A stretch of 64,000 nucleotides of DNA from Nitrospirota bacterium (GTDB lineage: Bacteria; Nitrospirota; Nitrospiria; Nitrospirales; Nitrospiraceae): positions 62,001-126,000 of the forward strand of contig JAPLLG010000007.1 in the NCBI GenBank assembly GCA_026387665.1. The letters are read 5' to 3'. A program made the position numbers and the translations under genes. The stretch's first letter is position 1, and each line of letters begins with the position of its first letter. Below the pieces are notes generated by a model that ran no database searches, was not told the DNA's origin, and saw only the letters and a program-made list of their open reading frames with translations. Positions 1-64,000 of this stretch are shown here, piece by piece.

Positions 1-212
1 CGTCGATGCTCCCGATCCTCGCGCTCTTTCGCCGACTCTTTGGGTCTGGCGGCCAAGGGAGACACGGCCATACTGATGGGCCTTTCAACCACGACGGCTG
101 CGGCAGGCTTCGGCTTGCTCACTGGCTTAGCTGTCTTTGTTGTCTTTACGGCCTTTGCTGGCGCCTTGGCCTTCGCCACTGGTTTCTTCTTGGCGGGGGT
201 TTTTGTTGCCAT
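1..212 (-). CDS. N-terminal part of an Ala/Lys/Pro-rich protein (runs off window)
   Basis: Only the first 70 codons are present; the rest lies left of the window. The ATG at 210-212 (complement) is preceded by CAGGAG about 10 bases upstream, which supports the start. The visible part begins MATKTPAKKKPVAK and is almost entirely Ala, Lys, Pro, Val and Thr for about 45 residues, then turns charged (Lys, Glu, Arg, Asp). Such a tail is disordered and basic and would suit a nucleic-acid- or RNA-polymerase-binding protein. DksA/TraR-type proteins with similar tails are one possibility, but no diagnostic domain is in view. It lies downstream of apt on the same strand, with a gap of about 108 bases. 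Confidence 0.6.
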   Translation of the reverse strand, partial: MATKTPAKKKPVAKAKAPAKAVKTTKTAKPVSKPKPAAAVVVERPISMAVSPLAARPKESAKEREDREHR

Positions 213-320
213 GGCGGATCCTACTCCTGTGATGAACGTCGAATAGCCGAAAAAAGTTCGGCATTCATAGCACGGCGCATGGTCTTTGACAAGAGGTTGG
301 AACGGAGGGACCAGAAGCCC

Positions 321-845
321 CTAGGGGTAGAAGATGGTCGAGTGAACGGGGTAGCCGGCCAGTTTGTCGCGCCCCTTCAGGCCCTGAAGTTCTACCAGGA
401 AATCGAGTCCGACGATCTCGCCACCCACCTGGCGAACGAGGGACACAGTCGCAGCTGCCGTGCCCCCTGTAGCCAGCAAATCATCCACGATCAAGACCCG
501 TTCCCCCTCGGCAATCGCATCGCGGTGGATGGCCAGGGAATTCGATCCATATTCAAGGCTATATTTGACTTCAAAACAGTCAGCGGGCAACTTGCCTGGC
601 TTCCGGACCGGAACAAACCCGGCATTCAACCGGTTCGCCAGCATCCCTCCGAAAATAAACCCGCGGGATTCAATGCCGATGACTTTGGCGATCCGCTGTC
701 CCTCATAGTAGGCGGTCAACTCATCGGCAATCGACGACAAGGCTCGGGCGTCCTTGAGCAACGTCGTGATGTCGTAGAAAAGAATACCCGGTTTGGGGAA
801 ATCGGGCACTTCGCGAATGAGGGACTGATAGTTCACGGTGGTCAT
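321..845 (-). CDS. apt: Adenine phosphoribosyltransferase
   Basis: This cytoplasmic purine salvage enzyme converts adenine and PRPP to AMP and pyrophosphate. The 174-residue product has the usual length. It shows the N-terminal [19 protein letters not shown] block and the PRPP-binding loop [14 protein letters not shown] near residues 117-130, with the paired acidic residues and the TGG turn expected of type I phosphoribosyltransferases. The ATG lies 3 bases after the stop codon of the upstream sigma factor gene, so the two are almost certainly cotranscribed and translationally coupled. Pairing of apt with a sigma factor looks like an operon of convenience. Identification is secure. Confidence 0.96.
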
Positions 846-848
846 CGA

Positions 849-1817
849 TCAGAGCAAGTCGGACTGTTTCATGGTTCTACGTTCAATCGTATGGCGCAAG
901 CGAGCTAAGGCGGCCATTTCAATCTGCCGGACCCGCTCACGGGTCAGCCCCATCTCCCGGCCGATCTCTTCCAACGTCTGCGACTCACTTCCATCGAGCC
1001 CAAACCGCGCCACAATAACAGTTTGTTCTTTCTCCGGCAACTCCGTGACCCAAGTCATCATCTCTTCCCGCCGCATCACCCCCTCGGCCGTATCGGCAGG
1101 AGAGATACAGGCAGGATCCTCGATCACATCGCGCAAGAAGGTATCGGCGCCATCATTAATCGGACTGTCCAGCGAACAAGTCGTCCGGACCACTTGCCTG
1201 AGATCCAAGACCTCTTCGTCCGTCGTCTTCATCTTGACCGCCACTTCCGAAGCGGTCGGCTCCCGTCCGAGTTCCTGGACCAGCTGCTCCACTTTCCCAA
1301 GATAGCGATTCAGCCGCTCCACCACATGCACCGGCAACCGCACGAGCTTGCCCTGATTGATAATCGCCCGTTCGATGTACTGCCTGATCCACCAGGAGGC
1401 GTAGGTACTGAAACGAAATCCTCGCTTATAATTGAATTTCTCAACGGCCTTGATCAGCCCGAGATTGCCCTCTTCGATGACATCGGAAAAGGGGAACCCG
1501 CGATGCATGTAGCGCTTCCCGATGCTGATCACCAGGCGGAGATTCGATTCGATCATCTCCTGGCGCGCCTGCTCGTCGCCCGCCATGATCCGCTTGCCCA
1601 GCTGCTGCTCTTGTTTAAACGTCAGCAAGGTCGAGTGACGAATCTCGCGCAAGTAGCACTTGAGGGGATCCAATCCTTCAGAGCGTTGGCTCGACTTCTC
1701 CTCGCCGGCAGACGACTCGTCCCCGCCCGACGATTCGGACGTATCCTCGTCGTCGCGGTCGACGGTCTGTCGGCGCGCTTCGCCCCGATCCTGTAACTCC
1801 TCGCCCCCTCGCGCCAT
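849..1817 (-). CDS. Sigma-70 family RNA polymerase sigma factor (RpoS/RpoD-like, group 2)
   Basis: The 322-residue protein directs RNA polymerase to promoters. Residues 1-48 are acidic and Ser-rich and look disordered. Region 1.2 follows ([10 protein letters not shown]). Region 2 is near 91-160 and contains the core-binding and -10 recognition block ending in [16 protein letters not shown]. Region 3 follows, and the region 4.2 helix-turn-helix is near 271-297 ([20 protein letters not shown]). The long 1.1 region and non-conserved insert of a housekeeping RpoD are absent, so it is an alternative group 2 factor, closest in layout to RpoS. It sits between an acylphosphatase gene and apt on the minus strand. 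Its exact regulon cannot be told from sequence. Confidence 0.93.
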
Positions 1818-1844
1818 GCGTGCCGTCGCTCCTGCCTTATTTGC

Positions 1845-2141
1845 TCAGTACCAGACTTGAAAGTTCGAATATCGCCCTGTCGCCTGGCTCCACTCTACGT
1901 CAACCGATGCCACTCGCGAGGCCGGCGGCCCGACCTGTAAATCTTCAATCAGAGTTAGAACCAGGTCTTTGAGACCTTCAACCTCAAGTTCGACCCGGCC
2001 ATCATCGAGATTCCTGACTCCCCCGCAGAGGCCTCGTTGCGTAGCGACGCGAGCCGCAAAGGCTCGATACCCGACGCCCTGGACTTTCCCCGTTACCAGC
2101 AGTCTCGCGCGGACGCCTGCTTGCTCAATCGAATCGGACAT
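1845..2141 (-). CDS. acyP: Acylphosphatase
   Basis: This small enzyme hydrolyses acyl phosphates to a carboxylate and phosphate. The 98-residue length fits the family. The substrate-binding loop [11 protein letters not shown] supplies the catalytic Arg (residue 26), and [10 protein letters not shown] supplies the catalytic Asn near residue 44. The Trp that often precedes the VRN motif is replaced by Gly. I chose the ATG at 2141 because a longer in-frame extension upstream is low-complexity and outside the family. It lies 27 bases upstream of the sigma factor gene on the same strand, so it is probably the first gene of that operon. Confidence 0.9.
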
Positions 2142-2368
2142 ACACCAGATGGACAGTCGGTTACGAAGATGCCTATCCAACGAACGAATACTCTCACACC
2201 TCCGCAAAGGCGTCACGCGTTTTGCGATTCCACGCGCGAGAACTTCGCACAACGGTTCTGAAAAGAAAAGGATGGAAACGAAACGGCGCCTCGACCGGCT
2301 CCACCAAGAGAACCGCGCAGAACATGATTGGGATGGAAAAACTAAAAGGGAAACGCCGGAGGGACTCT

Positions 2369-2396
2369 CCGCCAGCCGGAGGGACTCGGCTGGCGG
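2369..2396 (-). terminator. Intrinsic terminator-like hairpin downstream of tRNA-Pro
   Basis: A perfect 10-bp stem, CCGCCAGCCG with its complement CGGCTGGCGG, encloses an 8-base loop. On the minus strand it lies about 18 bases past the tRNA-Pro 3' end, and a T-rich stretch (CCCTTTTAGTTTTT) follows shortly after. A 13-base word, GCCGGAGGGACTC, also occurs twice here, once overlapping the stem. The rest of the interval 2142-2413 shows no convincing gene. Confidence 0.6.
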
Positions 2397-2413
2397 CACG
2401 AAGAAGCTCTGTT

Positions 2414-2490
2414 TGGTCGGGGCGACAGGATTCGAACCTGCGACCCCTGCGTCCCGAACGCAGTGCGCTACCGGGCTGCGCTACGCCCCG
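2414..2490 (-). tRNA. tRNA-Pro (anticodon CGG)
   Basis: The minus strand folds into a full cloverleaf of 77 bases. The acceptor stem is CGGGGCG paired with CGCCCCG, the discriminator is A, and CCA is encoded. The anticodon stem CTGCG/CGCAG carries loop TTCGGGA, giving anticodon CGG, which reads the proline codon CCG. The T arm contains GGTTCGAATCC. The C1-G72 pair is typical of bacterial tRNA-Pro. It lies 38 bases downstream of ald on the same strand. Confidence 0.97.
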
Positions 2491-2528
2491 ACAAAATCAA
2501 CAGAACCACGAAGCGAAGAGGGATTGTC

Positions 2529-3632
2529 TTACATCAGAGGGTCAAAACGCAAGCCATGGGCATCGGCCACCCCGCGACAGGTAATTTTGCCGCCAGCCAG
2601 ATTCACCCCTTTCGCCAGCCCCGCGTCTGCGCGAACAGCCGGCTCCACCCCCTGCGAGGCCAGGAGCAGAAGATAGGGCAGCGTCGCATTGGTCAAGGCA
2701 ACTGTCGAGGTGCGGGAAACAATCCCCGGCATGTTGGCCACACAATAATGCAGCACCCCGTCCACCAGATAGACCGGGTCCGAATGGGTCGTGGGCTTCG
2801 TCGTCTCGAAACAGCCCCCTTGATCGACCGCCACGTCCACCACCACAGATCCTGGCTTCATCCGCGCCACCAGTCCACGCGAGACCAGCTTGGGCGCGCG
2901 GGCTCCCGGGACAAGCACCGCCCCGATGACAAGGTCCGCGGCGATCACCGACTCCTCGATCGCAGCCTCCGTGGAGGCGCGGGTGACGATCCGTCCGCGA
3001 TACAAATCGTCGAGCGACCTGAGCCGTTCAAGGTCAAGATTGACCACTGTTACCTGAGCCCCCATGCCGACGGCAATTCTCGTCGCTGCGCTCCCCACGA
3101 CCCCGGCCCCCAACACCACGACCCTCCCCGGCTCGACGCCCGGCACACCGGCCAGGAGCAACCCGCGTCCCCCTTGCGTCTTTTCCAAATAACGCGCGCC
3201 AACCTGCACCGACATCCGCCCGGCGATTTCGCTCATCGGCTTGAGCATCGGCAAGGTGCCGTCTTTCGCCTCGATCGTCTCATAGGCGATCGCCGTGATC
3301 TTAGTCTCCATGAGGGCCTTGGTAAGCTCAGGCAAAGAGGCCAAATGCAGATAGGTAAAGAGGGTCTGGTCTGGACGGAAGAGGTGGCACTCGGAAAGCA
3401 GCGGCTCCTTCACCTTTACAATGAGCGTCGACTGCTGAAACACCTGCTCTTTTGATTGCGCGATGCTGGCGCCGGCGGCCCGATAGTCCTCATCTGAGTA
3501 CCCGCTGCCCACCCCGGCCGATGGTTCGACCCAGACCTCATGGCCTGCTTGACGCAACGACCGCACCCCATCGGGGGTGACACTGACACGATACTCATGA
3601 TCCTTGATCTCTTTCGGTACCCCGACGACCAT
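2529..3632 (-). CDS. ald: Alanine dehydrogenase
   Basis: The enzyme interconverts L-alanine and pyruvate plus ammonia using NAD. The 367-residue product starts [20 protein letters not shown], the family signature. Lys75 (IVKVKEP) and His96 (TYLHLA) fall at the positions of the catalytic residues known from characterised alanine dehydrogenases. The Rossmann dinucleotide loop [12 protein letters not shown] lies near residues 169-181. The ATG at 3632 is preceded by AAGGAGGA at ideal distance; a longer reading frame upstream lacks family sequence. It is followed on the same strand by tRNA-Pro. In a nitrogen-metabolising chemolithoautotroph it could assimilate ammonia or allow alanine use (inference). 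Confidence 0.96.
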
Positions 3633-3800
3633 GATTCTTCCTCCTTGCGCGATCAATCTAAAAACTCTTCGCCCATTATATACAACAGGGGTGAAAATGC
3701 ACGGCGGGACCAGCGGCAACGGCCCTCTCAAGTAGACAGTGCGCGCAGGCCTGGTGTAAGATTCGCACGCTTTAGCTCACGATCGACAGAGGGAGGCTCT

Positions 3801-4184
3801 ATGGGTTCCGTATCTGGATCCTGCAATGCCTGCGGCGCCACCGGCACCGCGCTCATGAAGTTATCGCTCGGGAAGGACTTTTTCGGCCGAACCTACGATC
3901 GGCTGTCCCCCTCGACCGATCAAAGCCCGAAATGGTACTGCGAAGGCTGCTCGATGCAGAAAAATCTCCAACGGGATTTTCGCGATATCCTGGGTGAGTT
4001 CGACAAATTCGCGGCTGGCCAAGGCTCCACCCTGTCCAGCCAGGAAGAATTTCAACGGGCCTCCTTACGGCTGCGGGAGATCGCCGCGATTCTCGCAGGA
4101 GCGGCAGGCCAGTCTTTATTCCTGACCGCAGCCGACGTCACACAACTCATAGGCCGTATGCAGACCACCACGGTACGAGCCTAG
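3801..4184 (+). CDS. Small zinc-ribbon-like protein of unknown function
   Basis: I do not recognise a named family. The 127-residue product starts at an ATG preceded by GGGAGG. It carries two CxxC pairs, CNAC near residues 8-11 and CEGC near 49-52, about 40 residues apart, enough for one zinc or iron site. The C-terminal half is predicted helical and has no cysteine. It is the first of four closely spaced plus-strand genes that include two ferredoxins, so a role in an electron-transfer or metal-cluster context is plausible but not shown. A weak promoter-like pair lies about 50 bases upstream. Confidence 0.7.
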   Translation: MGSVSGSCNACGATGTALMKLSLGKDFFGRTYDRLSPSTDQSPKWYCEGCSMQKNLQRDFRDILGEFDKFAAGQGSTLSSQEEFQRASLRLREIAAILAGAAGQSLFLTAADVTQLIGRMQTTTVRA

Positions 4185-4201
4185 ACGAACAGGAATCATT
4201 C

Positions 4202-4552
4202 GTGTCGACCTTTACCCGTCATATTTTCGTCTGTACCAACCAGCGAAGCCCCGATGATCCACGCGGGAGCTGCTCGAAGCTCGGATCTGAAGCGCTCCAC
4301 GCCTGTTTCAAACAGGAAGCGAAACGGCTGGACTTGAAAAACGTCGTCCGCGCCAATAAAGCCGGCTGTCTCGACCATTGCGCCGAAGGGCCGAGCGTCG
4401 TCATCTACCCAGAAGGCGTGTGGTATCAAGTCAAAACCGAAGCCGACGTGACGGAAATCATGGAGCGCCATGTCGTCAAAGGCGAAGTCGTGACCCGTCT
4501 CGTCTTGCCCGGCCATCCAGCTCCCATGACCGTCCCTCCGCTTAAACCGTAG
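4202..4552 (+). CDS. Thioredoxin-fold [2Fe-2S] ferredoxin
   Basis: The 116-residue protein starts with HIFVCTNQRSPDDPRGSC and has a second Cys pair in NKAGCLDHCAEGP. The spacing C-x12-C, then C-x3-C about 30 residues later, is typical of the shethna-like, thioredoxin-fold [2Fe-2S] ferredoxins. VVIYPEGVWYQVKTEADVTEIMERH matches the conserved C-terminal part of that family. The start is GTG at 4202, 17 bases after the previous stop. Its partner is unknown. The neighbouring 4Fe-4S ferredoxin suggests a short electron-transfer chain. Confidence 0.88.
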   Translation: MSTFTRHIFVCTNQRSPDDPRGSCSKLGSEALHACFKQEAKRLDLKNVVRANKAGCLDHCAEGPSVVIYPEGVWYQVKTEADVTEIMERHVVKGEVVTRLVLPGHPAPMTVPPLKP

Positions 4553-4573
4553 CACCGCACCACAAGGACCCTT

Positions 4574-4987
4574 ATGGCCGTCGAAGAAAAATGGAAAGCC
4601 AACCTGGAAAAGGTGGCCTTCATGAAACAGTTTCCCGGGTTACTCGGAGACTGGACAGCCTTGGCGGGGAAAACCATCATCGACGTCATCCCCCTCAAAG
4701 GGAAACAGGGAGCCGCCGTGCTGGTCTGCGCCGATGGCACCTTTACCATCCTGCCCCCCATGGCAACGGAACCCTACGAGCTGGGCGAAGCCCTGACGGT
4801 GGCGCGGTCGCTCCTCGAACTGACGCACCAGACGGCCTACGTGGAATATGACCGGCTGGCCAAAAAAGACAAAGACGCCCTCATGGCCGCCAGAGCCGAT
4901 AAGATTCTTGGAGCGATTCAGAATAACCTGGAACAGATTCCAGAGCTGAAAGATCGCTTGAAAGAACTTGTGAAGGAGTGGAAGTGA
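4574..4987 (+). CDS. Conserved-looking cytoplasmic protein of unknown function
   Basis: The 137-residue product shows no domain I can name. It has no signal peptide, no membrane segment and a single Cys. The C-terminal 60 residues are rich in Lys, Glu, Asp and Leu (KDKDALMAARADKIL...) and probably form amphipathic helices. The gene sits between a [2Fe-2S] and a 4Fe-4S ferredoxin gene, 21 bases after the first and overlapping the second by 4 bases, so it is translated in the same operon and may be a partner or scaffold of these electron carriers. Confidence 0.75.
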   Translation: MAVEEKWKANLEKVAFMKQFPGLLGDWTALAGKTIIDVIPLKGKQGAAVLVCADGTFTILPPMATEPYELGEALTVARSLLELTHQTAYVEYDRLAKKDKDALMAARADKILGAIQNNLEQIPELKDRLKELVKEWK

Positions 4988-5283
4988 GCGACAGCCTCCC
5001 AAACAGAAACATGTTCGACATCTTTTCCCAAGGTCTCTTTGAAGGAATCAAACCTATGATGATCATTCGTGACCACCTCGTCCGCCATCCAGACCGTTGC
5101 ACCCACCAAGGCATTTGCATGCCCATCTGCCCGACCGGCGCCTGGCTCTCGACTCCTCCCTACAAGTTCGATCCGTCCCGCTGCCTGGAAAGCTGTCGTC
5201 TCTGCCTGGATGCCTGCCCCTCGCAGGCAATCTATGGGGTGTTCAAGAAGGGCGAAAAGATGCTGGAGCCGCAGAAAAAGTAG
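4984..5283 (+). CDS. 4Fe-4S ferredoxin-like protein
   Basis: This 99-residue iron-sulfur protein has cysteines in RCTHQGICMPICPTGAW and RCLESCRLCLDACPSQAIY. The second group is a full CxxxCxxCxxxCP cluster motif. The first has C-x5-C-x3-CP spacing, so it may bind a second cluster in a modified way. I prefer the GTG at 4984 because AAGGAG ends 5 bases before it and the GTGA overlaps the previous stop; a GTG at 4978 would lie inside that ribosome site. It ends the four-gene redox operon. Its TAG stop is followed directly by CAGG and a large palindrome. Confidence 0.85.
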   Translation: MSDSLPNRNMFDIFSQGLFEGIKPMMIIRDHLVRHPDRCTHQGICMPICPTGAWLSTPPYKFDPSRCLESCRLCLDACPSQAIYGVFKKGEKMLEPQKK

Positions 5284-5285
5284 CA

Positions 5286-5379
5286 GGGTAGCCTGGGTTA
5301 GCCCCCTTTGCTCGCAGAACGCGCACGATGAAATGGTGCTCGTTCGATGCGCGCAGTAGGGGACCAACCCAGGCCACCC
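5286..5379. repeat. Palindromic intergenic element, GCGCGC-core type, copy 1
   Basis: The outer arms at 5286-5307 and 5358-5379 pair over 22 bases with three mismatches. The inner part, read on the minus strand, contains ACTGCGCGC, then TCGAACGAG, and later GCGCGTT and GCGAGCA. The same ordered words occur inside the palindrome at 17540-17629, whose outer arms are unrelated in sequence. It begins right behind the ferredoxin stop codon. It may act as a terminator or be a mobile REP-like unit. Confidence 0.75.
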
Positions 5380-5448
5380 CTATAATGGACGAAGAGAAAA
5401 ACAAAGTTTTCTCCCCCCAGAGCAGGCTACGAACTACCCCACCAACTG

Positions 5449-6495
5449 CTAGATAATCTGCTTTCTTAGTCGTCCCCAATAGGCAGTCCCCACGTAACCG
5501 CAGGCGCCGGTGAAGGTCGTGAGGGCCATGATCTGGTAGACCTTGCTGCGGGGAATCTTCACTCTCACGGCAGGATTCAAGAGATCGGGCGAATTCATGA
5601 CCAGCTTGAGCGATTCGCCGGCCGACAGAATCGGCCACATGCAGGACAGCCGCAACCGCATTTCACCGCGCGGGATCGACATCGTATAGAGCCAGCCTTG
5701 ATCGAGATGTTCCACCGCCATACGGACCAGCTTGCGCAAGACCGGCTGAAACCTGGCGCGGTTCCGCTGGTCTAGTAAGTCCTGTGCGGTCAATCCTGCT
5801 TCGGCCAGCATGGGCGCCGGCACATAGCAGCGGCCATTGTGGAGATCATGCGCGATGTCCTTCACAATATTCGTGAGCTGGAGCCCCTTTCCGAATCTCA
5901 CACCGACCTCCGACATCTCCCGCACCTTCCAGTGAGCCAAAGCCTTCCGATGCGCACACATCAAATCGGTCCAGAATTCTCCCACACAGCCGGCCACGTA
6001 ATAGGTATAGCGGTCCAGCTCCTCCAGCGTCTTCAGCCCCGTGAGCTCTGCAACTGAATTGCCGGGGAACACGGCGAGGTCCATCTCCATGCCCTGCGTG
6101 AGCGTCGTCATGAGCCGCTGGATACGGCGGCGATCGTCCGGCGACAAGGCCTGCAAGAGCCTGAAGCAGTCCTCCAGCCGTTCAAGCAGGATCCGCTCGG
6201 AATGGTTCTGTTGGACCGGCCCCACCGCCTGCTGAATCTCCTGCACCTGGGTCCAGGCAATCTGATCGCTCATGAACTGAGCCTTGAGTTGGCCGAGCAA
6301 ATCCAGCCGCCGCGAACGGTCGATCAATTCCGTATCCGCAATCGTGTCCGCTGCCCTGGCAAACAGATAGCCAAGACTGACTTGATCGCGCACATCCGCC
6401 GGGACCACGACCAGCGTCGTGTAAAACAGACGGGACACTTGCTTGAGAAGGTCGCGAAGTAGTTCCTGTTTGGAAATCTCTCTGTTCGTCGCCAT
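5449..6495 (-). CDS. Squalene/phytoene synthase family protein
   Basis: The 348-residue enzyme belongs to the head-to-head prenyl synthases, which condense two farnesyl (or geranylgeranyl) diphosphates to squalene (or phytoene). Both Mg-binding Asp motifs are visible: ARAADTIADTE near residues 46-56 and QLTNIVKDIAHD near 205-217. The Tyr/Arg-rich first helix (SRLFYTTLVVVPADVR) and the LGYLFARA block are typical. The C terminus has a hydrophobic stretch that could anchor it to the membrane. Squalene synthesis for hopanoids is the likeliest role, but no hopanoid genes are adjacent. A cupredoxin gene ends upstream of its start, 2 bases away, so the two may be cotranscribed. Confidence 0.88.
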   Translation of the reverse strand: MATNREISKQELLRDLLKQVSRLFYTTLVVVPADVRDQVSLGYLFARAADTIADTELIDRSRRLDLLGQLKAQFMSDQIAWTQVQEIQQAVGPVQQNHSERILLERLEDCFRLLQALSPDDRRRIQRLMTTLTQGMEMDLAVFPGNSVAELTGLKTLEELDRYTYYVAGCVGEFWTDLMCAHRKALAHWKVREMSEVGVRFGKGLQLTNIVKDIAHDLHNGRCYVPAPMLAEAGLTAQDLLDQRNRARFQPVLRKLVRMAVEHLDQGWLYTMSIPRGEMRLRLSCMWPILSAGESLKLVMNSPDLLNPAVRVKIPRSKVYQIMALTTFTGACGYVGTAYWGRLRKQII

Positions 6496-6497
6496 AT

Positions 6498-6938
6498 CTA
6501 TCGTACTTCCAAGATCCCTTCCATCCCCTTGTCTCGATGGCTCGGCATGGGCCAGAGCCGTTTATCGCAATAGATGGGAAAGGTGCCGGGCTGAATCGGC
6601 GTAAATGTGATGGTGACTGTCTTGCCGGCGCTCACCTCCTGTTCGACGAACAGGCTTCCGGCTGGATCCTTGATGATAAAATTATGCGGAGTAATCGTCG
6701 TCACACTGATCAAGGTCAGTTCAACCGGCTTCCCTGCTTCGACAATCAGATGGCTTGGGCTATAGGAGTAGCTCTCCAGCGTAACCCTGGCTCGCTGCAC
6801 CCCGTCTGCCGCCACAGGGATCACCAACGAAGGGCTTGACTGAGAGGGCTCTGCCGCAAGCACGACCGGCTCGCCGACAACTGTCAGCAACCACACAGTC
6901 GCCAACACAGGGGGCCATCGCCGCAGCGTCTTCATCAT
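6498..6938 (-). CDS. Exported cupredoxin-domain protein
   Basis: The 146-residue protein has a signal peptide (Arg-Arg, then hydrophobic residues 10-28, with a cleavage site near VLAAEP). A single cupredoxin fold follows. Likely type 1 copper ligands are His85 (TPHNF), Cys124, His134 and Met139 in the loop YCDKRLWPMPSHRDKGMEG, which is longer than in plastocyanin. It should carry electrons or copper in the periplasm. It may start at the second Met, 3 bases later. The gene lies 2 bases upstream of the squalene/phytoene synthase gene and is divergent from htpX. Confidence 0.85.
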   Translation of the reverse strand: MMKTLRRWPPVLATVWLLTVVGEPVVLAAEPSQSSPSLVIPVAADGVQRARVTLESYSYSPSHLIVEAGKPVELTLISVTTITPHNFIIKDPAGSLFVEQEVSAGKTVTITFTPIQPGTFPIYCDKRLWPMPSHRDKGMEGILEVR

Positions 6939-7087
6939 GAGCCACTTCTAACAGGATGGGCTTGACGGGTCAACTTACCCAAAACTTCAGCCACTTCCGG
7001 CACCTTGACCTTGGCCGATTCGGCGTTATGCTCAGTACCATCGCCGTGAATTCGTTCGATTGAGATGCATTTCAGGGAATCGGTTAG

Positions 7088-7093
7088 TATAAT
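7088..7093 (+). promoter_or_regulatory. Candidate -10 box upstream of htpX
   Basis: A perfect TATAAT preceded by TTAG lies about 63 bases before the htpX start. No good -35 box is visible at 16-18 bases, so this is a weak call that may rely on an extended -10 or an activator. Confidence 0.35.
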
Positions 7094-7155
7094 CTCTCTC
7101 ACTGGTGACTCGCCCGAATGACAAGGCGGGTCGATAGTCTTGAAGGAGGATCTCG

Positions 7156-8043
7156 ATGAAGTGGATGAAGGGTACGTTCCTACTGTTGGCCGCCAACATT
7201 CTGATCATGGTGACGCTCTCGCTCACCGTGCCGTTACTGATCAATATCGTGCTGCCGATGTTCGGGATCGATCTCAGAGGATCGGTCGATCTGAGTTCGT
7301 TAGTCTGGGCCCTTGTGCTCGGCTTTGGCGGCGCCTTTATCAGTTTGGCCTTTTCCAAACAAATGGCGCGGGCCATGTTGGATTGCCGCCAGATCACGCA
7401 ACCCCAGTCCCATGCCGAACAGGTCGTGTACGGCTCCGTCCAGGAGATCGCGCAGCGGCTTCACATTACGATGCCTGAGGTTTGGGTCTACGAATCAGCT
7501 GATCCCAACGCCTTCGCAACAGGCCCCAGCAAGAACAACTCCATGGTGGCCGTCTCGACCGGCTTATTGACGCATCTGCAGGAGCAGGAAGTGCGGGCCG
7601 TCCTCGCCCACGAAATGGGCCATGTCTACAATGGGGATATGTTCGCGACGACCGTGCTGGCGGGACTGATGAATACCTTCGTGTACTACATCTCGATGTG
7701 GGTGCGCCGGTTCTTTGCGGAACGCGATCAAGCGATGCTCGGTTTCGGGCTCTCGATCGTGCTGCAGATCATCGTCAGTGTCCTGGCCTCGGTCCTGATC
7801 AGCTGGTTTTCACGGCAGCGCGAATATGGCGCGGACGCCTTTTCCGCCAAGGTCTACGGCAAGGCCTCGATGATCTCGGCCCTTCGCGCGATCGATCGCT
7901 GGGTCACCAGGTCGCAGATCGAGTACTCGTCACAGGATGCGCTGGCGACCATGAAGATCTCCGGCAACTCGTCGGGGTTCATGCATCTCTTCGCTACGCA
8001 TCCGCCGATCGAAGCGCGTATTGACGCCTTGGAACGACTCTAA
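7156..8043 (+). CDS. htpX: HtpX-type membrane zinc metalloprotease
   Basis: This M48B protease degrades misfolded membrane proteins. The 295-residue product has two N-terminal membrane segments (near 6-34 and 47-66), the zinc-binding HEMGH motif at residues 152-156, two more membrane segments near 165-215, and the third ligand Glu in REYGADAFSAKV. The end, FATHPPIEARIDALERL, is the family C-terminal signature. The ATG is preceded by AAGGAGG at good distance. In many bacteria htpX responds to envelope or heat stress. Here the gene stands alone, divergent from the cupredoxin gene. Confidence 0.96.
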   Translation: MKWMKGTFLLLAANILIMVTLSLTVPLLINIVLPMFGIDLRGSVDLSSLVWALVLGFGGAFISLAFSKQMARAMLDCRQITQPQSHAEQVVYGSVQEIAQRLHITMPEVWVYESADPNAFATGPSKNNSMVAVSTGLLTHLQEQEVRAVLAHEMGHVYNGDMFATTVLAGLMNTFVYYISMWVRRFFAERDQAMLGFGLSIVLQIIVSVLASVLISWFSRQREYGADAFSAKVYGKASMISALRAIDRWVTRSQIEYSSQDALATMKISGNSSGFMHLFATHPPIEARIDALERL

Positions 8044-8081
8044 CCGAACGCGGCAACGGGACAAGTGCCTGCTGACGCTCC

Positions 8082-8366
8082 TCACACCTTTCGGTAAAAC
8101 GAAATATTGGCTCTATATTCCTGAATCGCGGCAGCCAAGCTCTGGCTGCCGCGAGGGATATTCGCCTCCAGGGCATCTTCAATCGCGGGATCATCGATCT
8201 CCACGTCATAGCGATCCTGCACGTTGGTCCTGACGGGGCCCTGCGTGATATCCCGCGGCATGAAAATCTCTTTCCAGACTTCCTTCTCGACCAGACAGAC
8301 GTCTCTGAATCGCTCATAGAGCAACGTCAGCTTCTCTTGATCCGTAACCTTAATACGCTCTCCCAT
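8082..8366 (-). CDS. Small protein of unknown function
   Basis: I do not recognise this 94-residue protein. It has no signal or membrane segment. The N-terminal half is charged and helical (KLTLLYERFRDVCLVEKEVWKEIF) and the C-terminal half is acidic, then Ala/Arg-rich. GAATGGAAAAGGAACAGG-like sequence provides a ribosome site upstream of the ATG at 8366. Near the 3' end, codons contain a perfect 11-bp inverted repeat (8127-8153). It is convergent with htpX and followed on the same strand by nothing until htpX. Confidence 0.65.
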   Translation of the reverse strand: MGERIKVTDQEKLTLLYERFRDVCLVEKEVWKEIFMPRDITQGPVRTNVQDRYDVEIDDPAIEDALEANIPRGSQSLAAAIQEYRANISFYRKV

Positions 8367-8395
8367 CCTGTTCCTTTTCTCTGTTGTGAATGACG

Positions 8396-9031
8396 CTACT
8401 TATGCGGACTCACGCCGGCAGGAGCAACCTCGACAATAGTAAACCGCATGGTGCCGACCTGATTGCCTGCATGAAAGGACTGTTGCCCAAGCGGCGTGAT
8501 GAACAGTTTCACCAGATAGGTCCCGACCGCCCAGGCCTCTCCTGACCTCTTGAGTTCCAAAAATCCATACCGTTCATGCCCCGGCACTTCCAGGGTGTCC
8601 TTGCCCAGCGGCACGGACGAGAGCAGGCCCTGCTCCCCCTCCTGAAACCATTGCGCGCTGAACTGAGTCGGATCTTCCAGCGGAGCTGATTCGAACACAA
8701 TATAGATCGCGGGAATATCAGCAGGGAAGACCGATCCAGGCTCGACCGGCTTCAACCGGGGATCTTGCGTATACCAGCCTTTTCGTCCGAACGTATCCCA
8801 CTCAACGTCATAGCCCTTGGCCATTTTGATCCAGGTGAACAGGGATTGCGGGATGCCCTTCTTCTGTTCGTCGAACGAGGGACTTTGCGTGGGGTCGGCC
8901 TCGGTCGTCGCTTGCTCCTTCGGCGCGAAGGAATCACGCGCCTCAGCTCCCTGCCAGAAACAAAGAACGAGACTCCATCCGGCAAGCATGCTCACCAGGG
9001 CCTGCATTCCGATTCTTCCCGCCTCTCTCAT
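8396..9031 (-). CDS. Exported protein of unknown function
   Basis: The 211-residue product starts with a basic and then hydrophobic signal peptide (MREAGRIGMQALVSMLAGWSLVLCFW) with likely cleavage after GAEA. A polar linker precedes a compact domain from about residue 60, rich in Trp, Tyr and Gly (KGYDVEWDTFGRKGWYTQDP). I cannot assign a family. I prefer the ATG at 9031 with GAGGG upstream; a GTG three codons earlier is an alternative. The gene lies 29 bases upstream of the small unknown gene at 8082-8366, so the two form a pair. Confidence 0.72.
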   Translation of the reverse strand: MREAGRIGMQALVSMLAGWSLVLCFWQGAEARDSFAPKEQATTEADPTQSPSFDEQKKGIPQSLFTWIKMAKGYDVEWDTFGRKGWYTQDPRLKPVEPGSVFPADIPAIYIVFESAPLEDPTQFSAQWFQEGEQGLLSSVPLGKDTLEVPGHERYGFLELKRSGEAWAVGTYLVKLFITPLGQQSFHAGNQVGTMRFTIVEVAPAGVSPHK

Positions 9032-9184
9032 GGGAGCCACCCTCGACCCTCTCTACTCATCTGGTATGGTATCGAGAGCGCAGCACGGGGTCAACAACCG
9101 ACTGGCCGAACGGCTGATCTATGTACGCTCTGCCTCCGCGTCTGTGCTAGGCTCGTTCACCATTTCCGCTCAGGAAACAATCGC

Positions 9185-10588
9185 GTGCAGCTGACACCGT
9201 CCGAGACTACGCAAGAAACTGAACCAGCCAACCCCCAGCCAACAAGTACCGGCGAGCGAGGGCTTCGCTACGGCCTCCGGGATGGAGCCTGCCAGGCCGT
9301 CACACAGGGAAGCGGCGAACAGTACCTCTCGGCCTTCGCCCTGCTCCTGCAGGCCAGTCCGTTTCAATTAGGTGTGCTGTCGGCCTTGCCTCAACTCATC
9401 GGGACGGGAGCCCAACTCGTCTCCGTCAAGCTATTACATTGGTTCCCCAACCGCAAAACCCTCATCTCGGCCGGCACCGTCGGGCAAGCCCTGGCCTGGC
9501 TGCCTATCGTGCTGCTCCCGCTGCTGCTGCCGGAATGGGGCCCCTGGCTCCTCGTGGGTGGCGCCGCCGCGTACTTTGCTTGCGCCCACTTCACCACCCC
9601 GGCCTAGAATAGCTTGATTGTCGATTGGCTGGACCAACATGAGCGGGGCGCCTACTTCGCACGCCGCGCCCAAATCCTCGCCAGCCTCAGCTTCGTCGCG
9701 CTCTGTGGAGCCGGATGGATCCTGAGCCTCTGGCAAGACTCCACGTCCGTCTGGTGGGGGTTCGTGCTGATCTTCGCCTTGGCCGGAAGCGCCCGTCTCC
9801 TTTCGGCCTTGGCCCTCTCCTCAGTTCAGGACCTGCAGCCCACCGCCAAGCTCGAAGCGCAGCAAGGGTTCCGCCTCTTCTTTCGGCAACAGACGACGAA
9901 AGACTTCCGTTGCTTCCTGCTGTTTTCAGGCCTGATGCATGCGTCCGTGCTGATCGCCGGTCCGTTTTTCGTCCTCTACATCCTGCAGGACCTGCACCTG
10001 TCCTACTTCCCCTACGGAGCATGGCTGGCGGCAGGCCTCCTCGGGCAACTCCTCACCCTCCATGCCTGGGGTCAACTCGGCGACCGCTTCGGGAACAAGG
10101 CCCTGCTCTCCATCACCGGCTTCATGGTGCCATTTTTACCGATGCTGTATCTCGTGAGTACGAATCTCTTCTTTCTCCTGACTGTCAGTTTTCTGGGCGG
10201 CGTCATTTGGGCCGGCTTGGCCTTGGGACTACAGAACTATGTGTTCGACTCGGTCAGACCGGAAGACCGCGCAAAAGCCATCGCGCTCTACAGCACGGTC
10301 AACGCCATCGGATGGTCGGTGGGAGCCTTGACGGGAAGCTGGCTGGTGGAACATCTGCCTGCACGCATCGAGTGGGCCGGAGTCATCCTCCAGCCGGTAT
10401 CGAATTTACCGTTTGTCTTTTTTCTCTCAGGCCTCTTGCGGCTCATGGTCTCGGCCAGCCTTCTCGGCACCTTCCATGAAGCGCGCCACGTCGAGCGAAT
10501 CCCTCGCCGGCAACTCCTCTGGGAATTGCCCCTCGTGAAACCCGTGGCGCGGCTGGTTGGCTGGATCAGGCCCAAATCGAATCACTAA
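9185..10588 (+). pseudogene. MFS transporter interrupted by a single in-frame amber codon
   Basis: Reading from GTG 9185 gives about 467 codons of a 12-segment major facilitator, broken only by TAG at 9605-9607. The frame is the same on both sides, so there is no frameshift. The residues around it read FTTPA-stop-NSLIVDWLD. Homologous MFS proteins have PAWNSL or PAWSSL here, so TGG has very probably become TAG. The part after the stop is intact for 325 codons, with membrane helices and a GDRFGNK-type loop. It may be a recent pseudogene, a suppressed amber, or an assembly error. The substrate is unknown. Confidence 0.85.
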
Positions 10589-10600
10589 CCCTCCGCCCAA

Positions 10601-10819
10601 TCATGGCATGGGCGGCTGGGCGGCTCGCCCCCGTTCCTCTTGCTTGAGCTTCTCGAAGGCCCGATCGGCATGGCTGCGCACTTGGTCCGCTGTCGGCTCG
10701 GAAGGCCCCTTCGGCGCTTCACTGGCGCAGGCTCCGACGACCAAGACCAACACCAGGCTTATCAGACCCGCGCCCATGGTCCATAGCCAATTCGTGGCAC
10801 TGACATGAATCGTCACCAT
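10601..10819 (-). CDS. Small putative lipoprotein
   Basis: The 72-residue product has a hydrophobic segment (residues 13-29) ending in VVGACASE, which looks like a lipobox with Cys31 as the acylated residue. The remaining 40 residues are polar and Lys/Glu/Pro-rich, with no domain I recognise. It is convergent with the broken MFS gene. Start GTG or ATG at 10819 is preceded by GGGAGGGATTCT, a good ribosome site. The call as a lipoprotein rests on the motif alone. Confidence 0.6.
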   Translation of the reverse strand: MVTIHVSATNWLWTMGAGLISLVLVLVVGACASEAPKGPSEPTADQVRSHADRAFEKLKQEERGRAAQPPMP

Positions 10820-10937
10820 AGAATCCCTCCCGCGTGAACACGTTAGCTCAAGCTCACCGCCGCATGTTACTTTACGCCCCCGACCACCGGAACACGACCC
10901 GCCTGCCTGTCGACGGATTTGCGAATACGATACTACA

Positions 10938-10966
10938 TTGACTAGGTCCTGACGACGCGGTATTCT
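10938..10966 (+). promoter_or_regulatory. Sigma-70-type promoter for the GatB/YqeY gene
   Basis: TTGACT at 10938-10943 and TATTCT at 10961-10966 are separated by exactly 17 bases. Transcription would start near 10973, about 33 bases before the ATG at 11006. Confidence 0.65.
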
Positions 10967-11005
10967 CAGCCATATCCCATCTCAATCTACAGCTCCTGAG
11001 GCTCC

Positions 11006-11452
11006 ATGTCGCTACACGACCGTCTGACCGAAGATCTTAAGCTCGCCATGAAGGCCCGCGACCAACTGAGGATGGACGTGATTCGCATGGTCAAGGCTGC
11101 CGTCATGAACAAAGAACTGGAGCTCAAGAAGGATCTCGACGATGCGGAAATGAGCCGCGTCATGACGACTATGATCAAGCAACGGCGGGAATCTGTCGAG
11201 CAATTCGAAAAAGGCAACCGCGCCGAGCTCGCCGCCAAAGAACGGCAGGAAATTGTTATTCTCGAATCCTACCTCCCCCAAGCCATTTCCATTGAGCAGC
11301 TCGCCACCATCGTGGACGCCGCCATTCAGGAAACCGGCGCGCACTCGCTGAAAGAAATAGGTGCGGTCATGAAGGCGGTGATGGTCCGCGTGGCCGGGCA
11401 AACCGTCGACGGCAAACAGATCAGCGAACTCGTCCGCTCCAAGCTCCAGTAG
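11006..11452 (+). CDS. GatB/YqeY domain protein
   Basis: The 148-residue protein matches the stand-alone GatB/YqeY family along its length: MSLHDRLTEDLKLAMKARD at the N terminus, the central LPQAIS linker (near residue 92), and the C-terminal helical domain with IGAVMKAVM. The domain is shared with the tRNA-binding tail of the GatB amidotransferase subunit, so a tRNA-linked role is often assumed, but the cellular function of the free form is not established. A clear promoter lies upstream. It is a single-gene unit before the phosphorelay cluster. Confidence 0.92.
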   Translation: MSLHDRLTEDLKLAMKARDQLRMDVIRMVKAAVMNKELELKKDLDDAEMSRVMTTMIKQRRESVEQFEKGNRAELAAKERQEIVILESYLPQAISIEQLATIVDAAIQETGAHSLKEIGAVMKAVMVRVAGQTVDGKQISELVRSKLQ

Positions 11453-11524
11453 CCCGATCGGCGTCTGCTATACTGAAGGGAGCCCGCGTGCACGGCTAAG
11501 TGCGCGCGCCCAACAGGAGTCGCT

Positions 11525-12163
11525 ATGGGCATTCTGATCGTCGACGATTCTCCAGACCAACAGGCCATCCTCCGGACCATCCTCGGGAAAGCCGGCCATC
11601 AAGATCTCCTGAGCGCCGAATCGGCCGAGGCCGCATTCCCCTTGCTCGGCATGAACGGCCAGGCGCCCTCCGCACCGATCGACTTGATTCTGATGGATGT
11701 CCTCATGCTGGAGATGGACGGGGTCGAAGCCTGCCGCCGGATCAAGGCCTGCGCCCACCTCCGCGACATTCCGATCATCATGGTCACGGCCAAGAGCGAC
11801 CACTCCGATCTCCAGGCGGCCTTTGCGGCCGGCGCCATCGATTTTATCACCAAGCCCGTGAACAGTATCGAACTCCTGGCGCGAGCCTCGTCCGCACTGG
11901 CCCTGAAAAATGAAATGGACTGCCGCAAAGCGCGCGAGGCGGAACTCCAGCGAAGCAACGAAGAACTCCAGAAAGCGCTCCGGGAGGTCAAGGTCCTCAG
12001 AGGACTCATCCCGATCTGCGCCTCCTGCAAGAAGATCCGCAATGACGGAGGATTCTGGCAGCAGTTGGAAGAATATATCGGCGAGCATTCCGAAGCCGAG
12101 TTCAGCCACGGCATCTGCAAGCCTTGCGTCAAAAAGCTTTATCCTGGAGTTTATCAAGAGTAG
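11525..12163 (+). CDS. Response regulator with a Cys-rich C-terminal domain
   Basis: The 212-residue protein has a receiver domain (1-125) with Asp58 as the phosphoacceptor ([13 protein letters not shown]) and the conserved Lys in ITKPVN. A coiled-coil linker (130-155) follows. The tail contains [16 protein letters not shown] and [16 protein letters not shown]. The two CxxC pairs about 35 residues apart would suit a zinc or metal site. This tail is found behind receivers and PAS domains in other bacteria, but its output function is not known to me. It is the first of four signalling genes read in one direction. Its receiver closely resembles that of the next gene. Confidence 0.9.
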
Positions 12164-12218
12164 CTGCTACGATTTTTTTCAAGCGAATCGTTCGCCTATT
12201 TACGGGATAGACACAACC

Positions 12219-13223
12219 ATGGCCATCTTAATCGTTGACGACTCGGCGGATGACCGCCTCCTGGTTCAATCGATTCTCTCGGCTGCCAACTACGATCATG
12301 TCCTGACCGCTGACTCGGCCGCCGACGCATTCCATCTGCTCGGACTCGACGGCGACCAGCACGAAGCCGCTCGCATCGACCTCATCCTCATGGACATCAT
12401 GATGCCGGACATGAGCGGCATCGAAGCCTGCCGCCAGATCAAAGCCACCGAACGGTTCCGGGACACACCCATCATCATGGTCACCGTCAAAACCGATCCC
12501 GTCGAGCTCCAACTCGCCTTTGCCGCCGGCGCGCTCGACTACATTGCAAAGCCCGTCAACAAGGTTGAACTGCTGACGCGCGTCCGATCCGTCCTCCGGC
12601 TGGTCCATGAGATCGATCGGCGGAAGGCGCACGAACAGGAACTGCTGGAAGTCATGCGTCAGCTCCAGGAAGCCAACCAGATGCTCCTGCGGTTGTCCAG
12701 CCTGGACGGCCTCACCGGCATCACCAACCGCCGGCAATTCGACGACTTCCTGGACCAGGAATGGCGCCGCGCGGTCCGAGAGGTCGCGCCCCTCTCCCTG
12801 ATCATGCTCGACATCGATCGGTTCAAATCCTACAACGATGCCCTCGGCCATACGTCGGGCGACGAATGCCTCAGGCAGGTAGCCATCGCCATCTCGGGGG
12901 CCGTCAACAGACCGGGAGACCTGGTCGCCCGGTACGGCGGTGACGAATTCGTGGTCGTCCTCCCCGGCACCCGCACGGACGGAGCGGCGCAGGTAGCGGA
13001 AACACTTCGCCAGCGCATTCAATCCCTCGACATCACCCACTCCGATGGCAAATGCCTCACGATCAGCGTCGGCTCTGCCAGCATCATCCCGAGCCGGAAC
13101 AGCTCCGCCACCGAATTGGTCAAGGCCGCGGACCAAGCGCTCTATCAAGCCAAACAGGAAGGCCGCAATCGGGCCAAACAAGCCGGCATTCTCACGCTCG
13201 TCCCTCACTCCGACGAGGACTGA
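12219..13223 (+). CDS. Response regulator diguanylate cyclase (REC-GGDEF)
   Basis: The 334-residue protein joins a receiver (1-125, phosphoacceptor Asp59) to a GGDEF domain that makes cyclic di-GMP. The active-site motif is intact at residues 240-244, and the inhibitory RxxD site lies at 231-234, exactly five residues before it, so product inhibition is expected. The coiled coil near 130-155 resembles the stalk of WspR-type enzymes. I start it at ATG 12219, which begins the receiver; the frame is open further upstream but overlaps the previous gene. The similarity of its receiver to that of the upstream gene suggests tandem duplication followed by output swapping. Confidence 0.94.
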
Positions 13224-13281
13224 CGATCGCTCGAACCTCCCTCTCACACATTAACCGCCTTGAGCGACAGAGCCTGCTGTC

Positions 13282-15030
13282 ATGCCCAAAACCACAACCT
13301 CGCCCAGACCCAAGTCGCCCCCAAAAATCAGCCAGCCACACACGTCGTTGGCGGTAGTCCAATCCACGCTCAAGCGGGAGCGAACGGCCAGGAAACGCGA
13401 CGCCCGCGCATGGCAGGAGACCGAGCGGGCCCTCGTCGCCGCAAAAGAAGCCGCAGAGATGGCCAGTCATACCAAGAGCGAGTTCCTCGCCAACGTGAGC
13501 CATGAGATTCGGACGCCCATGAATGCCATTATCGGCATGGCCGATCTGCTGTGGGAAACAGATCTGACCCCCGATCAGCGGAAATATCTGCGAATTTTCC
13601 GCCGCGCTGGCGGCAGCCTGTTAAGTCTGATCAACGACATTCTCGACCTCTCAAAAGTCGAAGTCGGCCATCTGGAGCTGGAATCAACCAACTTCGACTT
13701 AAACGATTTAATTGAAAAGGCGATCGAGATTCTCGCCATGCGGGCCAATGAAAAGGGCCTTGAGCTGGCCTACCACCTCTCGCCCACCCTGCCCTCTTCC
13801 TTGATCGGCGATCCCCACCGGCTCCACCAGATACTCCTCAACCTCATCAGCAACGCGATCACCTTCACCGACAGCGGGTCCGTCATCGTGAGGATCACCC
13901 AGGATCCAGAACGTCCCGCGCCTGGCGCGATCCACTTTTCCATTTCAGACACAGGGATCGGCATTCCCGCCGATAAGCTCGACGCGGTGTTTACCAGCTT
14001 TACACAAGTTCATACCTCGCCCTCCCATACCTATGGGGGAACCGGCTTGGGCCTGACCATCTCACGACAATTAGCCGAGCTCATGCAGGGACGCATCTGG
14101 ATAGAAAGCACCCTTGGGAAAGGCAGCACCTTCCATTGCTGCGTACAGCTCGGCGTCCAATCCAGCCCGGCAACCACGCACCATAATCTCCCCATCAATC
14201 TTCACGGGGCCAGAACCCTCGTGGTTGACGACCATGCAACCAACCGTCTGATTCTTCGGGAGGCCCTGGCCGGTTGGGGAGCAGAGGTCACAGAGGCGGC
14301 GTCCGGGCAAGCAGCCATCGATGAATGGCGGAGAGCCGCCGCCTCGGCCAGCCCCTACCACCTCCTGTTCCTCGACTGCCGCATGCCGGGGATGGACGGG
14401 TTCCAAGTCGCCGAAGCCATCAAACTCGCTGGCCCCTCCCTCGACCTGACCATCGTCATGATGGCCTCCCACCATTGGGCCGACGACATCGCCCGCACCT
14501 ATGACATGGGACTGAGCGGTTACCTAATTAAGCCGATCAGGAAATCTGATCTCCTGCAAACCATTACCATCAACCATGCGACCGGCACCCCCCAGGTTGA
14601 GGGAATCTCTCCCCCGACGCGTCTCGCCTCTCCCATCCTGGGCAAAGCGCTTCGCATCTTGCTGGTGGAGGATTCGCTAGACAGTCAGGTGCTCATCCGC
14701 TCGTACTTGCAACGGAGTCCCTATCGCTTGGACATCGCGGATCACGGAGCCCTTGCCTTGGAGCGATTCAAGAAAGGCGCCTACGACCTGATCCTCATGG
14801 ACATGCAGATGCCGGTCATGGACGGCTATGAGGCCACGCGAGCGATCCGGGCCTGGGAACAGGAGCAGGATCTCCCCCCCACGCAGATCATTGCCTTAAC
14901 CGCTCTGGCGCTGAAAGAAGAAGGGGTCAAGATCCTCGCAGCCGGCTGCGATGCCCACATGACCAAACCCATCAAGAAACACATTCTTCTGGAAGTCCTC
15001 CAGACCTGCACAGGACGGTGCGCGGCATGA
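13282..15030 (+). CDS. Hybrid sensor histidine kinase with two receivers
   Basis: The 582-residue kinase has a basic N-terminal stretch and a coiled coil (residues 28-65) but no membrane segment or sensory domain, so it is cytoplasmic. The phosphorylated His74 lies in [13 protein letters not shown]. The HATPase domain follows (N box LISNAITF, G1 DTGIGIP, G2 GGTGLGLTI). Receiver 1 has Asp365 ([13 protein letters not shown]) and receiver 2 has Asp507 ([13 protein letters not shown]). The gene overlaps the HPt gene by 4 bases, so a His-Asp-His-Asp relay to the two upstream response regulators is likely. Its input signal is probably a partner protein. Confidence 0.95.
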
Positions 15031-15356
15031 CGACGGAACCCGACACGAACAACGCGCAGACCCTCGTCGTGCACATCCACCAGGACCTCGAAGAAATCGT
15101 GCCGGGCTTTCTCGCCAATCGTCACCGCGACGTGCAACGGCTCGAAACCGCGCTGGAACAGAATGATCTGAAAACGATTGAGCTGATTGGACATCGGATG
15201 AATGGAGACGGAGGAGGCTACGGCTTCTCCGCCATCAGTGCGATGGGAGCCGCCTTGGAGCAGGCGACCGCACGAAAAGACTTCGCCGCGATCCGACGCC
15301 ATACAGCCGAACTCATCGACTTTCTCGCCCGCGTGACGGTGGTCTATCAGAGATAA
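15027..15356 (+). CDS. Histidine phosphotransfer (HPt) protein
   Basis: The 109-residue protein is a single HPt domain. His56 in [19 protein letters not shown] matches the phosphorylated His of the HPt motif HxxKGxxxxxG, with Asn in place of the usual Lys after the HRM. The ATG overlaps the TGA of the hybrid kinase gene (ATGA), which indicates translational coupling. It should pass phosphate from receiver domains of the kinase to the response regulators encoded just upstream. Confidence 0.9.
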
Positions 15357-15418
15357 GAGGAACAGAAGAGAGAAAGCTCGGCACGGGAGTAGATAGCCCT
15401 AAAACTGGAGGGGTTTAT

Positions 15419-15449
15419 CCGCGCGCAACAATAAAAGAAAAGCGCGCGG
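15419..15449 (-). terminator. Hairpin downstream of tRNA-Ala
   Basis: An 8-bp perfect stem, CCGCGCGC with GCGCGCGG, encloses an A/T-rich 15-base loop. On the minus strand it lies 18 bases past the tRNA-Ala 3' end. No T run follows the stem on either side, so intrinsic termination is uncertain. Confidence 0.4.
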
Positions 15450-15466
15450 CACGAGCAAGCTTGGTT

Positions 15467-15542
15467 TGGTGGAGGGCACGGGAGTTGAACCCGCGACCCC
15501 TACGTTGCGAACGTAGTGCTCTCCCAACTGAGCTAGCCCCCC
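15467..15542 (-). tRNA. tRNA-Ala (anticodon CGC)
   Basis: The minus strand gives a 76-base cloverleaf. The acceptor stem GGGGGGC pairs with GCCCTCC, including one G-U pair. The discriminator is A and CCA is encoded. The anticodon stem CTACG/CGTAG with loop TTCGCAA gives anticodon CGC for the alanine codon GCG. The D arm has GCTCAGTTGGGAGAGC and the T arm has GGGTTCAACTCCC. The region between it and purN (15543-15640) holds no gene. Confidence 0.97.
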
Positions 15543-15640
15543 ACACAACCGACCAACAACAAGACAGAACGCCTCGCTGTCCCTCGCATTATACACAACC
15601 ACTTGCTCAGTCTCTAGCGGAAGTTCGTTCCGGGACAGAT

Positions 15641-16315
15641 CTACGACGGACTGATCACGGCCTCGCCGGCTGGCTTCCCTTGCTCGATGAAGACGCGCCG
15701 CCCCTCCACCCGCAACCGCCCCTCGGCAAAAAGCTGGACCGCTCGCGGATAAATCTTGTGTTCTTGCACAAGAATCCTGGCTGCCAGGCTATCGGCACTA
15801 TCGTCATCGAGAATCGAAACCGCCGCTTGAAGAATGATCGGGCCTTCGTCGACACCCTCCGTCACAAAATGCACCGTACAGCCGGCCAGCTTGCAGCCCC
15901 AGTCAATCGCCTTCTTCTGCACATCCAACCCGGGGAAGGAGGGCAACAGAGACGGATGGATGTTCATCATGCGATTGGCGAAGGCTTCTACCAGCACCTT
16001 GGTCACAATCTTCATATACCCGGCCAGCAACACCAGCTCCACATCGTGTTGCCGAAGCACGGAGAGGAGCTCGCGATCGTAGGATTCGCGGCTGTCTGGT
16101 TTGCCTACATGGGGCTTAGGATCAACGAAGAGGCCGGGTAATCCGTGCTGGCTGGCTCGCGCTAAAGCCGGAGAGTCTTTTTTATTGCTGATCACCGCGA
16201 CAATCTTGGCCTGAACCGTCCCCGCTTCGATCGCGTCGATGACCGCCTGCAGATTCGATCCGCGCCCGGATGCCAACACGGCGACGCGCAGCACATCCGT
16301 CCGCTTAATCGACAT
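15641..16315 (-). CDS. purN: Phosphoribosylglycinamide formyltransferase
   Basis: PurN transfers the formyl group of 10-formyltetrahydrofolate to GAR in purine synthesis. The 224-residue product shows the phosphate loop [12 protein letters not shown] and the catalytic Asn-His pair in [29 protein letters not shown] supplies the catalytic Asp. The start at ATG 16315 overlaps the end of purM by 11 bases, showing translational coupling; longer in-frame extensions would run through purM and lack family sequence. Confidence 0.95.
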
Positions 16316-17342
16316 ACTCCACCAATGGGCCCTCGCCGGTCGATGCCACGATGGTTCCGATCTGATAGGCCTGATCGCCCAACGCCGTCGCGCGCGCGAT
16401 GACCCTGTGGGCATCCGACGCCGGCACGACGAGAATCATGCCGATCCCCATGTTGAAAACGCGATACATCTCCTCACGCGCCACCGCTCCAAGCCTGGCA
16501 ATCGCCTGGAAAATCGGCGGCACGGGCCAGGCACCTCGCCGCACCTCTGCTCGTACGCCAGCAGGAAGCACGCGCGGGAGGTTCTCGGTGATACCGCCGC
16601 CGGTGATATGGGCAATGCCTTTGATAGGACATTCCTGAATCAAGGTGAGGACCTGTTTGGCATAGATCCTAGTCGGGGTCAGCAAGACCTCCCCCAAAGG
16701 CTGATCCAGTTCAGGCAAGCGACTGGCCATGCTCAGCTGAGCTCTATCCAGCAAGACCCGGCGAGCCAGCGAATAGCCGTTGCTATGGAGACCGGTCGAG
16801 GCCAATCCGATCAGCACATCGCCCGGCACAATACTGCGGCCATCGATGATCTTGGACCGATCCACCACGCCGACGGCAAACCCGGCCAGATCATACTCGC
16901 CCTCCGCATAGAAGGAAGGCATCTCAGCCGTTTCCCCGCCGATCAAGGCGCAGCCGGCCTGGCGGCAGCCCTCGGCAATCCCCTTGAGCACCGCTTCCGC
17001 CTTGGGAACGGCCAGTTTGCCCGTCGCAAAATAATCCAAAAAGAACAGCGGCTCAGCCCCGCTGACCACGATATCGTTCACGCACATGGCCACCAGATCG
17101 ATCCCGACCGTATCGTGGCGATCTGTGAGGAAGGCAATTTTCAGTTTCGTCCCGACTCCATCGGTGCCGGAGACAAGAACCGGCTCGGCATAGCGATGGG
17201 CCTGCAGCCGGAACAATCCGCCGAACCCGCCGATATCCGTCAGGACTTCAGGCCGGAACGTGGACCGCACTAACGGCGAAATGCGGTCGACGAACTCGTC
17301 GCCCGCATCCATATCAACTCCGGCATCTCGATAGGTTGTCAT
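16305..17342 (-). CDS. purM: Phosphoribosylformylglycinamidine cyclo-ligase (AIR synthetase)
   Basis: PurM closes the imidazole ring of AIR using ATP. The product (345 residues from this start) begins [21 protein letters not shown], the family N terminus, and contains the glycine-rich [13 protein letters not shown] and [11 protein letters not shown] motifs of the ATP-binding fold. No clear ribosome site precedes either this ATG or an ATG four codons earlier (17354), so the start is uncertain by four residues. It is followed by the overlapping purN gene. Both convert successive purine intermediates. Confidence 0.94.
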
Positions 17343-17539
17343 AAGAGGGCGCATCTTAGCGGACGACCCTTGCAGAGGTCAAACCCGCAGGCAGCAGGGC
17401 TGGGTGGGAAATGGCTTTCGCTGAACTCCGCTCTTTCCCCACACTCCATTACAGCGAGGCGAGGGGTAGGGTCTCCGCTGCGCGCATCGAGCAACTGCTA
17501 GCCATCTAATTGCCCCTTGCGTGCTCTCTCTCTTCAAGA

Positions 17540-17629
17540 ATGGGGACTGATTATCTCCCACTGCGCGCGTCCAACGAGGGCCTTCTGAGGCCGCGCGTTG
17601 CGCGAGCACAGGAGATAATCAGTCCCCAT
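17540..17629. repeat. Palindromic intergenic element, GCGCGC-core type, copy 2
   Basis: The arms at 17540-17558 and 17611-17629 are perfect 19-base complements (ATGGGGACTGATTATCTCC on the left). The 52-base interior carries ACTGCGCGC, TCCAACGAG, CCGCGCGTTG and CGCGAGCACA, the same ordered words as in the element at 5286-5379. It starts 4 bases past the stop of the sigma-54 regulator gene. Arms of this GGGGACTG type recall REP units mobilised by Y1 (RAYT) transposases, but no such gene is present here. A related half-site, CTGCGCGCATCGAGCA, lies near 17478. The rest of 17355-17539 shows no gene. Confidence 0.8.
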
Positions 17630-17632
17630 CCC

Positions 17633-19027
17633 CTACGCTTCCGGTCGCATTTCCACTTCCAGCAGCTTGATCTTCCGATGAAGATGACTCCGTTCAATCT
17701 GCAAATCTTCCGCCGTGCGGGAAATGTTCCAATGATGTTCCCGTAGCTTGCGCGCAATGTACTCCTTTTCAAACGCGTTGCGCGCATCCCGGAGCGAGTC
17801 ATAGGACTGCGTGAAGAGCGGGCTGGGAGCAGGCGCTGCGGACGGAGACGCCGCCCCGCCAGGACGAGCCTGCAACGAGAGACCCGCTTGCGCCCCCTCG
17901 ATAACTGGTCCCGGCACCATGATCATCAATCGCTCGATCAAATTCCGCAGTTCACGGATATTCCCCGGCCAGTCATATTGCTGAAACACCGCCATCGCCC
18001 CAGGCGAGACCTCTTTCATCCGCAACCCCTGCTCATCCGCATGCACCTTCATGAAGTGGCGCACGAGCAACGGAATGTCGTCCCGGCGCTCCCTGAGGGG
18101 AGGCACGACGATCGGCACCACGTTGAGGCGGTAAAACAAATCTTCGCGAAACGCGCCTTTCTCGATTTCCTTGAGCAAATCCTTGTTGGAGGCGGCCAAG
18201 ACCCGGACGTCCACCTTCAGCAGCTTCGTCCCACCGACACGAGTAAACTGCTGCTCTTGCAGTACCCGGAGCACTTTGGCCTGGGTATTCAAACTCATGT
18301 CGGCGATTTCGTCCAAAAACAGCGTGCCCCCGTCCGCCTGTTCGAACTGTCCTCTCTTCATCGAGGTGGCGCCGGTAAAGGAGCCCTTTTCATGGCCGAA
18401 CAACTCACTCTCGATCAAGGTCTCCGGGATGGCCGCACAGTTCACCGCCACAAACGGCCGGCTGGCTCTGGCGCTCCGCAGATGAATCGCCCGCGCAACG
18501 AGTTCTTTCCCCGTCCCGTTCTCCCCCCCGATCAGCACACGGCTATTGGTCGGCCCGGCTGTCTCGATCAACTGCCGTAACTGTTGCATCGCAGACGACT
18601 GCCCCACCAGCTCAAATTTCCGTTGTACGGTGGTCCGGAGCGTTCGATTCTCTTGCTCCAGCCTGTGTTGATCCAACGCATGTTTGACGCGCAGGATGAT
18701 GTTCTCAAGCGACAAGGGCTTCTCAATATAATCATAGGCTCCCAGCTTGATCGCCTTGACCGCCGTTTCAATCGAGCCGTGCCCCGACATCATCATCACT
18801 TGCGCCGTCGGCACCAATTCACGGACCCGGCGCAAAGTTTCCATGCCGTCCATTTCCGGCATCCAGATATCGAGGATCATGAGGTCCGGCGGATCCGTCA
18901 TATAGGCCCGTACGGCCTCCATGCCGTTCTTCGCCACCGCAACCTCGTAGCCCTCATCCCGCAGAATGCTGCTCAAGGAAGTAAGAATCGACTCTTCGTC
19001 ATCTACAATTAAAATCGATGCGGACAT
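17633..19027 (-). CDS. Sigma-54-dependent response regulator (NtrC family)
   Basis: The 464-residue activator has a receiver with Asp53 (DLMILDIWMPEMDG), an AAA+ domain with Walker A GENGTGKE at 168-175, the sigma-54 contact loop GSFTGA at 215-220 (GAFTGA in most members, so Ala to Ser), Walker B GGTLFLDEIA, and a C-terminal Fis-type DNA-binding helix pair (ISRTAEDLQIERSHLHRKIKLL). Phosphorylation should drive ATP-dependent open complex formation by sigma-54 polymerase. It follows the NtrY-like kinase gene on the same strand, so the pair resembles NtrY-NtrX. A TTG five codons upstream is an alternative start. Confidence 0.95.
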   Translation of the reverse strand: MSASILIVDDEESILTSLSSILRDEGYEVAVAKNGMEAVRAYMTDPPDLMILDIWMPEMDGMETLRRVRELVPTAQVMMMSGHGSIETAVKAIKLGAYDYIEKPLSLENIILRVKHALDQHRLEQENRTLRTTVQRKFELVGQSSAMQQLRQLIETAGPTNSRVLIGGENGTGKELVARAIHLRSARASRPFVAVNCAAIPETLIESELFGHEKGSFTGATSMKRGQFEQADGGTLFLDEIADMSLNTQAKVLRVLQEQQFTRVGGTKLLKVDVRVLAASNKDLLKEIEKGAFREDLFYRLNVVPIVVPPLRERRDDIPLLVRHFMKVHADEQGLRMKEVSPGAMAVFQQYDWPGNIRELRNLIERLMIMVPGPVIEGAQAGLSLQARPGGAASPSAAPAPSPLFTQSYDSLRDARNAFEKEYIARKLREHHWNISRTAEDLQIERSHLHRKIKLLEVEMRPEA

Positions 19028-19067
19028 GAATCCCCCGTACAACGTGATCGGTCAGGCTGCTCCGACC

Positions 19068-19091
19068 TCTCAGCACTCAACGCTCAGTACT
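19068..19091. repeat. Short array of AGTGCTG-type words between ntrY-like and ntrX-like genes
   Basis: On the minus strand, directly after the TGA of the kinase gene, the sequence runs AGTACTGAGCGTTGAGTGCTGAG. It is built from near-repeats of a 7-8 base word that also forms the arrays at 30419-30496 and 53236-53265. Confidence 0.5.
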
Positions 19092-19096
19092 TCTGC

Positions 19097-21439
19097 TCAC
19101 ACCGGCAATTCGAACGTAAATACAGCCCCTTTCGGCTGATTCTGGCTGGCCTGAATCTGTCCATCGTGATCGGTAATGATGCGCCGCACGATGGCCAACC
19201 CCAGCCCGGTCCCCGTCTTCTTCCTCGTGAAGTATGGCACGAACAATTTTTCCTGGTCTTCCGGCGCAATGCCCGTGCCCTCATCCGCCACACTCACCAC
19301 GGCCCTCCGCCGTTTCATATCGTACTTGGTCGTGAGCCAGACACGCCCCTTCTGCTGCATCGCCTGCATCGCGTTGTCGAGCAAGTTGACCATCACCCGC
19401 TTAAGTTGCTCACGGTCGAAATTAAGCGACGGAAGGTCTTCGTCCAACGAAACAATCAGCTCGACATCCTTGTGGGCGCCCCGATAGAGGGCCGTGACCT
19501 CATTGATCACATCATGGAGCGACTGCTGTGCCATCTGCGGAACCGGCAATCGGGCAAACTTCGAAAATTCATCGACCATATGCTTGAGGCTCGTCACTTC
19601 GTTGACGATCACGTTGGTCGCCTCGTCGAAAATCGCATCGAAATCCGGCGACTTCTCGAAGTACTTCTTCCGCAACCGCTGCGCGGACAATTGGATGGGC
19701 GTCAACGGATTCTTAATCTCGTGGGCCACCCGCCGCGCCACTTCCTGCCAAGCCGCCACTTTCTGCGCCTTGATCAACTCTGTCAGGTCTTCGAACACCA
19801 GCACGATCCCGAGGTCCCTATTCGCTTCATCCTTCATCCGCGACCCATGCAGCCCGATGGTCAAGAATCGGCCCTCGATCTCCATCGGTCCCTCCAGCGC
19901 CAGCGTATCGCGCTGATCGGCCAGCATCCGGTCATAGACCGTCTGGAACAGATCGAGTCGAAACTCTTTGAACACCTCATTAGCTTGTCGGCCACGGAAC
20001 CGATCCGCTGCAAGCCCAAGGATCCGCTCACCGGACGGATTGAAATTCGTGATCAGCCCGTTCTTATCGATCGAGAGCAGGCCTGCGGCAATCGTCTCGA
20101 CCACCGTTTCGATGTAGGCGCGACGGCGATCCAGCTCCAGATTACTCTGACGCAGTGAGATATTGGCTTCTTCGATCTTGGACTTACTCCCCTGGAGGTC
20201 GGCCGTCATCCGGTTGAACGACTCGATCAAGGTACCGATTTCATCGGTCGCCTTGGCATCGATCCGGACGGAAAGATTTCCCTGGGCAATGGCCTCCGTC
20301 GCTTCAGCCAGCCGTTGAATCGGCACCGTGATGCTCCGCGCGACATAGAACCCGAACCAGGTAGCCCCGAACAAAATGAGCACCGTAATGACGGCAACGA
20401 AAAGATAGGCGCCGGCTTTGATCGGATTTTTCATGGCCTTGATCTGCTTGTATTCATCGTACTGATGGCCGATCCCTTCCATCTTCGCCAGCAACGATTC
20501 TGGCACAAAGGCCTCCACCACCACCACGCCGCCGATCTCGCCGCGGCGCCCGCTCGCTGCGATGGGGGCCGCCGCCCGCACCAGACGCCCGGTCTGAGCC
20601 TCCTGCACCGCATTCATTTCCTGTTTCCCGTTAATCACCTGGAGCACCAGTTGCCCGATCGGCAGATCCAGCGCCGAGGAGGGCACCTCGGGATCCAGCG
20701 CCTTCGTGAGCGTTTCCATTTTGGCCGAGAAGACCTCAATCCCAGCCACGCCGAACTCCGCCCGCTTGCGAGCCATGGCCGCAACCAGCAGATCCCGCTG
20801 CTCCGCCAGCAACATATCCTCCCGATAGATTTCATGGCTGATGGCTCTGGCGCTGTTCACTGCGAGGGTAATGTGGCCGGCATGTTGCATCCGCGCCACG
20901 TCATAGGAATCCCGCATCACCTGTTCAATTTGATCGCTGAACCAGACATCCACCGCCTTATTCACCAGGCCGCTCGCAACCAGCGCCAGGAGCACCGTCG
21001 GAATCAGCGAAAATCCAATGAAGGCCGCCACCAGCTTCGTACGAAACCCGGCGCCAAAGAGCCGATGCCGCCGTTCAAAATAGGCTTTGATCAGGTTGCG
21101 GGAGAGCAAGAGCAACAGGACGACAAATCCGATCAGGTCGAGGTTGAGCAGAAGGAGCACAAAGGCATAACTGGTCGTGGGTAGAAAGGAATCCGTTTCC
21201 TCGCCGCCGGGAATCACGATCTGGGAATAGTAGAGAGTCAGCGCCAGGCAGGGCAGGAGAAAAATCAGGACGATCCAGACCGGCCGCAAATGCATCTTCC
21301 GCCGTTCCGGCTCCGGGGTAGGCCCGGATCCCACGGATGACCGGCTTGCTCCGGCAGTCAGCGTCGCAACCCCGCTCACGGAACCACGATTCGTCTTTAC
21401 TGGGGGAAGGGACCCTGTGTCTTTCTTGCCGTCACTCAC
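19097..21439 (-). CDS. NtrY-like membrane sensor histidine kinase
   Basis: The 780-residue kinase has a polar N-terminal tail, three closely spaced membrane segments (about 50-130), a periplasmic or extracytoplasmic region, another membrane segment near residue 350, a HAMP domain with the Pro-rich entry VPIQRLAEATEAI, a PAS domain and the kinase core. His573 in RRVAHEIKNPLTPIQLS is the phosphorylated residue. The ATPase domain has the N box NLLDNAMQAM and GTGLGLAIV. This layout and the NPLTPIQLSAQRLR motif match NtrY, which pairs with NtrX-type regulators such as the one encoded next. In other bacteria NtrY/NtrX responds to nitrogen or redox state; here the signal is unknown. Confidence 0.93.
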   Translation of the reverse strand: MSDGKKDTGSLPPVKTNRGSVSGVATLTAGASRSSVGSGPTPEPERRKMHLRPVWIVLIFLLPCLALTLYYSQIVIPGGEETDSFLPTTSYAFVLLLLNLDLIGFVVLLLLLSRNLIKAYFERRHRLFGAGFRTKLVAAFIGFSLIPTVLLALVASGLVNKAVDVWFSDQIEQVMRDSYDVARMQHAGHITLAVNSARAISHEIYREDMLLAEQRDLLVAAMARKRAEFGVAGIEVFSAKMETLTKALDPEVPSSALDLPIGQLVLQVINGKQEMNAVQEAQTGRLVRAAAPIAASGRRGEIGGVVVVEAFVPESLLAKMEGIGHQYDEYKQIKAMKNPIKAGAYLFVAVITVLILFGATWFGFYVARSITVPIQRLAEATEAIAQGNLSVRIDAKATDEIGTLIESFNRMTADLQGSKSKIEEANISLRQSNLELDRRRAYIETVVETIAAGLLSIDKNGLITNFNPSGERILGLAADRFRGRQANEVFKEFRLDLFQTVYDRMLADQRDTLALEGPMEIEGRFLTIGLHGSRMKDEANRDLGIVLVFEDLTELIKAQKVAAWQEVARRVAHEIKNPLTPIQLSAQRLRKKYFEKSPDFDAIFDEATNVIVNEVTSLKHMVDEFSKFARLPVPQMAQQSLHDVINEVTALYRGAHKDVELIVSLDEDLPSLNFDREQLKRVMVNLLDNAMQAMQQKGRVWLTTKYDMKRRRAVVSVADEGTGIAPEDQEKLFVPYFTRKKTGTGLGLAIVRRIITDHDGQIQASQNQPKGAVFTFELPV

Positions 21440-21578
21440 ATCCGATATCCCCGATTGCCAACGACTCGACGCATAGCAGACAGCTTATCATGGTGCTTGA
21501 ATCAGGAGAGCGTCTCACCACATCGCATGAACCAGGGTGGCGGACAGATACGTCCGGGGTCGACAGGCGGGGGCGGGG

Positions 21579-21974
21579 CTACGATTTCGCGGTTAAACTC
21601 ACGTACTTCATCCGAAGGGCGTAGAGCATATCCCGCAGCACCGCTTGTTCTTCCGTCGTGAGATTGCCTGTGGTCTTCTGTTCCAGGACCGACAGCAAGT
21701 CGATAATGTCTTTCGCTTGCGGCAGGTTCGCCGGCATTGGAGGCTGATGGGGATCGATCTGTTCCCCCATCAACATCATCGAAGAGCTGCCCAGAGAAAT
21801 AACAAAGGATGAAAAGGTGACGGGGATTCCCGAGCCCTGGTGTGGATCAGAGGGTGCTGCCTGCTGATGGGGCTGTGCCTCTGGCGCCGCAGGCGAAGGG
21901 GTGGATGCACGGTCGGACCCAGTCCCGCCCCGCCGATCCCGAACGACAAATCCTTCTTCTTGTTCTGCGCTCAT
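21579..21974 (-). CDS. DUF1844 domain protein
   Basis: The 131-residue protein has a Pro/Gln-rich, low-complexity first half (to about residue 50). The second half matches DUF1844: TFSSFVISLGSSSMMLMGE, then NLPQAKDIIDLLSVLEQKTTGNL and a closing LRMKYV. The family is widespread in Nitrospirota and Deltaproteobacteria and has no established function. The gene lies between the kinase gene and mazG, on the minus strand, 139 bases upstream of the kinase start. Confidence 0.85.
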   Translation of the reverse strand: MSAEQEEGFVVRDRRGGTGSDRASTPSPAAPEAQPHQQAAPSDPHQGSGIPVTFSSFVISLGSSSMMLMGEQIDPHQPPMPANLPQAKDIIDLLSVLEQKTTGNLTTEEQAVLRDMLYALRMKYVSLTAKS

Positions 21975-22061
21975 AGGCCTTTCCCCCGCTCCAGATGCAG
22001 CGTCGGTACCCTACCATAGGCCTCTAAACGGCGCAAGACGCGCCAGTCAACGCGCGACCGA

Positions 22062-22089
22062 TTGAAGCAAGCCGAGAACCGGGTATAAT
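22062..22089 (+). promoter_or_regulatory. Sigma-70-type promoter for mazG
   Basis: TTGAAG at 22062-22067 and a perfect TATAAT at 22084-22089 are 16 bases apart. Transcription would start near 22096, about 28 bases before the ATG at 22124. Confidence 0.65.
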
Positions 22090-22123
22090 GCAGGCCCAAC
22101 TCTGCACCACAAAAAGGAACAGG

Positions 22124-22999
22124 ATGTCTGAACGATTTCATAAACTGGTAGACTTGATGGCCTCGTTGCGCGCGCCGAACGGATGTCCGTGGGACCGCAA
22201 ACAAACGCACGAATCGTTGAAGCCCTATCTGCTTGAAGAAACCTATGAAGTGCTCGAAATCCTGGACCGGCAGGACCGGGCGAAACTGCCGGAGGAACTC
22301 GGCGACGTATTGCTCCAAGTGCTCTTCCACAGCCAGATCGCGGCAGAAGCCGGCAGCTTTACCATCGAAGATGTGCTGGAACAATTGGCCGACAAACTGA
22401 TCAGGCGCCACCCCCACGTCTTTGGCAACGGATCGACCGACACCACCCCGACGAATGCCGACCAGGTCGTTGCGAAATGGGAAGACATCAAGCGCACCGA
22501 ACGCCAGGCGTCCGGCCGGCCAGACTCGGTGCTGGACGGGGTGCCGCAAGCATTGCCGGCCCTCCTAAGGGCCTACCAGATTCAAGCGCGTGCCGCTCGC
22601 GTCGGGTTCGATTGGAGCCACGATACGAAAGGCTTCGAGCAGATCCTGGGCAAGATCGAGGAGGAAATCCAGGAGCTCCGCGACGCCATCCGCCCCCTCG
22701 CATCGAACCAGACAGAACCGGACGCAAGGGCCGCAGCCCTGCGGCAGGAACAGATTGCCTCGGAACTCGGCGACGTACTGTTCTCCCTCGTGAATCTCGC
22801 CCGCTTCATCAAAGTGAACCCGGAAGACGCCTTGCGCCAATCCGCCAACCGCTTCACCCAACGGTTTCAATTCATCGAAGCCCAGGCAACCAAATCTGGC
22901 CGGTCGGTTGAAGAACTCTCGTTTGCAGAAATGGATCGCCTCTGGGACGAAGCCAAAAAGCAGAATCCCGCCACCCTTACCAAGGACACACCGTCATGA
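22124..22999 (+). CDS. mazG: Nucleoside triphosphate pyrophosphohydrolase
   Basis: MazG removes pyrophosphate from (d)NTPs, limiting mutagenic or signalling nucleotides. The 291-residue product has two MazG repeats. The first includes the signature NGCPWDRKQTHESLKPYLLEETYEVLE and EELGDVLLQVLFHSQ. The second includes EEEIQELRDAI and SELGDVLFSLVNLARF. The Glu/Asp residues of both EExxE and ExxD motifs that bind Mg are present. The ATG at 22124 has AAGGAACAGG upstream and a strong promoter; the frame extends further 5' without family sequence. It overlaps the next gene by 4 bases. Confidence 0.95.
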   Translation: MSERFHKLVDLMASLRAPNGCPWDRKQTHESLKPYLLEETYEVLEILDRQDRAKLPEELGDVLLQVLFHSQIAAEAGSFTIEDVLEQLADKLIRRHPHVFGNGSTDTTPTNADQVVAKWEDIKRTERQASGRPDSVLDGVPQALPALLRAYQIQARAARVGFDWSHDTKGFEQILGKIEEEIQELRDAIRPLASNQTEPDARAAALRQEQIASELGDVLFSLVNLARFIKVNPEDALRQSANRFTQRFQFIEAQATKSGRSVEELSFAEMDRLWDEAKKQNPATLTKDTPS

Positions 23000-23613
23000 G
23001 CGATGAGCCGCATCCCTACGAAGAAGGCAAACGTGCCGGAGTCCATCCCCTGATCGTCATCTTCGGCATCTTGTTCGGGCTCTGGCTGTTTGTGGCCCTC
23101 ATCGTGCCCAGCTCTAAGAACAAACAAGCAGCGGGAACGGAAGGACCGGCAGGACCGGTCATCGAAGATCCCGAAGCGGCGCCAGTCCTATTCAAAGTCC
23201 ACACCACCGTCCCGGATATGAACGCGATCAGCCTCACCGTCCCGCCGGAAGCGACCGAGAGCCAAGTGGCCGGACTCTTGAAACGGTTCAAAAAAGACCG
23301 GCTCGCCGGCACCTTGACCGAGCTCCTGCCAGCCACGACAGCCGGCCATACGCTCGGGGACCATGCCGTCGCCGACATCTACATTGTGTCAGACGCTCAA
23401 TATGCGCAGGCCGACGTAATCCGCACCCTGACCCGCGGCGCCCATGCGCCGGGCGACCTCTATCCTCAAGCTGTTCCCTTTGAAGTCGCGATGGAGCAAA
23501 TCCGCGGGCACTATCGGATCGATCTCAACAACACCAGCAATCCCGATAGCGCCTCCCTCGGCTTTGCGGACGAGTCGGGAGTGCATTCGAAGCAATATCG
23601 AAAAGTCTTTTAG
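22996..23613 (+). CDS. Membrane-anchored protein of unknown function
   Basis: The 205-residue product has a single N-terminal membrane helix (residues 18-37) preceded by a short charged tail, and the rest is likely outside the cytoplasm. The soluble part has a domain of about 130 residues without cysteines that I do not recognise (FKVHTTVPDMNAISLTVPPEATE...ADIYIVSDAQYAQADVIRTL). The ATGA overlap with mazG indicates translational coupling. Its stop codon TAG shares its G with the first base of a 126-bp repeat element. Confidence 0.7.
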   Translation: MSDEPHPYEEGKRAGVHPLIVIFGILFGLWLFVALIVPSSKNKQAAGTEGPAGPVIEDPEAAPVLFKVHTTVPDMNAISLTVPPEATESQVAGLLKRFKKDRLAGTLTELLPATTAGHTLGDHAVADIYIVSDAQYAQADVIRTLTRGAHAPGDLYPQAVPFEVAMEQIRGHYRIDLNNTSNPDSASLGFADESGVHSKQYRKVF

Positions 23614-23738
23614 CAGGCTGCTGAAAAATGCCGCCAGCTTCGTTCTCGACTCATCGAAATCCTCAACGTACCCATGAGGGTACGCCTCCGGTTTCGACTC
23701 GCCTGCGGCCTTGCTGACAGCCTTTTTGAGCAGCCTGC
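23613..23738 (+). repeat. 126-bp palindromic 3' end element, copy A
   Basis: The head GCAGGCTGCTGAAAAA at the left end pairs with the tail TTTTTGAGCAGCCTGC at the right, with one G opposite G mismatch at position 11. The centre is a CGTACCC/GGGTACG hairpin. The first G is the last base of the TAG stop of the upstream gene. It fills the space between two convergent genes. Element orientation equals that of the upstream gene. Confidence 0.9.
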
Positions 23739-23749
23739 AACAGCCCCCG

Positions 23750-24157
23750 CTACAGGCCAACCAGCTTTGTAATTTCCGCCCGCAACATGGATTGCTGTTC
23801 AGTCGCCCAGCTGTCGAGTCGTGGGAACAAATAGGCCATGGGCCCTATGAAGGGAGCCACGACGGTGTCGCGGCGCTCCGACAACATGCCGTCTGCCTCG
23901 GCGATACGGATTTTTTCATCCGAGATCTGGCGCGACAAAAACTTTGAAATCATCAATTGCTGACCAGGCGTCCCGACGACGTCCCCCAGCACCTTAGCCC
24001 GCACGACATCCAGCTCCTCCGGAATCGAGACCTTTACGCGAATGGCCTGGGCCGTCGGCCACGAGGCCCGCTGGATCGAATAGTCGAAGGAGAACACCTG
24101 CTCCCGAGGCTCTCGGAATGGTCCTGTCACATTGGCAATTTGCATCCGGGCATCCAT
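23750..24157 (-). CDS. Protein of unknown function downstream of hemG
   Basis: The 135-residue cytoplasmic protein has no motif I recognise and no cysteine. It contains a predicted beta-rich N-terminal half (residues 1-60) and a helical C terminus. It starts 19 bases after the hemG stop on the same strand and so belongs to the hemE-hemH-hemG transcription unit, which hints at a link to porphyrin metabolism only by position. A ribosome site AGAAGAAACGAGGGTCACC precedes the ATG. Confidence 0.7.
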   Translation of the reverse strand: MDARMQIANVTGPFREPREQVFSFDYSIQRASWPTAQAIRVKVSIPEELDVVRAKVLGDVVGTPGQQLMISKFLSRQISDEKIRIAEADGMLSERRDTVVAPFIGPMAYLFPRLDSWATEQQSMLRAEITKLVGL

Positions 24158-24175
24158 GGTGACCCTCGTTTCTTC

Positions 24176-25624
24176 TTACGATCGTTCTCCGGACAGATAG
24201 CGCACGACCCGATCGGCCGCAACAGCCCCGTCACGAATACAGTCCGGAATTCCGACGCCACGATAGCCTGCGCCTGTAAGCACCAGGCCCCCATAGCGGC
24301 TGAGCGCCGCTTCGATTTGATTCAACCGTTCGAGATGTCCCAACGTATATTGCGGCATCGCCTTCATCCAGCGATTGACTTCCACATAGTTTGGTTCCGC
24401 TGTCACGCCGCACATGCTGGCAAGCTCTTCCCTCACCCGCGACACCAAAGCCCGGTCATCCAATTGCAAAATGGCCTCGCGCCCGACTCCTCCGACATAA
24501 CAACGGACGAGTAACTGATCAGCCGGAGCCCGATGGGGCCACTTGAGCGAGGTCCAGGTCGCGGCAATGAGGTCGCGGCCTTCCGCCCGCGGCACGACAA
24601 AGCCGAATCCTTCTGCCGCCCCTGCGACCGCGGCGCGAGGATAGGCCATCGCGATCGTCGCCGTGGAGGCATAGGGAATCAGGTCCATCAAGCCTCCGGC
24701 AATCGGCGTAAGCGGACGCACCAGCTCAGCCGACACATAAGCCGGCGTGGCCAACACGAGGCTGTCCACGGACAGGGCCGAGCCGTCATTGAGGATGACA
24801 TCATACATCCAGCGGCCTGGCTGATGAGAGCGCACGCGGAGGGCATCGACAACCGTGCCGCTCCTGAGCGTCACGCCTTGGTCCGTCAATCGACGGACCA
24901 AGGCATCGACCAGATCCGACAAGCCATTCTTGAGACTCACGAACATCGTGCGCTTCGGACCGGTAGACGCGGCGGGTGGGCCAGCCTTCCTGGCCGTCAT
25001 CATCCCGCGAATCACACTGCCGTACTGTTGCTCCAACTCGACAAATCTCGGGAAGGTCGCCTGCACGCTCATCTGCTCCGCATCCCCCGCATAGATGCCG
25101 GCCATCAAGGGCTCGAGCATCCGTTCGAAGGCCTGGCGGCCCATGCGTCGCCGAAAAAAGCAGGCCAGAGACTCGTCGCTGGACGACCGTTTCACCGGCA
25201 TCGCCAGATCCAGCCCCATCCTTGCAAGGCCGGACCAGCTCAAGAGTCCGCTCCGGAGAAAGGGTCCCAGCTGATTGGGAGAGATGACGACTAATCCCTC
25301 AGGAAGTTCACGCAGACGGCCCTGCGAGAAGACACAGGCCCTCTTGCTAGTCTCGTTGGTGTTAATGAGCTGATCGGTCAGCCCCAGCTTGGCACAGAGT
25401 TCGATGGCGGCCGTTTTCTGAGACAGGAAGGAATCGGGACCTGCCTCCGTAACCAGATCGCCGACCCGATGGGTAACGATCTTGCCTCCCCAAGAGGGCG
25501 AGGCATCAACGACCGTGCAACGGATCGGGATGCCGGCAGCCGCAGCCCTTTCCTGAAGGGCATAGGCAGTCGAGAGACCAGAGATCCCTCCACCGATAAC
25601 AGCCACTGTACGAAGATTGTTCAC
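24176..25624 (-). CDS. hemG: Protoporphyrinogen oxidase, HemY (oxygen-dependent) type
   Basis: This FAD enzyme oxidises protoporphyrinogen IX (or, in some bacteria, coproporphyrinogen III) to the porphyrin. The 482-residue product begins with the dinucleotide-binding loop VIGGGISGLSTAYAL, ends with LTGAGYRGVGIPDCIRDG, the second FAD motif, and has the length of HemY-type enzymes. The ATG overlaps hemH by 4 bases. Because the neighbours are hemE and hemH, the operon encodes the last steps of haem synthesis; whether it uses the protoporphyrin or the coproporphyrin route cannot be told from this gene alone. HemY would be the equally valid name. Confidence 0.93.
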   Translation of the reverse strand: MNNLRTVAVIGGGISGLSTAYALQERAAAAGIPIRCTVVDASPSWGGKIVTHRVGDLVTEAGPDSFLSQKTAAIELCAKLGLTDQLINTNETSKRACVFSQGRLRELPEGLVVISPNQLGPFLRSGLLSWSGLARMGLDLAMPVKRSSSDESLACFFRRRMGRQAFERMLEPLMAGIYAGDAEQMSVQATFPRFVELEQQYGSVIRGMMTARKAGPPAASTGPKRTMFVSLKNGLSDLVDALVRRLTDQGVTLRSGTVVDALRVRSHQPGRWMYDVILNDGSALSVDSLVLATPAYVSAELVRPLTPIAGGLMDLIPYASTATIAMAYPRAAVAGAAEGFGFVVPRAEGRDLIAATWTSLKWPHRAPADQLLVRCYVGGVGREAILQLDDRALVSRVREELASMCGVTAEPNYVEVNRWMKAMPQYTLGHLERLNQIEAALSRYGGLVLTGAGYRGVGIPDCIRDGAVAADRVVRYLSGERS

Positions 25625-26571
25625 GAGGTACTGCAGAGCGATGATTCGTGGGCCTTGAGTACAGAGACCAGGGTATCGACGAGCGCAGCCGAATCATTCA
25701 ACATGGGGATACGTTCAAGCTGGAGGCCTAACCCAGCCGCAAGCCGTTTCAATTCGATATCGATATCGTAGAGCGTTTCCACATGGTCGCAGAGAAACCC
25801 GATCGGCGCCACCAGTACATATTGATGGCCTTCACGAGCCAGCTCTTCCACCGCCGACTCCACCGTCGGCCCCAGCCATTTCTCTCCCGACCGGCCCTGG
25901 CTTTGATAGGCGAACCGCGTAGGCCTGTCACCCAGCAACGCGGTCACCGCCTCAACCGTGCCCTGCACCTCGGCGGGATAGGGATCCTTCATCGCCACGA
26001 TCCGCTCCGGCAAACTATGCGCGGTAAAGAGCACAGGCACCGTCGCCCGCACAGCGGCAGGAAACTTCAGCAGGGCCTGTTGGATATTTTCGACAATAGC
26101 CGCGACGAGTCCTGGATGCTTGTGCCAACTGCCGACGTAACTGACCGGACAGGCACTCTGCAGCGCCGCCTGGGCTTCTTCAACTTTTTTCCGGTACGCG
26201 CCAGTGCTCAGAGAGGATTGTTGCGGGGCCAGACAGAGACCGATAATCTGTTCAGGCTCGTCGCCCAGCAATTCAGCATAGGTCTCTTTGATGAAGGGAT
26301 GCCAATGCCGCAACCCGACGTAGACCCGATACCGTTCATCGCCTGACTCGTTCAACCGCTGTTCGAGCTTCTTCGCGACATCCTTGGAGATCCCGACCGC
26401 CGGGGACTTTCCGCCCGTAGCCCGATACCGTTCCCGAATCTCTTCGACCAGTTCCGGCGGTGTGGGACGGCCTCCCCGCACATCCAGCAGGAACGGCTCC
26501 ACATTCTCCAAACTATCCGGCCCACCCATCGCCATGAGGAGCACGGCAGTCGGGCGTTTTGATTCCGGCAT
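25621..26571 (-). CDS. hemH: Ferrochelatase
   Basis: Ferrochelatase inserts Fe(II) into the porphyrin. The 316-residue product starts MPESKRPTAVLLMAMGGPDSLENVEPFL, the usual N-terminal block, and contains the catalytic His in VLFTAHSLPERIV and the Glu-containing VAPIGFLCDHVETLYDID block. I chose the ATG at 26571, preceded by TTGGAG, over a longer frame that adds nine residues. It overlaps hemG by 4 bases and is separated from hemE by 78 bases that contain an inverted A-rich array. Confidence 0.95.
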   Translation of the reverse strand: MPESKRPTAVLLMAMGGPDSLENVEPFLLDVRGGRPTPPELVEEIRERYRATGGKSPAVGISKDVAKKLEQRLNESGDERYRVYVGLRHWHPFIKETYAELLGDEPEQIIGLCLAPQQSSLSTGAYRKKVEEAQAALQSACPVSYVGSWHKHPGLVAAIVENIQQALLKFPAAVRATVPVLFTAHSLPERIVAMKDPYPAEVQGTVEAVTALLGDRPTRFAYQSQGRSGEKWLGPTVESAVEELAREGHQYVLVAPIGFLCDHVETLYDIDIELKRLAAGLGLQLERIPMLNDSAALVDTLVSVLKAHESSLCSTS

Positions 26572-26600
26572 CGCTCTTACTCCAAGGCAAAAGTACAAAT

Positions 26601-26660
26601 GTAAAAGTAAAAAAGGTTCGGTCCAATCGCCGCACCCACTTTGGCCTTTTTACTTTTTAC
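26601..26660. repeat. Inverted array of GTAAAAG-type words at the hemE 3' end
   Basis: The left arm GTAAAAGTAAAAAAGG (26601-26616) and the right arm CCTTTTTACTTTTTAC (26645-26660) are near-perfect complements with a 28-base loop. Each arm is itself two or more near-repeats of a 6-7 base word. The hemE stop and its last two Lys codons lie inside the right arm. An AT-only block of this kind stands out in a GC-rich genome. Confidence 0.65.
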
Positions 26661-27687
26661 TTAACCGGTGCACCATATCAATGGCCGCCGCCACATGCTC
26701 GATCGGCGTCGTCGGCAAAATCCCATGGCCCAAGTTGAAAATATGCCCAGGGCGACCGCCGGCTCTGCACAAAATATCTTCGACGCGCCGTTCGATTTCA
26801 GGCAACGGGGCATAGAGGGTCAAGGGATCGAGATTGCCTTGCACCGCCACGTCATGGCCCACGATCGCCCAAGCCTCATCCAGAGGAATGCGCCAGTCGA
26901 CTCCGATGACATCGCCCCCCGCCTGCCGCATCTGGCGCAGCATGGCCGAGGTCCCCGTGCCGAAATGAATCATCGGCACGCCTTCCCGTTTCAACCCCTC
27001 GAAAATCAATTGGACATGCGGCAGCACATATTCAACATAATCGCCGACCGAGAGACAGCCCACCCAACTATCAAACAGCTGAATTGCCTGCGCCCCGGCC
27101 TTGATTTGCTGACGCAGATAGCCGGTGATGACCCGCGCGAACTTGTCCATGAGCAGGTGCCAGGTCTTCGGCTCGCAATACATCATCTGTTTGGTGAGGA
27201 GATAGTTCCGTGAACTCCCGCCCTCGATCGCATAGCTGGCGAGGGTGAAGGGCGCCCCGGCAAATCCAATCAGCGGCACCCGCCCATTCAGGGCGCGGCG
27301 CGCCTGACGGATGGCTTCGGCCACATAATCAAGCTCGCCCCCATCGATGACGTTGAGCCGTTCAACCGCCGCATGGTCCCGCACCGGATTATGGATGACC
27401 GGCCCCTCGCCCTCCGCAAACTCCAGGTTGAGCCCCATCGGCTCAAGCGGCAGCAGGATGTCGGCGAAGATAATGGCGGCATCGAGCGGAAAACGATCGA
27501 TCGGCTGCAGCGTGACTTGCGCCGCCAATTCCGGCGTCTTGCACAACTCCAGCATCGAATGTTTCGCCCGAAGAGCCCGATATTCGGCCATATAACGGCC
27601 AGCCTGGCGCATGAACCAGACCGGCGTACAGTCAACCGGCTCACGTCGGCACGCTTTAAGGAAACGATCATTTATCATGTTGGGCAT
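26650..27687 (-). CDS. hemE: Uroporphyrinogen decarboxylase
   Basis: HemE decarboxylates uroporphyrinogen III to coproporphyrinogen III. The 345-residue product has the signature PVWFMRQAGRYMAEYR near residues 22-37 (with the two substrate-binding Arg), the catalytic Asp in DAAIIFADILLPLEPMG, and the FGTGT and GNLDP blocks. It is the first gene of the haem operon. Its final residues (LSKK, then the stop) are encoded by an A-rich intergenic array, so the original C terminus may have been altered. A second ATG three codons in is an alternative start. Confidence 0.96.
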   Translation of the reverse strand: MPNMINDRFLKACRREPVDCTPVWFMRQAGRYMAEYRALRAKHSMLELCKTPELAAQVTLQPIDRFPLDAAIIFADILLPLEPMGLNLEFAEGEGPVIHNPVRDHAAVERLNVIDGGELDYVAEAIRQARRALNGRVPLIGFAGAPFTLASYAIEGGSSRNYLLTKQMMYCEPKTWHLLMDKFARVITGYLRQQIKAGAQAIQLFDSWVGCLSVGDYVEYVLPHVQLIFEGLKREGVPMIHFGTGTSAMLRQMRQAGGDVIGVDWRIPLDEAWAIVGHDVAVQGNLDPLTLYAPLPEIERRVEDILCRAGGRPGHIFNLGHGILPTTPIEHVAAAIDMVHRLSKK

Positions 27688-28033
27688 TCTAGAGATCAGG
27701 GGACGGGGGTGTCAATTCAGAATGGGCCAGGAACTATCACCGGATCGTCATCGAATGGGGCCGGCCCAAACAGCGGGAACCCCTATGATTTCGCGAGAGT
27801 AGAAAAGATCCAGGCTTCGGGAGCGCCCTGTTTCAATTCTCGCAAGGTTACGTGTATAATGACGAGTCATTGCACCGCTGGGTTGCCAGAGCATTGTCTT
27901 TGCGATCCAGCATCTGCGGCCTACCAAACACGTGACTTCCCAAGCGCCGCAATATCACTCAGCCTAACCGGAACGCCGGAGCTTGGTACCACGCCCCAGT
28001 GAACCACCGCTCCCTGACCTTGGAGGTAAGCGA
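27688..28033. other. Intergenic region between hemE and the desaturase gene
   Basis: This 346-base interval between divergent genes has no convincing coding sequence. It holds a perfect TATAAT at 27855-27860 on the plus strand, about 174 bases before the desaturase start. A weak TTCAAT lies 17 bases ahead of it, so a desaturase promoter with a long leader is possible. Confidence 0.45.
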
Positions 28034-29008
28034 ATGTCCCAAGTACCTGCTCAACAGACCACCAAAGCCCAGGTCATCTGGTTGACGGTTCTCCGCTGGT
28101 TCGACTCCTGGGCCGGGATTGACACCATGAAAGTCGAGGGTCCGCCCAAGATGGACTGGATCCGTTGTTTCCCCCTGATCGCCGTCCACATCATGTGTCT
28201 CGGCATTATCTGGGTGGGATGGAGCTGGATCGCCGTCGCCGTCGCCACAGCCTTTTATTTCGTGCGAATGTTCGCCATCACCGGCTGGTACCACCGTTAT
28301 TTTTCGCACCGGACCTTTAAAACCTCCCGCGCCTGCCAATTTGCCTTTGCGGTCTTGGCCGGCTCCTGCGCCCAGCGCGGCCCCCTCTGGTGGGCCGGGC
28401 ACCATCGCCATCACCACATCGCATCGGACACACCGGATGACGTCCATTCCCCGCTGCACGGAGGATTTCTCTGGTCCCACATGGGCTGGTTCACGTCGCA
28501 AACGCACTTTGCCCCCCGGCTGAAGAACATCGCGGACTTTGCGAAGTTCCCTGAACTCCGGTTCCTGGACCGTTTCGACATCCTCGTCCCCACCATCGCC
28601 GGGTTCGGGATGTTCGGGCTGGGCATGTTGCTGGAAGCCTACGCGCCGGGCCTCGGCACCAACGGCCCGCAGATGTTGATTTGGGGCTTCTTCGTGTCGA
28701 CGGTGGCGCTGGTCCACGGGACCTGCACCATCAACTCCCTGTCGCATGTCTATGGTTCGCAGCGCTACGAAACAGGTGATACCAGCCGCAATAACTTCTT
28801 GCTGGCGCTGATTACAATGGGCGAAGGATGGCACAACAACCACCACTACTATCCCGCCTCCACCCGGCAGGGATTCTACTGGTGGGAAATCGACATGACC
28901 TACTATTGCCTGAGGATGATGGAAATGGTGGGACTGGTCTGGGATATCAAGGATGTGCCGATCTACGTCCGCGAAGGAAAGAGCAAGCAGGACGCCATCG
29001 CGGTCTAA
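28034..29008 (+). CDS. Membrane fatty acid (acyl-CoA type) desaturase
   Basis: The 324-residue membrane di-iron enzyme introduces a double bond into an acyl chain using O2. The three His boxes are present: HRYFSH (87-92), HHRHHH (123-128) and EGWHNNHHYYP near residue 270. Hydrophobic segments (about 44-80, 100-118, 190-240) match the delta-9 stearoyl-CoA desaturase fold. ATG 28034 has TGGAGG seven bases upstream. It would adjust membrane fluidity. It is a single gene, ending in a bidirectional hairpin before a convergent gene. Confidence 0.93.
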   Translation: MSQVPAQQTTKAQVIWLTVLRWFDSWAGIDTMKVEGPPKMDWIRCFPLIAVHIMCLGIIWVGWSWIAVAVATAFYFVRMFAITGWYHRYFSHRTFKTSRACQFAFAVLAGSCAQRGPLWWAGHHRHHHIASDTPDDVHSPLHGGFLWSHMGWFTSQTHFAPRLKNIADFAKFPELRFLDRFDILVPTIAGFGMFGLGMLLEAYAPGLGTNGPQMLIWGFFVSTVALVHGTCTINSLSHVYGSQRYETGDTSRNNFLLALITMGEGWHNNHHYYPASTRQGFYWWEIDMTYYCLRMMEMVGLVWDIKDVPIYVREGKSKQDAIAV

Positions 29009-29013
29009 CGTGT

Positions 29014-29049
29014 GAGCCGGCGTTCGTGGTTCGCCACGAACGCCGGCTC
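29014..29049. terminator. Bidirectional hairpin with TTCG loop
   Basis: A perfect 16-bp stem (29014-29029 with 29034-29049) is closed by a TTCG tetraloop, a very stable RNA hairpin. It lies between the stop codons of two convergent genes, 5 bases from one and 2 from the other. There is no T run, so it may stabilise 3' ends or work with Rho. Confidence 0.7.
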
Positions 29050-29051
29050 CG

Positions 29052-29519
29052 CTACACCCACTCTGTCGGCTCTCGAGTCGACGGTTCAGGACTCCGCCCG
29101 GCAAGCGTCTCACGAATCGTTCGACTCACCTGATCGATCTCTCTCAAATCTGAAGCGGACACGATCCAGGCATCTGCCGGTTCGAGCTCAATCCGATAGT
29201 GATTCTTCTTCGCCGAAAACCATTCGATATAGGGATGAGGCACGAGGTTCGGATGGGGGTCGAACGAGATCAGGTTCACTGCCCCGATCTGCGGGCTTTC
29301 CATATCACCGATCATCTGGCCCGCAAGATCTTCGTCCTCAAACCGGGGATTCCGGAACTGGATGACCTGCCCCACAATATCGGCCTTAAAGTTGCCCTGC
29401 AAATACACATCGATCGGCCCGATCACCGCGAATACAATCCGCCCGACGATCGTACCTTCGATGCGATTATCCAGAAACCCTTCTTGCACCCAGCGACCAT
29501 TGGCGAATTTTTGTGCCAT
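29052..29519 (-). CDS. Protein of unknown function
   Basis: This 155-residue cytoplasmic protein has no recognised domain or cysteine. It begins MAQKFANGRWVQEGFLDNRIEGTIVGRIVF, is rich in beta-forming residues for about 125 residues, and ends in a polar tail. Its length and lack of membrane segments argue against transport. It lies 18 bases downstream of the EamA-transporter gene, so the two are probably cotranscribed. The start has AAGGAG (CAAGGAGTCAG) upstream. Confidence 0.75.
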   Translation of the reverse strand: MAQKFANGRWVQEGFLDNRIEGTIVGRIVFAVIGPIDVYLQGNFKADIVGQVIQFRNPRFEDEDLAGQMIGDMESPQIGAVNLISFDPHPNLVPHPYIEWFSAKKNHYRIELEPADAWIVSASDLREIDQVSRTIRETLAGRSPEPSTREPTEWV

Positions 29520-29537
29520 CTGACTCCTTGTACCGCG

Positions 29538-30407
29538 CTATGCCGGTTGAACCACCCTGACCGGCGACTCAGGCGACGTGGAGCCGCTGCCCCATGAACC
29601 CACCAGTACCGCGACGAGAATAAGGGCACTGCCAACCCAGCCCTGCAGATCCAAGGTTTCCCCTAAAAAGTACCAGGACAGCCAAGCGGCATAGGCCGGC
29701 TCTGAGGCAAAGATCAAGGCGACTTGCTGCGCGGGCAAAATACGCTGCACCCACATTTGAACCGCAAAGGCTCCGGTCGCAAGTCCTCCGGTTATCCCAA
29801 GCCCGATGAGCAGCATCGACGTCGGAGCAAAGGCCTCAGCCGGCGCCCGTTCAATCAACAGGATGGGCAGCAGCAAGACGACCATCGCCATCATCTGCCA
29901 GGCAAACAGGGACGGCGCATCGACTTCGCGGGTAAACCGTTCGAGACAGGCAATGTGCGCGGCAAACGCCAGCGCACAGCCGAGCGTCAACAGATCGCCG
30001 AGATTTCCTGATGCACTGGGCTTCACCAGCAGCCAAAGCCCCACCGTCGCAATCCCGGTGGCCACCCACACCCGCCGGTCGAATCGGCGCAGGACCAACG
30101 GCACGATGACGACATAGAGCGCCGTGATGAACGCGGAGTTCGATGCCGTGGTGTAGTGGAGTCCGACCGTTTGGAGGACGTAGCCGAGAAAGAGCCAGCA
30201 GGTGGCAATCGCGCCAGCCCGCAAGACAGCCGGCTCGCGATGCAAGCGCCGCCGCCACAGCACAAACACGGCTCCGACCAGGATGGTGCCCAGGAGAAAT
30301 CGAAGGAAGAGAAACGAGAGCGGGGGAATTTGCTCCAGCGCCGCTTTCGTCGCGGGAAACGTCGCGCCCCAAATGAGCGTTGTCAGGAGGAGCGCAAATC
30401 GTGGCAT
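29538..30407 (-). CDS. EamA/DMT-family transporter
   Basis: The 289-residue protein has ten hydrophobic segments in two repeated halves. It starts FALLLTTLIWGATFPATKAAL, a typical EamA first helix (WG..F..K), and its second half has the matching SEPAYAAWLSWYFLGETL block. Members export amino acids, metabolites or nucleotide sugars; the substrate cannot be predicted. The gene has an AGTGCTG-type palindromic array directly upstream of its start codon, and an unknown gene follows it. Confidence 0.92.
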   Translation of the reverse strand: MPRFALLLTTLIWGATFPATKAALEQIPPLSFLFLRFLLGTILVGAVFVLWRRRLHREPAVLRAGAIATCWLFLGYVLQTVGLHYTTASNSAFITALYVVIVPLVLRRFDRRVWVATGIATVGLWLLVKPSASGNLGDLLTLGCALAFAAHIACLERFTREVDAPSLFAWQMMAMVVLLLPILLIERAPAEAFAPTSMLLIGLGITGGLATGAFAVQMWVQRILPAQQVALIFASEPAYAAWLSWYFLGETLDLQGWVGSALILVAVLVGSWGSGSTSPESPVRVVQPA

Positions 30408-30418
30408 GGGATTAAAGA

Positions 30419-30496
30419 AGTGCTGGGAGTTGAGTGCTGAGTGCTGAGCTTGAATCCAGCGAATTACGCAGTCCTGAGTACTCAGGACTCAGCACT
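30419..30496. repeat. Inverted array of AGTGCTG-type words
   Basis: The left arm is a run of 7-base near-repeats (AGTGCTGGGAGTTGAGTGCTGAGTGCTGAG). The right arm reads the complement of AGTGCTGAGTCCTGAGTACTCAG. Thus the whole segment can fold back on itself. It lies between the start of the EamA gene and the stop of the upstream small gene, directly after TAGCAGG on the minus strand. Confidence 0.7.
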
Positions 30497-30502
30497 GACC
30501 TG

Positions 30503-30712
30503 CTAAGCCTTGCACAGAGCACAACGCCGTTGATCCGACGTCCCCGCCTGCTCCATCGCGGCTAAGGCTCGCTCCTTATCCGGATAGTCGAACCATCCGC
30601 CCTCCCAGAAATCGCTGGAAGACCCGATCGTCGACGACGGCACCTCCGCGCAACGATCCTTGTGGAGCGTGACCCGATCGATCGACCGCGCGATGTGAAT
30701 CCAATAGGTCAT
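30503..30712 (-). CDS. Small protein of unknown function
   Basis: The 69-residue product from the ATG at 30712 reads MTYWIHIARSIDRVTLHKDRC and ends DQRRCALCKA. It has three Cys (one near residue 21, two in the final CALC) and several aromatic residues. No family is recognised. The ribosome site GAAAGG lies 10 bases ahead of the ATG. The TAG stop is followed by CAGG and the palindromic array. It is on the same strand as, and downstream of, another 58-residue gene. Confidence 0.6.
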   Translation of the reverse strand: MTYWIHIARSIDRVTLHKDRCAEVPSSTIGSSSDFWEGGWFDYPDKERALAAMEQAGTSDQRRCALCKA

Positions 30713-30840
30713 AGCAACCACGCCTTTCAGACGAAATGCGGCCCAGCCCTCGTCTCACCGCTCAGGGCTTGACCGCATTCACGGCCACAATCGAATTCCG
30801 ATGCACGCTACAAGGAGATTTTGCCGCCGATTGAGAGAAT

Positions 30841-31017
30841 TTACGGCAGGAGCTGCCACTCATCCTTCTCGATGAAGACCTTCACGCCGGTCTCGAGCTT
30901 CTTGATATCGTCCTTGTCGAAGAGCTTCATATAGCGCGCGATCCGATCCTCATCGTCGATTCGCTCTTCTTGCATCATTCCACTGACACTCTTGTACTTC
31001 CGAATCAACAGGGGCAT
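30841..31017 (-). CDS. 58-residue protein of unknown function
   Basis: This short gene is easy to miss. ATG 31017 is preceded by GAGGAGGATTTCG, an excellent ribosome site, and the frame runs 58 codons to TAA at 30841. The product starts MPLLIRKYKSVSGMMQEERI, is highly charged (11 Asp/Glu and 11 Lys/Arg in the first 45 residues) and ends EKDEWQLLP. It is probably helical and cytoplasmic. It lies just upstream of the 69-residue gene and is divergent from the FmdB-family gene. No function can be assigned. Confidence 0.6.
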   Translation of the reverse strand: MPLLIRKYKSVSGMMQEERIDDEDRIARYMKLFDKDDIKKLETGVKVFIEKDEWQLLP

Positions 31018-31145
31018 CGAAATCCTCCTCTTCAGCCACTAGAACTCATGTCCGCAAGATGTGTACAATAAGGCAAAGCTCAACGGCTGGTCAAGAGCAC
31101 TTTCTCTCTTTGTCCGGCTTTTATCCCGCGTGAAGGATAGGAACC

Positions 31146-31454
31146 ATGCCGATCTACGAATATCGTTGTGGCAAATGCGAGAAGCAGTTCGACGCCACCC
31201 AATCAGTCCATGTCAGAGTAGAAGACACCGTCTGCCCCCATTGTAGCGCCCAGGACGCCACGCGGCTCATGTCCGCCAGCACAACATTGGTCAAAGGCAC
31301 CCACAAGACCGGCTTTGCCGAACAAAAAGCCTACAACATGCTGGACGAGCGGATGGACAAGTTCGCCAAATTGCCGCCGTTGATGGGGAAACGCGCCGCC
31401 CCCGAGACTGCCGCACCGCCAGACGCTTCCACCGGCGGCGTCACGGAGCACTGA
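31146..31454 (+). CDS. FmdB-family zinc-ribbon protein
   Basis: The 102-residue protein begins MPIYEYRCGKCEKQFDATQSV, the hallmark of FmdB-type proteins, and has CxxC pairs at residues 8-11 and about 32-35 (CPHC) that bind one zinc. The rest is polar and Pro/Ala-rich. FmdB proteins are proposed transcriptional regulators, but the family as a whole lacks a firm function. GAAGGATAGG gives the ribosome site. A TACAAT about 78 bases upstream could be a -10 box. The binding-protein gene follows 73 bases downstream. Confidence 0.88.
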   Translation: MPIYEYRCGKCEKQFDATQSVHVRVEDTVCPHCSAQDATRLMSASTTLVKGTHKTGFAEQKAYNMLDERMDKFAKLPPLMGKRAAPETAAPPDASTGGVTEH

Positions 31455-31527
31455 GCCAGACCGTGGAATGGCAGGCACTCGCACAGCCGCCCCTTCCCAA
31501 TATCCACCCCAACCATGTGGAGCACCC

Positions 31528-32349
31528 ATGATCGCGAGACTCGCCCTCTCGCTAAGCCTCAGCCTTCTCCTTAGCTGGGGTATAGCCCCTTTCGTCCTGG
31601 CGGAAGTCGCCGGGAACCTCATCATCGCCGGCAACGGACCGGAACTAACGACCATCGAACCCCTCGCCCGCGCCTTTGAAAAAGCCAACCCGCGCGCCTA
31701 TCTCGATGTCGTCTGGGACGGCAATTCGAGGCCAGTTGAGATGGTCAAGTCCGGCCAGGCCCACATTGCCATCACGGGAACGGCAGCCCAGGATCTCTCG
31801 GCAACGCCCATCGCGTGGGATGGCATCGGCATTCTCGTGCACCTCTCCAACCTCACGAAAGAGCTTACGAAACAACAAGCTGCCGACATTTTCTCCGGCA
31901 AAATCACGATGTGGTCAGAACTCGGCGGGCTGGATACGAAAATATTGGTCATCGACCGGCCTCGCAACCAAAACGTCCGCGAGGCCTTTGAATCGCAGCT
32001 CGGCATTACCGGCAAGATCACCAGCAGCGCGAAGGTCATCGGCCCAGATGAGCAGGTCATCAAGACCGTCGTGGGGACATTACCCCCCTTGTCTGCGGTC
32101 GCCTACCTGTCCCTCAGCCAAGGCTTGTCCGTCGTCGCAAGCGGCGTCGCGGTCAAACTCGTGCCCATCGACAAGATCGAACCGGAGGGCCCCACCGTCA
32201 AGGACGGCCGCTATCCGCTCCGGCGCCCGGTCCTTCTTCTGGCTAAGAAGGAGCCCCATCCCCTGGCTGAGGCCTTCATCCAGTTCGCCCTGTCCCAGGC
32301 AGGCCAACAACTCATTGCCGAAACGTACATTCCCATCAACGAGAAATAG
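31528..32349 (+). CDS. Periplasmic PstS-like substrate-binding protein
   Basis: The 273-residue protein has a signal peptide (MIARLALSLSLSLLLSWGIAPFVLA) and a type II periplasmic-binding fold. The segment IAGNGPELTTIEPLARAFEKANP resembles the phosphate-binding loop of PstS-like proteins, and IAITGTAAQDLS, NLTKELTKQQAADIFSGKITMWSEL and FESQLGI are family blocks. The anion is probably phosphate or a related oxyanion, but no permease genes are adjacent. I start at ATG 31528 with TGGAG upstream; an in-frame extension lacks signal character. Confidence 0.88.
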   Translation: MIARLALSLSLSLLLSWGIAPFVLAEVAGNLIIAGNGPELTTIEPLARAFEKANPRAYLDVVWDGNSRPVEMVKSGQAHIAITGTAAQDLSATPIAWDGIGILVHLSNLTKELTKQQAADIFSGKITMWSELGGLDTKILVIDRPRNQNVREAFESQLGITGKITSSAKVIGPDEQVIKTVVGTLPPLSAVAYLSLSQGLSVVASGVAVKLVPIDKIEPEGPTVKDGRYPLRRPVLLLAKKEPHPLAEAFIQFALSQAGQQLIAETYIPINEK

Positions 32350-32380
32350 TCAGACATCGTTGTTTTTGAAGGAGGTACCT

Positions 32381-32839
32381 ATGCAGATGTGGCGATCATC
32401 GTGGTTCATGCTCCTGGGACTCATCGGATCCATCACGTTAGCCATCCCCCTCGCCTCTGCGGAGGAGCCAGGCGCGATGGTGGACGGTGCAGGCTTCACC
32501 CTCTACGGGACTGAATCCATCAAGGGGTCCGATGCGGCGAAAGTCGAGCGGGACCCGGTCTGCGACCGGAGCAAACGGCCCAAAATCTTCAAGGTCGAGC
32601 CGGACGAAGCCAAACCTGGCCAGAAAGTGACCATCAAAGGCGAGAATTTCGGGACCAAAGAATGTTTCCACGGAGTGGCCTTTAGCGCGGCTGGGCCAGC
32701 CAAAATCGACCATACCTTTCTCAACGACAGCACCATCGAAGCCACGGTTCCTGACGTCCGGCCCGGCATGTCGTTCATCGATGTAGTCGCCGGCGGCGGC
32801 AATGCCCGCTCAAAGGGATTCCTCGTCCAAGCCAAGTAA
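32381..32839 (+). CDS. Exported IPT/TIG-domain protein
   Basis: The 152-residue protein has a signal peptide (MQMWRSSWFMLLGLIGSITLAIPLASA) and one immunoglobulin-like IPT/TIG domain from about residue 69: PKIFKVEPDEAKPGQKVTIKGENFG, followed by beta strands. The segment before it has two Cys, one near residue 61 and one in the domain (ECFHGVAF), that may pair. It follows the binding-protein gene by 31 bases with a strong ribosome site AAGGAGG, so they are one operon. Function is unknown, possibly binding or surface display. A hairpin terminator follows. Confidence 0.8.
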   Translation: MQMWRSSWFMLLGLIGSITLAIPLASAEEPGAMVDGAGFTLYGTESIKGSDAAKVERDPVCDRSKRPKIFKVEPDEAKPGQKVTIKGENFGTKECFHGVAFSAAGPAKIDHTFLNDSTIEATVPDVRPGMSFIDVVAGGGNARSKGFLVQAK

Positions 32840-32858
32840 CGGAACCCGACAATCTCCG

Positions 32859-32889
32859 CCAGAGGCGCGGCACGATGCCGCGCCTCTGG
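32859..32889 (+). terminator. Hairpin terminator candidate after the IPT/TIG gene
   Basis: A perfect 13-bp stem (CCAGAGGCGCGGC with GCCGCGCCTCTGG) has a 5-base loop and starts 20 bases past the stop codon. Downstream is C/T-rich (CCTCCTCAATCAGCCCCATTTTC) rather than a clean T run. Confidence 0.6.
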
Positions 32890-33020
32890 CCTCCTCAATC
32901 AGCCCCATTTTCATCCTCGCTCCCTCGACAAGACTCTTGATCCTATGCTAGCTTACGCGCTCATTTTCACCTGAGAACGCTCGCAAAAATCAGCAACGAT
33001 CCGAGGAAACAGGGACCGGC

Positions 33021-34439
33021 ATGTTCAAGAAAATCCTGGTGGCCAATCGCGGCGAAATCGCCATGCGGATTATCCGCGCCTGCCGCGAATTGAACATCGC
33101 CACCGCCGCCATCTACTCCGAAGCCGACTCGACCGGCATCTACGTCAAAAAGGCGGACGAGGCCTATATGGTCGGGCCTGGACCGGTCAAAGGCTTCCTG
33201 GACAGCCAGCAGATCGTCGACCTGGCCCTACGGATCGGCGCCGACGCTATCCATCCAGGCTATGGATTTCTCTCGGAAAATGCCCAATTCGCGCAACTCT
33301 GCCAAACCTCCGGCGTGACCTTCATCGGCCCCTCGCCCCATGCCATCGATTTGATGGGCAGCAAAGTCAAAGCGCGCGAGTTAGCCAAGCGGGTCGGCGT
33401 CCCGATCGTCCCCGGCACCGAAGGCGGCGTCACCGACGTCAACGAAGCCTTGGCCTTTGCGAAAGACACCGGCTACCCGGTCATGATCAAAGCCAGCGCA
33501 GGCGGGGGCGGACGCGGCCTTCGAGTCGTGCGGTCCGATGCCGAACTCCGCGAGAACATGGCGGTCGCCTCCCGGGAGGCTCAAGCCTCCTTCGGCGACG
33601 GCAGCATCTTTCTTGAAAAGTATATCGAACGGCCGCACCACATCGAATTCCAGATTCTGGCCGACCGGCATGGCAACATCATCCACCTGGGTGAGCGGGA
33701 TTGCTCGATCCAACGCCGGCACCAGAAGCTCATCGAAATCGCCCCCTCGCTGATTCTGACGCCGCAGCTGCGCGCCGAGATGGGCGACGCGGCCATCACC
33801 ATCGCCAAAGCCGTCGACTACGACAATGCCGGCACCGTCGAGTTCCTCCTCGATCAGGACGGACGCTATTACTTCATCGAGATGAACCCGCGCCTCCAGG
33901 TCGAGCACACCGTCACGGAGCAGATCACGGCGATCGACATCGTGCGCAATCAGATCGCCATTGCCGCGGGCAAGCCGCTCGACATTACGCAACAGCAAGT
34001 CACGCTCCAAGGCCATTCCATCCAATGCCGCATCAACGCCGAAGACCCCAAGAATAACTTCCGCCCTTGCGCCGGCACGATCACCGCCTATCTCTCGCCG
34101 GGCGGGATCGGAGTGCGCATCGACGGAGCGGTCTACAAGGACTATACGGTGCCGCCCTACTATGACGCCCTCTTGGCCAAACTCACCGTGCGCGGCCGCA
34201 CCTGGGAAGAAACCGTCAGCCGCATGAGACGCTCGCTGGAAGAATATGTCTTGCGCGGGGTCAAGACGACGATCCCCTTCATGAAGGAGATCATGCAGGA
34301 GGAGGACTTCATGGCAGGACGGTTCGACACCTCTTACTTAGAGACGCATCCGGCTCTCTTCAACTACCATGAATTCGAGCAACCAGAGGATCTGGTGCTG
34401 GCGCTCTCCGCCGCCATCGCTGCCTACGAAGGGCTGTAG
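33021..34439 (+). CDS. pycA: Pyruvate carboxylase subunit A (biotin carboxylase)
   Basis: The 472-residue subunit carboxylates the biotin of the B subunit using ATP and bicarbonate. It begins MFKKILVANRGEIAMRIIRACRELNI, has the glycine-rich ATP loop KASAGGGGRGLRVV near residue 160, the metal- and bicarbonate-site YFIEMNPRLQVEHTVTE (Glu, Asn, Arg) and the C-terminal biotin-carboxylase block. It could also be the AccC subunit of acetyl-CoA carboxylase, but the next gene is a carboxyltransferase of the pyruvate type, so PycA is the better name. It would make oxaloacetate for anaplerosis or a reductive TCA cycle. Confidence 0.93.
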   Translation: MFKKILVANRGEIAMRIIRACRELNIATAAIYSEADSTGIYVKKADEAYMVGPGPVKGFLDSQQIVDLALRIGADAIHPGYGFLSENAQFAQLCQTSGVTFIGPSPHAIDLMGSKVKARELAKRVGVPIVPGTEGGVTDVNEALAFAKDTGYPVMIKASAGGGGRGLRVVRSDAELRENMAVASREAQASFGDGSIFLEKYIERPHHIEFQILADRHGNIIHLGERDCSIQRRHQKLIEIAPSLILTPQLRAEMGDAAITIAKAVDYDNAGTVEFLLDQDGRYYFIEMNPRLQVEHTVTEQITAIDIVRNQIAIAAGKPLDITQQQVTLQGHSIQCRINAEDPKNNFRPCAGTITAYLSPGGIGVRIDGAVYKDYTVPPYYDALLAKLTVRGRTWEETVSRMRRSLEEYVLRGVKTTIPFMKEIMQEEDFMAGRFDTSYLETHPALFNYHEFEQPEDLVLALSAAIAAYEGL

Positions 34440-34493
34440 CGACAGAACCGTCTATCAATTCCGATGACAGGATAACGAGAAGACCAGGACATC

Positions 34494-36446
34494 ATGGCGA
34501 CACGACGACCCTCGAAAAAACAGGCTCCCAAGAAGCGGACAGCCGGACCAGCAGCCCGGACATCGAAGGCCCGCGCCAAAGTCAGCCCTGAGCTGACCAT
34601 CCAACCGGCGCCCGGCAAGCCCATTCTGATTACTGAGGTCGCCTTGCGCGACGGCCATCAGTCGCTCCTGGCCACGCGCATGCGGACAGAAGACATGCTG
34701 CCGATCGCCATGAAACTTGACGCCGTCGGCTACTGGTCGCTGGAGGTCTGGGGTGGCGCCACCTTCGATACCTGCCTGCGTTTCCTCAAAGAAGATCCCT
34801 GGGAACGGCTCCGCGCGTTACGCGCCGCCATGCCCAACACCAAGCTCCAAATGCTGCTCCGCGGACAGAACCTGGTCGGCTATCGGCACTATGCCGACGA
34901 TGTGCTGGAACGGTTCATCGAACGGTCCGCCGCCAATGGCATCGACGTCTTCCGCATTTTCGACGCGCTGAACGATATCCGCAACCTCGAACGGGCCATG
35001 CGGGAAGTGAAGGCCTGCGGAAAACATGTCGAAGCCGCCATCAGCTATACCATCAGTCCCGTCCACAGCATCGACCGGTTTGTGGACATGGCAAAAAAGC
35101 TGGAAGACTTGGGGACCAACACGCTCTGCATCAAAGACATGGCCGGACTCCTGGCGCCGCTCGACGCCTATCACCTCGTCCGCCGTATCAAAGCCGCGGT
35201 GAAGGTCCCGGTCCATTTACACTCGCACTACACTTCGGGTATGGCCTCGATGACCTCCCTGATGGCGATCCTGGGCGGTCTGGACATGCTGGATACCTCC
35301 ATCTCGCCCCTGGCTGGCGGCACCTCGCACCCGGCGACGGAAACCATGGTCGCCTCGCTGCGCAACACGCCGTACGATACAGGCCTGGACCTCGCCTCGT
35401 TCCTCCCGATCACCGAACATTTCCGCACCGTGCGCCGAAAGTATCGGCAGTTCGAAAGCGAGTTCACCGGAGTCGATGCCGAGATCCTCACCTCGCAGAT
35501 TCCCGGCGGCATGCTCTCGAATCTCGCGGCGCAACTGACCGAGCAAAATGCGCTCGATCGGATCAAAGAAGTCCTGGATGAAGTGCCGCGCGTCCGCAAG
35601 GACATGGGCTATCCCCCGCTCGTCACTCCGACCAGTCAGATCGTGGGCACCCAAGCCACACTCAACGTCCTGACGGGCGAGCGATACAAAGTCATTACCA
35701 CGGAAACGAAGAACTACTTCCTCGGACTCTACGGGCGGGCGCCTGGACCGGTCGATCTCGACATCATGGCCCGCGCGATCGGGAATGAACAGCCGATTAA
35801 AACAAGGCCGGCCGATCGGCTGGAGCCTGAACTTGAAGCCATCAAAAAAGACCTGCCAGCCTCGGCGACCACAGTGGAAGATCAGCTGTCCTTCACCCTC
35901 TTCCCTGCCATCGCGCGAGACTTTTTCGAAGCGCGAGAAAAGGGAGATCTGGCGCTGGCGCCGCTCGAGAGTTTCTCGCCCAGCGGGCCGGCCACGGCGA
36001 CAGAACTCCATTTGGCCCCCGCAGAATTCAACGTCACGGTCCACGGGGAAACCTACCATGTGAAGGTCTCAGGATCCGGGCGGAAGGTCGACGGGCGCAA
36101 ACCCTACTACATCCGGGTCAACGACAAACTCGAAGAGGTCTCGCTGGAACCGATCCAGGAGATTCTGGCCGGCGTGCCTGAAGCCCCCAACGCTGACACC
36201 AATGCCAAACGCAAACGGCCCAGGCCCTCCAAACCGGGCGACGTGGCCCCCCCGATGCCGGGGCGAGTCGTCAAAGTGCTGGTCGCGGTCGGCGCCGTAG
36301 TGAAGACCGGAACGCCCCTCCTGATCATCGAAGCCATGAAGATGGAAAGCCAGGTCCCGGCGCCGATCGACGGGACAGTCACCGCCATCCTGGTCGCCGA
36401 AGGAGACAACGTAAAGACGGATGAAACAGTCATCCAACTGGACTAG
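34494..36446 (+). CDS. pycB: Pyruvate carboxylase subunit B (carboxyltransferase and biotin carrier)
   Basis: The 650-residue subunit transfers CO2 from biotin to pyruvate. Residues 1-40 form a basic Lys/Pro/Ala-rich extension. The HMG-CoA-lyase-like TIM barrel starts at TEVALRDGHQSLLATR (metal-binding Asp, catalytic Lys and Arg further on), has the metal-site HLHSHYTSGMA, and is followed by the conserved domain. The biotinyl domain at the C terminus has EAMKMES with Lys616 as biotin site, and PPMPGRVVKV before it. The same layout occurs in 2-oxoglutarate carboxylase and the oxaloacetate decarboxylase alpha subunit, so substrate identity is inferred. It lies 54 bases after pycA and overlaps the next gene by 26 bases. 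Confidence 0.92.
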   Translation: MATRRPSKKQAPKKRTAGPAARTSKARAKVSPELTIQPAPGKPILITEVALRDGHQSLLATRMRTEDMLPIAMKLDAVGYWSLEVWGGATFDTCLRFLKEDPWERLRALRAAMPNTKLQMLLRGQNLVGYRHYADDVLERFIERSAANGIDVFRIFDALNDIRNLERAMREVKACGKHVEAAISYTISPVHSIDRFVDMAKKLEDLGTNTLCIKDMAGLLAPLDAYHLVRRIKAAVKVPVHLHSHYTSGMASMTSLMAILGGLDMLDTSISPLAGGTSHPATETMVASLRNTPYDTGLDLASFLPITEHFRTVRRKYRQFESEFTGVDAEILTSQIPGGMLSNLAAQLTEQNALDRIKEVLDEVPRVRKDMGYPPLVTPTSQIVGTQATLNVLTGERYKVITTETKNYFLGLYGRAPGPVDLDIMARAIGNEQPIKTRPADRLEPELEAIKKDLPASATTVEDQLSFTLFPAIARDFFEAREKGDLALAPLESFSPSGPATATELHLAPAEFNVTVHGETYHVKVSGSGRKVDGRKPYYIRVNDKLEEVSLEPIQEILAGVPEAPNADTNAKRKRPRPSKPGDVAPPMPGRVVKVLVAVGAVVKTGTPLLIIEAMKMESQVPAPIDGTVTAILVAEGDNVKTDETVIQLD

Positions 36447-37413
36447 TTCTCGCTCCGACAGCCCGGCGCTGCCACCTCGTTGCTCTCGCGCCCGGCTCCT
36501 CACCTCGCTCATAGGCCTGTCGCTCATGCTGACTGCTTGCACGTCGACTCCTCCCCTGCCTCCGTGGTTCGACGCCCTCGGACGACTCCCGATCAAGACT
36601 GTCACGGTCCTCGATCAACGCATCGCCTACCTCGACCAGGGACAGGGACCGCCCGTCATCCTCCTCCATGGATTCGGGGGCTCGATGTGGCAATGGGAAC
36701 ATCAGCAAGCGGCCCTCTCCGCCCATTTCCGCGTCATCACGCCAGACCTGGTCGGGGCAGGGCTCTCCGACAAACCGGCCATCGAATACCGCCCGGATCA
36801 ATTACTGGAATATCTCGTGGACTTCATGGACGCACTCCAGATTCCCCAGGCCAGCATCGTAGGCAACAGCATGGGAGGAGGACTCGCCATCGGGCTCGCC
36901 CTCGACCACCCGACCAGGGTCTCACAGCTCATCCTCATCGACGGACTCCCGGCGCACGTGATGGAGCACCTGGTCAGTCCCTCGATTCGCCGCGCCTTGA
37001 CGACCAGCGCCCCCTCCTGGCTGGTCTCCTTCGGCAATTGGCTCTTCGGAAGTTTCATGCTGGAGTCCACCATGCGTGAATTCGTCTACGACCCGGCCCT
37101 CTTGACCCCGGCGGTATTGGACCGGTCCAACCGCAACCGCCAACAGCCAGGACTCTTCCGGGCTTTGCTGACCGTCGGCGCCAATCTCCCGCTCTGGGAA
37201 GAACGATTCGCGCCGCGCATCGGAACAATCACGCACCGCACGATGATTATCTGGGGCGAGGAAGACCGCGTATTCCCCATCCAGGCTGGCGATCAGCTCC
37301 ATCGCACCATTGCCGGCTCGATCTTCGTCATCATCCCCAAGGCAGGACATATTCCACAATGGGAACAACCGGAGTTGGTCAACCAGGCACTGATCACATT
37401 TTTACAACCGTAG
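36421..37413 (+). CDS. Lipoprotein alpha/beta hydrolase
   Basis: The 330-residue protein has a basic tail, a hydrophobic segment and lipobox SLMLTACTST, so it should be anchored to a membrane with the catalytic domain in the periplasm. The alpha/beta-hydrolase fold shows the oxyanion HGFGG, nucleophile Ser in GNSMGGG, Asp in GEEDRVFP and His in AGHIPQWEQP. The substrate is unknown (esters, lactones or peroxides are candidates). Its start overlaps the pycB end by 26 bases, so it is translated from the same mRNA. An alternative start within the first 30 residues is possible. Confidence 0.88.
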   Translation: MKQSSNWTSSRSDSPALPPRCSRARLLTSLIGLSLMLTACTSTPPLPPWFDALGRLPIKTVTVLDQRIAYLDQGQGPPVILLHGFGGSMWQWEHQQAALSAHFRVITPDLVGAGLSDKPAIEYRPDQLLEYLVDFMDALQIPQASIVGNSMGGGLAIGLALDHPTRVSQLILIDGLPAHVMEHLVSPSIRRALTTSAPSWLVSFGNWLFGSFMLESTMREFVYDPALLTPAVLDRSNRNRQQPGLFRALLTVGANLPLWEERFAPRIGTITHRTMIIWGEEDRVFPIQAGDQLHRTIAGSIFVIIPKAGHIPQWEQPELVNQALITFLQP

Positions 37414-37479
37414 CCCACACGCGCAAACGACCCTATATCTTGCTAAAATGGTCGCCGTCGCCTCACTAAGGAACATATT

Positions 37480-38145
37480 ATGAGAGCAGCACATCGCACC
37501 CTCCTCGGCGCCACAGTCTGCCTGACGCTCGGACTCACCGGATGCGGAAGCACCGGTAGCTTCAGCGAAACCAGCTTCCTCTACAAGAACTTCACGATCG
37601 CCGATGGCAGCACCATGGCTGGCGAAGGCCATACGGTCCTCTTCAAGGGAGCTCCCCTATCCCTCTCAGGAACCGGCATCAAAGTTGGCGACCCCATCCG
37701 GGAGGTGAAACTGACACAGACGGACCTCACGCTCATCAACATCATCGACACGAAGGGCAAGGGCAAGGTCCGGATCATCAGCGTCGTGCCATCGCTCGAC
37801 ACCAAAGTCTGCGAACAACAGACCCATTATTTGAGCGAGAGGAACAAAGGCCTCGACAAGATGATCGAGCTGATCACCATCAGCATCGATACACCGTTTG
37901 CCCAAAAACGGTTCGCAGAGGAAGCCCATATCACCAATGTGACCTTCCTCTCGGACTACCGAGGCGCCGACTTTGGGAAAACCTATGGTCTCTTCTTGAA
38001 GGATCCCCATATCCTGGCGCGCACCGTCATGGTCATCGATGCCCACAACAACGTGCGTCATCTGCAAATCACGCCAGAGCTGGCCCAACTGCCGGACCTG
38101 GACGAGGCCTTCGCTGTGGCCAAATCGTTGATCACGGCAAACTAA
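37480..38145 (+). CDS. tpx: Lipoprotein thiol peroxidase (Tpx-type) lacking the resolving Cys
   Basis: The 221-residue peroxiredoxin reduces peroxides through a cysteine thiol. It begins with a lipoprotein signal ending LTGC (Cys22), so it should be on the periplasmic side of a membrane. The peroxidatic Cys111 lies in VPSLDTKVCEQQT, the Tpx signature, with the Pro, Thr and later Arg expected. Other Tpx enzymes have the resolving Cys in a RFC motif near KRFCxAE, here KRFAEEA. Only three Cys exist, and two of them lie in the signal region. It must work as a one-Cys enzyme or use an outside thiol. A -10-like TAAAAT lies upstream. Confidence 0.88.
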   Translation: MRAAHRTLLGATVCLTLGLTGCGSTGSFSETSFLYKNFTIADGSTMAGEGHTVLFKGAPLSLSGTGIKVGDPIREVKLTQTDLTLINIIDTKGKGKVRIISVVPSLDTKVCEQQTHYLSERNKGLDKMIELITISIDTPFAQKRFAEEAHITNVTFLSDYRGADFGKTYGLFLKDPHILARTVMVIDAHNNVRHLQITPELAQLPDLDEAFAVAKSLITAN

Positions 38146-38179
38146 CCGTCGCCAGGTCGAACGAGGGAGAAATATCCGC

Positions 38180-38848
38180 ATGTCGTTCTCTGACCATCTC
38201 CGCAAGCTGGTGCAATCCACCTGGGACGAACAACTCACCCATCCCTTCGTCGTTGCGCTCGGCAAGGGCACCTTGCCCGAGCGCAAATTCAAATATTACA
38301 TTCTTCAAGATGCGAGGTTCCTCGGCGACCTCTCCCGCGTCTTCGCGGCCGGAGCCCTCAGAGCGCCAGACTCCGATAGCGCGCTGCGCTTCGCCAAACT
38401 CGCAGAGGAAACCATTACTGTCGAGCGAAGCCTCCACGAGAACTATGGGAAGCGCTGGAAAATGACGGCGAAAGAAGTGTCCTCCGTGCCCATGGCACCG
38501 ACGAACTATGCCTACACCAGGCACATGCTCACCGTCGCTCATACTGGCTCGGCGGCAGAAATCACGGTCGTCGCCCTCCCCTGCGCCTGGATCTATTACG
38601 TCGTAGGGCAGCATTTACTAAAGAACGGACCGCCGTCCAAGAAACATCCCTATCGCGACTGGCTCATGCTCTATGCCTCGCCGGAGTTCGCCGAGGTGCA
38701 GGAATGGATGCGAGCGAAAGTGGACCAGTGGGCCAAGACCGCGGGCAAGGAAGAGAAACGGCGGATGGAAGAATCGTTCGTGATCAGCTCGAGATATGAG
38801 TGGATGTTTTGGGAGATGGCCTGGAAGGAAGAAGAGTGGCCGGTGTGA
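38180..38848 (+). CDS. tenA: TenA-family thiaminase II / aminopyrimidine aminohydrolase
   Basis: TenA hydrolyses thiamine or salvages aminomethylpyrimidine for thiamine synthesis. The 222-residue length fits. Key residues known from the Bacillus enzyme are in place: Asp44 (YYILQDARFL), Cys135 (VALPCAWIYY) and Glu207 (SSRYEWMFWEMA). It therefore looks active, not a pseudo-TenA. ATG 38180 has GAGGGAG upstream. Thiamine kinase thiD lies 1.4 kb downstream on the same strand, with an unrelated exported-protein gene in between. The two enzymes share the pyrimidine pathway. Confidence 0.92.
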   Translation: MSFSDHLRKLVQSTWDEQLTHPFVVALGKGTLPERKFKYYILQDARFLGDLSRVFAAGALRAPDSDSALRFAKLAEETITVERSLHENYGKRWKMTAKEVSSVPMAPTNYAYTRHMLTVAHTGSAAEITVVALPCAWIYYVVGQHLLKNGPPSKKHPYRDWLMLYASPEFAEVQEWMRAKVDQWAKTAGKEEKRRMEESFVISSRYEWMFWEMAWKEEEWPV

Positions 38849-39240
38849 AGAGAGAGCGGGCCGTGGCCGGGAAGCTCTCTCCGCTCGCAGCCACAGAGCG
38901 CCGTTGGCCGCTCGATGCTACGCTGCGCTTGGCGCCGAAAACTAGCGACACCGTCGCGCCGGTGTCGCGTCGAACATTCGTCGCCACTGCCTGCGGCAGA
39001 CGCGACAGCCAGCATGAGCGGTCACCCAACGGCGCTCTGATCACGCTCCGTGAGCCTCCCAGCCCTGGCCCTAAATAAACACCGGCCGAGAGAAAGAGAA
39101 CGTGAAGAAAAGGGAGCAGTCAAAAACAGGCAGCAAGGCCGTGGTTGCTAGGCTCGTCCTGCTGGACAGGCTTGGCCTGCTGAGTATAATGTGCGCTAGT
39201 GATGAATCGATTGTCTGCCTCAAAGGATAGCTCCACCGGA
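38849..39240. other. 392-base gap with a long imperfect palindrome and a -10 box
   Basis: I find no convincing gene here. The first part (38896-39037) is a long palindrome listed separately. Near the end, TATAAT at 39185-39190 is a clear -10 box with only a weak -35 (CTGGAC) 17 bases before it. It would start transcription near 39197. The remaining sequence is unremarkable. Confidence 0.5.
38896..39037. repeat. Long imperfect palindrome with perfect central hairpin
   Basis: The left end GAGCGCCGTTGG (38896-38907) pairs with CCAACGGCGCTC at the right end (39026-39037), and a central GCGACACCG/CGGTGTCGC hairpin (38945-38968) has a 6-base loop. Between them the two halves are similar but interrupted. 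It starts about 47 bases past the tenA stop and could be another member of the genome-specific palindromic repeats. Confidence 0.6.
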
Positions 39241-40248
39241 ATGAATCGTTTCCTGATCACGATCCTGCTTGCCATCGCTATGCTCTGGGCATTTCCAGCG
39301 CGGGCTGCCTCGCCTTACGAGGAGAGTCTGAAGCAACTGGCGGAGGGGGTGGTGGCCGAGGCCTTAAAAGCGAAAAAAGAACGGCTGGCGGTGCTGGACT
39401 TTATGGACGCCAAAGGCACAGTCACGCCGATTGGGCAATTTCTGGCAGAGGAGTTGAGCACGCAGATTCTGCTCGCAGGCGAGAGGAAAGTCGTAGATCG
39501 AACGCTGTCGAGCGCCACGCTGAAGAAATTGAACATCACGCAACTCGACCCGGCTCAAGTCAAAGTGATCGAACGGGCGGCCAAGATGTTGCATGCCGAT
39601 GTCTTTGTGACCGGCTCGTACTCTGAGTCGCCGGGCGAATTTCGAGTGGTCATGAAACTGCTCAACCCCAGCACCCTCCAGTCGCTGGGCGCCGCACGCG
39701 GCACGGTTCCCAAAGCCGGCCCGCTGGCTGAACTGGTCAGAGAGGTGAACAAACCCCCTGTCGTGAAGATCGATCCGTTCGCCAAATTGGCCCCGCCTCC
39801 CGGTCTGGGCTTCCACCGCAACAACCAGTATCAGCTGGTCGTGACAGCCCTGCACAAGCGGGACAAACAAGTCACAATCGATCTCACGATCGAGAATACA
39901 TCCTCCCGCGACATCAAGGTGGTCTGCCTGTTGCAAGACACCCGGCTCGAAGATGCCCAGGGCGCGCAATGGAATCTGGAAGTGGAACACAACCGCGAAG
40001 GCCTCTGCATACGTGGCATCGAACTCGCTCCCAGAAAAAAAGACCGGGCCGTGCTGACATTCTCGGCCCCGCCGGATGCAGACGGGAGCCAGCTTATCTT
40101 TCATTACGCAAACGGACACCCGTTCATCTTTCATTATCACGAAAAATCGCCCAGGCTGGATGCCCAGTTCTCCATCGAAGGCCTCACCGTCGAACCGGCT
40201 GAAGCCCCTCCAGCCGCACCCAATACGACACCACCACCGTCCAATTGA
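39241..40248 (+). CDS. Exported protein with FlgO/CsgG-like N-terminal domain
   Basis: The 335-residue product from ATG 39241 has a clean signal peptide ([22 protein letters not shown]). Residues 25-150 ([51 protein letters not shown]...DVFVTGSY) resemble FlgO/CsgG-like lipoprotein domains that act at the outer membrane. The second half is beta-rich, and the last 15 residues are Pro-rich. An earlier GTG/ATG at 39199/39202 is possible, but the signal peptide and a TATAAT at 39185 favour 39241. It sits 7 bases upstream of thiD. Its role is unknown. Confidence 0.8.
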
Positions 40249-40255
40249 TAGGCCC

Positions 40256-41059
40256 ATGAACACATCATCGATCAAACAAGTCTTGACCATTGCCGGCTCC
40301 GATTCCGGTGGAGGCGCGGGCATCCAAGCCGATATCAAAGCCATGTCAGCCAACGGCGTCTTTGCCATGTCGGTGATTACCGCCGTCACCGCGCAGAATA
40401 CGGAAGAGGTCACCGACGTCTTCGAGTTGCCGACCTCGATCATCGCGGCGCAAATCGACGCAGTCTTTGACGATTTCGACGTCGCCGCGGTGAAAACAGG
40501 CATGCTCTCCTCGACCGCCATCGTCGAGATCGTCGCGAAACTCCTGAAGCCCCAGAATGTCACAAATCTCGTCGTGGACCCGGTGATGATTTCGAAGACC
40601 GGCCGGGCGCTGCTCAAACCGGAAGCGATCGACGCCATGAAAAAGCAGCTCTTCCCCTTGGCGCTGCTCGTCACGCCGAACATCCATGAGGCGCAGCAAC
40701 TGTCCGGCATCGAGATCAAGACGCTCGCGGACGCGCGCCGCGCCGCCAAAATCATCCACGGGTTCGGCTGCAAACAGGTGTTGATCAAGGGCGGCCATTT
40801 ACTGGCGGAACGGGCCACCGACCTGCTCTATGACGGCCGGTTCTTCAATGTGTTCAAGGGAGAATTCATCGACACTCCTCACACGCATGGCACCGGCTGC
40901 ACGCTTGCCTCGGCCATCGCCGCCCATCTCGCGCGAGGCAAATCCGTGAACGATGCGGTTCAATCGGCCAAGACCTATCTCACCGAGGCCATCCGCCATA
41001 GTTTGGCGATCGGCCACGGAACGGGGCCGACAAATCATTTCTACTTCCTCCAGACATAG
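40256..41059 (+). CDS. thiD: Hydroxymethylpyrimidine/phosphomethylpyrimidine kinase
   Basis: ThiD phosphorylates HMP and HMP-phosphate for thiamine synthesis. The 267-residue product has the ribokinase-fold motifs: [18 protein letters not shown] near residues 11-28, and the anion-hole signature [18 protein letters not shown] near 207-224 with catalytic Cys. There is no fused ThiE or TenA domain. It lies 7 bases after the exported-protein gene. The TAG stop shares its G with the first base of repeat copy B. Confidence 0.95.
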
Positions 41060-41184
41060 CAGGATGCTGAAAAAGTCCGCCAGCGTCGTTCTCGCATCGT
41101 TCAGACCCTCAACGTACCCTAAAGGGTACGCCTCGGGCCTTCACTCGCTGCGGCCTTGCTGGACGGCCTTTTTGAGCATCCTGC
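41059..41184 (+). repeat. 126-bp palindromic 3' end element, copy B
   Basis: The head GCAGGATGCTGAAAAAG pairs with the tail CTTTTTGAGCATCCTGC, again with a single G opposite G at position 11. The centre is CGTACCC TAAA GGGTACG. It follows thiD in the same orientation and separates it from the next, codirectional gene. Confidence 0.9.
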
Positions 41185-41272
41185 GAGAATGTTTTCCAGT
41201 CGTGCCTCACATGCAAACCATCAAAATTTTCGCATACCACCATAGCTTTCAGCATTCTGCTAGGAGGACTCC

Positions 41273-42553
41273 ATGAGCCGTTTCAGTTGTCGCCCACTAG
41301 GCTTTCTGGTCACAGGATTTAGCTGGCTCCTGCTTGCCGCTCTGATGGGATTCGCCATCCTGATTGGATTAGTCCATGGCACGCCACTGCCCTCCTGGCT
41401 AAAACTGGTCCATGTGCATGCCACCCTCATCGGCGGCATCCTCCAACTGATGGTCGGCGGATTGCTCGCCTCCCAGTCCCATAGTGCCCAAGGCGACCGA
41501 ACCCCGTCCGGCTCGCATCTACTGCTCTTCATAACCCTGAACGCCGCAACGGCAGCGTTGCTCGTGGGATTCGGACTCGGGGACATGAGGATCGTCGGCC
41601 TGGCAGGGATCGTGGTGACTGGGGCAATCCTCTCCCTCGCCTCGACCGCCTGGCAATACACACGGCAACGCCGCACTGAGCCAGCCAGTCCCTCCTGGCT
41701 CTATCGATTCTCACTCCTCGCCTTGCTCGCAGGATTAGCGCTGGGCGCCGCGATGGCCTTCCGCTTCATGCCGGAATTCTATGCCCATGCGCGTCTGCTG
41801 CACCTGCATATCATTCTGTTGGGATTCGTCACACTGGCCATCATCGGCCTCACGCATCGCCTCCTGCCGATCATCCTGCATGCCGAGCTCTACAGCCCAC
41901 GACTGGCCACACTCGTCATGAGACTGCTGCCAGTCGGCTTTGCCGTCTTGATCGGTGGGTTTATCACCTCGTCCCTCCAGCTTGAACTCGCGGTCGGGGG
42001 GCTGCTCGTCATCAGCATCGGCCTCTATGCCTATAACCTCCTACGCACCTGGATCGGCTCAGGCCAGCCGGGAAATGCCGCCTCCGACCACCTCCTGGTC
42101 GCGACATTTTTCCTGGTCCTCACCATGATCATGGGGGTCCTCGTCGGGACCAACGCATTCCCCCAGTTGCCGATACTGCCGTTTGGGTCCTTGCACCTCG
42201 CGGCCTATACCCACATGGCCTTGATCGGATTTATCCTGCAGACCGTCGTGGGGGCCTTGTCCTATGGCATTCCTGAAATGCTGGTGACCAGCCGAGTCTC
42301 CAGCAAGAAGAAACAGGGGCCCTATCGGACTCAACTCACCGACATCATGAACCGGTGGCGAACCGTTCAACTGACGGGATTGAGTTTGGGGACGATGGGC
42401 TTCGGCCTGCTGGCTGCGATGACCTGGAACTTCTCTCTCACTTCACTCTCCATTCAGATCGCGACGTGGGTCACCGTTGGCCTGCTCCTGGGCAGCTTGA
42501 CCCTCTTTACGGCCAAACTCGCCTGGGCTTTGGGAGCCAGGCCTTCCGACTAA
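41273..42553 (+). CDS. His-rich multi-pass membrane protein
   Basis: The 426-residue protein has about 12 membrane segments. Conserved-looking His residues sit inside helices in HVHATL, HLHIILLGFVTL, HRLLPIILH and HLAAYTHMALIGF. Histidines of this kind ligate haem or copper in NnrS and in the subunit-I family of cbb3-type and other haem-copper oxidases. I cannot decide between those families. It starts at ATG 41273 with TAGGAGG upstream. The hydrolase gene follows 11 bases later. A role in respiration, NO or haem handling is possible but not shown. Confidence 0.75.
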   Translation: MSRFSCRPLGFLVTGFSWLLLAALMGFAILIGLVHGTPLPSWLKLVHVHATLIGGILQLMVGGLLASQSHSAQGDRTPSGSHLLLFITLNAATAALLVGFGLGDMRIVGLAGIVVTGAILSLASTAWQYTRQRRTEPASPSWLYRFSLLALLAGLALGAAMAFRFMPEFYAHARLLHLHIILLGFVTLAIIGLTHRLLPIILHAELYSPRLATLVMRLLPVGFAVLIGGFITSSLQLELAVGGLLVISIGLYAYNLLRTWIGSGQPGNAASDHLLVATFFLVLTMIMGVLVGTNAFPQLPILPFGSLHLAAYTHMALIGFILQTVVGALSYGIPEMLVTSRVSSKKKQGPYRTQLTDIMNRWRTVQLTGLSLGTMGFGLLAAMTWNFSLTSLSIQIATWVTVGLLLGSLTLFTAKLAWALGARPSD

Positions 42554-42564
42554 TCGCCCCGCCC

Positions 42565-43338
42565 ATGGAAGAAGCCCTAACCTTTCGCGATCCTCAAGGT
42601 CACAGCGTTGCTGCAATCCTAAGCAGGCCTGAGAAACCAACAACAAGTCTCGCCCTCCTGTGCCACGGCTTTCTCTCCGGCAAAAACAGCACGACGAACA
42701 AGACCTTGACCCGCCTCCTAAACGAACAGGGCCTGGCAATCTTTCGATTCGATTTTTTCGGTCAAGGAGAGAGCGAGGGACCGTTCGAAGCCATCACGAC
42801 AACGCTGGCGATACAGCAAACCCTGGCGGCCCTAGATCTGATGATCGCCAGGGGCTATGACAAGATCGGGCTCGTAGGCTCAAGCTTTGGAGGACTCGTC
42901 GCCATCCTCACGGCAGCCCAGCGTCGCGACATCGCCTGCCTGGCCCTCAAATGTCCCGTGGTAGATTTCGCGGAAGAACTGCTCATCACGTTCGGCCCTG
43001 AAGAGCTGGCTCGCTGGCAAGCCACGGACACGATCCCGAATATCATGGGAGGCACTGAGCGGATCAGACTGCGGTACGGTTTCTACGAAGACTGTCTCAA
43101 CCACATTGCCTATGGACCGGCCGAACGGATCACCGTACCCACATTGATCGTGCAGGGCGAGCAGGACGAATGTGTCCCCCTCCATCAAAGTCGGCGATTG
43201 CACGACGTACTGAGAGGCCCGAAACGGCTGGATCTCCTGCCAGGCGCCGATCACCAGTTCACGCGCGGGGAAGATTTCCGCCAGATGACCACATCGATCG
43301 GCGAGTGGCTCGTGAGCCATCTCTCGACCGAGACCTAG
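42565..43338 (+). CDS. Alpha/beta hydrolase
   Basis: The 257-residue cytoplasmic hydrolase has the nucleophile Ser in VGSSFGG, the acid Asp in GEQDECV and the base His in GADHQFTR. The oxyanion-hole HGF motif sits near residue 31 and FDFFGQGES near residue 65. The fold resembles serine aminopeptidase/S9-type and short-chain esterase-type hydrolases. The substrate is unknown. Its start (ATG 42565) is 11 bases after the membrane-protein gene and the next gene starts 4 bases after it, so the three form one operon. Confidence 0.88.
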   Translation: MEEALTFRDPQGHSVAAILSRPEKPTTSLALLCHGFLSGKNSTTNKTLTRLLNEQGLAIFRFDFFGQGESEGPFEAITTTLAIQQTLAALDLMIARGYDKIGLVGSSFGGLVAILTAAQRRDIACLALKCPVVDFAEELLITFGPEELARWQATDTIPNIMGGTERIRLRYGFYEDCLNHIAYGPAERITVPTLIVQGEQDECVPLHQSRRLHDVLRGPKRLDLLPGADHQFTRGEDFRQMTTSIGEWLVSHLSTET

Positions 43339-43342
43339 CGGC

Positions 43343-43792
43343 ATGATGACCGAAAACCGCCAACAAGTCCTGACGACTCTGTACCCTCTCTACAAAAAAG
43401 AAGTCTACGCACGCCGTGGACAGATGATCTGGCTCACTGCCTTCGGTTCACTCGGCTCGATCGCGATGTTATGCGCGCTCATTTTGAGCCCAGAAAAAGA
43501 TCAGCTGACCTCCCTCGAAACCCTGCTCATCGGACTCGCAAGCTTGCTCTGGTGTGGACTGATTTGTTCACTGATCCTCCAGCAACAATACCGCCACCGG
43601 CAGGCCAAGCAAATCCTGATTCAACTCGAACAGACGCTGCGATTATACGAAGAAGGATTATTTCTGGAACATCAGGCTCTCTATCCAGAAGGGTGGAAGA
43701 CCGCCTGGCTACGCGACCGAACGGGACGACTCTACTTCACGACACTTGGCCTGCTGACAGCGTTATTCCTCCTCGCCCTCCTCTTCCCCTGA
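43343..43792 (+). CDS. Small membrane protein of unknown function
   Basis: The 149-residue protein has two hydrophobic segments near residues 29-47 and 58-78 and a third at the C-terminal end (130-149). A basic and polar loop of about 50 residues lies between the second and third. It has no motif I know. It begins 4 bases after the hydrolase gene. Its TGA stop is followed directly by CAGG, then by a GCTGAACGATGAAC-type palindromic array. Confidence 0.7.
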   Translation: MMTENRQQVLTTLYPLYKKEVYARRGQMIWLTAFGSLGSIAMLCALILSPEKDQLTSLETLLIGLASLLWCGLICSLILQQQYRHRQAKQILIQLEQTLRLYEEGLFLEHQALYPEGWKTAWLRDRTGRLYFTTLGLLTALFLLALLFP

Positions 43793-43805
43793 CAGGCTAA
43801 GGGGA

Positions 43806-43880
43806 AACGCTGAACGATGAACAAGGAAACGACTGTCACATCAGCGTCCCCGCTCCGCGTTCATCGTGCAGAGTTCAGTT
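43806..43880. repeat. Inverted array of GCTGAACGATGAAC words
   Basis: Left arm AACGCTGAACGATGAAC (43806-43822) and right arm GTTCATCGTGCAGAGTTCAGTT (43859-43880) pair with an internal insertion. It lies behind the stop of the small membrane protein gene. It is the fourth word type (after GTGCTGAG, GTAAAAAG and ACGTGAAA) found in this kind of location. Confidence 0.55.
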
Positions 43881-43890
43881 ATTCACTACC

Positions 43891-44017
43891 ACAGGCTGAT
43901 CAAAACGGTCATCCAACAAGGCCGCAGCCGATGGCAACACCGGAGGCGTAGCCTCTGGGCTACGTTGAGGATGTTGCCGAGGCGAGAACGAAGTTGGGGA
44001 CCGTTTTCATCAGCCGC
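43891..44017 (-). repeat. 126-bp palindromic 3' end element, copy C (tandem with D)
   Basis: Left ACAGGCTGATCAAAACGG pairs with right CCGTTTTCATCAGCC. Read on the minus strand, the head is the right end. The centre CGTAGCCCAGAGGCTACG keeps pairing by a C-to-G and G-to-C double change compared with copy B. It lies downstream of copy D relative to the FGE-fold gene, in the same orientation. Confidence 0.85.
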
Positions 44018-44023
44018 TCTCGC

Positions 44024-44150
44024 ACAGGATGCTCAAATAGACGATCCGACTAGGCCGCAAGGAGCCTGGCGACTGAGGCATACCCTCTGGGTACGTCGCA
44101 GGGAGACAGACGACTGAGAACGACGTTGGGCGTCTATTTCAGCATCCTGC
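44024..44150 (-). repeat. 127-bp palindromic 3' end element, copy D
   Basis: The right end GCAGGATGCTGAAATAGACG (minus strand) pairs with the left end ACAGGATGCTCAAATAGACG. Its first base on the minus strand is the last base of the TAG stop of the FGE-fold gene. It differs from copy G2 at only four positions. One of these (GCATACCC instead of GCGTACCC) breaks a pair in the central hairpin. Confidence 0.9.
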
Positions 44151-44968
44151 TAGGATTTGGCGCAGCGAAAGCCCGTATAACTATTGCGCGTCTCTGGCGG
44201 GAGCTTGAATCGTCCATAGGCGAGTAAATACTTGGGCAAGTCGGACCAAGACCCGCCTCGTAGCACTTTGAATGGTCCCTGCTCCGGTCCCTGAGGATTT
44301 CGTTCCGGCGCGTTGTCGTAATAGCTCGCGTCGTACCAATCCTGCACCCATTCCCATACATTGCCGGCCATTTGGTACAGACCGAAGGCGCTCTTGCCTG
44401 ACTCGTAGGACAGCGCTGGCATCAAGACCTGGCTGTAGCTGAACCGCGCGCCCAACGCGAAATTTGCCCGCTCCTTGGTTGGCAGCTGATTACCCCAGGG
44501 ATAGAGACGGCCATCCGTTCCTCTGGCCGACTTCTCCCATTCCGCTTCGGTGGGCAGCCGCTTCCCCTTCCATCGGCAATAGGCATCCGCGTCGGCCCAA
44601 TCCACGCCAATCACCGGACGATCGCCATGCTGCGACAGATCGACCATGTTCCATTGCCACGGCGCGACACGATGTGTGGCGGCAAGGAACGAGGCGTACT
44701 GTTCCGTCGTCACCTCGTGGAGATCCATAAAAAACGCAGGAAGCCAGACCTGATGTTTGGGCCGCTCATCCTCTAACGCCTGCCCTCCGTCCGATCCCAT
44801 GGCGAACGTCCCTTCAGGAATCTCGGCCATGGGAGTCTCCACTACTGCCGCCTGTTCAGCTGGTCTATTTTTCCGCAGGCGTTCAAGCTGAGCCTGCGCA
44901 CAGTCCGCACTTGCGAGCATGACAATCAAAAGAGGGATGAGAGAGGAAAATCCAAGCGAGAACCGCAT
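44150..44968 (-). CDS. Exported FGE-sulfatase-fold (SUMF1-like) protein without the catalytic cysteines
   Basis: The 272-residue protein has a signal peptide (MRFSLGFSSLIPLLIVMLASADCAQA), followed by a formylglycine-generating-enzyme fold: IPEGTFAMGSDGG, LHEVTTEQYASFL, GKRLPTEAEWEKSARG, NVWEWVQDWYD and LRGGSWSDLPKY. True FGE has two Cys within and after GGSW (GGSWxCxxxxC); here the region is GGSWSDLPKYLLAYGRF with none, so formylglycine formation is unlikely. It may bind or modify a periplasmic partner. ATG 44968 begins the signal peptide; an earlier TTG is an alternative. Tandem repeats lie on both sides. Confidence 0.85.
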   Translation of the reverse strand: MRFSLGFSSLIPLLIVMLASADCAQAQLERLRKNRPAEQAAVVETPMAEIPEGTFAMGSDGGQALEDERPKHQVWLPAFFMDLHEVTTEQYASFLAATHRVAPWQWNMVDLSQHGDRPVIGVDWADADAYCRWKGKRLPTEAEWEKSARGTDGRLYPWGNQLPTKERANFALGARFSYSQVLMPALSYESGKSAFGLYQMAGNVWEWVQDWYDASYYDNAPERNPQGPEQGPFKVLRGGSWSDLPKYLLAYGRFKLPPETRNSYTGFRCAKS

Positions 44969-45055
44969 GCGCGGTAGCATACACAAGCCTGCGCCATCGT
45001 GCGAGGGGCATGCGAGATCGGCTAGAAGATCGAGCCGGGATATATTGCGGAATAG

Positions 45056-45122
45056 GCAGGATCGTCAAAGCGGTCATCCAATGAGGCGAGAACAACGTTG
45101 GTGGCGGTTTTCACCAGCCGCT
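45056..45122 (-). repeat. Truncated palindromic 3' end element, copy G1
   Basis: It matches copy C at both ends but lacks about 60 central bases, including the central hairpin, between ATCCAA and GAGGCGAGAAC. It stands next to copy G2, as C stands next to D, separated by a similar short spacer. It lies upstream of the FGE-fold gene. Confidence 0.75.
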
Positions 45123-45127
45123 CGCGC

Positions 45128-45254
45128 GCAGGATGCTCAAATAGACGATCCAACTAGGCCGCAAGGAGTCTGGCGACTGAGGCGTACCCTCTGGGTACGT
45201 CGCAGGGAGACAGACGACTGAGAACGACGTTGGGCGTCTATTTCAGCATCCTGC
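45128..45254 (-). repeat. 127-bp palindromic 3' end element, copy G2
   Basis: The element is 123/127 identical to copy D by direct comparison. Its first base on the minus strand is the last base of the TAG stop of the methyltransferase gene. The central CGTACCC TCT GGGTACG hairpin is intact. With D it forms direct repeats that flank the FGE-fold gene. Confidence 0.9.
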
Positions 45255-45910
45255 TAGACAAGCCCGCCGACGACCCAATGCCGGTCATCCGGCACATCAA
45301 TCATCAACCGGCTCAAATTCATTTCCGCTAACTGCGCCGCCACCTCATCTTCCGTGAAGGCCGCGAGCAGCGAGTTATAAAAATCTCTCCTCAGAATGTC
45401 CGGCGCCCCGGAGGCATACAAATCGACGATGGCCTGCGCCGCTTCCGGCGACTCAGGCCTCAAGAGATCCATCACCAGCACCGGCGAGCCGGGCTTCACC
45501 GCTAATCGCAGATTATGCCAAAACTGAAGGGGGTTCGGCACATGGTGCAACAAACTATTGGAGATCGCGGCATCGGCCAGCTCACCCAGCGCAACGGTCT
45601 GGAAACGCTCACAGAGGAAAGTGATACGACCGGACAGGCCCGCCTGCCGCACCGCCTCCGCCGCCAACTGCACCATCGGGGCCGACGCATCGACGCCGGT
45701 CATCCGACAGCCAGGCATTGCGCGCGCAAAACGAATAGGTATATCGCCGGGGCCACAACCAAGATCGAGCACATGGCCCTCGGAGAAATCGGGGAAGTAT
45801 GTGCGAAAGCGATCGACGAAGCCCTGGTTCTCTTGCGAGAAATCCGCCGCCGCATACGCCTGGGCCTGCGCGTCATTCTCCATCAGTTCCGGTTCGAGTA
45901 TTCGGTTCAC
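45254..45910 (-). CDS. SAM-dependent class I methyltransferase
   Basis: The 218-residue cytoplasmic enzyme has the SAM-binding motif I VLDLGCGPGDIPIRFA near residues 47-62, motif II acidic residue in MTGVDASAPMV, and LHHVPNPLQFW as the post-II region. The substrate is unknown. It is similar in layout to UbiE/Coq5 and to small-molecule methyltransferases. It is divergent from HU, whose promoter lies in the 196-base interval. Its stop shares a base with repeat copy G2. Confidence 0.88.
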   Translation of the reverse strand: MNRILEPELMENDAQAQAYAAADFSQENQGFVDRFRTYFPDFSEGHVLDLGCGPGDIPIRFARAMPGCRMTGVDASAPMVQLAAEAVRQAGLSGRITFLCERFQTVALGELADAAISNSLLHHVPNPLQFWHNLRLAVKPGSPVLVMDLLRPESPEAAQAIVDLYASGAPDILRRDFYNSLLAAFTEDEVAAQLAEMNLSRLMIDVPDDRHWVVGGLV

Positions 45911-46023
45911 AGATCCCCCATCAGTCTTCTGTCTTGCTATTCCGCGATCAACTCTTGCCGCTGCAGCATCGTCCGCCCCTACGGATCCGACACTCAGCCC
46001 TAGAGCCTCGCAGGCTTCGTTGC

Positions 46024-46052
46024 TTGACCAAGTCAGAACGGCTTGCTATAAA
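46024..46052 (+). promoter_or_regulatory. Sigma-70-type promoter for the HU gene
   Basis: TTGACC at 46024-46029 and TATAAA at 46047-46052 are separated by exactly 17 bases. Transcription would start near 46059, with a 48-base leader before the GTG at 46107. It is the best match to consensus in the window. Confidence 0.75.
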
Positions 46053-46106
46053 AGTACGCACAGGGTTTCCCTGTCACTTTCCTTCCACTAGAGAAAAGGG
46101 AATCAC

Positions 46107-46379
46107 GTGAATAAAACTGAACTCATTGAAGCGATCGCCAAACATGCCAGCCTCTCAAAGGCCTCGGCAGGCAGAGCATTGGAAGGGGCATTGTCCGCGA
46201 TCAAAGCCACGCTCAAGAAAAAGCAGACTGTTGCTCTGGTCGGATTTGGCACGTTCAGAGTGAGCCACCGGGCCGCTCGCATAGGCCGCAATCCTCGTAC
46301 GGGCAAGGCCCTCAAAATCAAAGCAGCCAAAGTTCCAAAATTCAAGCCGGGCAAAGCACTGAAGGATGCATTGAACTAA
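46107..46379 (+). CDS. HU-family DNA-binding protein
   Basis: The 90-residue histone-like protein bends and compacts [32 protein letters not shown] is the helical dimer part, [25 protein letters not shown] is the conserved beta arm with the Pro at its tip, and the end is basic. The start is GTG with AAAAGGGAATCAC upstream, and a strong promoter lies 55 bases before it. It could equally be IHF-like, but the sequence follows HU. Confidence 0.95.
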
Positions 46380-46415
46380 ACCCTTCCTGAATCTCGTTTC
46401 CTGGCAATGTGTGTG

Positions 46416-46460
46416 CGGCCCCCTCCCGGAACCACCGGGCATGCAGATCGCAGGGGGCCG
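46416..46460. terminator. Double hairpin between convergent HU and MOSC genes
   Basis: An outer stem CGGCCCCCT/AGGGGGCCG (9 bp) encloses an inner stem CCCGG/CCGGG. It lies 37 bases behind HU and 49 bases behind the MOSC gene. On the minus strand it reads GCCCGGTGGTTCCGGGAGGGGGCCG, reminiscent of the conserved end region of bacterial group II introns. It may just be a terminator. The rest of 46380-46508 has no gene. Confidence 0.5.
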
Positions 46461-46508
46461 AACCACTCATCTAGCCAACCGTACCATACGAAACCTCACC
46501 CTCCGCTA

Positions 46509-46994
46509 TCAGCTCTTTACCTCTACGGCGTCGCCAGGCCTCGCCACTCCTCCGCGCAACACCTTCGCATAGACCCGGCTCCAGCCAGGATTCTTTTTCT
46601 GAGAGATCCGGTGATAGTCCCCATCCTGAAACCACTGAGCATTGTGGCGGCAAGGAACCGTATAGCTCGTCACTTCCAGCTGCACGTCCGGCCCGATCGA
46701 TAACCGCACGCCAGGTTTCATGAGGCTCCACTCCAAGCCAGCGAGCGTCAAATTCTCTCCCGATGACCCGGCCTCGATCGGATGACCTTCTGCTTGCAGC
46801 CGTTCGAGCAGTTCACGCGAAAAGAGGCAGACGGCCCGATCCGGCCCTCCATGCACTTTGAGATTTCGTTGCCGATCGCCCTCGACGCCGGCTTTGGCGA
46901 TCATAGCTTCCGGCACCGGACGTTTTGGCACACCCCCATCTGACACATTAATCTGGCACAGACAGGGATGGGATGGTCGCTCTGTTTCAGTCAC
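46509..46994 (-). CDS. MOSC domain protein
   Basis: The 161-residue protein is a stand-alone MOSC domain, a beta-barrel fold related to the C-terminal part of Moco sulfurase. The conserved block GVEGDRQRNLKVHGGPDRAVCLFS is near residues 36-59, and the Cys of the family lies in TVPCRHNAQWF near residue 114. Members in bacteria (YiiM, YuaD-like) reduce N-hydroxylated compounds or handle sulfur. This one has no Moco-binding partner next to it. It overlaps the prmA end by 8 bases. Confidence 0.88.
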   Translation of the reverse strand: MTETERPSHPCLCQINVSDGGVPKRPVPEAMIAKAGVEGDRQRNLKVHGGPDRAVCLFSRELLERLQAEGHPIEAGSSGENLTLAGLEWSLMKPGVRLSIGPDVQLEVTSYTVPCRHNAQWFQDGDYHRISQKKNPGWSRVYAKVLRGGVARPGDAVEVKS

Positions 46995-47859
46995 GCAACG
47001 CCCCTTCGCAGGATTCAGCTCTCAGCAACTCCAACGCCACCCACCCATCCTGTTCCCGCCGTCGAGAGAAGCAGGCGCCGGCCTTGGAAAAGGCCGCAAG
47101 CACTTCTGCTTCTTGATCGAGCAGCACGCCGGACAGCAAAAGCCGCGCGCCATGATTCACATAGGGCGCGAGTTCATCGCACAACACGAGCAACGTCTGC
47201 CGATCGAGATTCGCCAACACCAGGTCCGGCTTGATCCGCCCCGCCAGATCGCTCAACGTCCCGCAGACCAATTCCAATTCCTGTCCAAAACCATTCTCGC
47301 TTGCATAGTCCCTCGCGCAATCCACCGCGACAGGATCGCATTCCACTCCCACAGCCGAGACAGCCCCCAGCCGCAGGGCCACCATCGCCAGAATGCCGCT
47401 CCCAGACCCCACATCCAGCACGGACTCGCCGCCGTGAATAAGCTCTTCCAGCCATTCGAGCAACATCCTGGTCGTCGCATGATGCCCAGTCCCGAAGGCC
47501 TGTTTTGGGTCGAGCACAATCTCAATGTCCCCCGCCTGCAACTCCGCCGCCTCCCAGCTCGGCCTGATCACAATCCGCCGGCCGATCCTGATCGGCCTGA
47601 CCGACTGAGCCCATTGCCTGTTCCAGTCCTGGTCCGGCACCTGTTGCACCAACAGTTCGGCCGCGGCATCACCGAATTGTTGCAACAGAGCCCGAAGAGC
47701 CACCACATGATCGGCGCTCCACCGGTCGCTCGGCCAATAGAGATGAATCGTCTGACCATCCTGCCAGGCCCCCTGCGCGAAGGGGTCAGCCAGAGCGCCC
47801 AGCAGTTCGCCCGCATCGATATCGGTATGAATCGTGACCTCAATCCAATCCTGTGCCAT
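46987..47859 (-). CDS. prmA: Ribosomal protein L11 methyltransferase
   Basis: PrmA trimethylates ribosomal protein L11 with SAM. The 290-residue product has the family linker LDPKQAFGTGHHATTRMLLEWLE (near residues 116-138) before the SAM-binding motif VLDVGSGSGILAMVALRLGA and the NLDRQTLL motif after it. The N-terminal substrate-recognition domain is degenerate but of typical length. The MOSC gene starts 8 bases before its stop. It is divergent from the MutS-like gene by 60 bases. Confidence 0.92.
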   Translation of the reverse strand: MAQDWIEVTIHTDIDAGELLGALADPFAQGAWQDGQTIHLYWPSDRWSADHVVALRALLQQFGDAAAELLVQQVPDQDWNRQWAQSVRPIRIGRRIVIRPSWEAAELQAGDIEIVLDPKQAFGTGHHATTRMLLEWLEELIHGGESVLDVGSGSGILAMVALRLGAVSAVGVECDPVAVDCARDYASENGFGQELELVCGTLSDLAGRIKPDLVLANLDRQTLLVLCDELAPYVNHGARLLLSGVLLDQEAEVLAAFSKAGACFSRRREQDGWVALELLRAESCEGALRD

Positions 47860-47919
47860 GAAACCATGCCCTCTTCATTATTGACGGAGCCAGGCCCATC
47901 CAGTAAGGTCGAAGCGACC

Positions 47920-49794
47920 ATGCAGGACAACCAACGCCCCCCAGAAACTTCTTCGCGAGAACAGACGCTACAGCGGCTGCTGAGTCGAACGGCGCGATTG
48001 CTCGTGAAGGGTCATCGGGCCAGCGCCACCCTGACGCGCTGGCGATTGATCCTTTTCGTGACCGCGCTGCTCTGCACGATCACCCTCTACAGACTCGGCT
48101 GGTACCAAGCCGGCAATCTATCGCTCGGCAGCTTCCTCGCCTTCTTCCTGCTCGTCGCGAGTTATCATACCAGGCTGGAACAGCGGATTCATCGGATCCG
48201 CCTCTGGCAACATATCAAGCAGACACATCTGGCCCGCCTCCGCCTCGACTGGGACCGGCTCCCCGAACGGGCCTATCCAACGCCCGACAGCCATCTCTAC
48301 GCCAAGGATCTGGATCTCGTCGGCCCCCATTCATTGTTCCAACTGCTCGACACCACAGTCTCTTCGCACGGTCGCGAGCGCTTAGCCTCCTGGCTTCTCA
48401 CGCAGCCTCCGGCCCCTGACGAATGGGCGGAGCGCCAGACATTGATCCGCGAACTTGCGGCACGTTCACTCTTTCGAGATCGTTTCACGCTGGAAGCCCG
48501 TTTGCTCGGCGAGCAGGAAATCGACGGCCATCGATTGACCGCAGTCCTGCAACATCGCCTGGAGATTCCGCGGCTACACATCATCCTGCCCCTGCAAGCC
48601 ATCCTCGCAGCGACGACTCTTGGGCTCGGGCTCGCCGCGCTCCTGAATTGGTTGCCCAGCTACTGGATGTTCTCCTTCGGCCTCTACGCCCTGCTCTATT
48701 TCTTCACGGACCAGGGAGAGGAGTTACTCGAACAGGCTGTGGGCCTGCACCATGAAGTGGAAAAACTCGGCAAGGTCCTCGGATACATCGACCGCCACGC
48801 GAGACGATCTCCCTCAGCCCTCGCTCGCACCTGGGCTCCGCTCGCCAGCAGCGACCAGGCACCAGTTCGCCTGATCCGGCAGGCCGCGCGGATACTCCAT
48901 GCCGTCAGCATCAAAGCCCATCCGCTCGTGCACCTTGTCGCGAATGCCCTCTGCCCCTGGGACCTCTGGTACGTCAGGAAGCTGGGCCAGATTCAGGATC
49001 AGATCCGTGATCACCTGCCCCTCTGGCTGGATCGGCTGGCCGAGGTCGAAGCGGCGGCAGCCTTGGGCACCTTCGCTCATCTGCACCCCACCTATATCTG
49101 GCCGTCATCACTCCAAGCCAACAACCAGGAAAGCGGGGCCACAGCTCTCTGTTCCGCCCGCAATCTCGCCCATCCTCTGATCCCGGCTGCATCGCGCGTG
49201 GCCAACGACTTCTCGCTCCGGGGCCTCGGTCAAATTCTGCTCGTGACCGGCTCCAACATGTCCGGCAAGAGCACCTTCCTCCGTACCATCGGAATGAATC
49301 TGTGCCTCGCGCAAGCAGGCGCGCCGGTCTGCGCCAGTCAATTCGAATGGACCTGGCTGCGAATCGCCTGCTGCATCCGCGTGGACGACTCGCTCGACGC
49401 AGGCCTCTCGTTTTTCTATGCGGAAGTGAAACGGCTGAAATCGCTGCTCGACGCGACGACGGACCGGAGCCAACCACCGGTGCTCTTCTTGATCGACGAA
49501 ATTTTCAAGGGAACCAACAATCGTGAACGGTTGATCGGGAGCCGCTCCTTCATCACCGCCTTGGCCAAGAGCCACGGCTTCGGCCTCGTCACCACCCACG
49601 ATTTAGAATTGACGGAGCTGGAGCACAGCGTACCGAGCGTGACCAATGCCCACTTCCAGGAAACGGTGGCAGCAGGCGAACTGCTCTTCGACTACCAGCT
49701 CAGGCCAGGCCCCTGTCCCACGACCAACGCGCTGCGGATCATGCAGCTGGAAGGGCTGCCGGTCCCAGGAACCTCACCGGACCACACCGTCTAA
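47920..49794 (+). CDS. Membrane-associated MutS-like ATPase
   Basis: The 624-residue protein has a polar N terminus, two hydrophobic segments near residues 42-84, more hydrophobic helices near 220-260, and a C-terminal MutS-type ABC ATPase. Walker A TGSNMSGKSTFLRTIG begins near residue 443, followed by the signature-loop FFYAEVKRLK, Walker B VLFLIDEIFKGTNNRERL and the HDL switch region THDLELTELE. It lacks the mismatch-recognition domain and the Smr nuclease domain, so it is not MutS or MutS2. Members of this membrane subtype are of unknown function. ATG 47920 was chosen because the frame further upstream runs into prmA. Confidence 0.88.
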   Translation: MQDNQRPPETSSREQTLQRLLSRTARLLVKGHRASATLTRWRLILFVTALLCTITLYRLGWYQAGNLSLGSFLAFFLLVASYHTRLEQRIHRIRLWQHIKQTHLARLRLDWDRLPERAYPTPDSHLYAKDLDLVGPHSLFQLLDTTVSSHGRERLASWLLTQPPAPDEWAERQTLIRELAARSLFRDRFTLEARLLGEQEIDGHRLTAVLQHRLEIPRLHIILPLQAILAATTLGLGLAALLNWLPSYWMFSFGLYALLYFFTDQGEELLEQAVGLHHEVEKLGKVLGYIDRHARRSPSALARTWAPLASSDQAPVRLIRQAARILHAVSIKAHPLVHLVANALCPWDLWYVRKLGQIQDQIRDHLPLWLDRLAEVEAAAALGTFAHLHPTYIWPSSLQANNQESGATALCSARNLAHPLIPAASRVANDFSLRGLGQILLVTGSNMSGKSTFLRTIGMNLCLAQAGAPVCASQFEWTWLRIACCIRVDDSLDAGLSFFYAEVKRLKSLLDATTDRSQPPVLFLIDEIFKGTNNRERLIGSRSFITALAKSHGFGLVTTHDLELTELEHSVPSVTNAHFQETVAAGELLFDYQLRPGPCPTTNALRIMQLEGLPVPGTSPDHTV

Positions 49795-49802
49795 GGCATA
49801 GT

Positions 49803-52800
49803 GTGACGACACCCATCAGCACAGGACCTTCCGCGACATCCCATCCGCTCCGCGGCCTTCTCATCGCCCAGTTCATCGGCGCTTTCAACGACAATGCCTG
49901 GAAGCTGATGGTGGCCTTGCTCGCCATCCGGCAACTCGCCAGCACCATTGCGCCAGGACCGGAATTTGAAACCGCCGCGCAAACCCAGACAGCCCTGGCC
50001 TTTATCGTCTTTACCCTTCCACTGGCCCTGGTCTCCATCGTCGCCGGTGTCCTGGCCGATCGCGTCAGTAAACGCACCATCATCATCATGATGAAGTTGG
50101 TGGAGGTGCTCTTGATGGCTGCGGCCGCCGCAGCCCTCTGGAGCAATCCAGCCGGAGGCATCCTGCCGTTGATCGTGCTGGGCTGTATGGGCATCCACAG
50201 CGCGCTGTTCAGCCCGGCCAAGTACGGCATTCTGGCCGAACTCCTGCCGCACGAGAAACTGGCGGCGGGCAACGGGCAACTTGAAATGTGGACCTTCCTG
50301 GCCATCCTCACCGGAACCGCCGCGCCAGGTATTCTATTGTCCCTTTCCGGCTCCTCGCTCTGGTTGGCTCCGCTGTTCCTCGCGCTCCTCTCGCTCGGCG
50401 GATTGGCTGCAGCCTGGACCATTCCCCCCGTTCCAGCGGCGCGATCAGCAGGCGGCCTCTGCAATACCCTCCAGGGAGCCTGGTCGGCGCTGGCAATGGA
50501 TCGGATGCTCCGCCTCGCAGTGATCGGCGCGGTGTTCTTCTGGACCATCGCCAGCCTCTTCGCCCAAAACATTCTGATCTATGCGAAGGCGGTCCTGGGC
50601 CTGTCGGACTGGCAATCGGGCCTTCCACTCATGACGCTCTCCATCGGAATCGGTCTCGGCGCCAAATTGGTAGGACGACTGTCACAGGCCCGCGTAGAAT
50701 ATGGGTTGATCCCGCTGGGCGCGGCCGGAGTCGCTATCATATTGTCCGCCGTGGGATTTTTCGCGCCAGACCTGCCAGCAACGCTCGTACTCATGGGCCT
50801 CCTGGGTCTCGCGAGCGCGCTGATCTTTGTGCCGCTCAACGCCCTCATCCAATGGCGCGCGCCGAACGAGCGCCGGGGCTCGGTCATCGCCTTCGAAAAC
50901 ACCTGCGTCTTCACCGGCATTCTGCTCGGATCGCTTGGTGCAGGAGCCCTGGCTCAGAGTGGAGTCTCCACGACCGGAATCTTCCTCGTGACTGCCTCGT
51001 TCACCGTCATCGGCACTGGTTGGGCCCTCTGGCTCCTCCCGGACGCGCTACTCCGAGCGGTCTTGGTCGTCCTCACCAATAGTCTCTACCGTCTGCGGAT
51101 TGTCGGACATGAGCATGTCCCCCTCCAGGGTGGCGCGTTGCTGGTCCCCAACCATGTATCGTTCATCGACGGCTTCCTGCTGATCGCCAGCCTCGACCGG
51201 CCGATCCGCTTCGTCGTCGATTCTCACTATGCCGACCTGCCGATCCTCAAACCCTTCATGAAGCTGCTCGGCGTGATTCCGATCTCGTCGCAGGGCGGAC
51301 TCCGCCTCGTCCTGCGCGCGCTGCGCGAGGCAGGAGCGGCGCTCGACAAGGGCGAGATCGTCTGTCTCTTTCCGGAAGGCCAGATCACGCGAACCGGGAC
51401 CCTGCTCCCCTTTCGCCGGGGATTCGAACGGATCATGAAAGGCCAACGCGCCCCCATCGTTCCCGTTCATCTGGATCGCATCTGGGGCAGTATCTTCAGC
51501 TTCAATCGAGGAAAGTTTCTCTCGAAAATGCCGGAGCACATCCCCTATCCCGTGACCGTCTCATTCGGGGCGCCGCTGCCGCCAGAAACCTCGGCCCATG
51601 ATATCCGCCGCGCCATTCGCTCCCTCGGCGAAGCGGCCTGGCGCCTCCGCAAGCAGGACCGTTGCCCGCTGCACCGGGCCTTCATCCATGCCATGAGGAG
51701 ACATCCCTTCCGCTTCGCCATGGCGGACCAGACCCGCCCGCATGTCTCGTCGCTCCAGGCCCTGATCGGCTCCATCGTACTCGCCAGAACGCTGCGGCCT
51801 CTCTGGGAGGGCCAGCGCCATGTCGGCATCCTCCTCCCTCCGACCGTCGCAGCCGCACTCGTCAATGTGGCAGCGCCTCTCTGCGGGAAGACCAGCGTAA
51901 ACCTGAACTACACGGTCGGCAAAGCAGGCCTCGAAGCAGCCGCACGGCTCGCTGGCCTCCGCACGATCGTCACCAGCCGGACCTTTGTCGAGAAGGCCAA
52001 GTTGGATCTGCCGGACGGACCGGCGATTGTGTGGCTGGAAGACATCGCGCGTACGATCGGCCCAAGGCAGAAACTCGCCGCGAGTCTCCTCGCCCTCTGC
52101 GCCCCTGCCAGGCTGATCGAACTGGCCTGCGGGCAAAAGACCCCAGTGACGATGGACGATCTGGCGACCATTATTTTCAGCAGCGGCAGCACCGGCGAGC
52201 CCAAAGGGGTGATGCTCTCTCACTTCAACATCGACGCCAATGTGGAGGGAGCCAGCCAGATGCTCCACCTCTACCAGCAGGAACGAGTCCTAGGGATCCT
52301 GCCCTTCTTCCACTCATTCGGCTATCTCATCTTCTGGCTGATCATGCACAACAACGCGGGTATGGTCTTTCACCCCTCCCCACTCGACGTCACCGCCATC
52401 GGCGAGCTCGTGCGCCGCTACCGCCTCACGTTCCTCGTGACTACGCCGACCTTTCTCCAACTCTACCAACGCCGCTGCACCCCGGAGCAATTCAGTTCCC
52501 TGCGCGTGGTCCTGACCGGCGCGGAGAAACTGCCGCTCCGGCTCGCGCAGGCCTTCGAAGATCGATTTGGCATCGCCCCCATCGAGGGCTACGGCGTGAC
52601 CGAATGCGCCCCCGTCATCTCCGTCAATTGTCCTGATTTCCGCGCCGCCGGCTACTATCAGCCTGCCTCCAGGCGGGGAACCGTGGGCCAACCGCTGCCG
52701 GGCATCTCCGTGCAGATCGTCGATCCGGACAGCTTCGCGCCATTGCCGCCAGGCGTTCCCGGCATGTTGCTGGTCAGGGGTCCCAACGTCATGCAGGGAT

Positions 52801-53243
52801 ACTTGGGGCGTGAAGACCTGACGGCCCAGGCCCTGCGCGATGGCTGGTACATCACCGGCGATATCGTCACGCTGGATGACGACGGATTTCTGACCATCAC
52901 GGATCGGCTCTCGCGCTTCTCCAAGATCGGCGGGGAAATGGTTCAACATGGGCAGGTAGAAGAGGCCCTGCATCAGGCGCTCGGCCTGGAGACGCAGGTT
53001 TTCGCCGTCACAGGCATTCCTGATGAACAAAAAGGCGAGCAGCTCGCGGTCCTGCACACCCTGGACGAGTCGCAGATCCCAAGCCTCGTCACCAAGCTCG
53101 CGGCAAACGGCCTGCCGAACTTATTTATTCCCGCGCGCACGAACTTCATCAAAGTCGAGGCACTACCAATATTGGGCACAGGGAAAATGGATCTGCGAGG
53201 TCTGAAACGAATCGCGATGGAGCGGCTGGGGGGGAAGTGCTGA
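49803..53243 (+). CDS. aas: Three-domain fusion: LplT-like transporter, PlsC-like acyltransferase, Aas acyl-ACP synthetase
   Basis: The 1146-residue protein joins three activities of lysophospholipid recycling. Residues 1 to about 410 form an MFS-type lysophospholipid flippase like LplT (IAQFIGAFNDNAWKLMV). Residues about 430-620 form an acyltransferase with the catalytic NHVSFIDG (HxxxxD near 449) and FPEGQITRTG. Residues about 640-1140 form an acyl-activating enzyme with SSGSTGEPKG near 793 and the GDIVTLDDDGFLTITDRLSRFSKIGGEM block. In Escherichia the transporter and the two-domain Aas are separate genes. It starts at GTG 49803, 8 bases after the MutS-like gene. Its stop lies inside an AGTGCTG-type array. 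Confidence 0.94.
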   Translation: MTTPISTGPSATSHPLRGLLIAQFIGAFNDNAWKLMVALLAIRQLASTIAPGPEFETAAQTQTALAFIVFTLPLALVSIVAGVLADRVSKRTIIIMMKLVEVLLMAAAAAALWSNPAGGILPLIVLGCMGIHSALFSPAKYGILAELLPHEKLAAGNGQLEMWTFLAILTGTAAPGILLSLSGSSLWLAPLFLALLSLGGLAAAWTIPPVPAARSAGGLCNTLQGAWSALAMDRMLRLAVIGAVFFWTIASLFAQNILIYAKAVLGLSDWQSGLPLMTLSIGIGLGAKLVGRLSQARVEYGLIPLGAAGVAIILSAVGFFAPDLPATLVLMGLLGLASALIFVPLNALIQWRAPNERRGSVIAFENTCVFTGILLGSLGAGALAQSGVSTTGIFLVTASFTVIGTGWALWLLPDALLRAVLVVLTNSLYRLRIVGHEHVPLQGGALLVPNHVSFIDGFLLIASLDRPIRFVVDSHYADLPILKPFMKLLGVIPISSQGGLRLVLRALREAGAALDKGEIVCLFPEGQITRTGTLLPFRRGFERIMKGQRAPIVPVHLDRIWGSIFSFNRGKFLSKMPEHIPYPVTVSFGAPLPPETSAHDIRRAIRSLGEAAWRLRKQDRCPLHRAFIHAMRRHPFRFAMADQTRPHVSSLQALIGSIVLARTLRPLWEGQRHVGILLPPTVAAALVNVAAPLCGKTSVNLNYTVGKAGLEAAARLAGLRTIVTSRTFVEKAKLDLPDGPAIVWLEDIARTIGPRQKLAASLLALCAPARLIELACGQKTPVTMDDLATIIFSSGSTGEPKGVMLSHFNIDANVEGASQMLHLYQQERVLGILPFFHSFGYLIFWLIMHNNAGMVFHPSPLDVTAIGELVRRYRLTFLVTTPTFLQLYQRRCTPEQFSSLRVVLTGAEKLPLRLAQAFEDRFGIAPIEGYGVTECAPVISVNCPDFRAAGYYQPASRRGTVGQPLPGISVQIVDPDSFAPLPPGVPGMLLVRGPNVMQGYLGREDLTAQALRDGWYITGDIVTLDDDGFLTITDRLSRFSKIGGEMVQHGQVEEALHQALGLETQVFAVTGIPDEQKGEQLAVLHTLDESQIPSLVTKLAANGLPNLFIPARTNFIKVEALPILGTGKMDLRGLKRIAMERLGGKC

Positions 53244-53265
53244 GTCCTGAGTGCTGGGTGCTGAG
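53236..53265. repeat. Short AGTGCTG-type array at the end of the fusion gene
   Basis: AGTGCTGAGTCCTGAGTGCT, then GGGTGCTGAG, are near-repeats of one 7-8 base word. The TGA stop of the preceding gene falls inside the first word, so the last codons (GGG AAG TGC) come from it. Confidence 0.6.
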
Positions 53266-53281
53266 ACAGGCGGAATGCGGG

Positions 53282-54094
53282 CTACGTGCGCCCGACATAC
53301 CGCCCGAGCGTCGCAACGAACGGAAACCGCAGCATCATGAACAGATTCAAACAGACCGGAGGGCCGAGGTGTTCGAGGCCGATCTTCATCCCCAGTTGCC
53401 CTAAAGCCGGCTCCGCACAATAGGTTCCGAAGAGCCGGTCCCACCAGGGCACATTGAAGCCATAATTGCTGTTGGTCTCGCGCGGGTCCACCGAATGGTG
53501 GATGCGATGCATGTCCGGAGTCACGATGAACCACCGGAGAACCGGCTCGATGTTCAAGGGGATACTCACATTGCTGTGGTTGAACAAGGCCGTACCATTC
53601 AACACGATCTCAAAGGCGACCACTGCTAACGGGGCAACCCCCAAGACCAGCACTGCCGCGCTCTTCACCAGCAGCGAGATGACCATCTCCACCGGATGAA
53701 ACCGCACCCCGCTGGACACATCCAGGTCCAGGTCGGAGTGATGCATCATGTGAAACCGCCAGAGCAATGGGACCCAATGGAACACCTGATGCTGCAAGTA
53801 GATCACCAGATCGAGCAGCACCACCGCCAAACCCATTTCGAGCCAGACCGGCCAATCAACCCAGTTCAACAGGCCCCAGCCATGCTCCTGCGCCATCACC
53901 GCCGTCGCCGCGACGCCTCCCGCAAACAATAGCCTGGCGATCATCGTATTCAACACCACGATCGTAAGATTCCCGCCCCACCGACAGAGCTTCGAAACAG
54001 TCAGCTTCCGGCGCGGCGCCAACAGTTCCCACGTCGCCATGATGCCCAGCACGGACAGATAGGACCCTACTCGAACCAAATCTCCAGACACCAT
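53282..54094 (-). CDS. Sterol desaturase / fatty acid hydroxylase superfamily protein
   Basis: The 270-residue membrane di-iron protein has His clusters HQVFH, HMMHHS and HRIHHS at the positions used for iron binding in this superfamily, with four membrane segments around them. Substrates of members include sterols, fatty acids and carotenoids. With a squalene/phytoene synthase elsewhere in the window, a lipid or hopanoid-like substrate is possible (inference). ATG 54094 has GGCGAGGAGGAGCG upstream, an excellent ribosome site; a longer frame lacks one. It is convergent with the fusion gene. Confidence 0.88.
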   Translation of the reverse strand: MVSGDLVRVGSYLSVLGIMATWELLAPRRKLTVSKLCRWGGNLTIVVLNTMIARLLFAGGVAATAVMAQEHGWGLLNWVDWPVWLEMGLAVVLLDLVIYLQHQVFHWVPLLWRFHMMHHSDLDLDVSSGVRFHPVEMVISLLVKSAAVLVLGVAPLAVVAFEIVLNGTALFNHSNVSIPLNIEPVLRWFIVTPDMHRIHHSVDPRETNSNYGFNVPWWDRLFGTYCAEPALGQLGMKIGLEHLGPPVCLNLFMMLRFPFVATLGRYVGRT

Positions 54095-54432
54095 AACGCT
54101 CCTCCTCGCCAATAACGATCACCTTGTAGAACGTAAGAGGCAGGACCGATGAAATGGATTCAGGCGATGAAAGGCAAATAAATCAATGGCTCCTGAAACC
54201 ATTGTCAGTTTCATGGACGATTGTCCACCTTTGAAGGAGTTCGCGCAAACAGAGCCAGCCCAGTGCTTATGAGCAAACCGATCGCAATCCCTATCGCAGA
54301 AACGGCACGGCGAGGCGTAGGAGTCCCGCGCTCGCCATGCACGGAACTTGAGGCGGAATTTCATGCAGTGGTATAGTGCGCTTGGTCAACGATGAAGAGA
54401 CTAGCGCTCTTCCATACCGAGGAGGTCTTCCG

Positions 54433-54822
54433 ATGCGACATACTCTCAGGACATTGCTGCTGACTTGCAGCACAGCGCTCATACTATGTTCGTCAGGCTG
54501 CACGCTCAAGGGCACGATCAAAGAGACCACGGATACCACCTCCAACGTCACCGGCACGACCTCCGGTCGCACCTGGTTCACCGAGGATGGTCTCTTGCAC
54601 CCGGAACATAAGCTCACCGCCTTCACGGCCTTGAACCAGACGAATCTAGAGCAGGACCTGGCGCGGGGGCAGGGAGAATATGTGGCATCGCTCGCCACCC
54701 TCTTAGGAGTCCCGAACGACCAGCAGGCGGCCTTTCACGCACAAGCCCAGGGGGCCTTCGAGACGCTCATCACGTCAAATCATGAGGCTCAGCTTCAACA
54801 GTTACGCGCACTTGCTCGCTAA
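54433..54822 (+). CDS. Small lipoprotein, DUF3015-like
   Basis: The 129-residue product has a lipoprotein signal ending SSGC (residue 22 by count from this ATG). The body has Thr/Ser-rich repeats and then LNQTNLEQDLARGQGEYVASLATLLGVPNDQQ. The ARGQGEYLxxLAxLLG pattern is a feature of DUF3015, a family with no known function. GGAGG lies 8 bases before the ATG. TATAGT at about 54371 could be a -10 box. The following 147-base gap contains no gene I can see. Confidence 0.75.
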   Translation: MRHTLRTLLLTCSTALILCSSGCTLKGTIKETTDTTSNVTGTTSGRTWFTEDGLLHPEHKLTAFTALNQTNLEQDLARGQGEYVASLATLLGVPNDQQAAFHAQAQGAFETLITSNHEAQLQQLRALAR

Positions 54823-54969
54823 GGACGGCAGAGGCATCGGCCCAGCGCTGCCAGCAGAACCTCTTTGCCCCTCCCCTTTTTCAATAGGCACCCTCCAACA
54901 TTATGGAAAGATGCCCGCAACTAGCGGAACGAGGAGAACGGGAATCTCCTCCCGGCACAGGATACTCTG

Positions 54970-55887
54970 GTGGACCAACAGAATAACCGGCAATCACAAA
55001 CTGGCCAGACGGATCGGCCACTGATCATCCTTGGCTGCGGCTATACGGGCAGGTTCATCTTGCCGCTGACCGTCCAACGCGAAACCGCAACATGGGCCAC
55101 CAGCCGGAACCCAACGCAACAACTCGCGATGGTGCCTCTCTCGCAGCGACTGGAATTCGATCTGGCCCGCCCTGCAACCTGGGACCATCTGCCAGCTGGA
55201 GCTGACCTCATCTGGTGCTTTCCCGCCACTCCCCTCTCGGCCGTGCAGCAATGGGCCGGGACGCAGCGTTCACGATTCAACCACCTCGTCGTACTCGGTA
55301 GCACCTCTGCCTACGAGGTCGCCGATGACTCCACCGACTATCCCCCATCCTGGATCGACGAATCAGCCCCGATCGACCGGACGAAACCACGGGTGCAGGG
55401 AGAAGAATATTTACGAACCGAACTCGGCGCCATCCTGTTGCGCGTGGCAGGCATCTACGGCCCAGGAAGAAACCCGTTGGATTGGATCGCACAAGGCCGT
55501 GTCGGTCCATCGAGGAAATACGTGAACCTGATTCATGGAGAAGACCTGGCAGCGATCTGCCTCGCTGCAATCGAAAAGGGAACGCCAAGCGAAGTCTATA
55601 ACGTCAGCGACGGGGTGCCATATACCTGGAAGGGAATCTGCGACGCGGCCCAGCAGCGCTGGGGCGTAACCTCGTCAGCAACACAAGAAGACCCTTCACC
55701 GGGAAAACGAATCAACAATGCCAAGCTTCAATCAAAACTCGGCTATACGCTGAAGTATCCGGACTTGCACGAAGCTCTTGCATTGATTGAGTCAACGAAC
55801 GGAATAGAGGAACAGGATGGTCAAAATGGCTTCCAGCAAGGCCCGAGGCGAGAGGAAACCGGAGGCGTACCCTCAGGGGTACGTTGA
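54970..55887 (+). CDS. NAD-dependent epimerase/dehydratase-like protein (YeeZ-type SDR)
   Basis: The 305-residue protein has the Rossmann loop LIILGCGYTGRFI near residues 19-30 and the SDR family block RVAGIYGPGRNPLDWI. It lacks a clear YxxxK active-site pair at the normal place, as do YeeZ-like proteins. The GTG start at 54970 is preceded by AGGATACTCTG. Codons from about residue 281 to the end (25 residues, EEQDGQNGFQQGPRRE... onward) lie inside repeat copy E, so the native C terminus was replaced by readthrough into the repeat. Function is unknown; such proteins often act on nucleotide sugars. Confidence 0.85.
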   Translation: MDQQNNRQSQTGQTDRPLIILGCGYTGRFILPLTVQRETATWATSRNPTQQLAMVPLSQRLEFDLARPATWDHLPAGADLIWCFPATPLSAVQQWAGTQRSRFNHLVVLGSTSAYEVADDSTDYPPSWIDESAPIDRTKPRVQGEEYLRTELGAILLRVAGIYGPGRNPLDWIAQGRVGPSRKYVNLIHGEDLAAICLAAIEKGTPSEVYNVSDGVPYTWKGICDAAQQRWGVTSSATQEDPSPGKRINNAKLQSKLGYTLKYPDLHEALALIESTNGIEEQDGQNGFQQGPRREETGGVPSGVR

Positions 55888-55937
55888 GGATTCCGTCGAG
55901 CCGAGAACGAAGCTGGAAGGCATTTTCACCATCCTGT
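55812..55937 (-). repeat. 126-bp palindromic 3' end element, copy E
   Basis: Right end ACAGGATGGTGAAAATGCC (minus strand) pairs with left ACAGGATGGTCAAAATGGC. The first base on the minus strand is the A of the TGA stop of the CPBP gene. The outer arm has changed on both sides relative to copy B (GCT to GGT and AGC to ACC), which keeps pairing. The facing plus-strand epimerase reads into it. Confidence 0.9.
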
Positions 55938-57439
55938 CAAAGGCGGAGTAGCGCCATTACGGAGAGACAGACCAGCAAGTTATTGATGGCATGAGCCAAA
56001 ATCCCCGGCAACAGACTCCCGGTTTTTTCGTATAGCCAAGCCCAGAGCAGACCGCTCCAGAGCACGCTGGCGAAACCGATCAATCCATAGCCATGGGCGA
56101 TCGCGAAGATGCCAGCGCTGATCAGCGCAGCCGGCAGGAAGGAAAACTTCCTGCGCAAGATCGCGAACAAAATCCCGCGAAAGGCGAGCTCCTCAAACAA
56201 CGGCGCGAAAATGACATACTCGATGCCGCTAATGGCCGTCAGGGACGGCGAGCCCCAGACCAGATCGGCGTCGAACCATTCGGTCCAATGACTCGTCAGG
56301 TGAAAAGGCTCCGACAACCGATCCATCACCCACTCGCCCCAGAGCCCTGCTGCCACCACCGCTACGACCACAACCAGCAGACGTCCGACATTCGCCCATC
56401 CGATTTCCAAGCCAAACCCTTCCTCGAACGTCATGCCGGACGGACGGAAGAGGTGCCGGTAGGCCAAGAAGAGTAACGGCACATTGGTCAGCGGAATGGC
56501 CAAGGCCCGGAGTGAGGCATTATCCGGCGACGCATAGATCAAAAACAGTGCCGTGCCTATCGCCCCCAGCGCGCCCCCGCGAAGCAGCACCGCCACCCCG
56601 ATTGCGCCAGGCCACGGCGGCGGCACGCCCGGCTCATGGAGCCTGACGAAACGAGCCGCCTCGCTCCGTTTGAGCCACAGCAACAGACAGACCACCGTGC
56701 CGACGACCATCGCGCCAAGCTCAACAAGCGTGATGCGATGCGACCAGACAAATTGGCGATCGACGCGCACAGCCGCCTGTTCCTGGATCCTGGATAACAG
56801 CGCAGCATCGTTGGCACGGCGCGCCAGCCGTTCGGCCAGGCGATCGTAAAACCAACCGGAGGGCAACAGTTCGGCCAGCTCGGCTTGCCACACCATATAC
56901 CGGTCCGCGTCAGAGACCGCACCTTCGCCATAGGCGGCCCGCACCAGATCGGCAAACTGCGGCAGCGGATCCTCTGCATCGGCCCACTCATGCGCGGAGA
57001 GGAGCGCCTGCGACACATGCCCTGCCTCGGCTTGGAGAATCGCCAACTGCAGCGGCACCAGCGGATCGGTCGAGACCCCCGCAAGCTCTCGATACCATTC
57101 GATGGCATGGGCCTGTTCCGTCTCGTTCCCGCCGGAGGTCCAAGCAAAGAGCTGCTGTTCCCATTGGGGCGCTCGCTTCAGTCCTTCCTGCGCATCCATG
57201 GTCCGACTGACCATCAGACTGAGCGCTTGCTCCGGCGCCTCGATCCGCTCCAACTTCGAGGAGGAAGCCGACAGCAAAACCACCGACAGCAGCGCCGCCA
57301 CAAGCACGAAGGCCGCCAGCCACGTCACCATGGGCGAAAATCGCCCGGGCTGGCCCCCGGTCAACGGCGGCACGTAGGTGGCACGCCACCACGAACGGTA
57401 CTCTTTCGGTTCTTTGAGCGCAGAAACTGGTTCCATCAT
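55937..57439 (-). CDS. CPBP (CAAX-like) intramembrane protease, large form
   Basis: The 500-residue protein has a large N-terminal region with a membrane segment near 37-60 and an alpha-helical soluble domain (60-225), then about eight membrane helices. The glutamate pair Glu416-Glu417 in FEELAFRGILF, His449 in FAIAHGYG and His483 with Asn486 in LAHAINN are the catalytic residues of the Abi/CPBP family. Members process prenylated or bacteriocin-related peptides. The 225-residue N-terminal domain is unusual for the family. It may be a sensor or substrate platform. Confidence 0.88.
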   Translation of the reverse strand: MMEPVSALKEPKEYRSWWRATYVPPLTGGQPGRFSPMVTWLAAFVLVAALLSVVLLSASSSKLERIEAPEQALSLMVSRTMDAQEGLKRAPQWEQQLFAWTSGGNETEQAHAIEWYRELAGVSTDPLVPLQLAILQAEAGHVSQALLSAHEWADAEDPLPQFADLVRAAYGEGAVSDADRYMVWQAELAELLPSGWFYDRLAERLARRANDAALLSRIQEQAAVRVDRQFVWSHRITLVELGAMVVGTVVCLLLWLKRSEAARFVRLHEPGVPPPWPGAIGVAVLLRGGALGAIGTALFLIYASPDNASLRALAIPLTNVPLLFLAYRHLFRPSGMTFEEGFGLEIGWANVGRLLVVVVAVVAAGLWGEWVMDRLSEPFHLTSHWTEWFDADLVWGSPSLTAISGIEYVIFAPLFEELAFRGILFAILRRKFSFLPAALISAGIFAIAHGYGLIGFASVLWSGLLWAWLYEKTGSLLPGILAHAINNLLVCLSVMALLRL

Positions 57440-57572
57440 CCTTGCGACTATAACACGCGGTTTTTCAGGCTCGAAACCCCTTTCGCGCGAAAGGACGAAC
57501 GGACCGGCTCAGAATACCCGTGGCCGAGAGCGACTGAACTCCGCTATACTGGCTTCCTCATATCGGAGCGCT

Positions 57573-58760
57573 ATGCCAGTTCAGAACTTTACACCCCCTC
57601 GCCGGCTGCTCCTTGGCCCAGGGCCAAGCATGGTGCATCCGCGAGTCCTTCGCGCGCTCTCGATGCCGCTCATCGGCCATCTAGACCCAGCCTTTCTGGG
57701 TGTCATGAATGATATCCAAACCCTGCTGAGGGTCGTTTTTCAAACCAACAATCGCTTCACCATCGCCGTCTCCGGCACCGGCTCAGCCGGCATGGAGGCC
57801 TCGATCGTCAATATCGTTGAGCCGGGCGATGCGGTCATCGTCGGGGTCAATGGCGTATTTGGCACGAGATGGGCCACCGTCGTCGAGCGCTGCGGCGGCA
57901 AAGCCATCCGCGTCGAAGCTCCCTGGGGCCAGATCATCGACCCGGACGCCATCGAACAGGTCTTGCGCCGCTCAGGCCCGGTAAAAGCCGTGGCCATCGT
58001 GCAGGCCGAAACCTCGACCGGCGCCTGGCAACCGCTTGAGCCGATCGCCACCCTCTGCCGCACCCATGACGCGCTCTTCCTCGTGGATGCCGTAACCTCG
58101 TTGGGCGGCATACCGGTCGAGATCGACCGTTGGGGCATCGATGTCTGCTATAGCGGCACCCAGAAATGTCTGAGCTGCCCGCCAGGCCTCTCGCCCTTCA
58201 CCCTCAGCGACCGGGCCTTGGCCTCCATCAAGGCCAGGCGCAGCCCCTGCCAGAGCTGGTACTTCGATATGGCCTTGATTGCGGACTACTGGGCCGAAGG
58301 CACCAGGGCCTACCACCATACGGCGCCGATCTCCATGCTCTATGCCCTGCGGGAGGCCTTGCGCCTCGTCGACGAAGAAGGGCTGCCGGCCCGCTTCGCC
58401 CGCCATCAACTCAATAGCGAGTCCCTGCTCGCCGGCTTGGCCCAACTCGGGCTCTTGCCCCTCCCCCAGGCGGGCCATCGACTCCCGATGTTAACCTGTG
58501 TCACAGTCCCCCCTCACATTCCTGAAGCCGAGATACGGATGAACCTCCTCTCGACCTATGGAATTGAAATCGGCGGAGGGCTCGGTCCACTCAAAGGAAA
58601 AGTCTGGCGCATCGGCTTGATGGGTGAATCATCGACTGAAGCGCATGTCTTAACCCTGCTCAACGCCCTGGAAGAACTGTTTATCCGGCGAGGCTGGCTC
58701 TCGACTCCCGGAGTCGTGCTCCAGGCTGCGGCACGGGTCTATAGTCGCATAGCATCCTGA
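57573..58760 (+). CDS. Serine-pyruvate / alanine-glyoxylate-type aminotransferase
   Basis: The 395-residue PLP enzyme belongs to class V. It starts [25 protein letters not shown], has [13 protein letters not shown] (cofactor phosphate), the Asp172 ([12 protein letters not shown]) and the Schiff-base Lys198 ([12 protein letters not shown]), and is of normal length. Members interconvert glyoxylate/glycine, serine/pyruvate or phosphonate amino groups; photorespiratory-type glycolate detoxification is a plausible role. The ATG has GGAG five bases upstream, and a TATACT box lies near 57546. It is followed 21 bases later by the DUF3365 gene. Confidence 0.92.
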
Positions 58761-58781
58761 CCACAAAGGAACATCGACCCT

Positions 58782-59384
58782 ATGGACAACAAACCATTAC
58801 TCTGGGTGCTCGGCGGCGGGGCCTTTGCCTTTGTCGCAGTGGTCTCGTACTGGATCTTCGCCCTGACGCTGGCCAATCACATGAAATCGGATCTCGTTCC
58901 GCCGGACAAGGCCGCATCTTATATTCATGCGCTGATCGAGGCCAACCGGACCAACTATACTGAAAACGTCGTCGGCAAACTCCATCAGGCCGGTCTGGCC
59001 GAAGCCGTCGAACATTGGCGCGATGAAAAGGGCGTCCCGCTTCCCGCACAGTTCCTCCTAGAATCCGGACGGCTGGTCGCGCAAAAAGATCTCAAGTTCA
59101 CATTCCGGTTGGCTAGCATGACGCCGATTTATGTCTGGAATGGAGCCACGACCGACTTCGAACGGAAGGGGCTTGATACCGTCGCCAAGGACCCCTCGAA
59201 GCCGGTTGGCGGGTTCGTCAGGATCGACGGAGGCCGCTACTACCAAGCCATCTACCCGGACCGTGCGGTGGTCCAGGCCTGCGCCACCTGCCACAACGAA
59301 CATCCCAATAGCCCGCGCCGCGACTACAAAATCGGCGATGTGATGGGCGGCATCATCATCACCATTCCTATCGATCTACCATGA
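58782..59384 (+). CDS. Membrane-anchored DUF3365 haem-domain protein
   Basis: The 200-residue protein has one N-terminal membrane helix (residues 10-31) and a Tll0287-like DUF3365 sensor fold outside the cytoplasm. The c-type haem motif is CATCH (Cys167, Cys170, His171), followed by NEHPNSPRRDYKIGDVMGG, the family signature. Such domains occur in sensor kinases and redox proteins. Here it stands alone, with no output domain, so it may be a sensing or electron-transfer module. It overlaps the amidohydrolase start by 4 bases (ATGA). Confidence 0.88.
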   Translation: MDNKPLLWVLGGGAFAFVAVVSYWIFALTLANHMKSDLVPPDKAASYIHALIEANRTNYTENVVGKLHQAGLAEAVEHWRDEKGVPLPAQFLLESGRLVAQKDLKFTFRLASMTPIYVWNGATTDFERKGLDTVAKDPSKPVGGFVRIDGGRYYQAIYPDRAVVQACATCHNEHPNSPRRDYKIGDVMGGIIITIPIDLP

Positions 59385-60592
59385 CCACCCTCGCCATTCG
59401 CTCCGTGCGCGTCATCGACGGAACCGGTCGAACCATCGAACGGGCCACCGTAATCATTCGCGGAGCCACGATTGCCGCAGTCGGATCGGACCGGGACCTC
59501 TCGATTCCACGCGGCGCGGCCAAAATCGATGGCCGGGGGCTGACCCTGTTGCCGGGCTTGATCGACTGTCATGTGCACTTCTGCCTCGGAGCCGAACCGG
59601 ACGTCGTCGACGCGATTGCCAAAGAAACGCCCGCGCTGAACCTGCTCAAAGCCAGCCGGGCTGCGCGAGAGACCCTGGAGGCAGGCTTCACCACCGTGCG
59701 CGACGTGGGCTCGCGGGACCATTCCATCTTCACGCTGCAACAGGCCATCGAAACAGGCCTCGTGCAAGGGCCTCGCATTGTCGGGGCAGGCCTGGCGATT
59801 TGCATGATCGGCGGCCATGCCAGATTTATCGGCCAGGAAGTGAAAGGGGTCAAGCAGGTCCGTACCGTCGTGCGTGAACAAATCGCCGCCGGAGCCGGCG
59901 TCATTAAAGTCATCGCCTCGGGCGGGGTCCTCACCCCGGGCACCTCACCGGACCAGGCGCAAATGACGATTGAAGAACTTCAGGCCGCCGTCGAGGAAGC
60001 GCAGCTAGCCGGGCGAAAGGTCGCTGCCCATGCCCATGGATCGTCGGGAATGAAGAATGCGATTCGCGCCGGCGTCCATTCGATCGAGCATGCCACGCTC
60101 ATGGACGAAGAAGCGGCCACCCTGATGAAGGGGCATGACGTCTTCATGGTCCCGACCCTCTCTGCGCTCGCCACCACCGCCTCCTGCCGGCTCGGGTGCG
60201 GCGTGCCGGACAGCGCGCGCGACAAGGCCAAAGCCATGACGAAACGTCATGCCGTGAGCTTTAAGAACGCCTTGCGTGATGGAATCCAGATTGCGATGGG
60301 CACGGACGCGGGGACGCCCTTTAATTTCCATGGCGAGAACGCCCAGGAACTCGAACGGATGGTCGCTTTCGGGATGAGCCCGATGCAGGCGATCCTCGCC
60401 TCGACTTCCTCTGCCGCACGGTTGATCGGGATTCAGGACCAGGTGGGAACCATCGAGAAGGGAAAACTGGCGGACCTTCTATTATTCGAGGGGAATCCGC
60501 TTCGCCACATCGAGCAACTCCGCGACCGAGACAGGATTATCGGGGTCATGCAGGCGGGACGGTTCGTGGCGGGACCTCTTACGAGAACGTGA
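59381..60592 (+). CDS. Amidohydrolase (metal-dependent, imidazolonepropionase-like)
   Basis: The 403-residue TIM-barrel hydrolase has the metal-binding HVH pair His64/His66 (LIDCHVHF), a Lys-bearing GAGVIKVIASGG strand, further His in AHAHGSS and HSIEHATL, and Asp in IAMGTDAGTPF. The layout matches cytosine-deaminase-like dipeptidases and Xaa-Pro or arginine carboxypeptidases. The substrate cannot be told. Start overlaps the DUF3365 stop. The stop codon lies inside an ACGTGAAA-type inverted array. Confidence 0.9.
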   Translation: MTTLAIRSVRVIDGTGRTIERATVIIRGATIAAVGSDRDLSIPRGAAKIDGRGLTLLPGLIDCHVHFCLGAEPDVVDAIAKETPALNLLKASRAARETLEAGFTTVRDVGSRDHSIFTLQQAIETGLVQGPRIVGAGLAICMIGGHARFIGQEVKGVKQVRTVVREQIAAGAGVIKVIASGGVLTPGTSPDQAQMTIEELQAAVEEAQLAGRKVAAHAHGSSGMKNAIRAGVHSIEHATLMDEEAATLMKGHDVFMVPTLSALATTASCRLGCGVPDSARDKAKAMTKRHAVSFKNALRDGIQIAMGTDAGTPFNFHGENAQELERMVAFGMSPMQAILASTSSAARLIGIQDQVGTIEKGKLADLLLFEGNPLRHIEQLRDRDRIIGVMQAGRFVAGPLTRT

Positions 60593-60656
60593 AACGTGAA
60601 AGGTGAATAGCAAAACGAAAAGAGTCTCCGTCGTTTCACCTTTTACGTTTCACGTT
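60586..60656. repeat. Inverted array of ACGTGAAA words between convergent genes
   Basis: AACGTGAAACGTGAAAGGTGAA (60586-60607) pairs with the segment 60635-60656 with one mismatch. Both arms are near-repeats of an 8-9 base word. The TGA of the amidohydrolase and the TAA of the DnaJ gene fall on its two arms, so it could serve as a bidirectional terminator. Confidence 0.7.
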
Positions 60657-61297
60657 TAACGCCGCTCGTAGAAGAGCTCCAGCGCGGCGGCATAGCCCTT
60701 CTTCCGCCCCTTGCGGAACACCTCCTCAAGCTGCCCACGTAACGATCGAACACCCCCCGCATCGCCTCGCTTGGCCACCCCCTGAGACAGCAACATCTCC
60801 AGCGCCACTTCGATGAGCCGCTGTTTCCGCCCCTCCATCTCTGGAGTCACCAGTTCATCCATGACCTCTGATGCCCGAGCCTGCAACATGGCATCTTTGA
60901 ACGTGTCATACCCTTGATCCGCCACGGTCCGCTCACGAATCACGGCGAGCTCGAACCGGATCCGCATCACGTCTTTCATCAGGACCGCGAACACTTCCTT
61001 GCGCCCTTCATCGAAGAGCTTCTGCTCCATCCCCTCGAGGATGACAGTCGGATCTGCCGCTTCATCCCTCGTCGCTTCATCCCCCCAATTGAGCCGGTCA
61101 TAGTTCCGACGCTTCTCAGAATCGCCAATGATTTCATAAGCCGCATTGATTTCACGGATTTTGGATTCAGCCTGCGCGCTGTCTGGATGGCGGTCAGGAT
61201 GGTGCTGAAAGACCAGCTTTCGGTAGGCTTTCTTGATCGCATCGTCAGACGCATCGCGAGAGACCCCCAACACCTGATAAAAGTCGATTCGTGCCAT
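60656..61297 (-). CDS. DnaJ-domain protein
   Basis: The 213-residue protein has an N-terminal J domain (residues 3-70) with the HPD motif at 33-35 ([12 protein letters not shown]) that stimulates DnaK. It lacks the Gly/Phe and zinc-finger parts of DnaJ, so it is a J-domain-only cochaperone. The rest is helical and charged ([20 protein letters not shown] at the end) and not a known family. I start at ATG 61297, the start of the J domain; a longer frame adds 16 residues without family sequence. Confidence 0.88.
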
Positions 61298-61400
61298 GGC
61301 CGCGACTATACCATGCACCTTATAGCGACGCACCTGGACCGCCAACGGTCCGCCGCGACCGGAATAATCGCTGCCGAATCAACATCAAACACACCAGCCC

Positions 61401-61428
61401 TTGACATCCCGCCAAAGCGGCTTACACT
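61401..61428 (+). promoter_or_regulatory. Promoter placing the transcription start at the ATG (leaderless)
   Basis: TTGACA at 61401-61406 and TACACT at 61423-61428 are 16 bases apart. The likely transcription start, about seven bases past the -10 box, coincides with the ATG at 61435. No Shine-Dalgarno sequence is present between them. Confidence 0.6.
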
Positions 61429-61434
61429 TACAAC

Positions 61435-62106
61435 ATGACCAACACACCACCACCCAAAGCCCTGACCTACGACGAAAAGAAAGCCGCTGACGCCGCCTTC
61501 GCAGGCCGTCCTTTCAATGATGCATGGTCTGCATCAGCGCGCGTGGTCTATGACGGAATCGTGAAGGCCTTGCCTCAGGCAGAGACCGACGCTCCCGCTC
61601 CGGCCCAGGCCGAAACATTCGCTGAGGCTCTTACTGCACAGACCGAAGCGCTCCAGCTTCAAGGGCCTGTCGAACAAGAACCAGCCGGTGGGCATGAATT
61701 GATGGAGGGAACTGTCGTACCGTTCAACCTGCGCGACCGGGACGCGGCGATTCAGGCCGGGGCCTTGATCGACGTGACGCCGACCGCCCTGCAACTCGGC
61801 ATTACGTTCCCTGTCACGATCACCAGACCGCTCTGGGAATCTGGAATTGTCACGAATCAACCACTTTCCGAAGAAGATCAAACCGGTCGGCTGCGCGACA
61901 TCTTGATGGCCTTCCGCCTGCGCCTGGCTAGCCTGACGACGGTTTCTCCGTTGCTCGACTTTCCTGTTCTGCTGGCCTTGCCTCCGAGCAGAGTGCCTCA
62001 GCCTGTGCCGCTGTTTGCCCTCATTCAGCCAGACCCGACACATCAGGCGAACGTGACACTCTTGCTGCCGAATGAAGTGTCGCTCTCCATCACCTCGCTG
62101 AACTAG
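61435..62106 (+). CDS. DUF6573-like protein
   Basis: The 223-residue protein has a low-complexity, Ala/Pro/Gln-rich middle (residues 48-85) and a C-terminal domain with DRDAAIQAGALIDVTPTALQLGITFPVTITRPLWESGIV, then LRDILMAFRLRL. This resembles DUF6573, seen in plasmids, mobile elements and scattered genomes with no known function. The start is probably leaderless. Its TAG stop is followed by a GCAGGCTGCTG stub and then repeat copy F. Confidence 0.65.
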   Translation: MTNTPPPKALTYDEKKAADAAFAGRPFNDAWSASARVVYDGIVKALPQAETDAPAPAQAETFAEALTAQTEALQLQGPVEQEPAGGHELMEGTVVPFNLRDRDAAIQAGALIDVTPTALQLGITFPVTITRPLWESGIVTNQPLSEEDQTGRLRDILMAFRLRLASLTTVSPLLDFPVLLALPPSRVPQPVPLFALIQPDPTHQANVTLLLPNEVSLSITSLN

Positions 62107-62244
62107 CAGGCTGCTGGCAGGATGCTGAAAAAGTTCGCCAGCTTTGTTCTCGCCTCGAAAGCATCCTCAACGTAGCCCTGAGGCTACGCCTCCGGTGCTT
62201 TCATCGGCTGCGGCCGCGCTGGACAAACTTTTTGAGCATCCTGC
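62106..62244 (+). repeat. Palindromic 3' end element, copy F, with a leading stub
   Basis: The stub GCAGGCTGCTG at 62106-62116 is the head of a second copy (A-type), whose first G is shared with the TAG stop. The full copy at 62117-62244 (128 bp) follows, with head GCAGGATGCTGAAAAAG and tail CTTTTTGAGCATCCTGC. The centre is CGTAGCC CTGA GGCTACG, the same paired change as in copy C. Confidence 0.85.
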
Positions 62245-62251
62245 TGGTTTA

Positions 62252-63571
62252 TCAGCAATCACCGCGAACGCCGAGCCGCTTCTGAACGAAGGCTCGTTCT
62301 TCCGCCTCGCTGGTGATCATTCCGTCGATCCGCGCATCCAGTAATTTTCCCAAAATGGTCCCGTACTGAGGTCCCGGCGTCAACCCCATGGTCTGAAGAT
62401 CCTTCCCCTTCAATACCGTTGTGATCACCCTGCTCTTCTCATAGGCCACCAAATAGCGCCTCAACAGGCTCAATCGCGCTGCCTGTTGACGGCTAATCTG
62501 TTTCGCCAGAAGCAACACGAGGGCCTCGTCCGGGAAATCTACCAAAAGGCGATAGACCTGCGATGGCCGTAGGGTTCCTCTATCGGTGAGTCTCTTCAGT
62601 ACGCGATCGACCCTTTTCCCTCCGGCACTCACCTTAGTCGCCTGCTCGCGTGAGCAGGCCAGCCGCTTGATGATCGCAGCGATCACGACTGGGCTGGACT
62701 CGCTCGACAGGGCCATGAGGTAGACGATCGGCCGATCGATCACCGCATCAGGGAATCGCCTGCCCCACCAGGCAAGCGCCTTGGGAACGGCCGTGACCAC
62801 TCGCGTCACCGTCGCCGTGGCGCACAGACAGCGGTGGAGGAAGCGAAGCAACTGCAACTGCGTCAGCCGCACAATCGCGCGCACCGGATCCTGCTCGGCG
62901 AACAGCAACAGAATTTCGTTCTGCAAACGTGGGCCGGAGAGCTGCTGGATCAGATTCGTGGAGGCCGCTTGCGTCAGTAGACGCAAGGTACCAGGCTCAA
63001 GGCGAAACCTGAACCGTTGTTCGAACCGGATCGCCCTGAAGATGCGAGTGGGATCGTCCTGAAAACTGCCCGGATGCAACACACGAATCGTACGCCCACG
63101 AAGATCGCGCTGCCCTCCGTAGACATCGAGCAACCGTCCGAACTGCCCAGGATTGAGTTGCATTGCGATGGCATTGATGGTGAAGTCCCGCCGGTAGAGA
63201 TCCTCCTCGATCGATGCAGGCTGGACCGCCGGCAGAAGAGCAGGCTCCGCGTAGGACTCCCGCCTGGTCGTCGCGATATCCATTTTGAGCCCGTCCGGGA
63301 AGACCAGCCGCGCCGTCGCAAACCGTTCAAACACCGCCAGCCCCGTTCGGTATCGATCAGCCACCGCCCGCGCAAAGGCGATTCCATCCCCTTCCACTGC
63401 CAGATCGAGGTCCAGTGTCACATGCCCGAGCAACAGGTCGCGAACCACACCGCCCACGACATAGACGTGACAGCCCCGTTGATCCCCGAGCTCCCCAATC
63501 TCTCGCAGCAGCCCTACGATCCGAGCAGGAAGCCGTTCGAGCAGCGCCGGGCGAAGTCTCTGCTGTGCCAT
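62252..63571 (-). CDS. cca: tRNA nucleotidyltransferase / poly(A) polymerase family protein
   Basis: The 439-residue class II nucleotidyltransferase has YVVGGVVRDLLLGHVTLDLDLAVEGD (active-site Asp pair DxD, GGxxR) near residues 37-60, RRDFTINAIA and LVFPDGLKMDIATTR, and the ERhxxE-like HPGSFQDDPTRIFRAIRFEQRF region. It lacks an HD domain. It may add CCA to tRNA 3' ends, but both tRNAs in this window already encode CCA, so it could be a poly(A) polymerase or a repair-type enzyme. The start could be GTG six codons earlier (63589). It is convergent with the DUF6573 gene across repeat F. Confidence 0.9.
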   Translation of the reverse strand: MAQQRLRPALLERLPARIVGLLREIGELGDQRGCHVYVVGGVVRDLLLGHVTLDLDLAVEGDGIAFARAVADRYRTGLAVFERFATARLVFPDGLKMDIATTRRESYAEPALLPAVQPASIEEDLYRRDFTINAIAMQLNPGQFGRLLDVYGGQRDLRGRTIRVLHPGSFQDDPTRIFRAIRFEQRFRFRLEPGTLRLLTQAASTNLIQQLSGPRLQNEILLLFAEQDPVRAIVRLTQLQLLRFLHRCLCATATVTRVVTAVPKALAWWGRRFPDAVIDRPIVYLMALSSESSPVVIAAIIKRLACSREQATKVSAGGKRVDRVLKRLTDRGTLRPSQVYRLLVDFPDEALVLLLAKQISRQQAARLSLLRRYLVAYEKSRVITTVLKGKDLQTMGLTPGPQYGTILGKLLDARIDGMITSEAEERAFVQKRLGVRGDC

Positions 63572-63732
63572 GGGCCTAGAAGCTTGCACAATGGTTCACT
63601 CGCATGGCCGCATTGTAGCAACCCCGCGTTATATTCGAAACCACACGAGTCGATTTGAAGGGATGAGGTCGACGTGACAGAGGGGGACAGGCTCAAACAG
63701 AAGGGGAGGCCGCAGACGGACGAAAACCACGT

Positions 63733-64000
63733 TCACTCTAATGAGACGTGACCGACTCCCGTTGGCACCCTGGGCGGTGATTCAACACAGGAGGCCTGCA
63801 ACGCATTCTGAACCAGCGCAAGAACCTCTTGGAAGTTAAATGGCTTGAGGAGGTAGGCCACGGCCCCTAACTGCAGGACATCGTCAGCGGACTCGACACT
63901 CCCTCCGCCACTCATCACAATCACTTTGACGTCTCTTCCGGCCGCTCGTATCCGTCGCAGCAACTCAATCCCGCTGTAGTCGGGAAGCCCGACATCCATG
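63733..64000 (-). CDS. C-terminal part of a response regulator (runs off window)
   Basis: Only the last 88 residues, from just before the phosphoacceptor Asp (in MDVGLPDYSGIELLRRIR), lie in the window; the start is beyond 64000. The conserved Ser (IVMSGGG) and the Lys in YLLKPFNF are present, so the receiver is intact to its end. After the receiver there are only about 20 residues and no output domain, so this is a single-domain receiver or a receiver at the end of a larger protein. The interval 63572-63732 shows no other gene. Confidence 0.85.
   Translation of the reverse strand, partial: MDVGLPDYSGIELLRRIRAAGRDVKVIVMSGGGSVESADDVLQLGAVAYLLKPFNFQEVLALVQNALQASCVESPPRVPTGVGHVSLE

Follow-up and report, generated by a model that had tools for sequence, protein, structure and literature searches.

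In a Nitrospira genome (G000; 2.64 Mb, 99.8% complete), a gene for an FGE-sulfatase-domain protein is bracketed by two nearly identical repeats in the same orientation, raising the question of how such repeats come to surround a gene and whether the gene can be lost through them. The locus lies in a stretch of 64,000 nucleotides, hereafter the window. The FGE gene (44150-44986, minus strand; 278 aa; PF03781, E 8.5e-59), whose closest homologues are from Nitrospira, is followed 1 nt from its TAG stop by element D (44025-44148, plus strand), by a short spacer (44016-44024) and by an outer, full-length element C (43892-44015, plus strand; nhmmer 92.9 bits). Its upstream neighbor, a class I SAM methyltransferase gene (45254-45910, minus strand; 218 aa; PF13649, E 4.3e-16), has the same arrangement, with element G2 (45129-45252, plus strand) 1 nt from the TAG stop, a spacer (45119-45128) that aligns with the C-D spacer in the two-unit alignment, and element G1 (45057-45118, plus strand), in which 61-62 central nt are missing when it is aligned with C and with the intact element found there in the relative G002. 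The original prediction had described these two gene-end pairs, a match of 123 of 127 bases between D and G2 in the same orientation, and a G1 that shares both ends with C and lacks about 60 central bases; alignment bears out all of these points, and all four elements have one orientation. A 175-nt stretch (43979-44153 against 45083-45257) matches at 94%. The D/G2 identity of 97.6% is the joint highest among 101 family copies of the genome, for which the all-pairs median is 79%, and the next relatives of D within the genome reach at most 82%; the likeness of D and G2 is thus far beyond chance. Among the 150 full-length matches listed, C and D are also the only pair less than 300 bp apart.

The four elements are part of a dispersed family of hairpin repeats of about 125 nt (124-126 nt). 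The first family search of the genome matched 40 places. At least 150 full-length copies were found with a covariance model based on 41 of them; at about 125 nt each, 150 copies represent roughly 0.7% of this Nitrospira genome. Four other copies lie in the window, at 23615-23737 (minus strand), 41061-41183 (minus), 55813-55935 (plus) and 62119-62243 (minus), the last two at positions kept in the relative G010. The family is present in 46 of 46 sampled Nitrospiraceae, most of which carry at least 17 copies; copy numbers are lower in other Nitrospirales, and only weak matches are found elsewhere in the phylum. The family appears undescribed so far: Rfam and literature searches, the latter reaching at most a minority of subscription journals, returned no description of it, and the counts published for N. 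moscoviensis concern REPs and not the present family (PMC12306157). A known RNA family was discarded as a candidate, the only Rfam matches at curated scores in the window being two tRNAs.

When folded individually, each of four copies formed a single long hairpin (about -57 to -71 kcal/mol) whose arms pair across the entire element. Arm sequences vary yet pairing is kept, with at least two Watson-Crick types at 22 of 42 pairs in 130 copies, and the same copies display two near-invariant internal stretches, AAGGCCGCA and GAGAAC. On the consensus strand, which is antisense to the gene whose stop adjoins the element, G-T cells outnumber A-C cells outside the apex (163 vs 67). This excess hints at selection acting on that strand, whether as RNA or as single-stranded DNA, with the caveat that the structure was derived from the consensus strand itself and that strand-biased mutation could act in the same way. 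In several relatives (loci L118, L122, L125 and L173), about 35-70 extra central bases lie between the two parts of the element, indicating that the hairpin apex can be enlarged.

The position of the elements relative to stop codons accounts for their orientation around the FGE gene. With genes called as open frames, without a gene finder, we considered antisense frames of at least 100 codons at the 101 copies with flanks and found that the stop of such a frame starts exactly 1 nt past the right end in 46, while on the left side no offset between 0 and 7 nt gives a count above 2. Of 42 TAGs in the flank, 36 are the in-frame stop, compared with 10 of 84 control TAGs further out. The orientation of an element relative to its gene is therefore fixed, and adjacent co-directional genes that each carry such an element consequently have direct repeats around one of them. 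The FGE and methyltransferase genes are adjacent, co-directional and each joined at the stop to an element, which explains why FGE lies between direct repeats. Genome-wide, neighboring elements less than 3 kb apart are direct in 19 cases and inverted in 8 (p 0.05).

A strong hairpin 1 nt past a stop codon resembles REPs, and the likeliest role of these hairpins would be that of mRNA 3′-end structures affecting translation, termination or stability. REPs located within 15 nt of a stop codon have been reported to lower translation (PMC12306157), and REPs of the GTAG class provide flanking reading frames with their TAG stop (PMC3733652). Scanning C-D and G1-G2 with a simple terminator search yielded no convincing candidate.

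We then turn to the origin of the near-identical units. The gene order abhydrolase-FGE-methyltransferase is conserved across the genus. In its other clades, the methyltransferase ends with H (or Y) and a stop, and the element usually follows after a short spacer. The ending in G000, G002 and G043 is V-TAG joined directly to CAGGATG, with variants in G010 (TAG|CGGATG) and G015 (V-TAG with a remnant). TAG|CAGGATG is the junction of the FGE end and, at the methyltransferase, is confined to this clade, while D-type elements are found at the FGE end outside the clade too (G011, G017 and G032). An FGE-end-type junction at the methyltransferase in this clade only, together with D-type elements at the FGE end elsewhere, points to the direction of copying: judging from these outgroups, the FGE end was probably the source of the D unit and its stop codon, and the methyltransferase end the recipient. 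The copied tract would consist mainly of the spacer, D and the stop codon. According to this model, recombination or gene conversion involving both gene ends placed a D-type element with its spacer and TAG beside an older resident, and this copying would have left D and G2 near-identical.

The closest relatives help in ordering these events. At the methyltransferase end, G002 has an intact element pair and G010 a single element, and at the FGE end both retain only remnants of C-D. As the pair of G002 is intact at the very place where G1 is shortened, the central deletion of G1 is a later event, in agreement with the earlier proposal that one unit had lost its hairpin.

That proposal had, however, attributed the two units to duplication of a whole C-D pair onto the second gene end, which would require C and G1 to have diverged faster than D and G2 or to have been partly converted. 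The intact pair of G002 and the restriction of same-spacer tandem pairs to these two ends, among the matches listed, fit such a duplication, but C and G1 match at only 55 of 66 bases over their common parts (83-88% alike), against 97.6% for D and G2. Moreover, C is closest to the FGE-end element of another species (G003, 93.6%), while the left half of the intact G1 is closest to a methyltransferase-end element (95% to that of G042); full-length G1, however, is closest to an FGE-end element of G004 (93.6%), which leaves some room for duplication of the whole pair. On balance, we consider such a duplication unlikely. C and G1 look more like older residents specific to their sites than like the halves of one duplicated pair, so that the earlier idea stands for a unit copied between the ends, as the shared stop/element junction suggests, and probably not for the complete C-D pair. 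Outgroup genomes with C-D and G1-G2 units at unrelated loci, or with single independent insertions, either of which would have contradicted the prediction, were not found.

The original prediction further held that recombination between D and G2 would delete the gene between them, and proposed comparing the presence of FGE across strains. Among 31 genomes compared, mostly MAGs, FGE is absent between its two neighbors in five (G006, G015, G018, G034 and G042), in which the best FGE matches elsewhere are at most 55% identical. A tree of the 31 genomes built from the flanking genes requires five changes and rejects a single common origin, and because the outgroups carry FGE, the absences are losses; as reconstructed on this tree, FGE has been lost five times independently. 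In a further genome, G033, the FGE match (L167) contains one internal TGA and could be a decaying copy or reflect a sequencing error. In G006 (L155/L173), the methyltransferase is found as two matching pieces with an overlap at query residues 112-144, which would fit duplication of part of its interior.

We compared the flanks of the leftover elements with those of the two gene ends. In G042, the left flank is 0.87 identical to an FGE-end flank and the right flank 0.93 identical to a methyltransferase-end flank; the corresponding values in G006 are 0.75 and 0.83, and shuffled left flanks reach a maximum of 0.67 (G042) and 0.65 (G006). In the G006 element itself, the left arm is of FGE type and the right arm of methyltransferase type, and their pairing is no longer full. 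Recombination between the two repeats should yield just such junctions: an exchange between an FGE-end and a methyltransferase-end element, through an enzymology that is presumed, would delete FGE and leave one hybrid element. Judged by these junctions, at least two of the five losses occurred by inter-repeat recombination. In G042, a chimera test found no internal switch point and the element is of methyltransferase type almost throughout, a point against the recombination account, which would require a crossover in its first few bases or later conversion; the evidence for deletion in this genome is thus carried by the flanks and not by the element. G018 and G034 have kept one element, with left flanks that are not diagnostic. 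G015 (L172) has about 300 bp of unrelated DNA in the place of FGE and most of the elements, and only a right-end element remnant is left, which looks like a different kind of event. Deletion between the FGE-end and methyltransferase-end elements, as anticipated by the prediction, is thus found in relatives; no excision between D and G2 themselves was observed.

The FGE losses might instead have nothing to do with the repeats and represent ordinary deletions or replacements within a variable region, with one element left since each gene end has one. Two genes nearby, for HU and a small membrane protein (46107-46379 and 43343-43792 in the window), are indeed present or absent among relatives without elements on both sides, two other gene absences near direct pairs lack bounding elements, G015 has unrelated DNA where FGE was, and diagnostic junctions are found in only 2 of the 5 losses. 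The exact exchange of flanks in G042 and G006, and the mismatches between the hybrid arms of the G006 element, are difficult to reconcile with this explanation, which we regard as doubtful, and we favor recombination between the elements.

To place the FGE locus in its genomic context, we checked 17 close direct pairs across four relatives. Twelve of them keep the intervening gene wherever both flanks could be scored, and neighboring direct pairs in general resemble each other no more than random pairs do (mean 0.797, permutation p 0.32), so that a general homogenization of such pairs was rejected; both observations count against the recombination account. Besides FGE, one extra element-bounded gene absence was found, at C7:523601-526169 of the genome studied. 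At this locus (L185:1003-3691, corresponding to G000:C7:523602-526290), three same-orientation elements, the outer two of which are 93.4% identical, separate a DDAH-like gene and a gene for an ArgZ-like arginine dihydrolase. In place of both genes, G002 has one element with both outer flanks; G010, G015 and G043 also lack the genes, with no element or a trace of one, and the pattern could reflect either a gain in G000 or losses in the relatives.

Taken together, these results support, with a probability of about 0.7, an account in which hairpins locked to stop codons most likely have a role at mRNA 3′ ends, D was copied to the methyltransferase end, and FGE was deleted in relatives by recombination between elements. 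This account would tie a family of 3′-end hairpins to recurrent gene loss in nitrifying bacteria. A more radical interpretation is that the elements are the sites of a dedicated, integron-like recombination system of Nitrospirales that shuffles gene-plus-element units, which would amount to gene shuffling without an integron integrase or arrays. The fixed polarity behind the stop codon, the better hairpin on one strand, a length like that of long attC sites and gene presence/absence at two loci are compatible with it. We nevertheless consider it very improbable, given that no integron integrase in the genome scores above cut-off (best TIGR02249 match 79.6 bits vs 265), that the attC core bases are not conserved in the main type, that the copies are dispersed, without arrays, and that most genes between direct pairs are kept.

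Compared with known systems, the elements are best regarded as a new dispersed palindromic repeat family, as they differ in defining features from REP, ERIC and attC. Like REPs of the GTAG class (PMC3733652), they are high-copy, dispersed extragenic palindromes whose termini can provide a TAG stop. However, the palindrome of the GTAG and CGTC classes measures 20-40 nt, compared with 124-126 nt here, and the unpaired GTAG/CGTC tag is lacking: TAG lies by the end in 42 of 101 copies, preceded mostly by C or T and by G in only about 14%. The RAYT (Y1_Tnp) partner gene of GTAG REPs is also missing, no Y1 transposase being found in this genome, and in relatives an element or fragments lie within about 1.5 kb of only 2 of 20 Y1_Tnp genes checked, so that a RAYT-driven REP identity was rejected. 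Y1_Tnp proteins as such occur in 25 of 41 Nitrospiraceae genomes (e.g., L215-L234), unlinked to the repeat family. ERIC/IRU elements of enterobacteria (PMC2229807) are similar in being intergenic, high-copy, imperfect palindromes of about 127 bp, but their host group is unrelated to Nitrospirales, and they have TA at both termini and a TA target duplication, whereas the left end of the present elements has no TA preference. With MITEs such as RUP and Correia/NEMIS, the family shares short length, absence of coding capacity, many copies and terminal inverted repeats. It differs from them in that its arms vary yet keep pairing and that a search for Y1_Tnp and integron integrase detected no partner transposase. 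It may also lack their target duplication, as no matching flanks were seen, nor any fresh insertion with an empty site. The RYYYAAC/GTTRRRY core sites of integron attC are replaced in the main type by CAGC/GCTG, with pair 25-102 being G-C in 96 of 130 copies, and an attC identity was discarded on both core sites and integrase. Finally, as in gene deletion between direct repeats generally, two same-orientation repeats collapse to one and the intervening gene is lost; unlike in ordinary direct-repeat deletion, the polarity of the repeats is here set by stop codons, such that co-directional neighbors tend to be bracketed.
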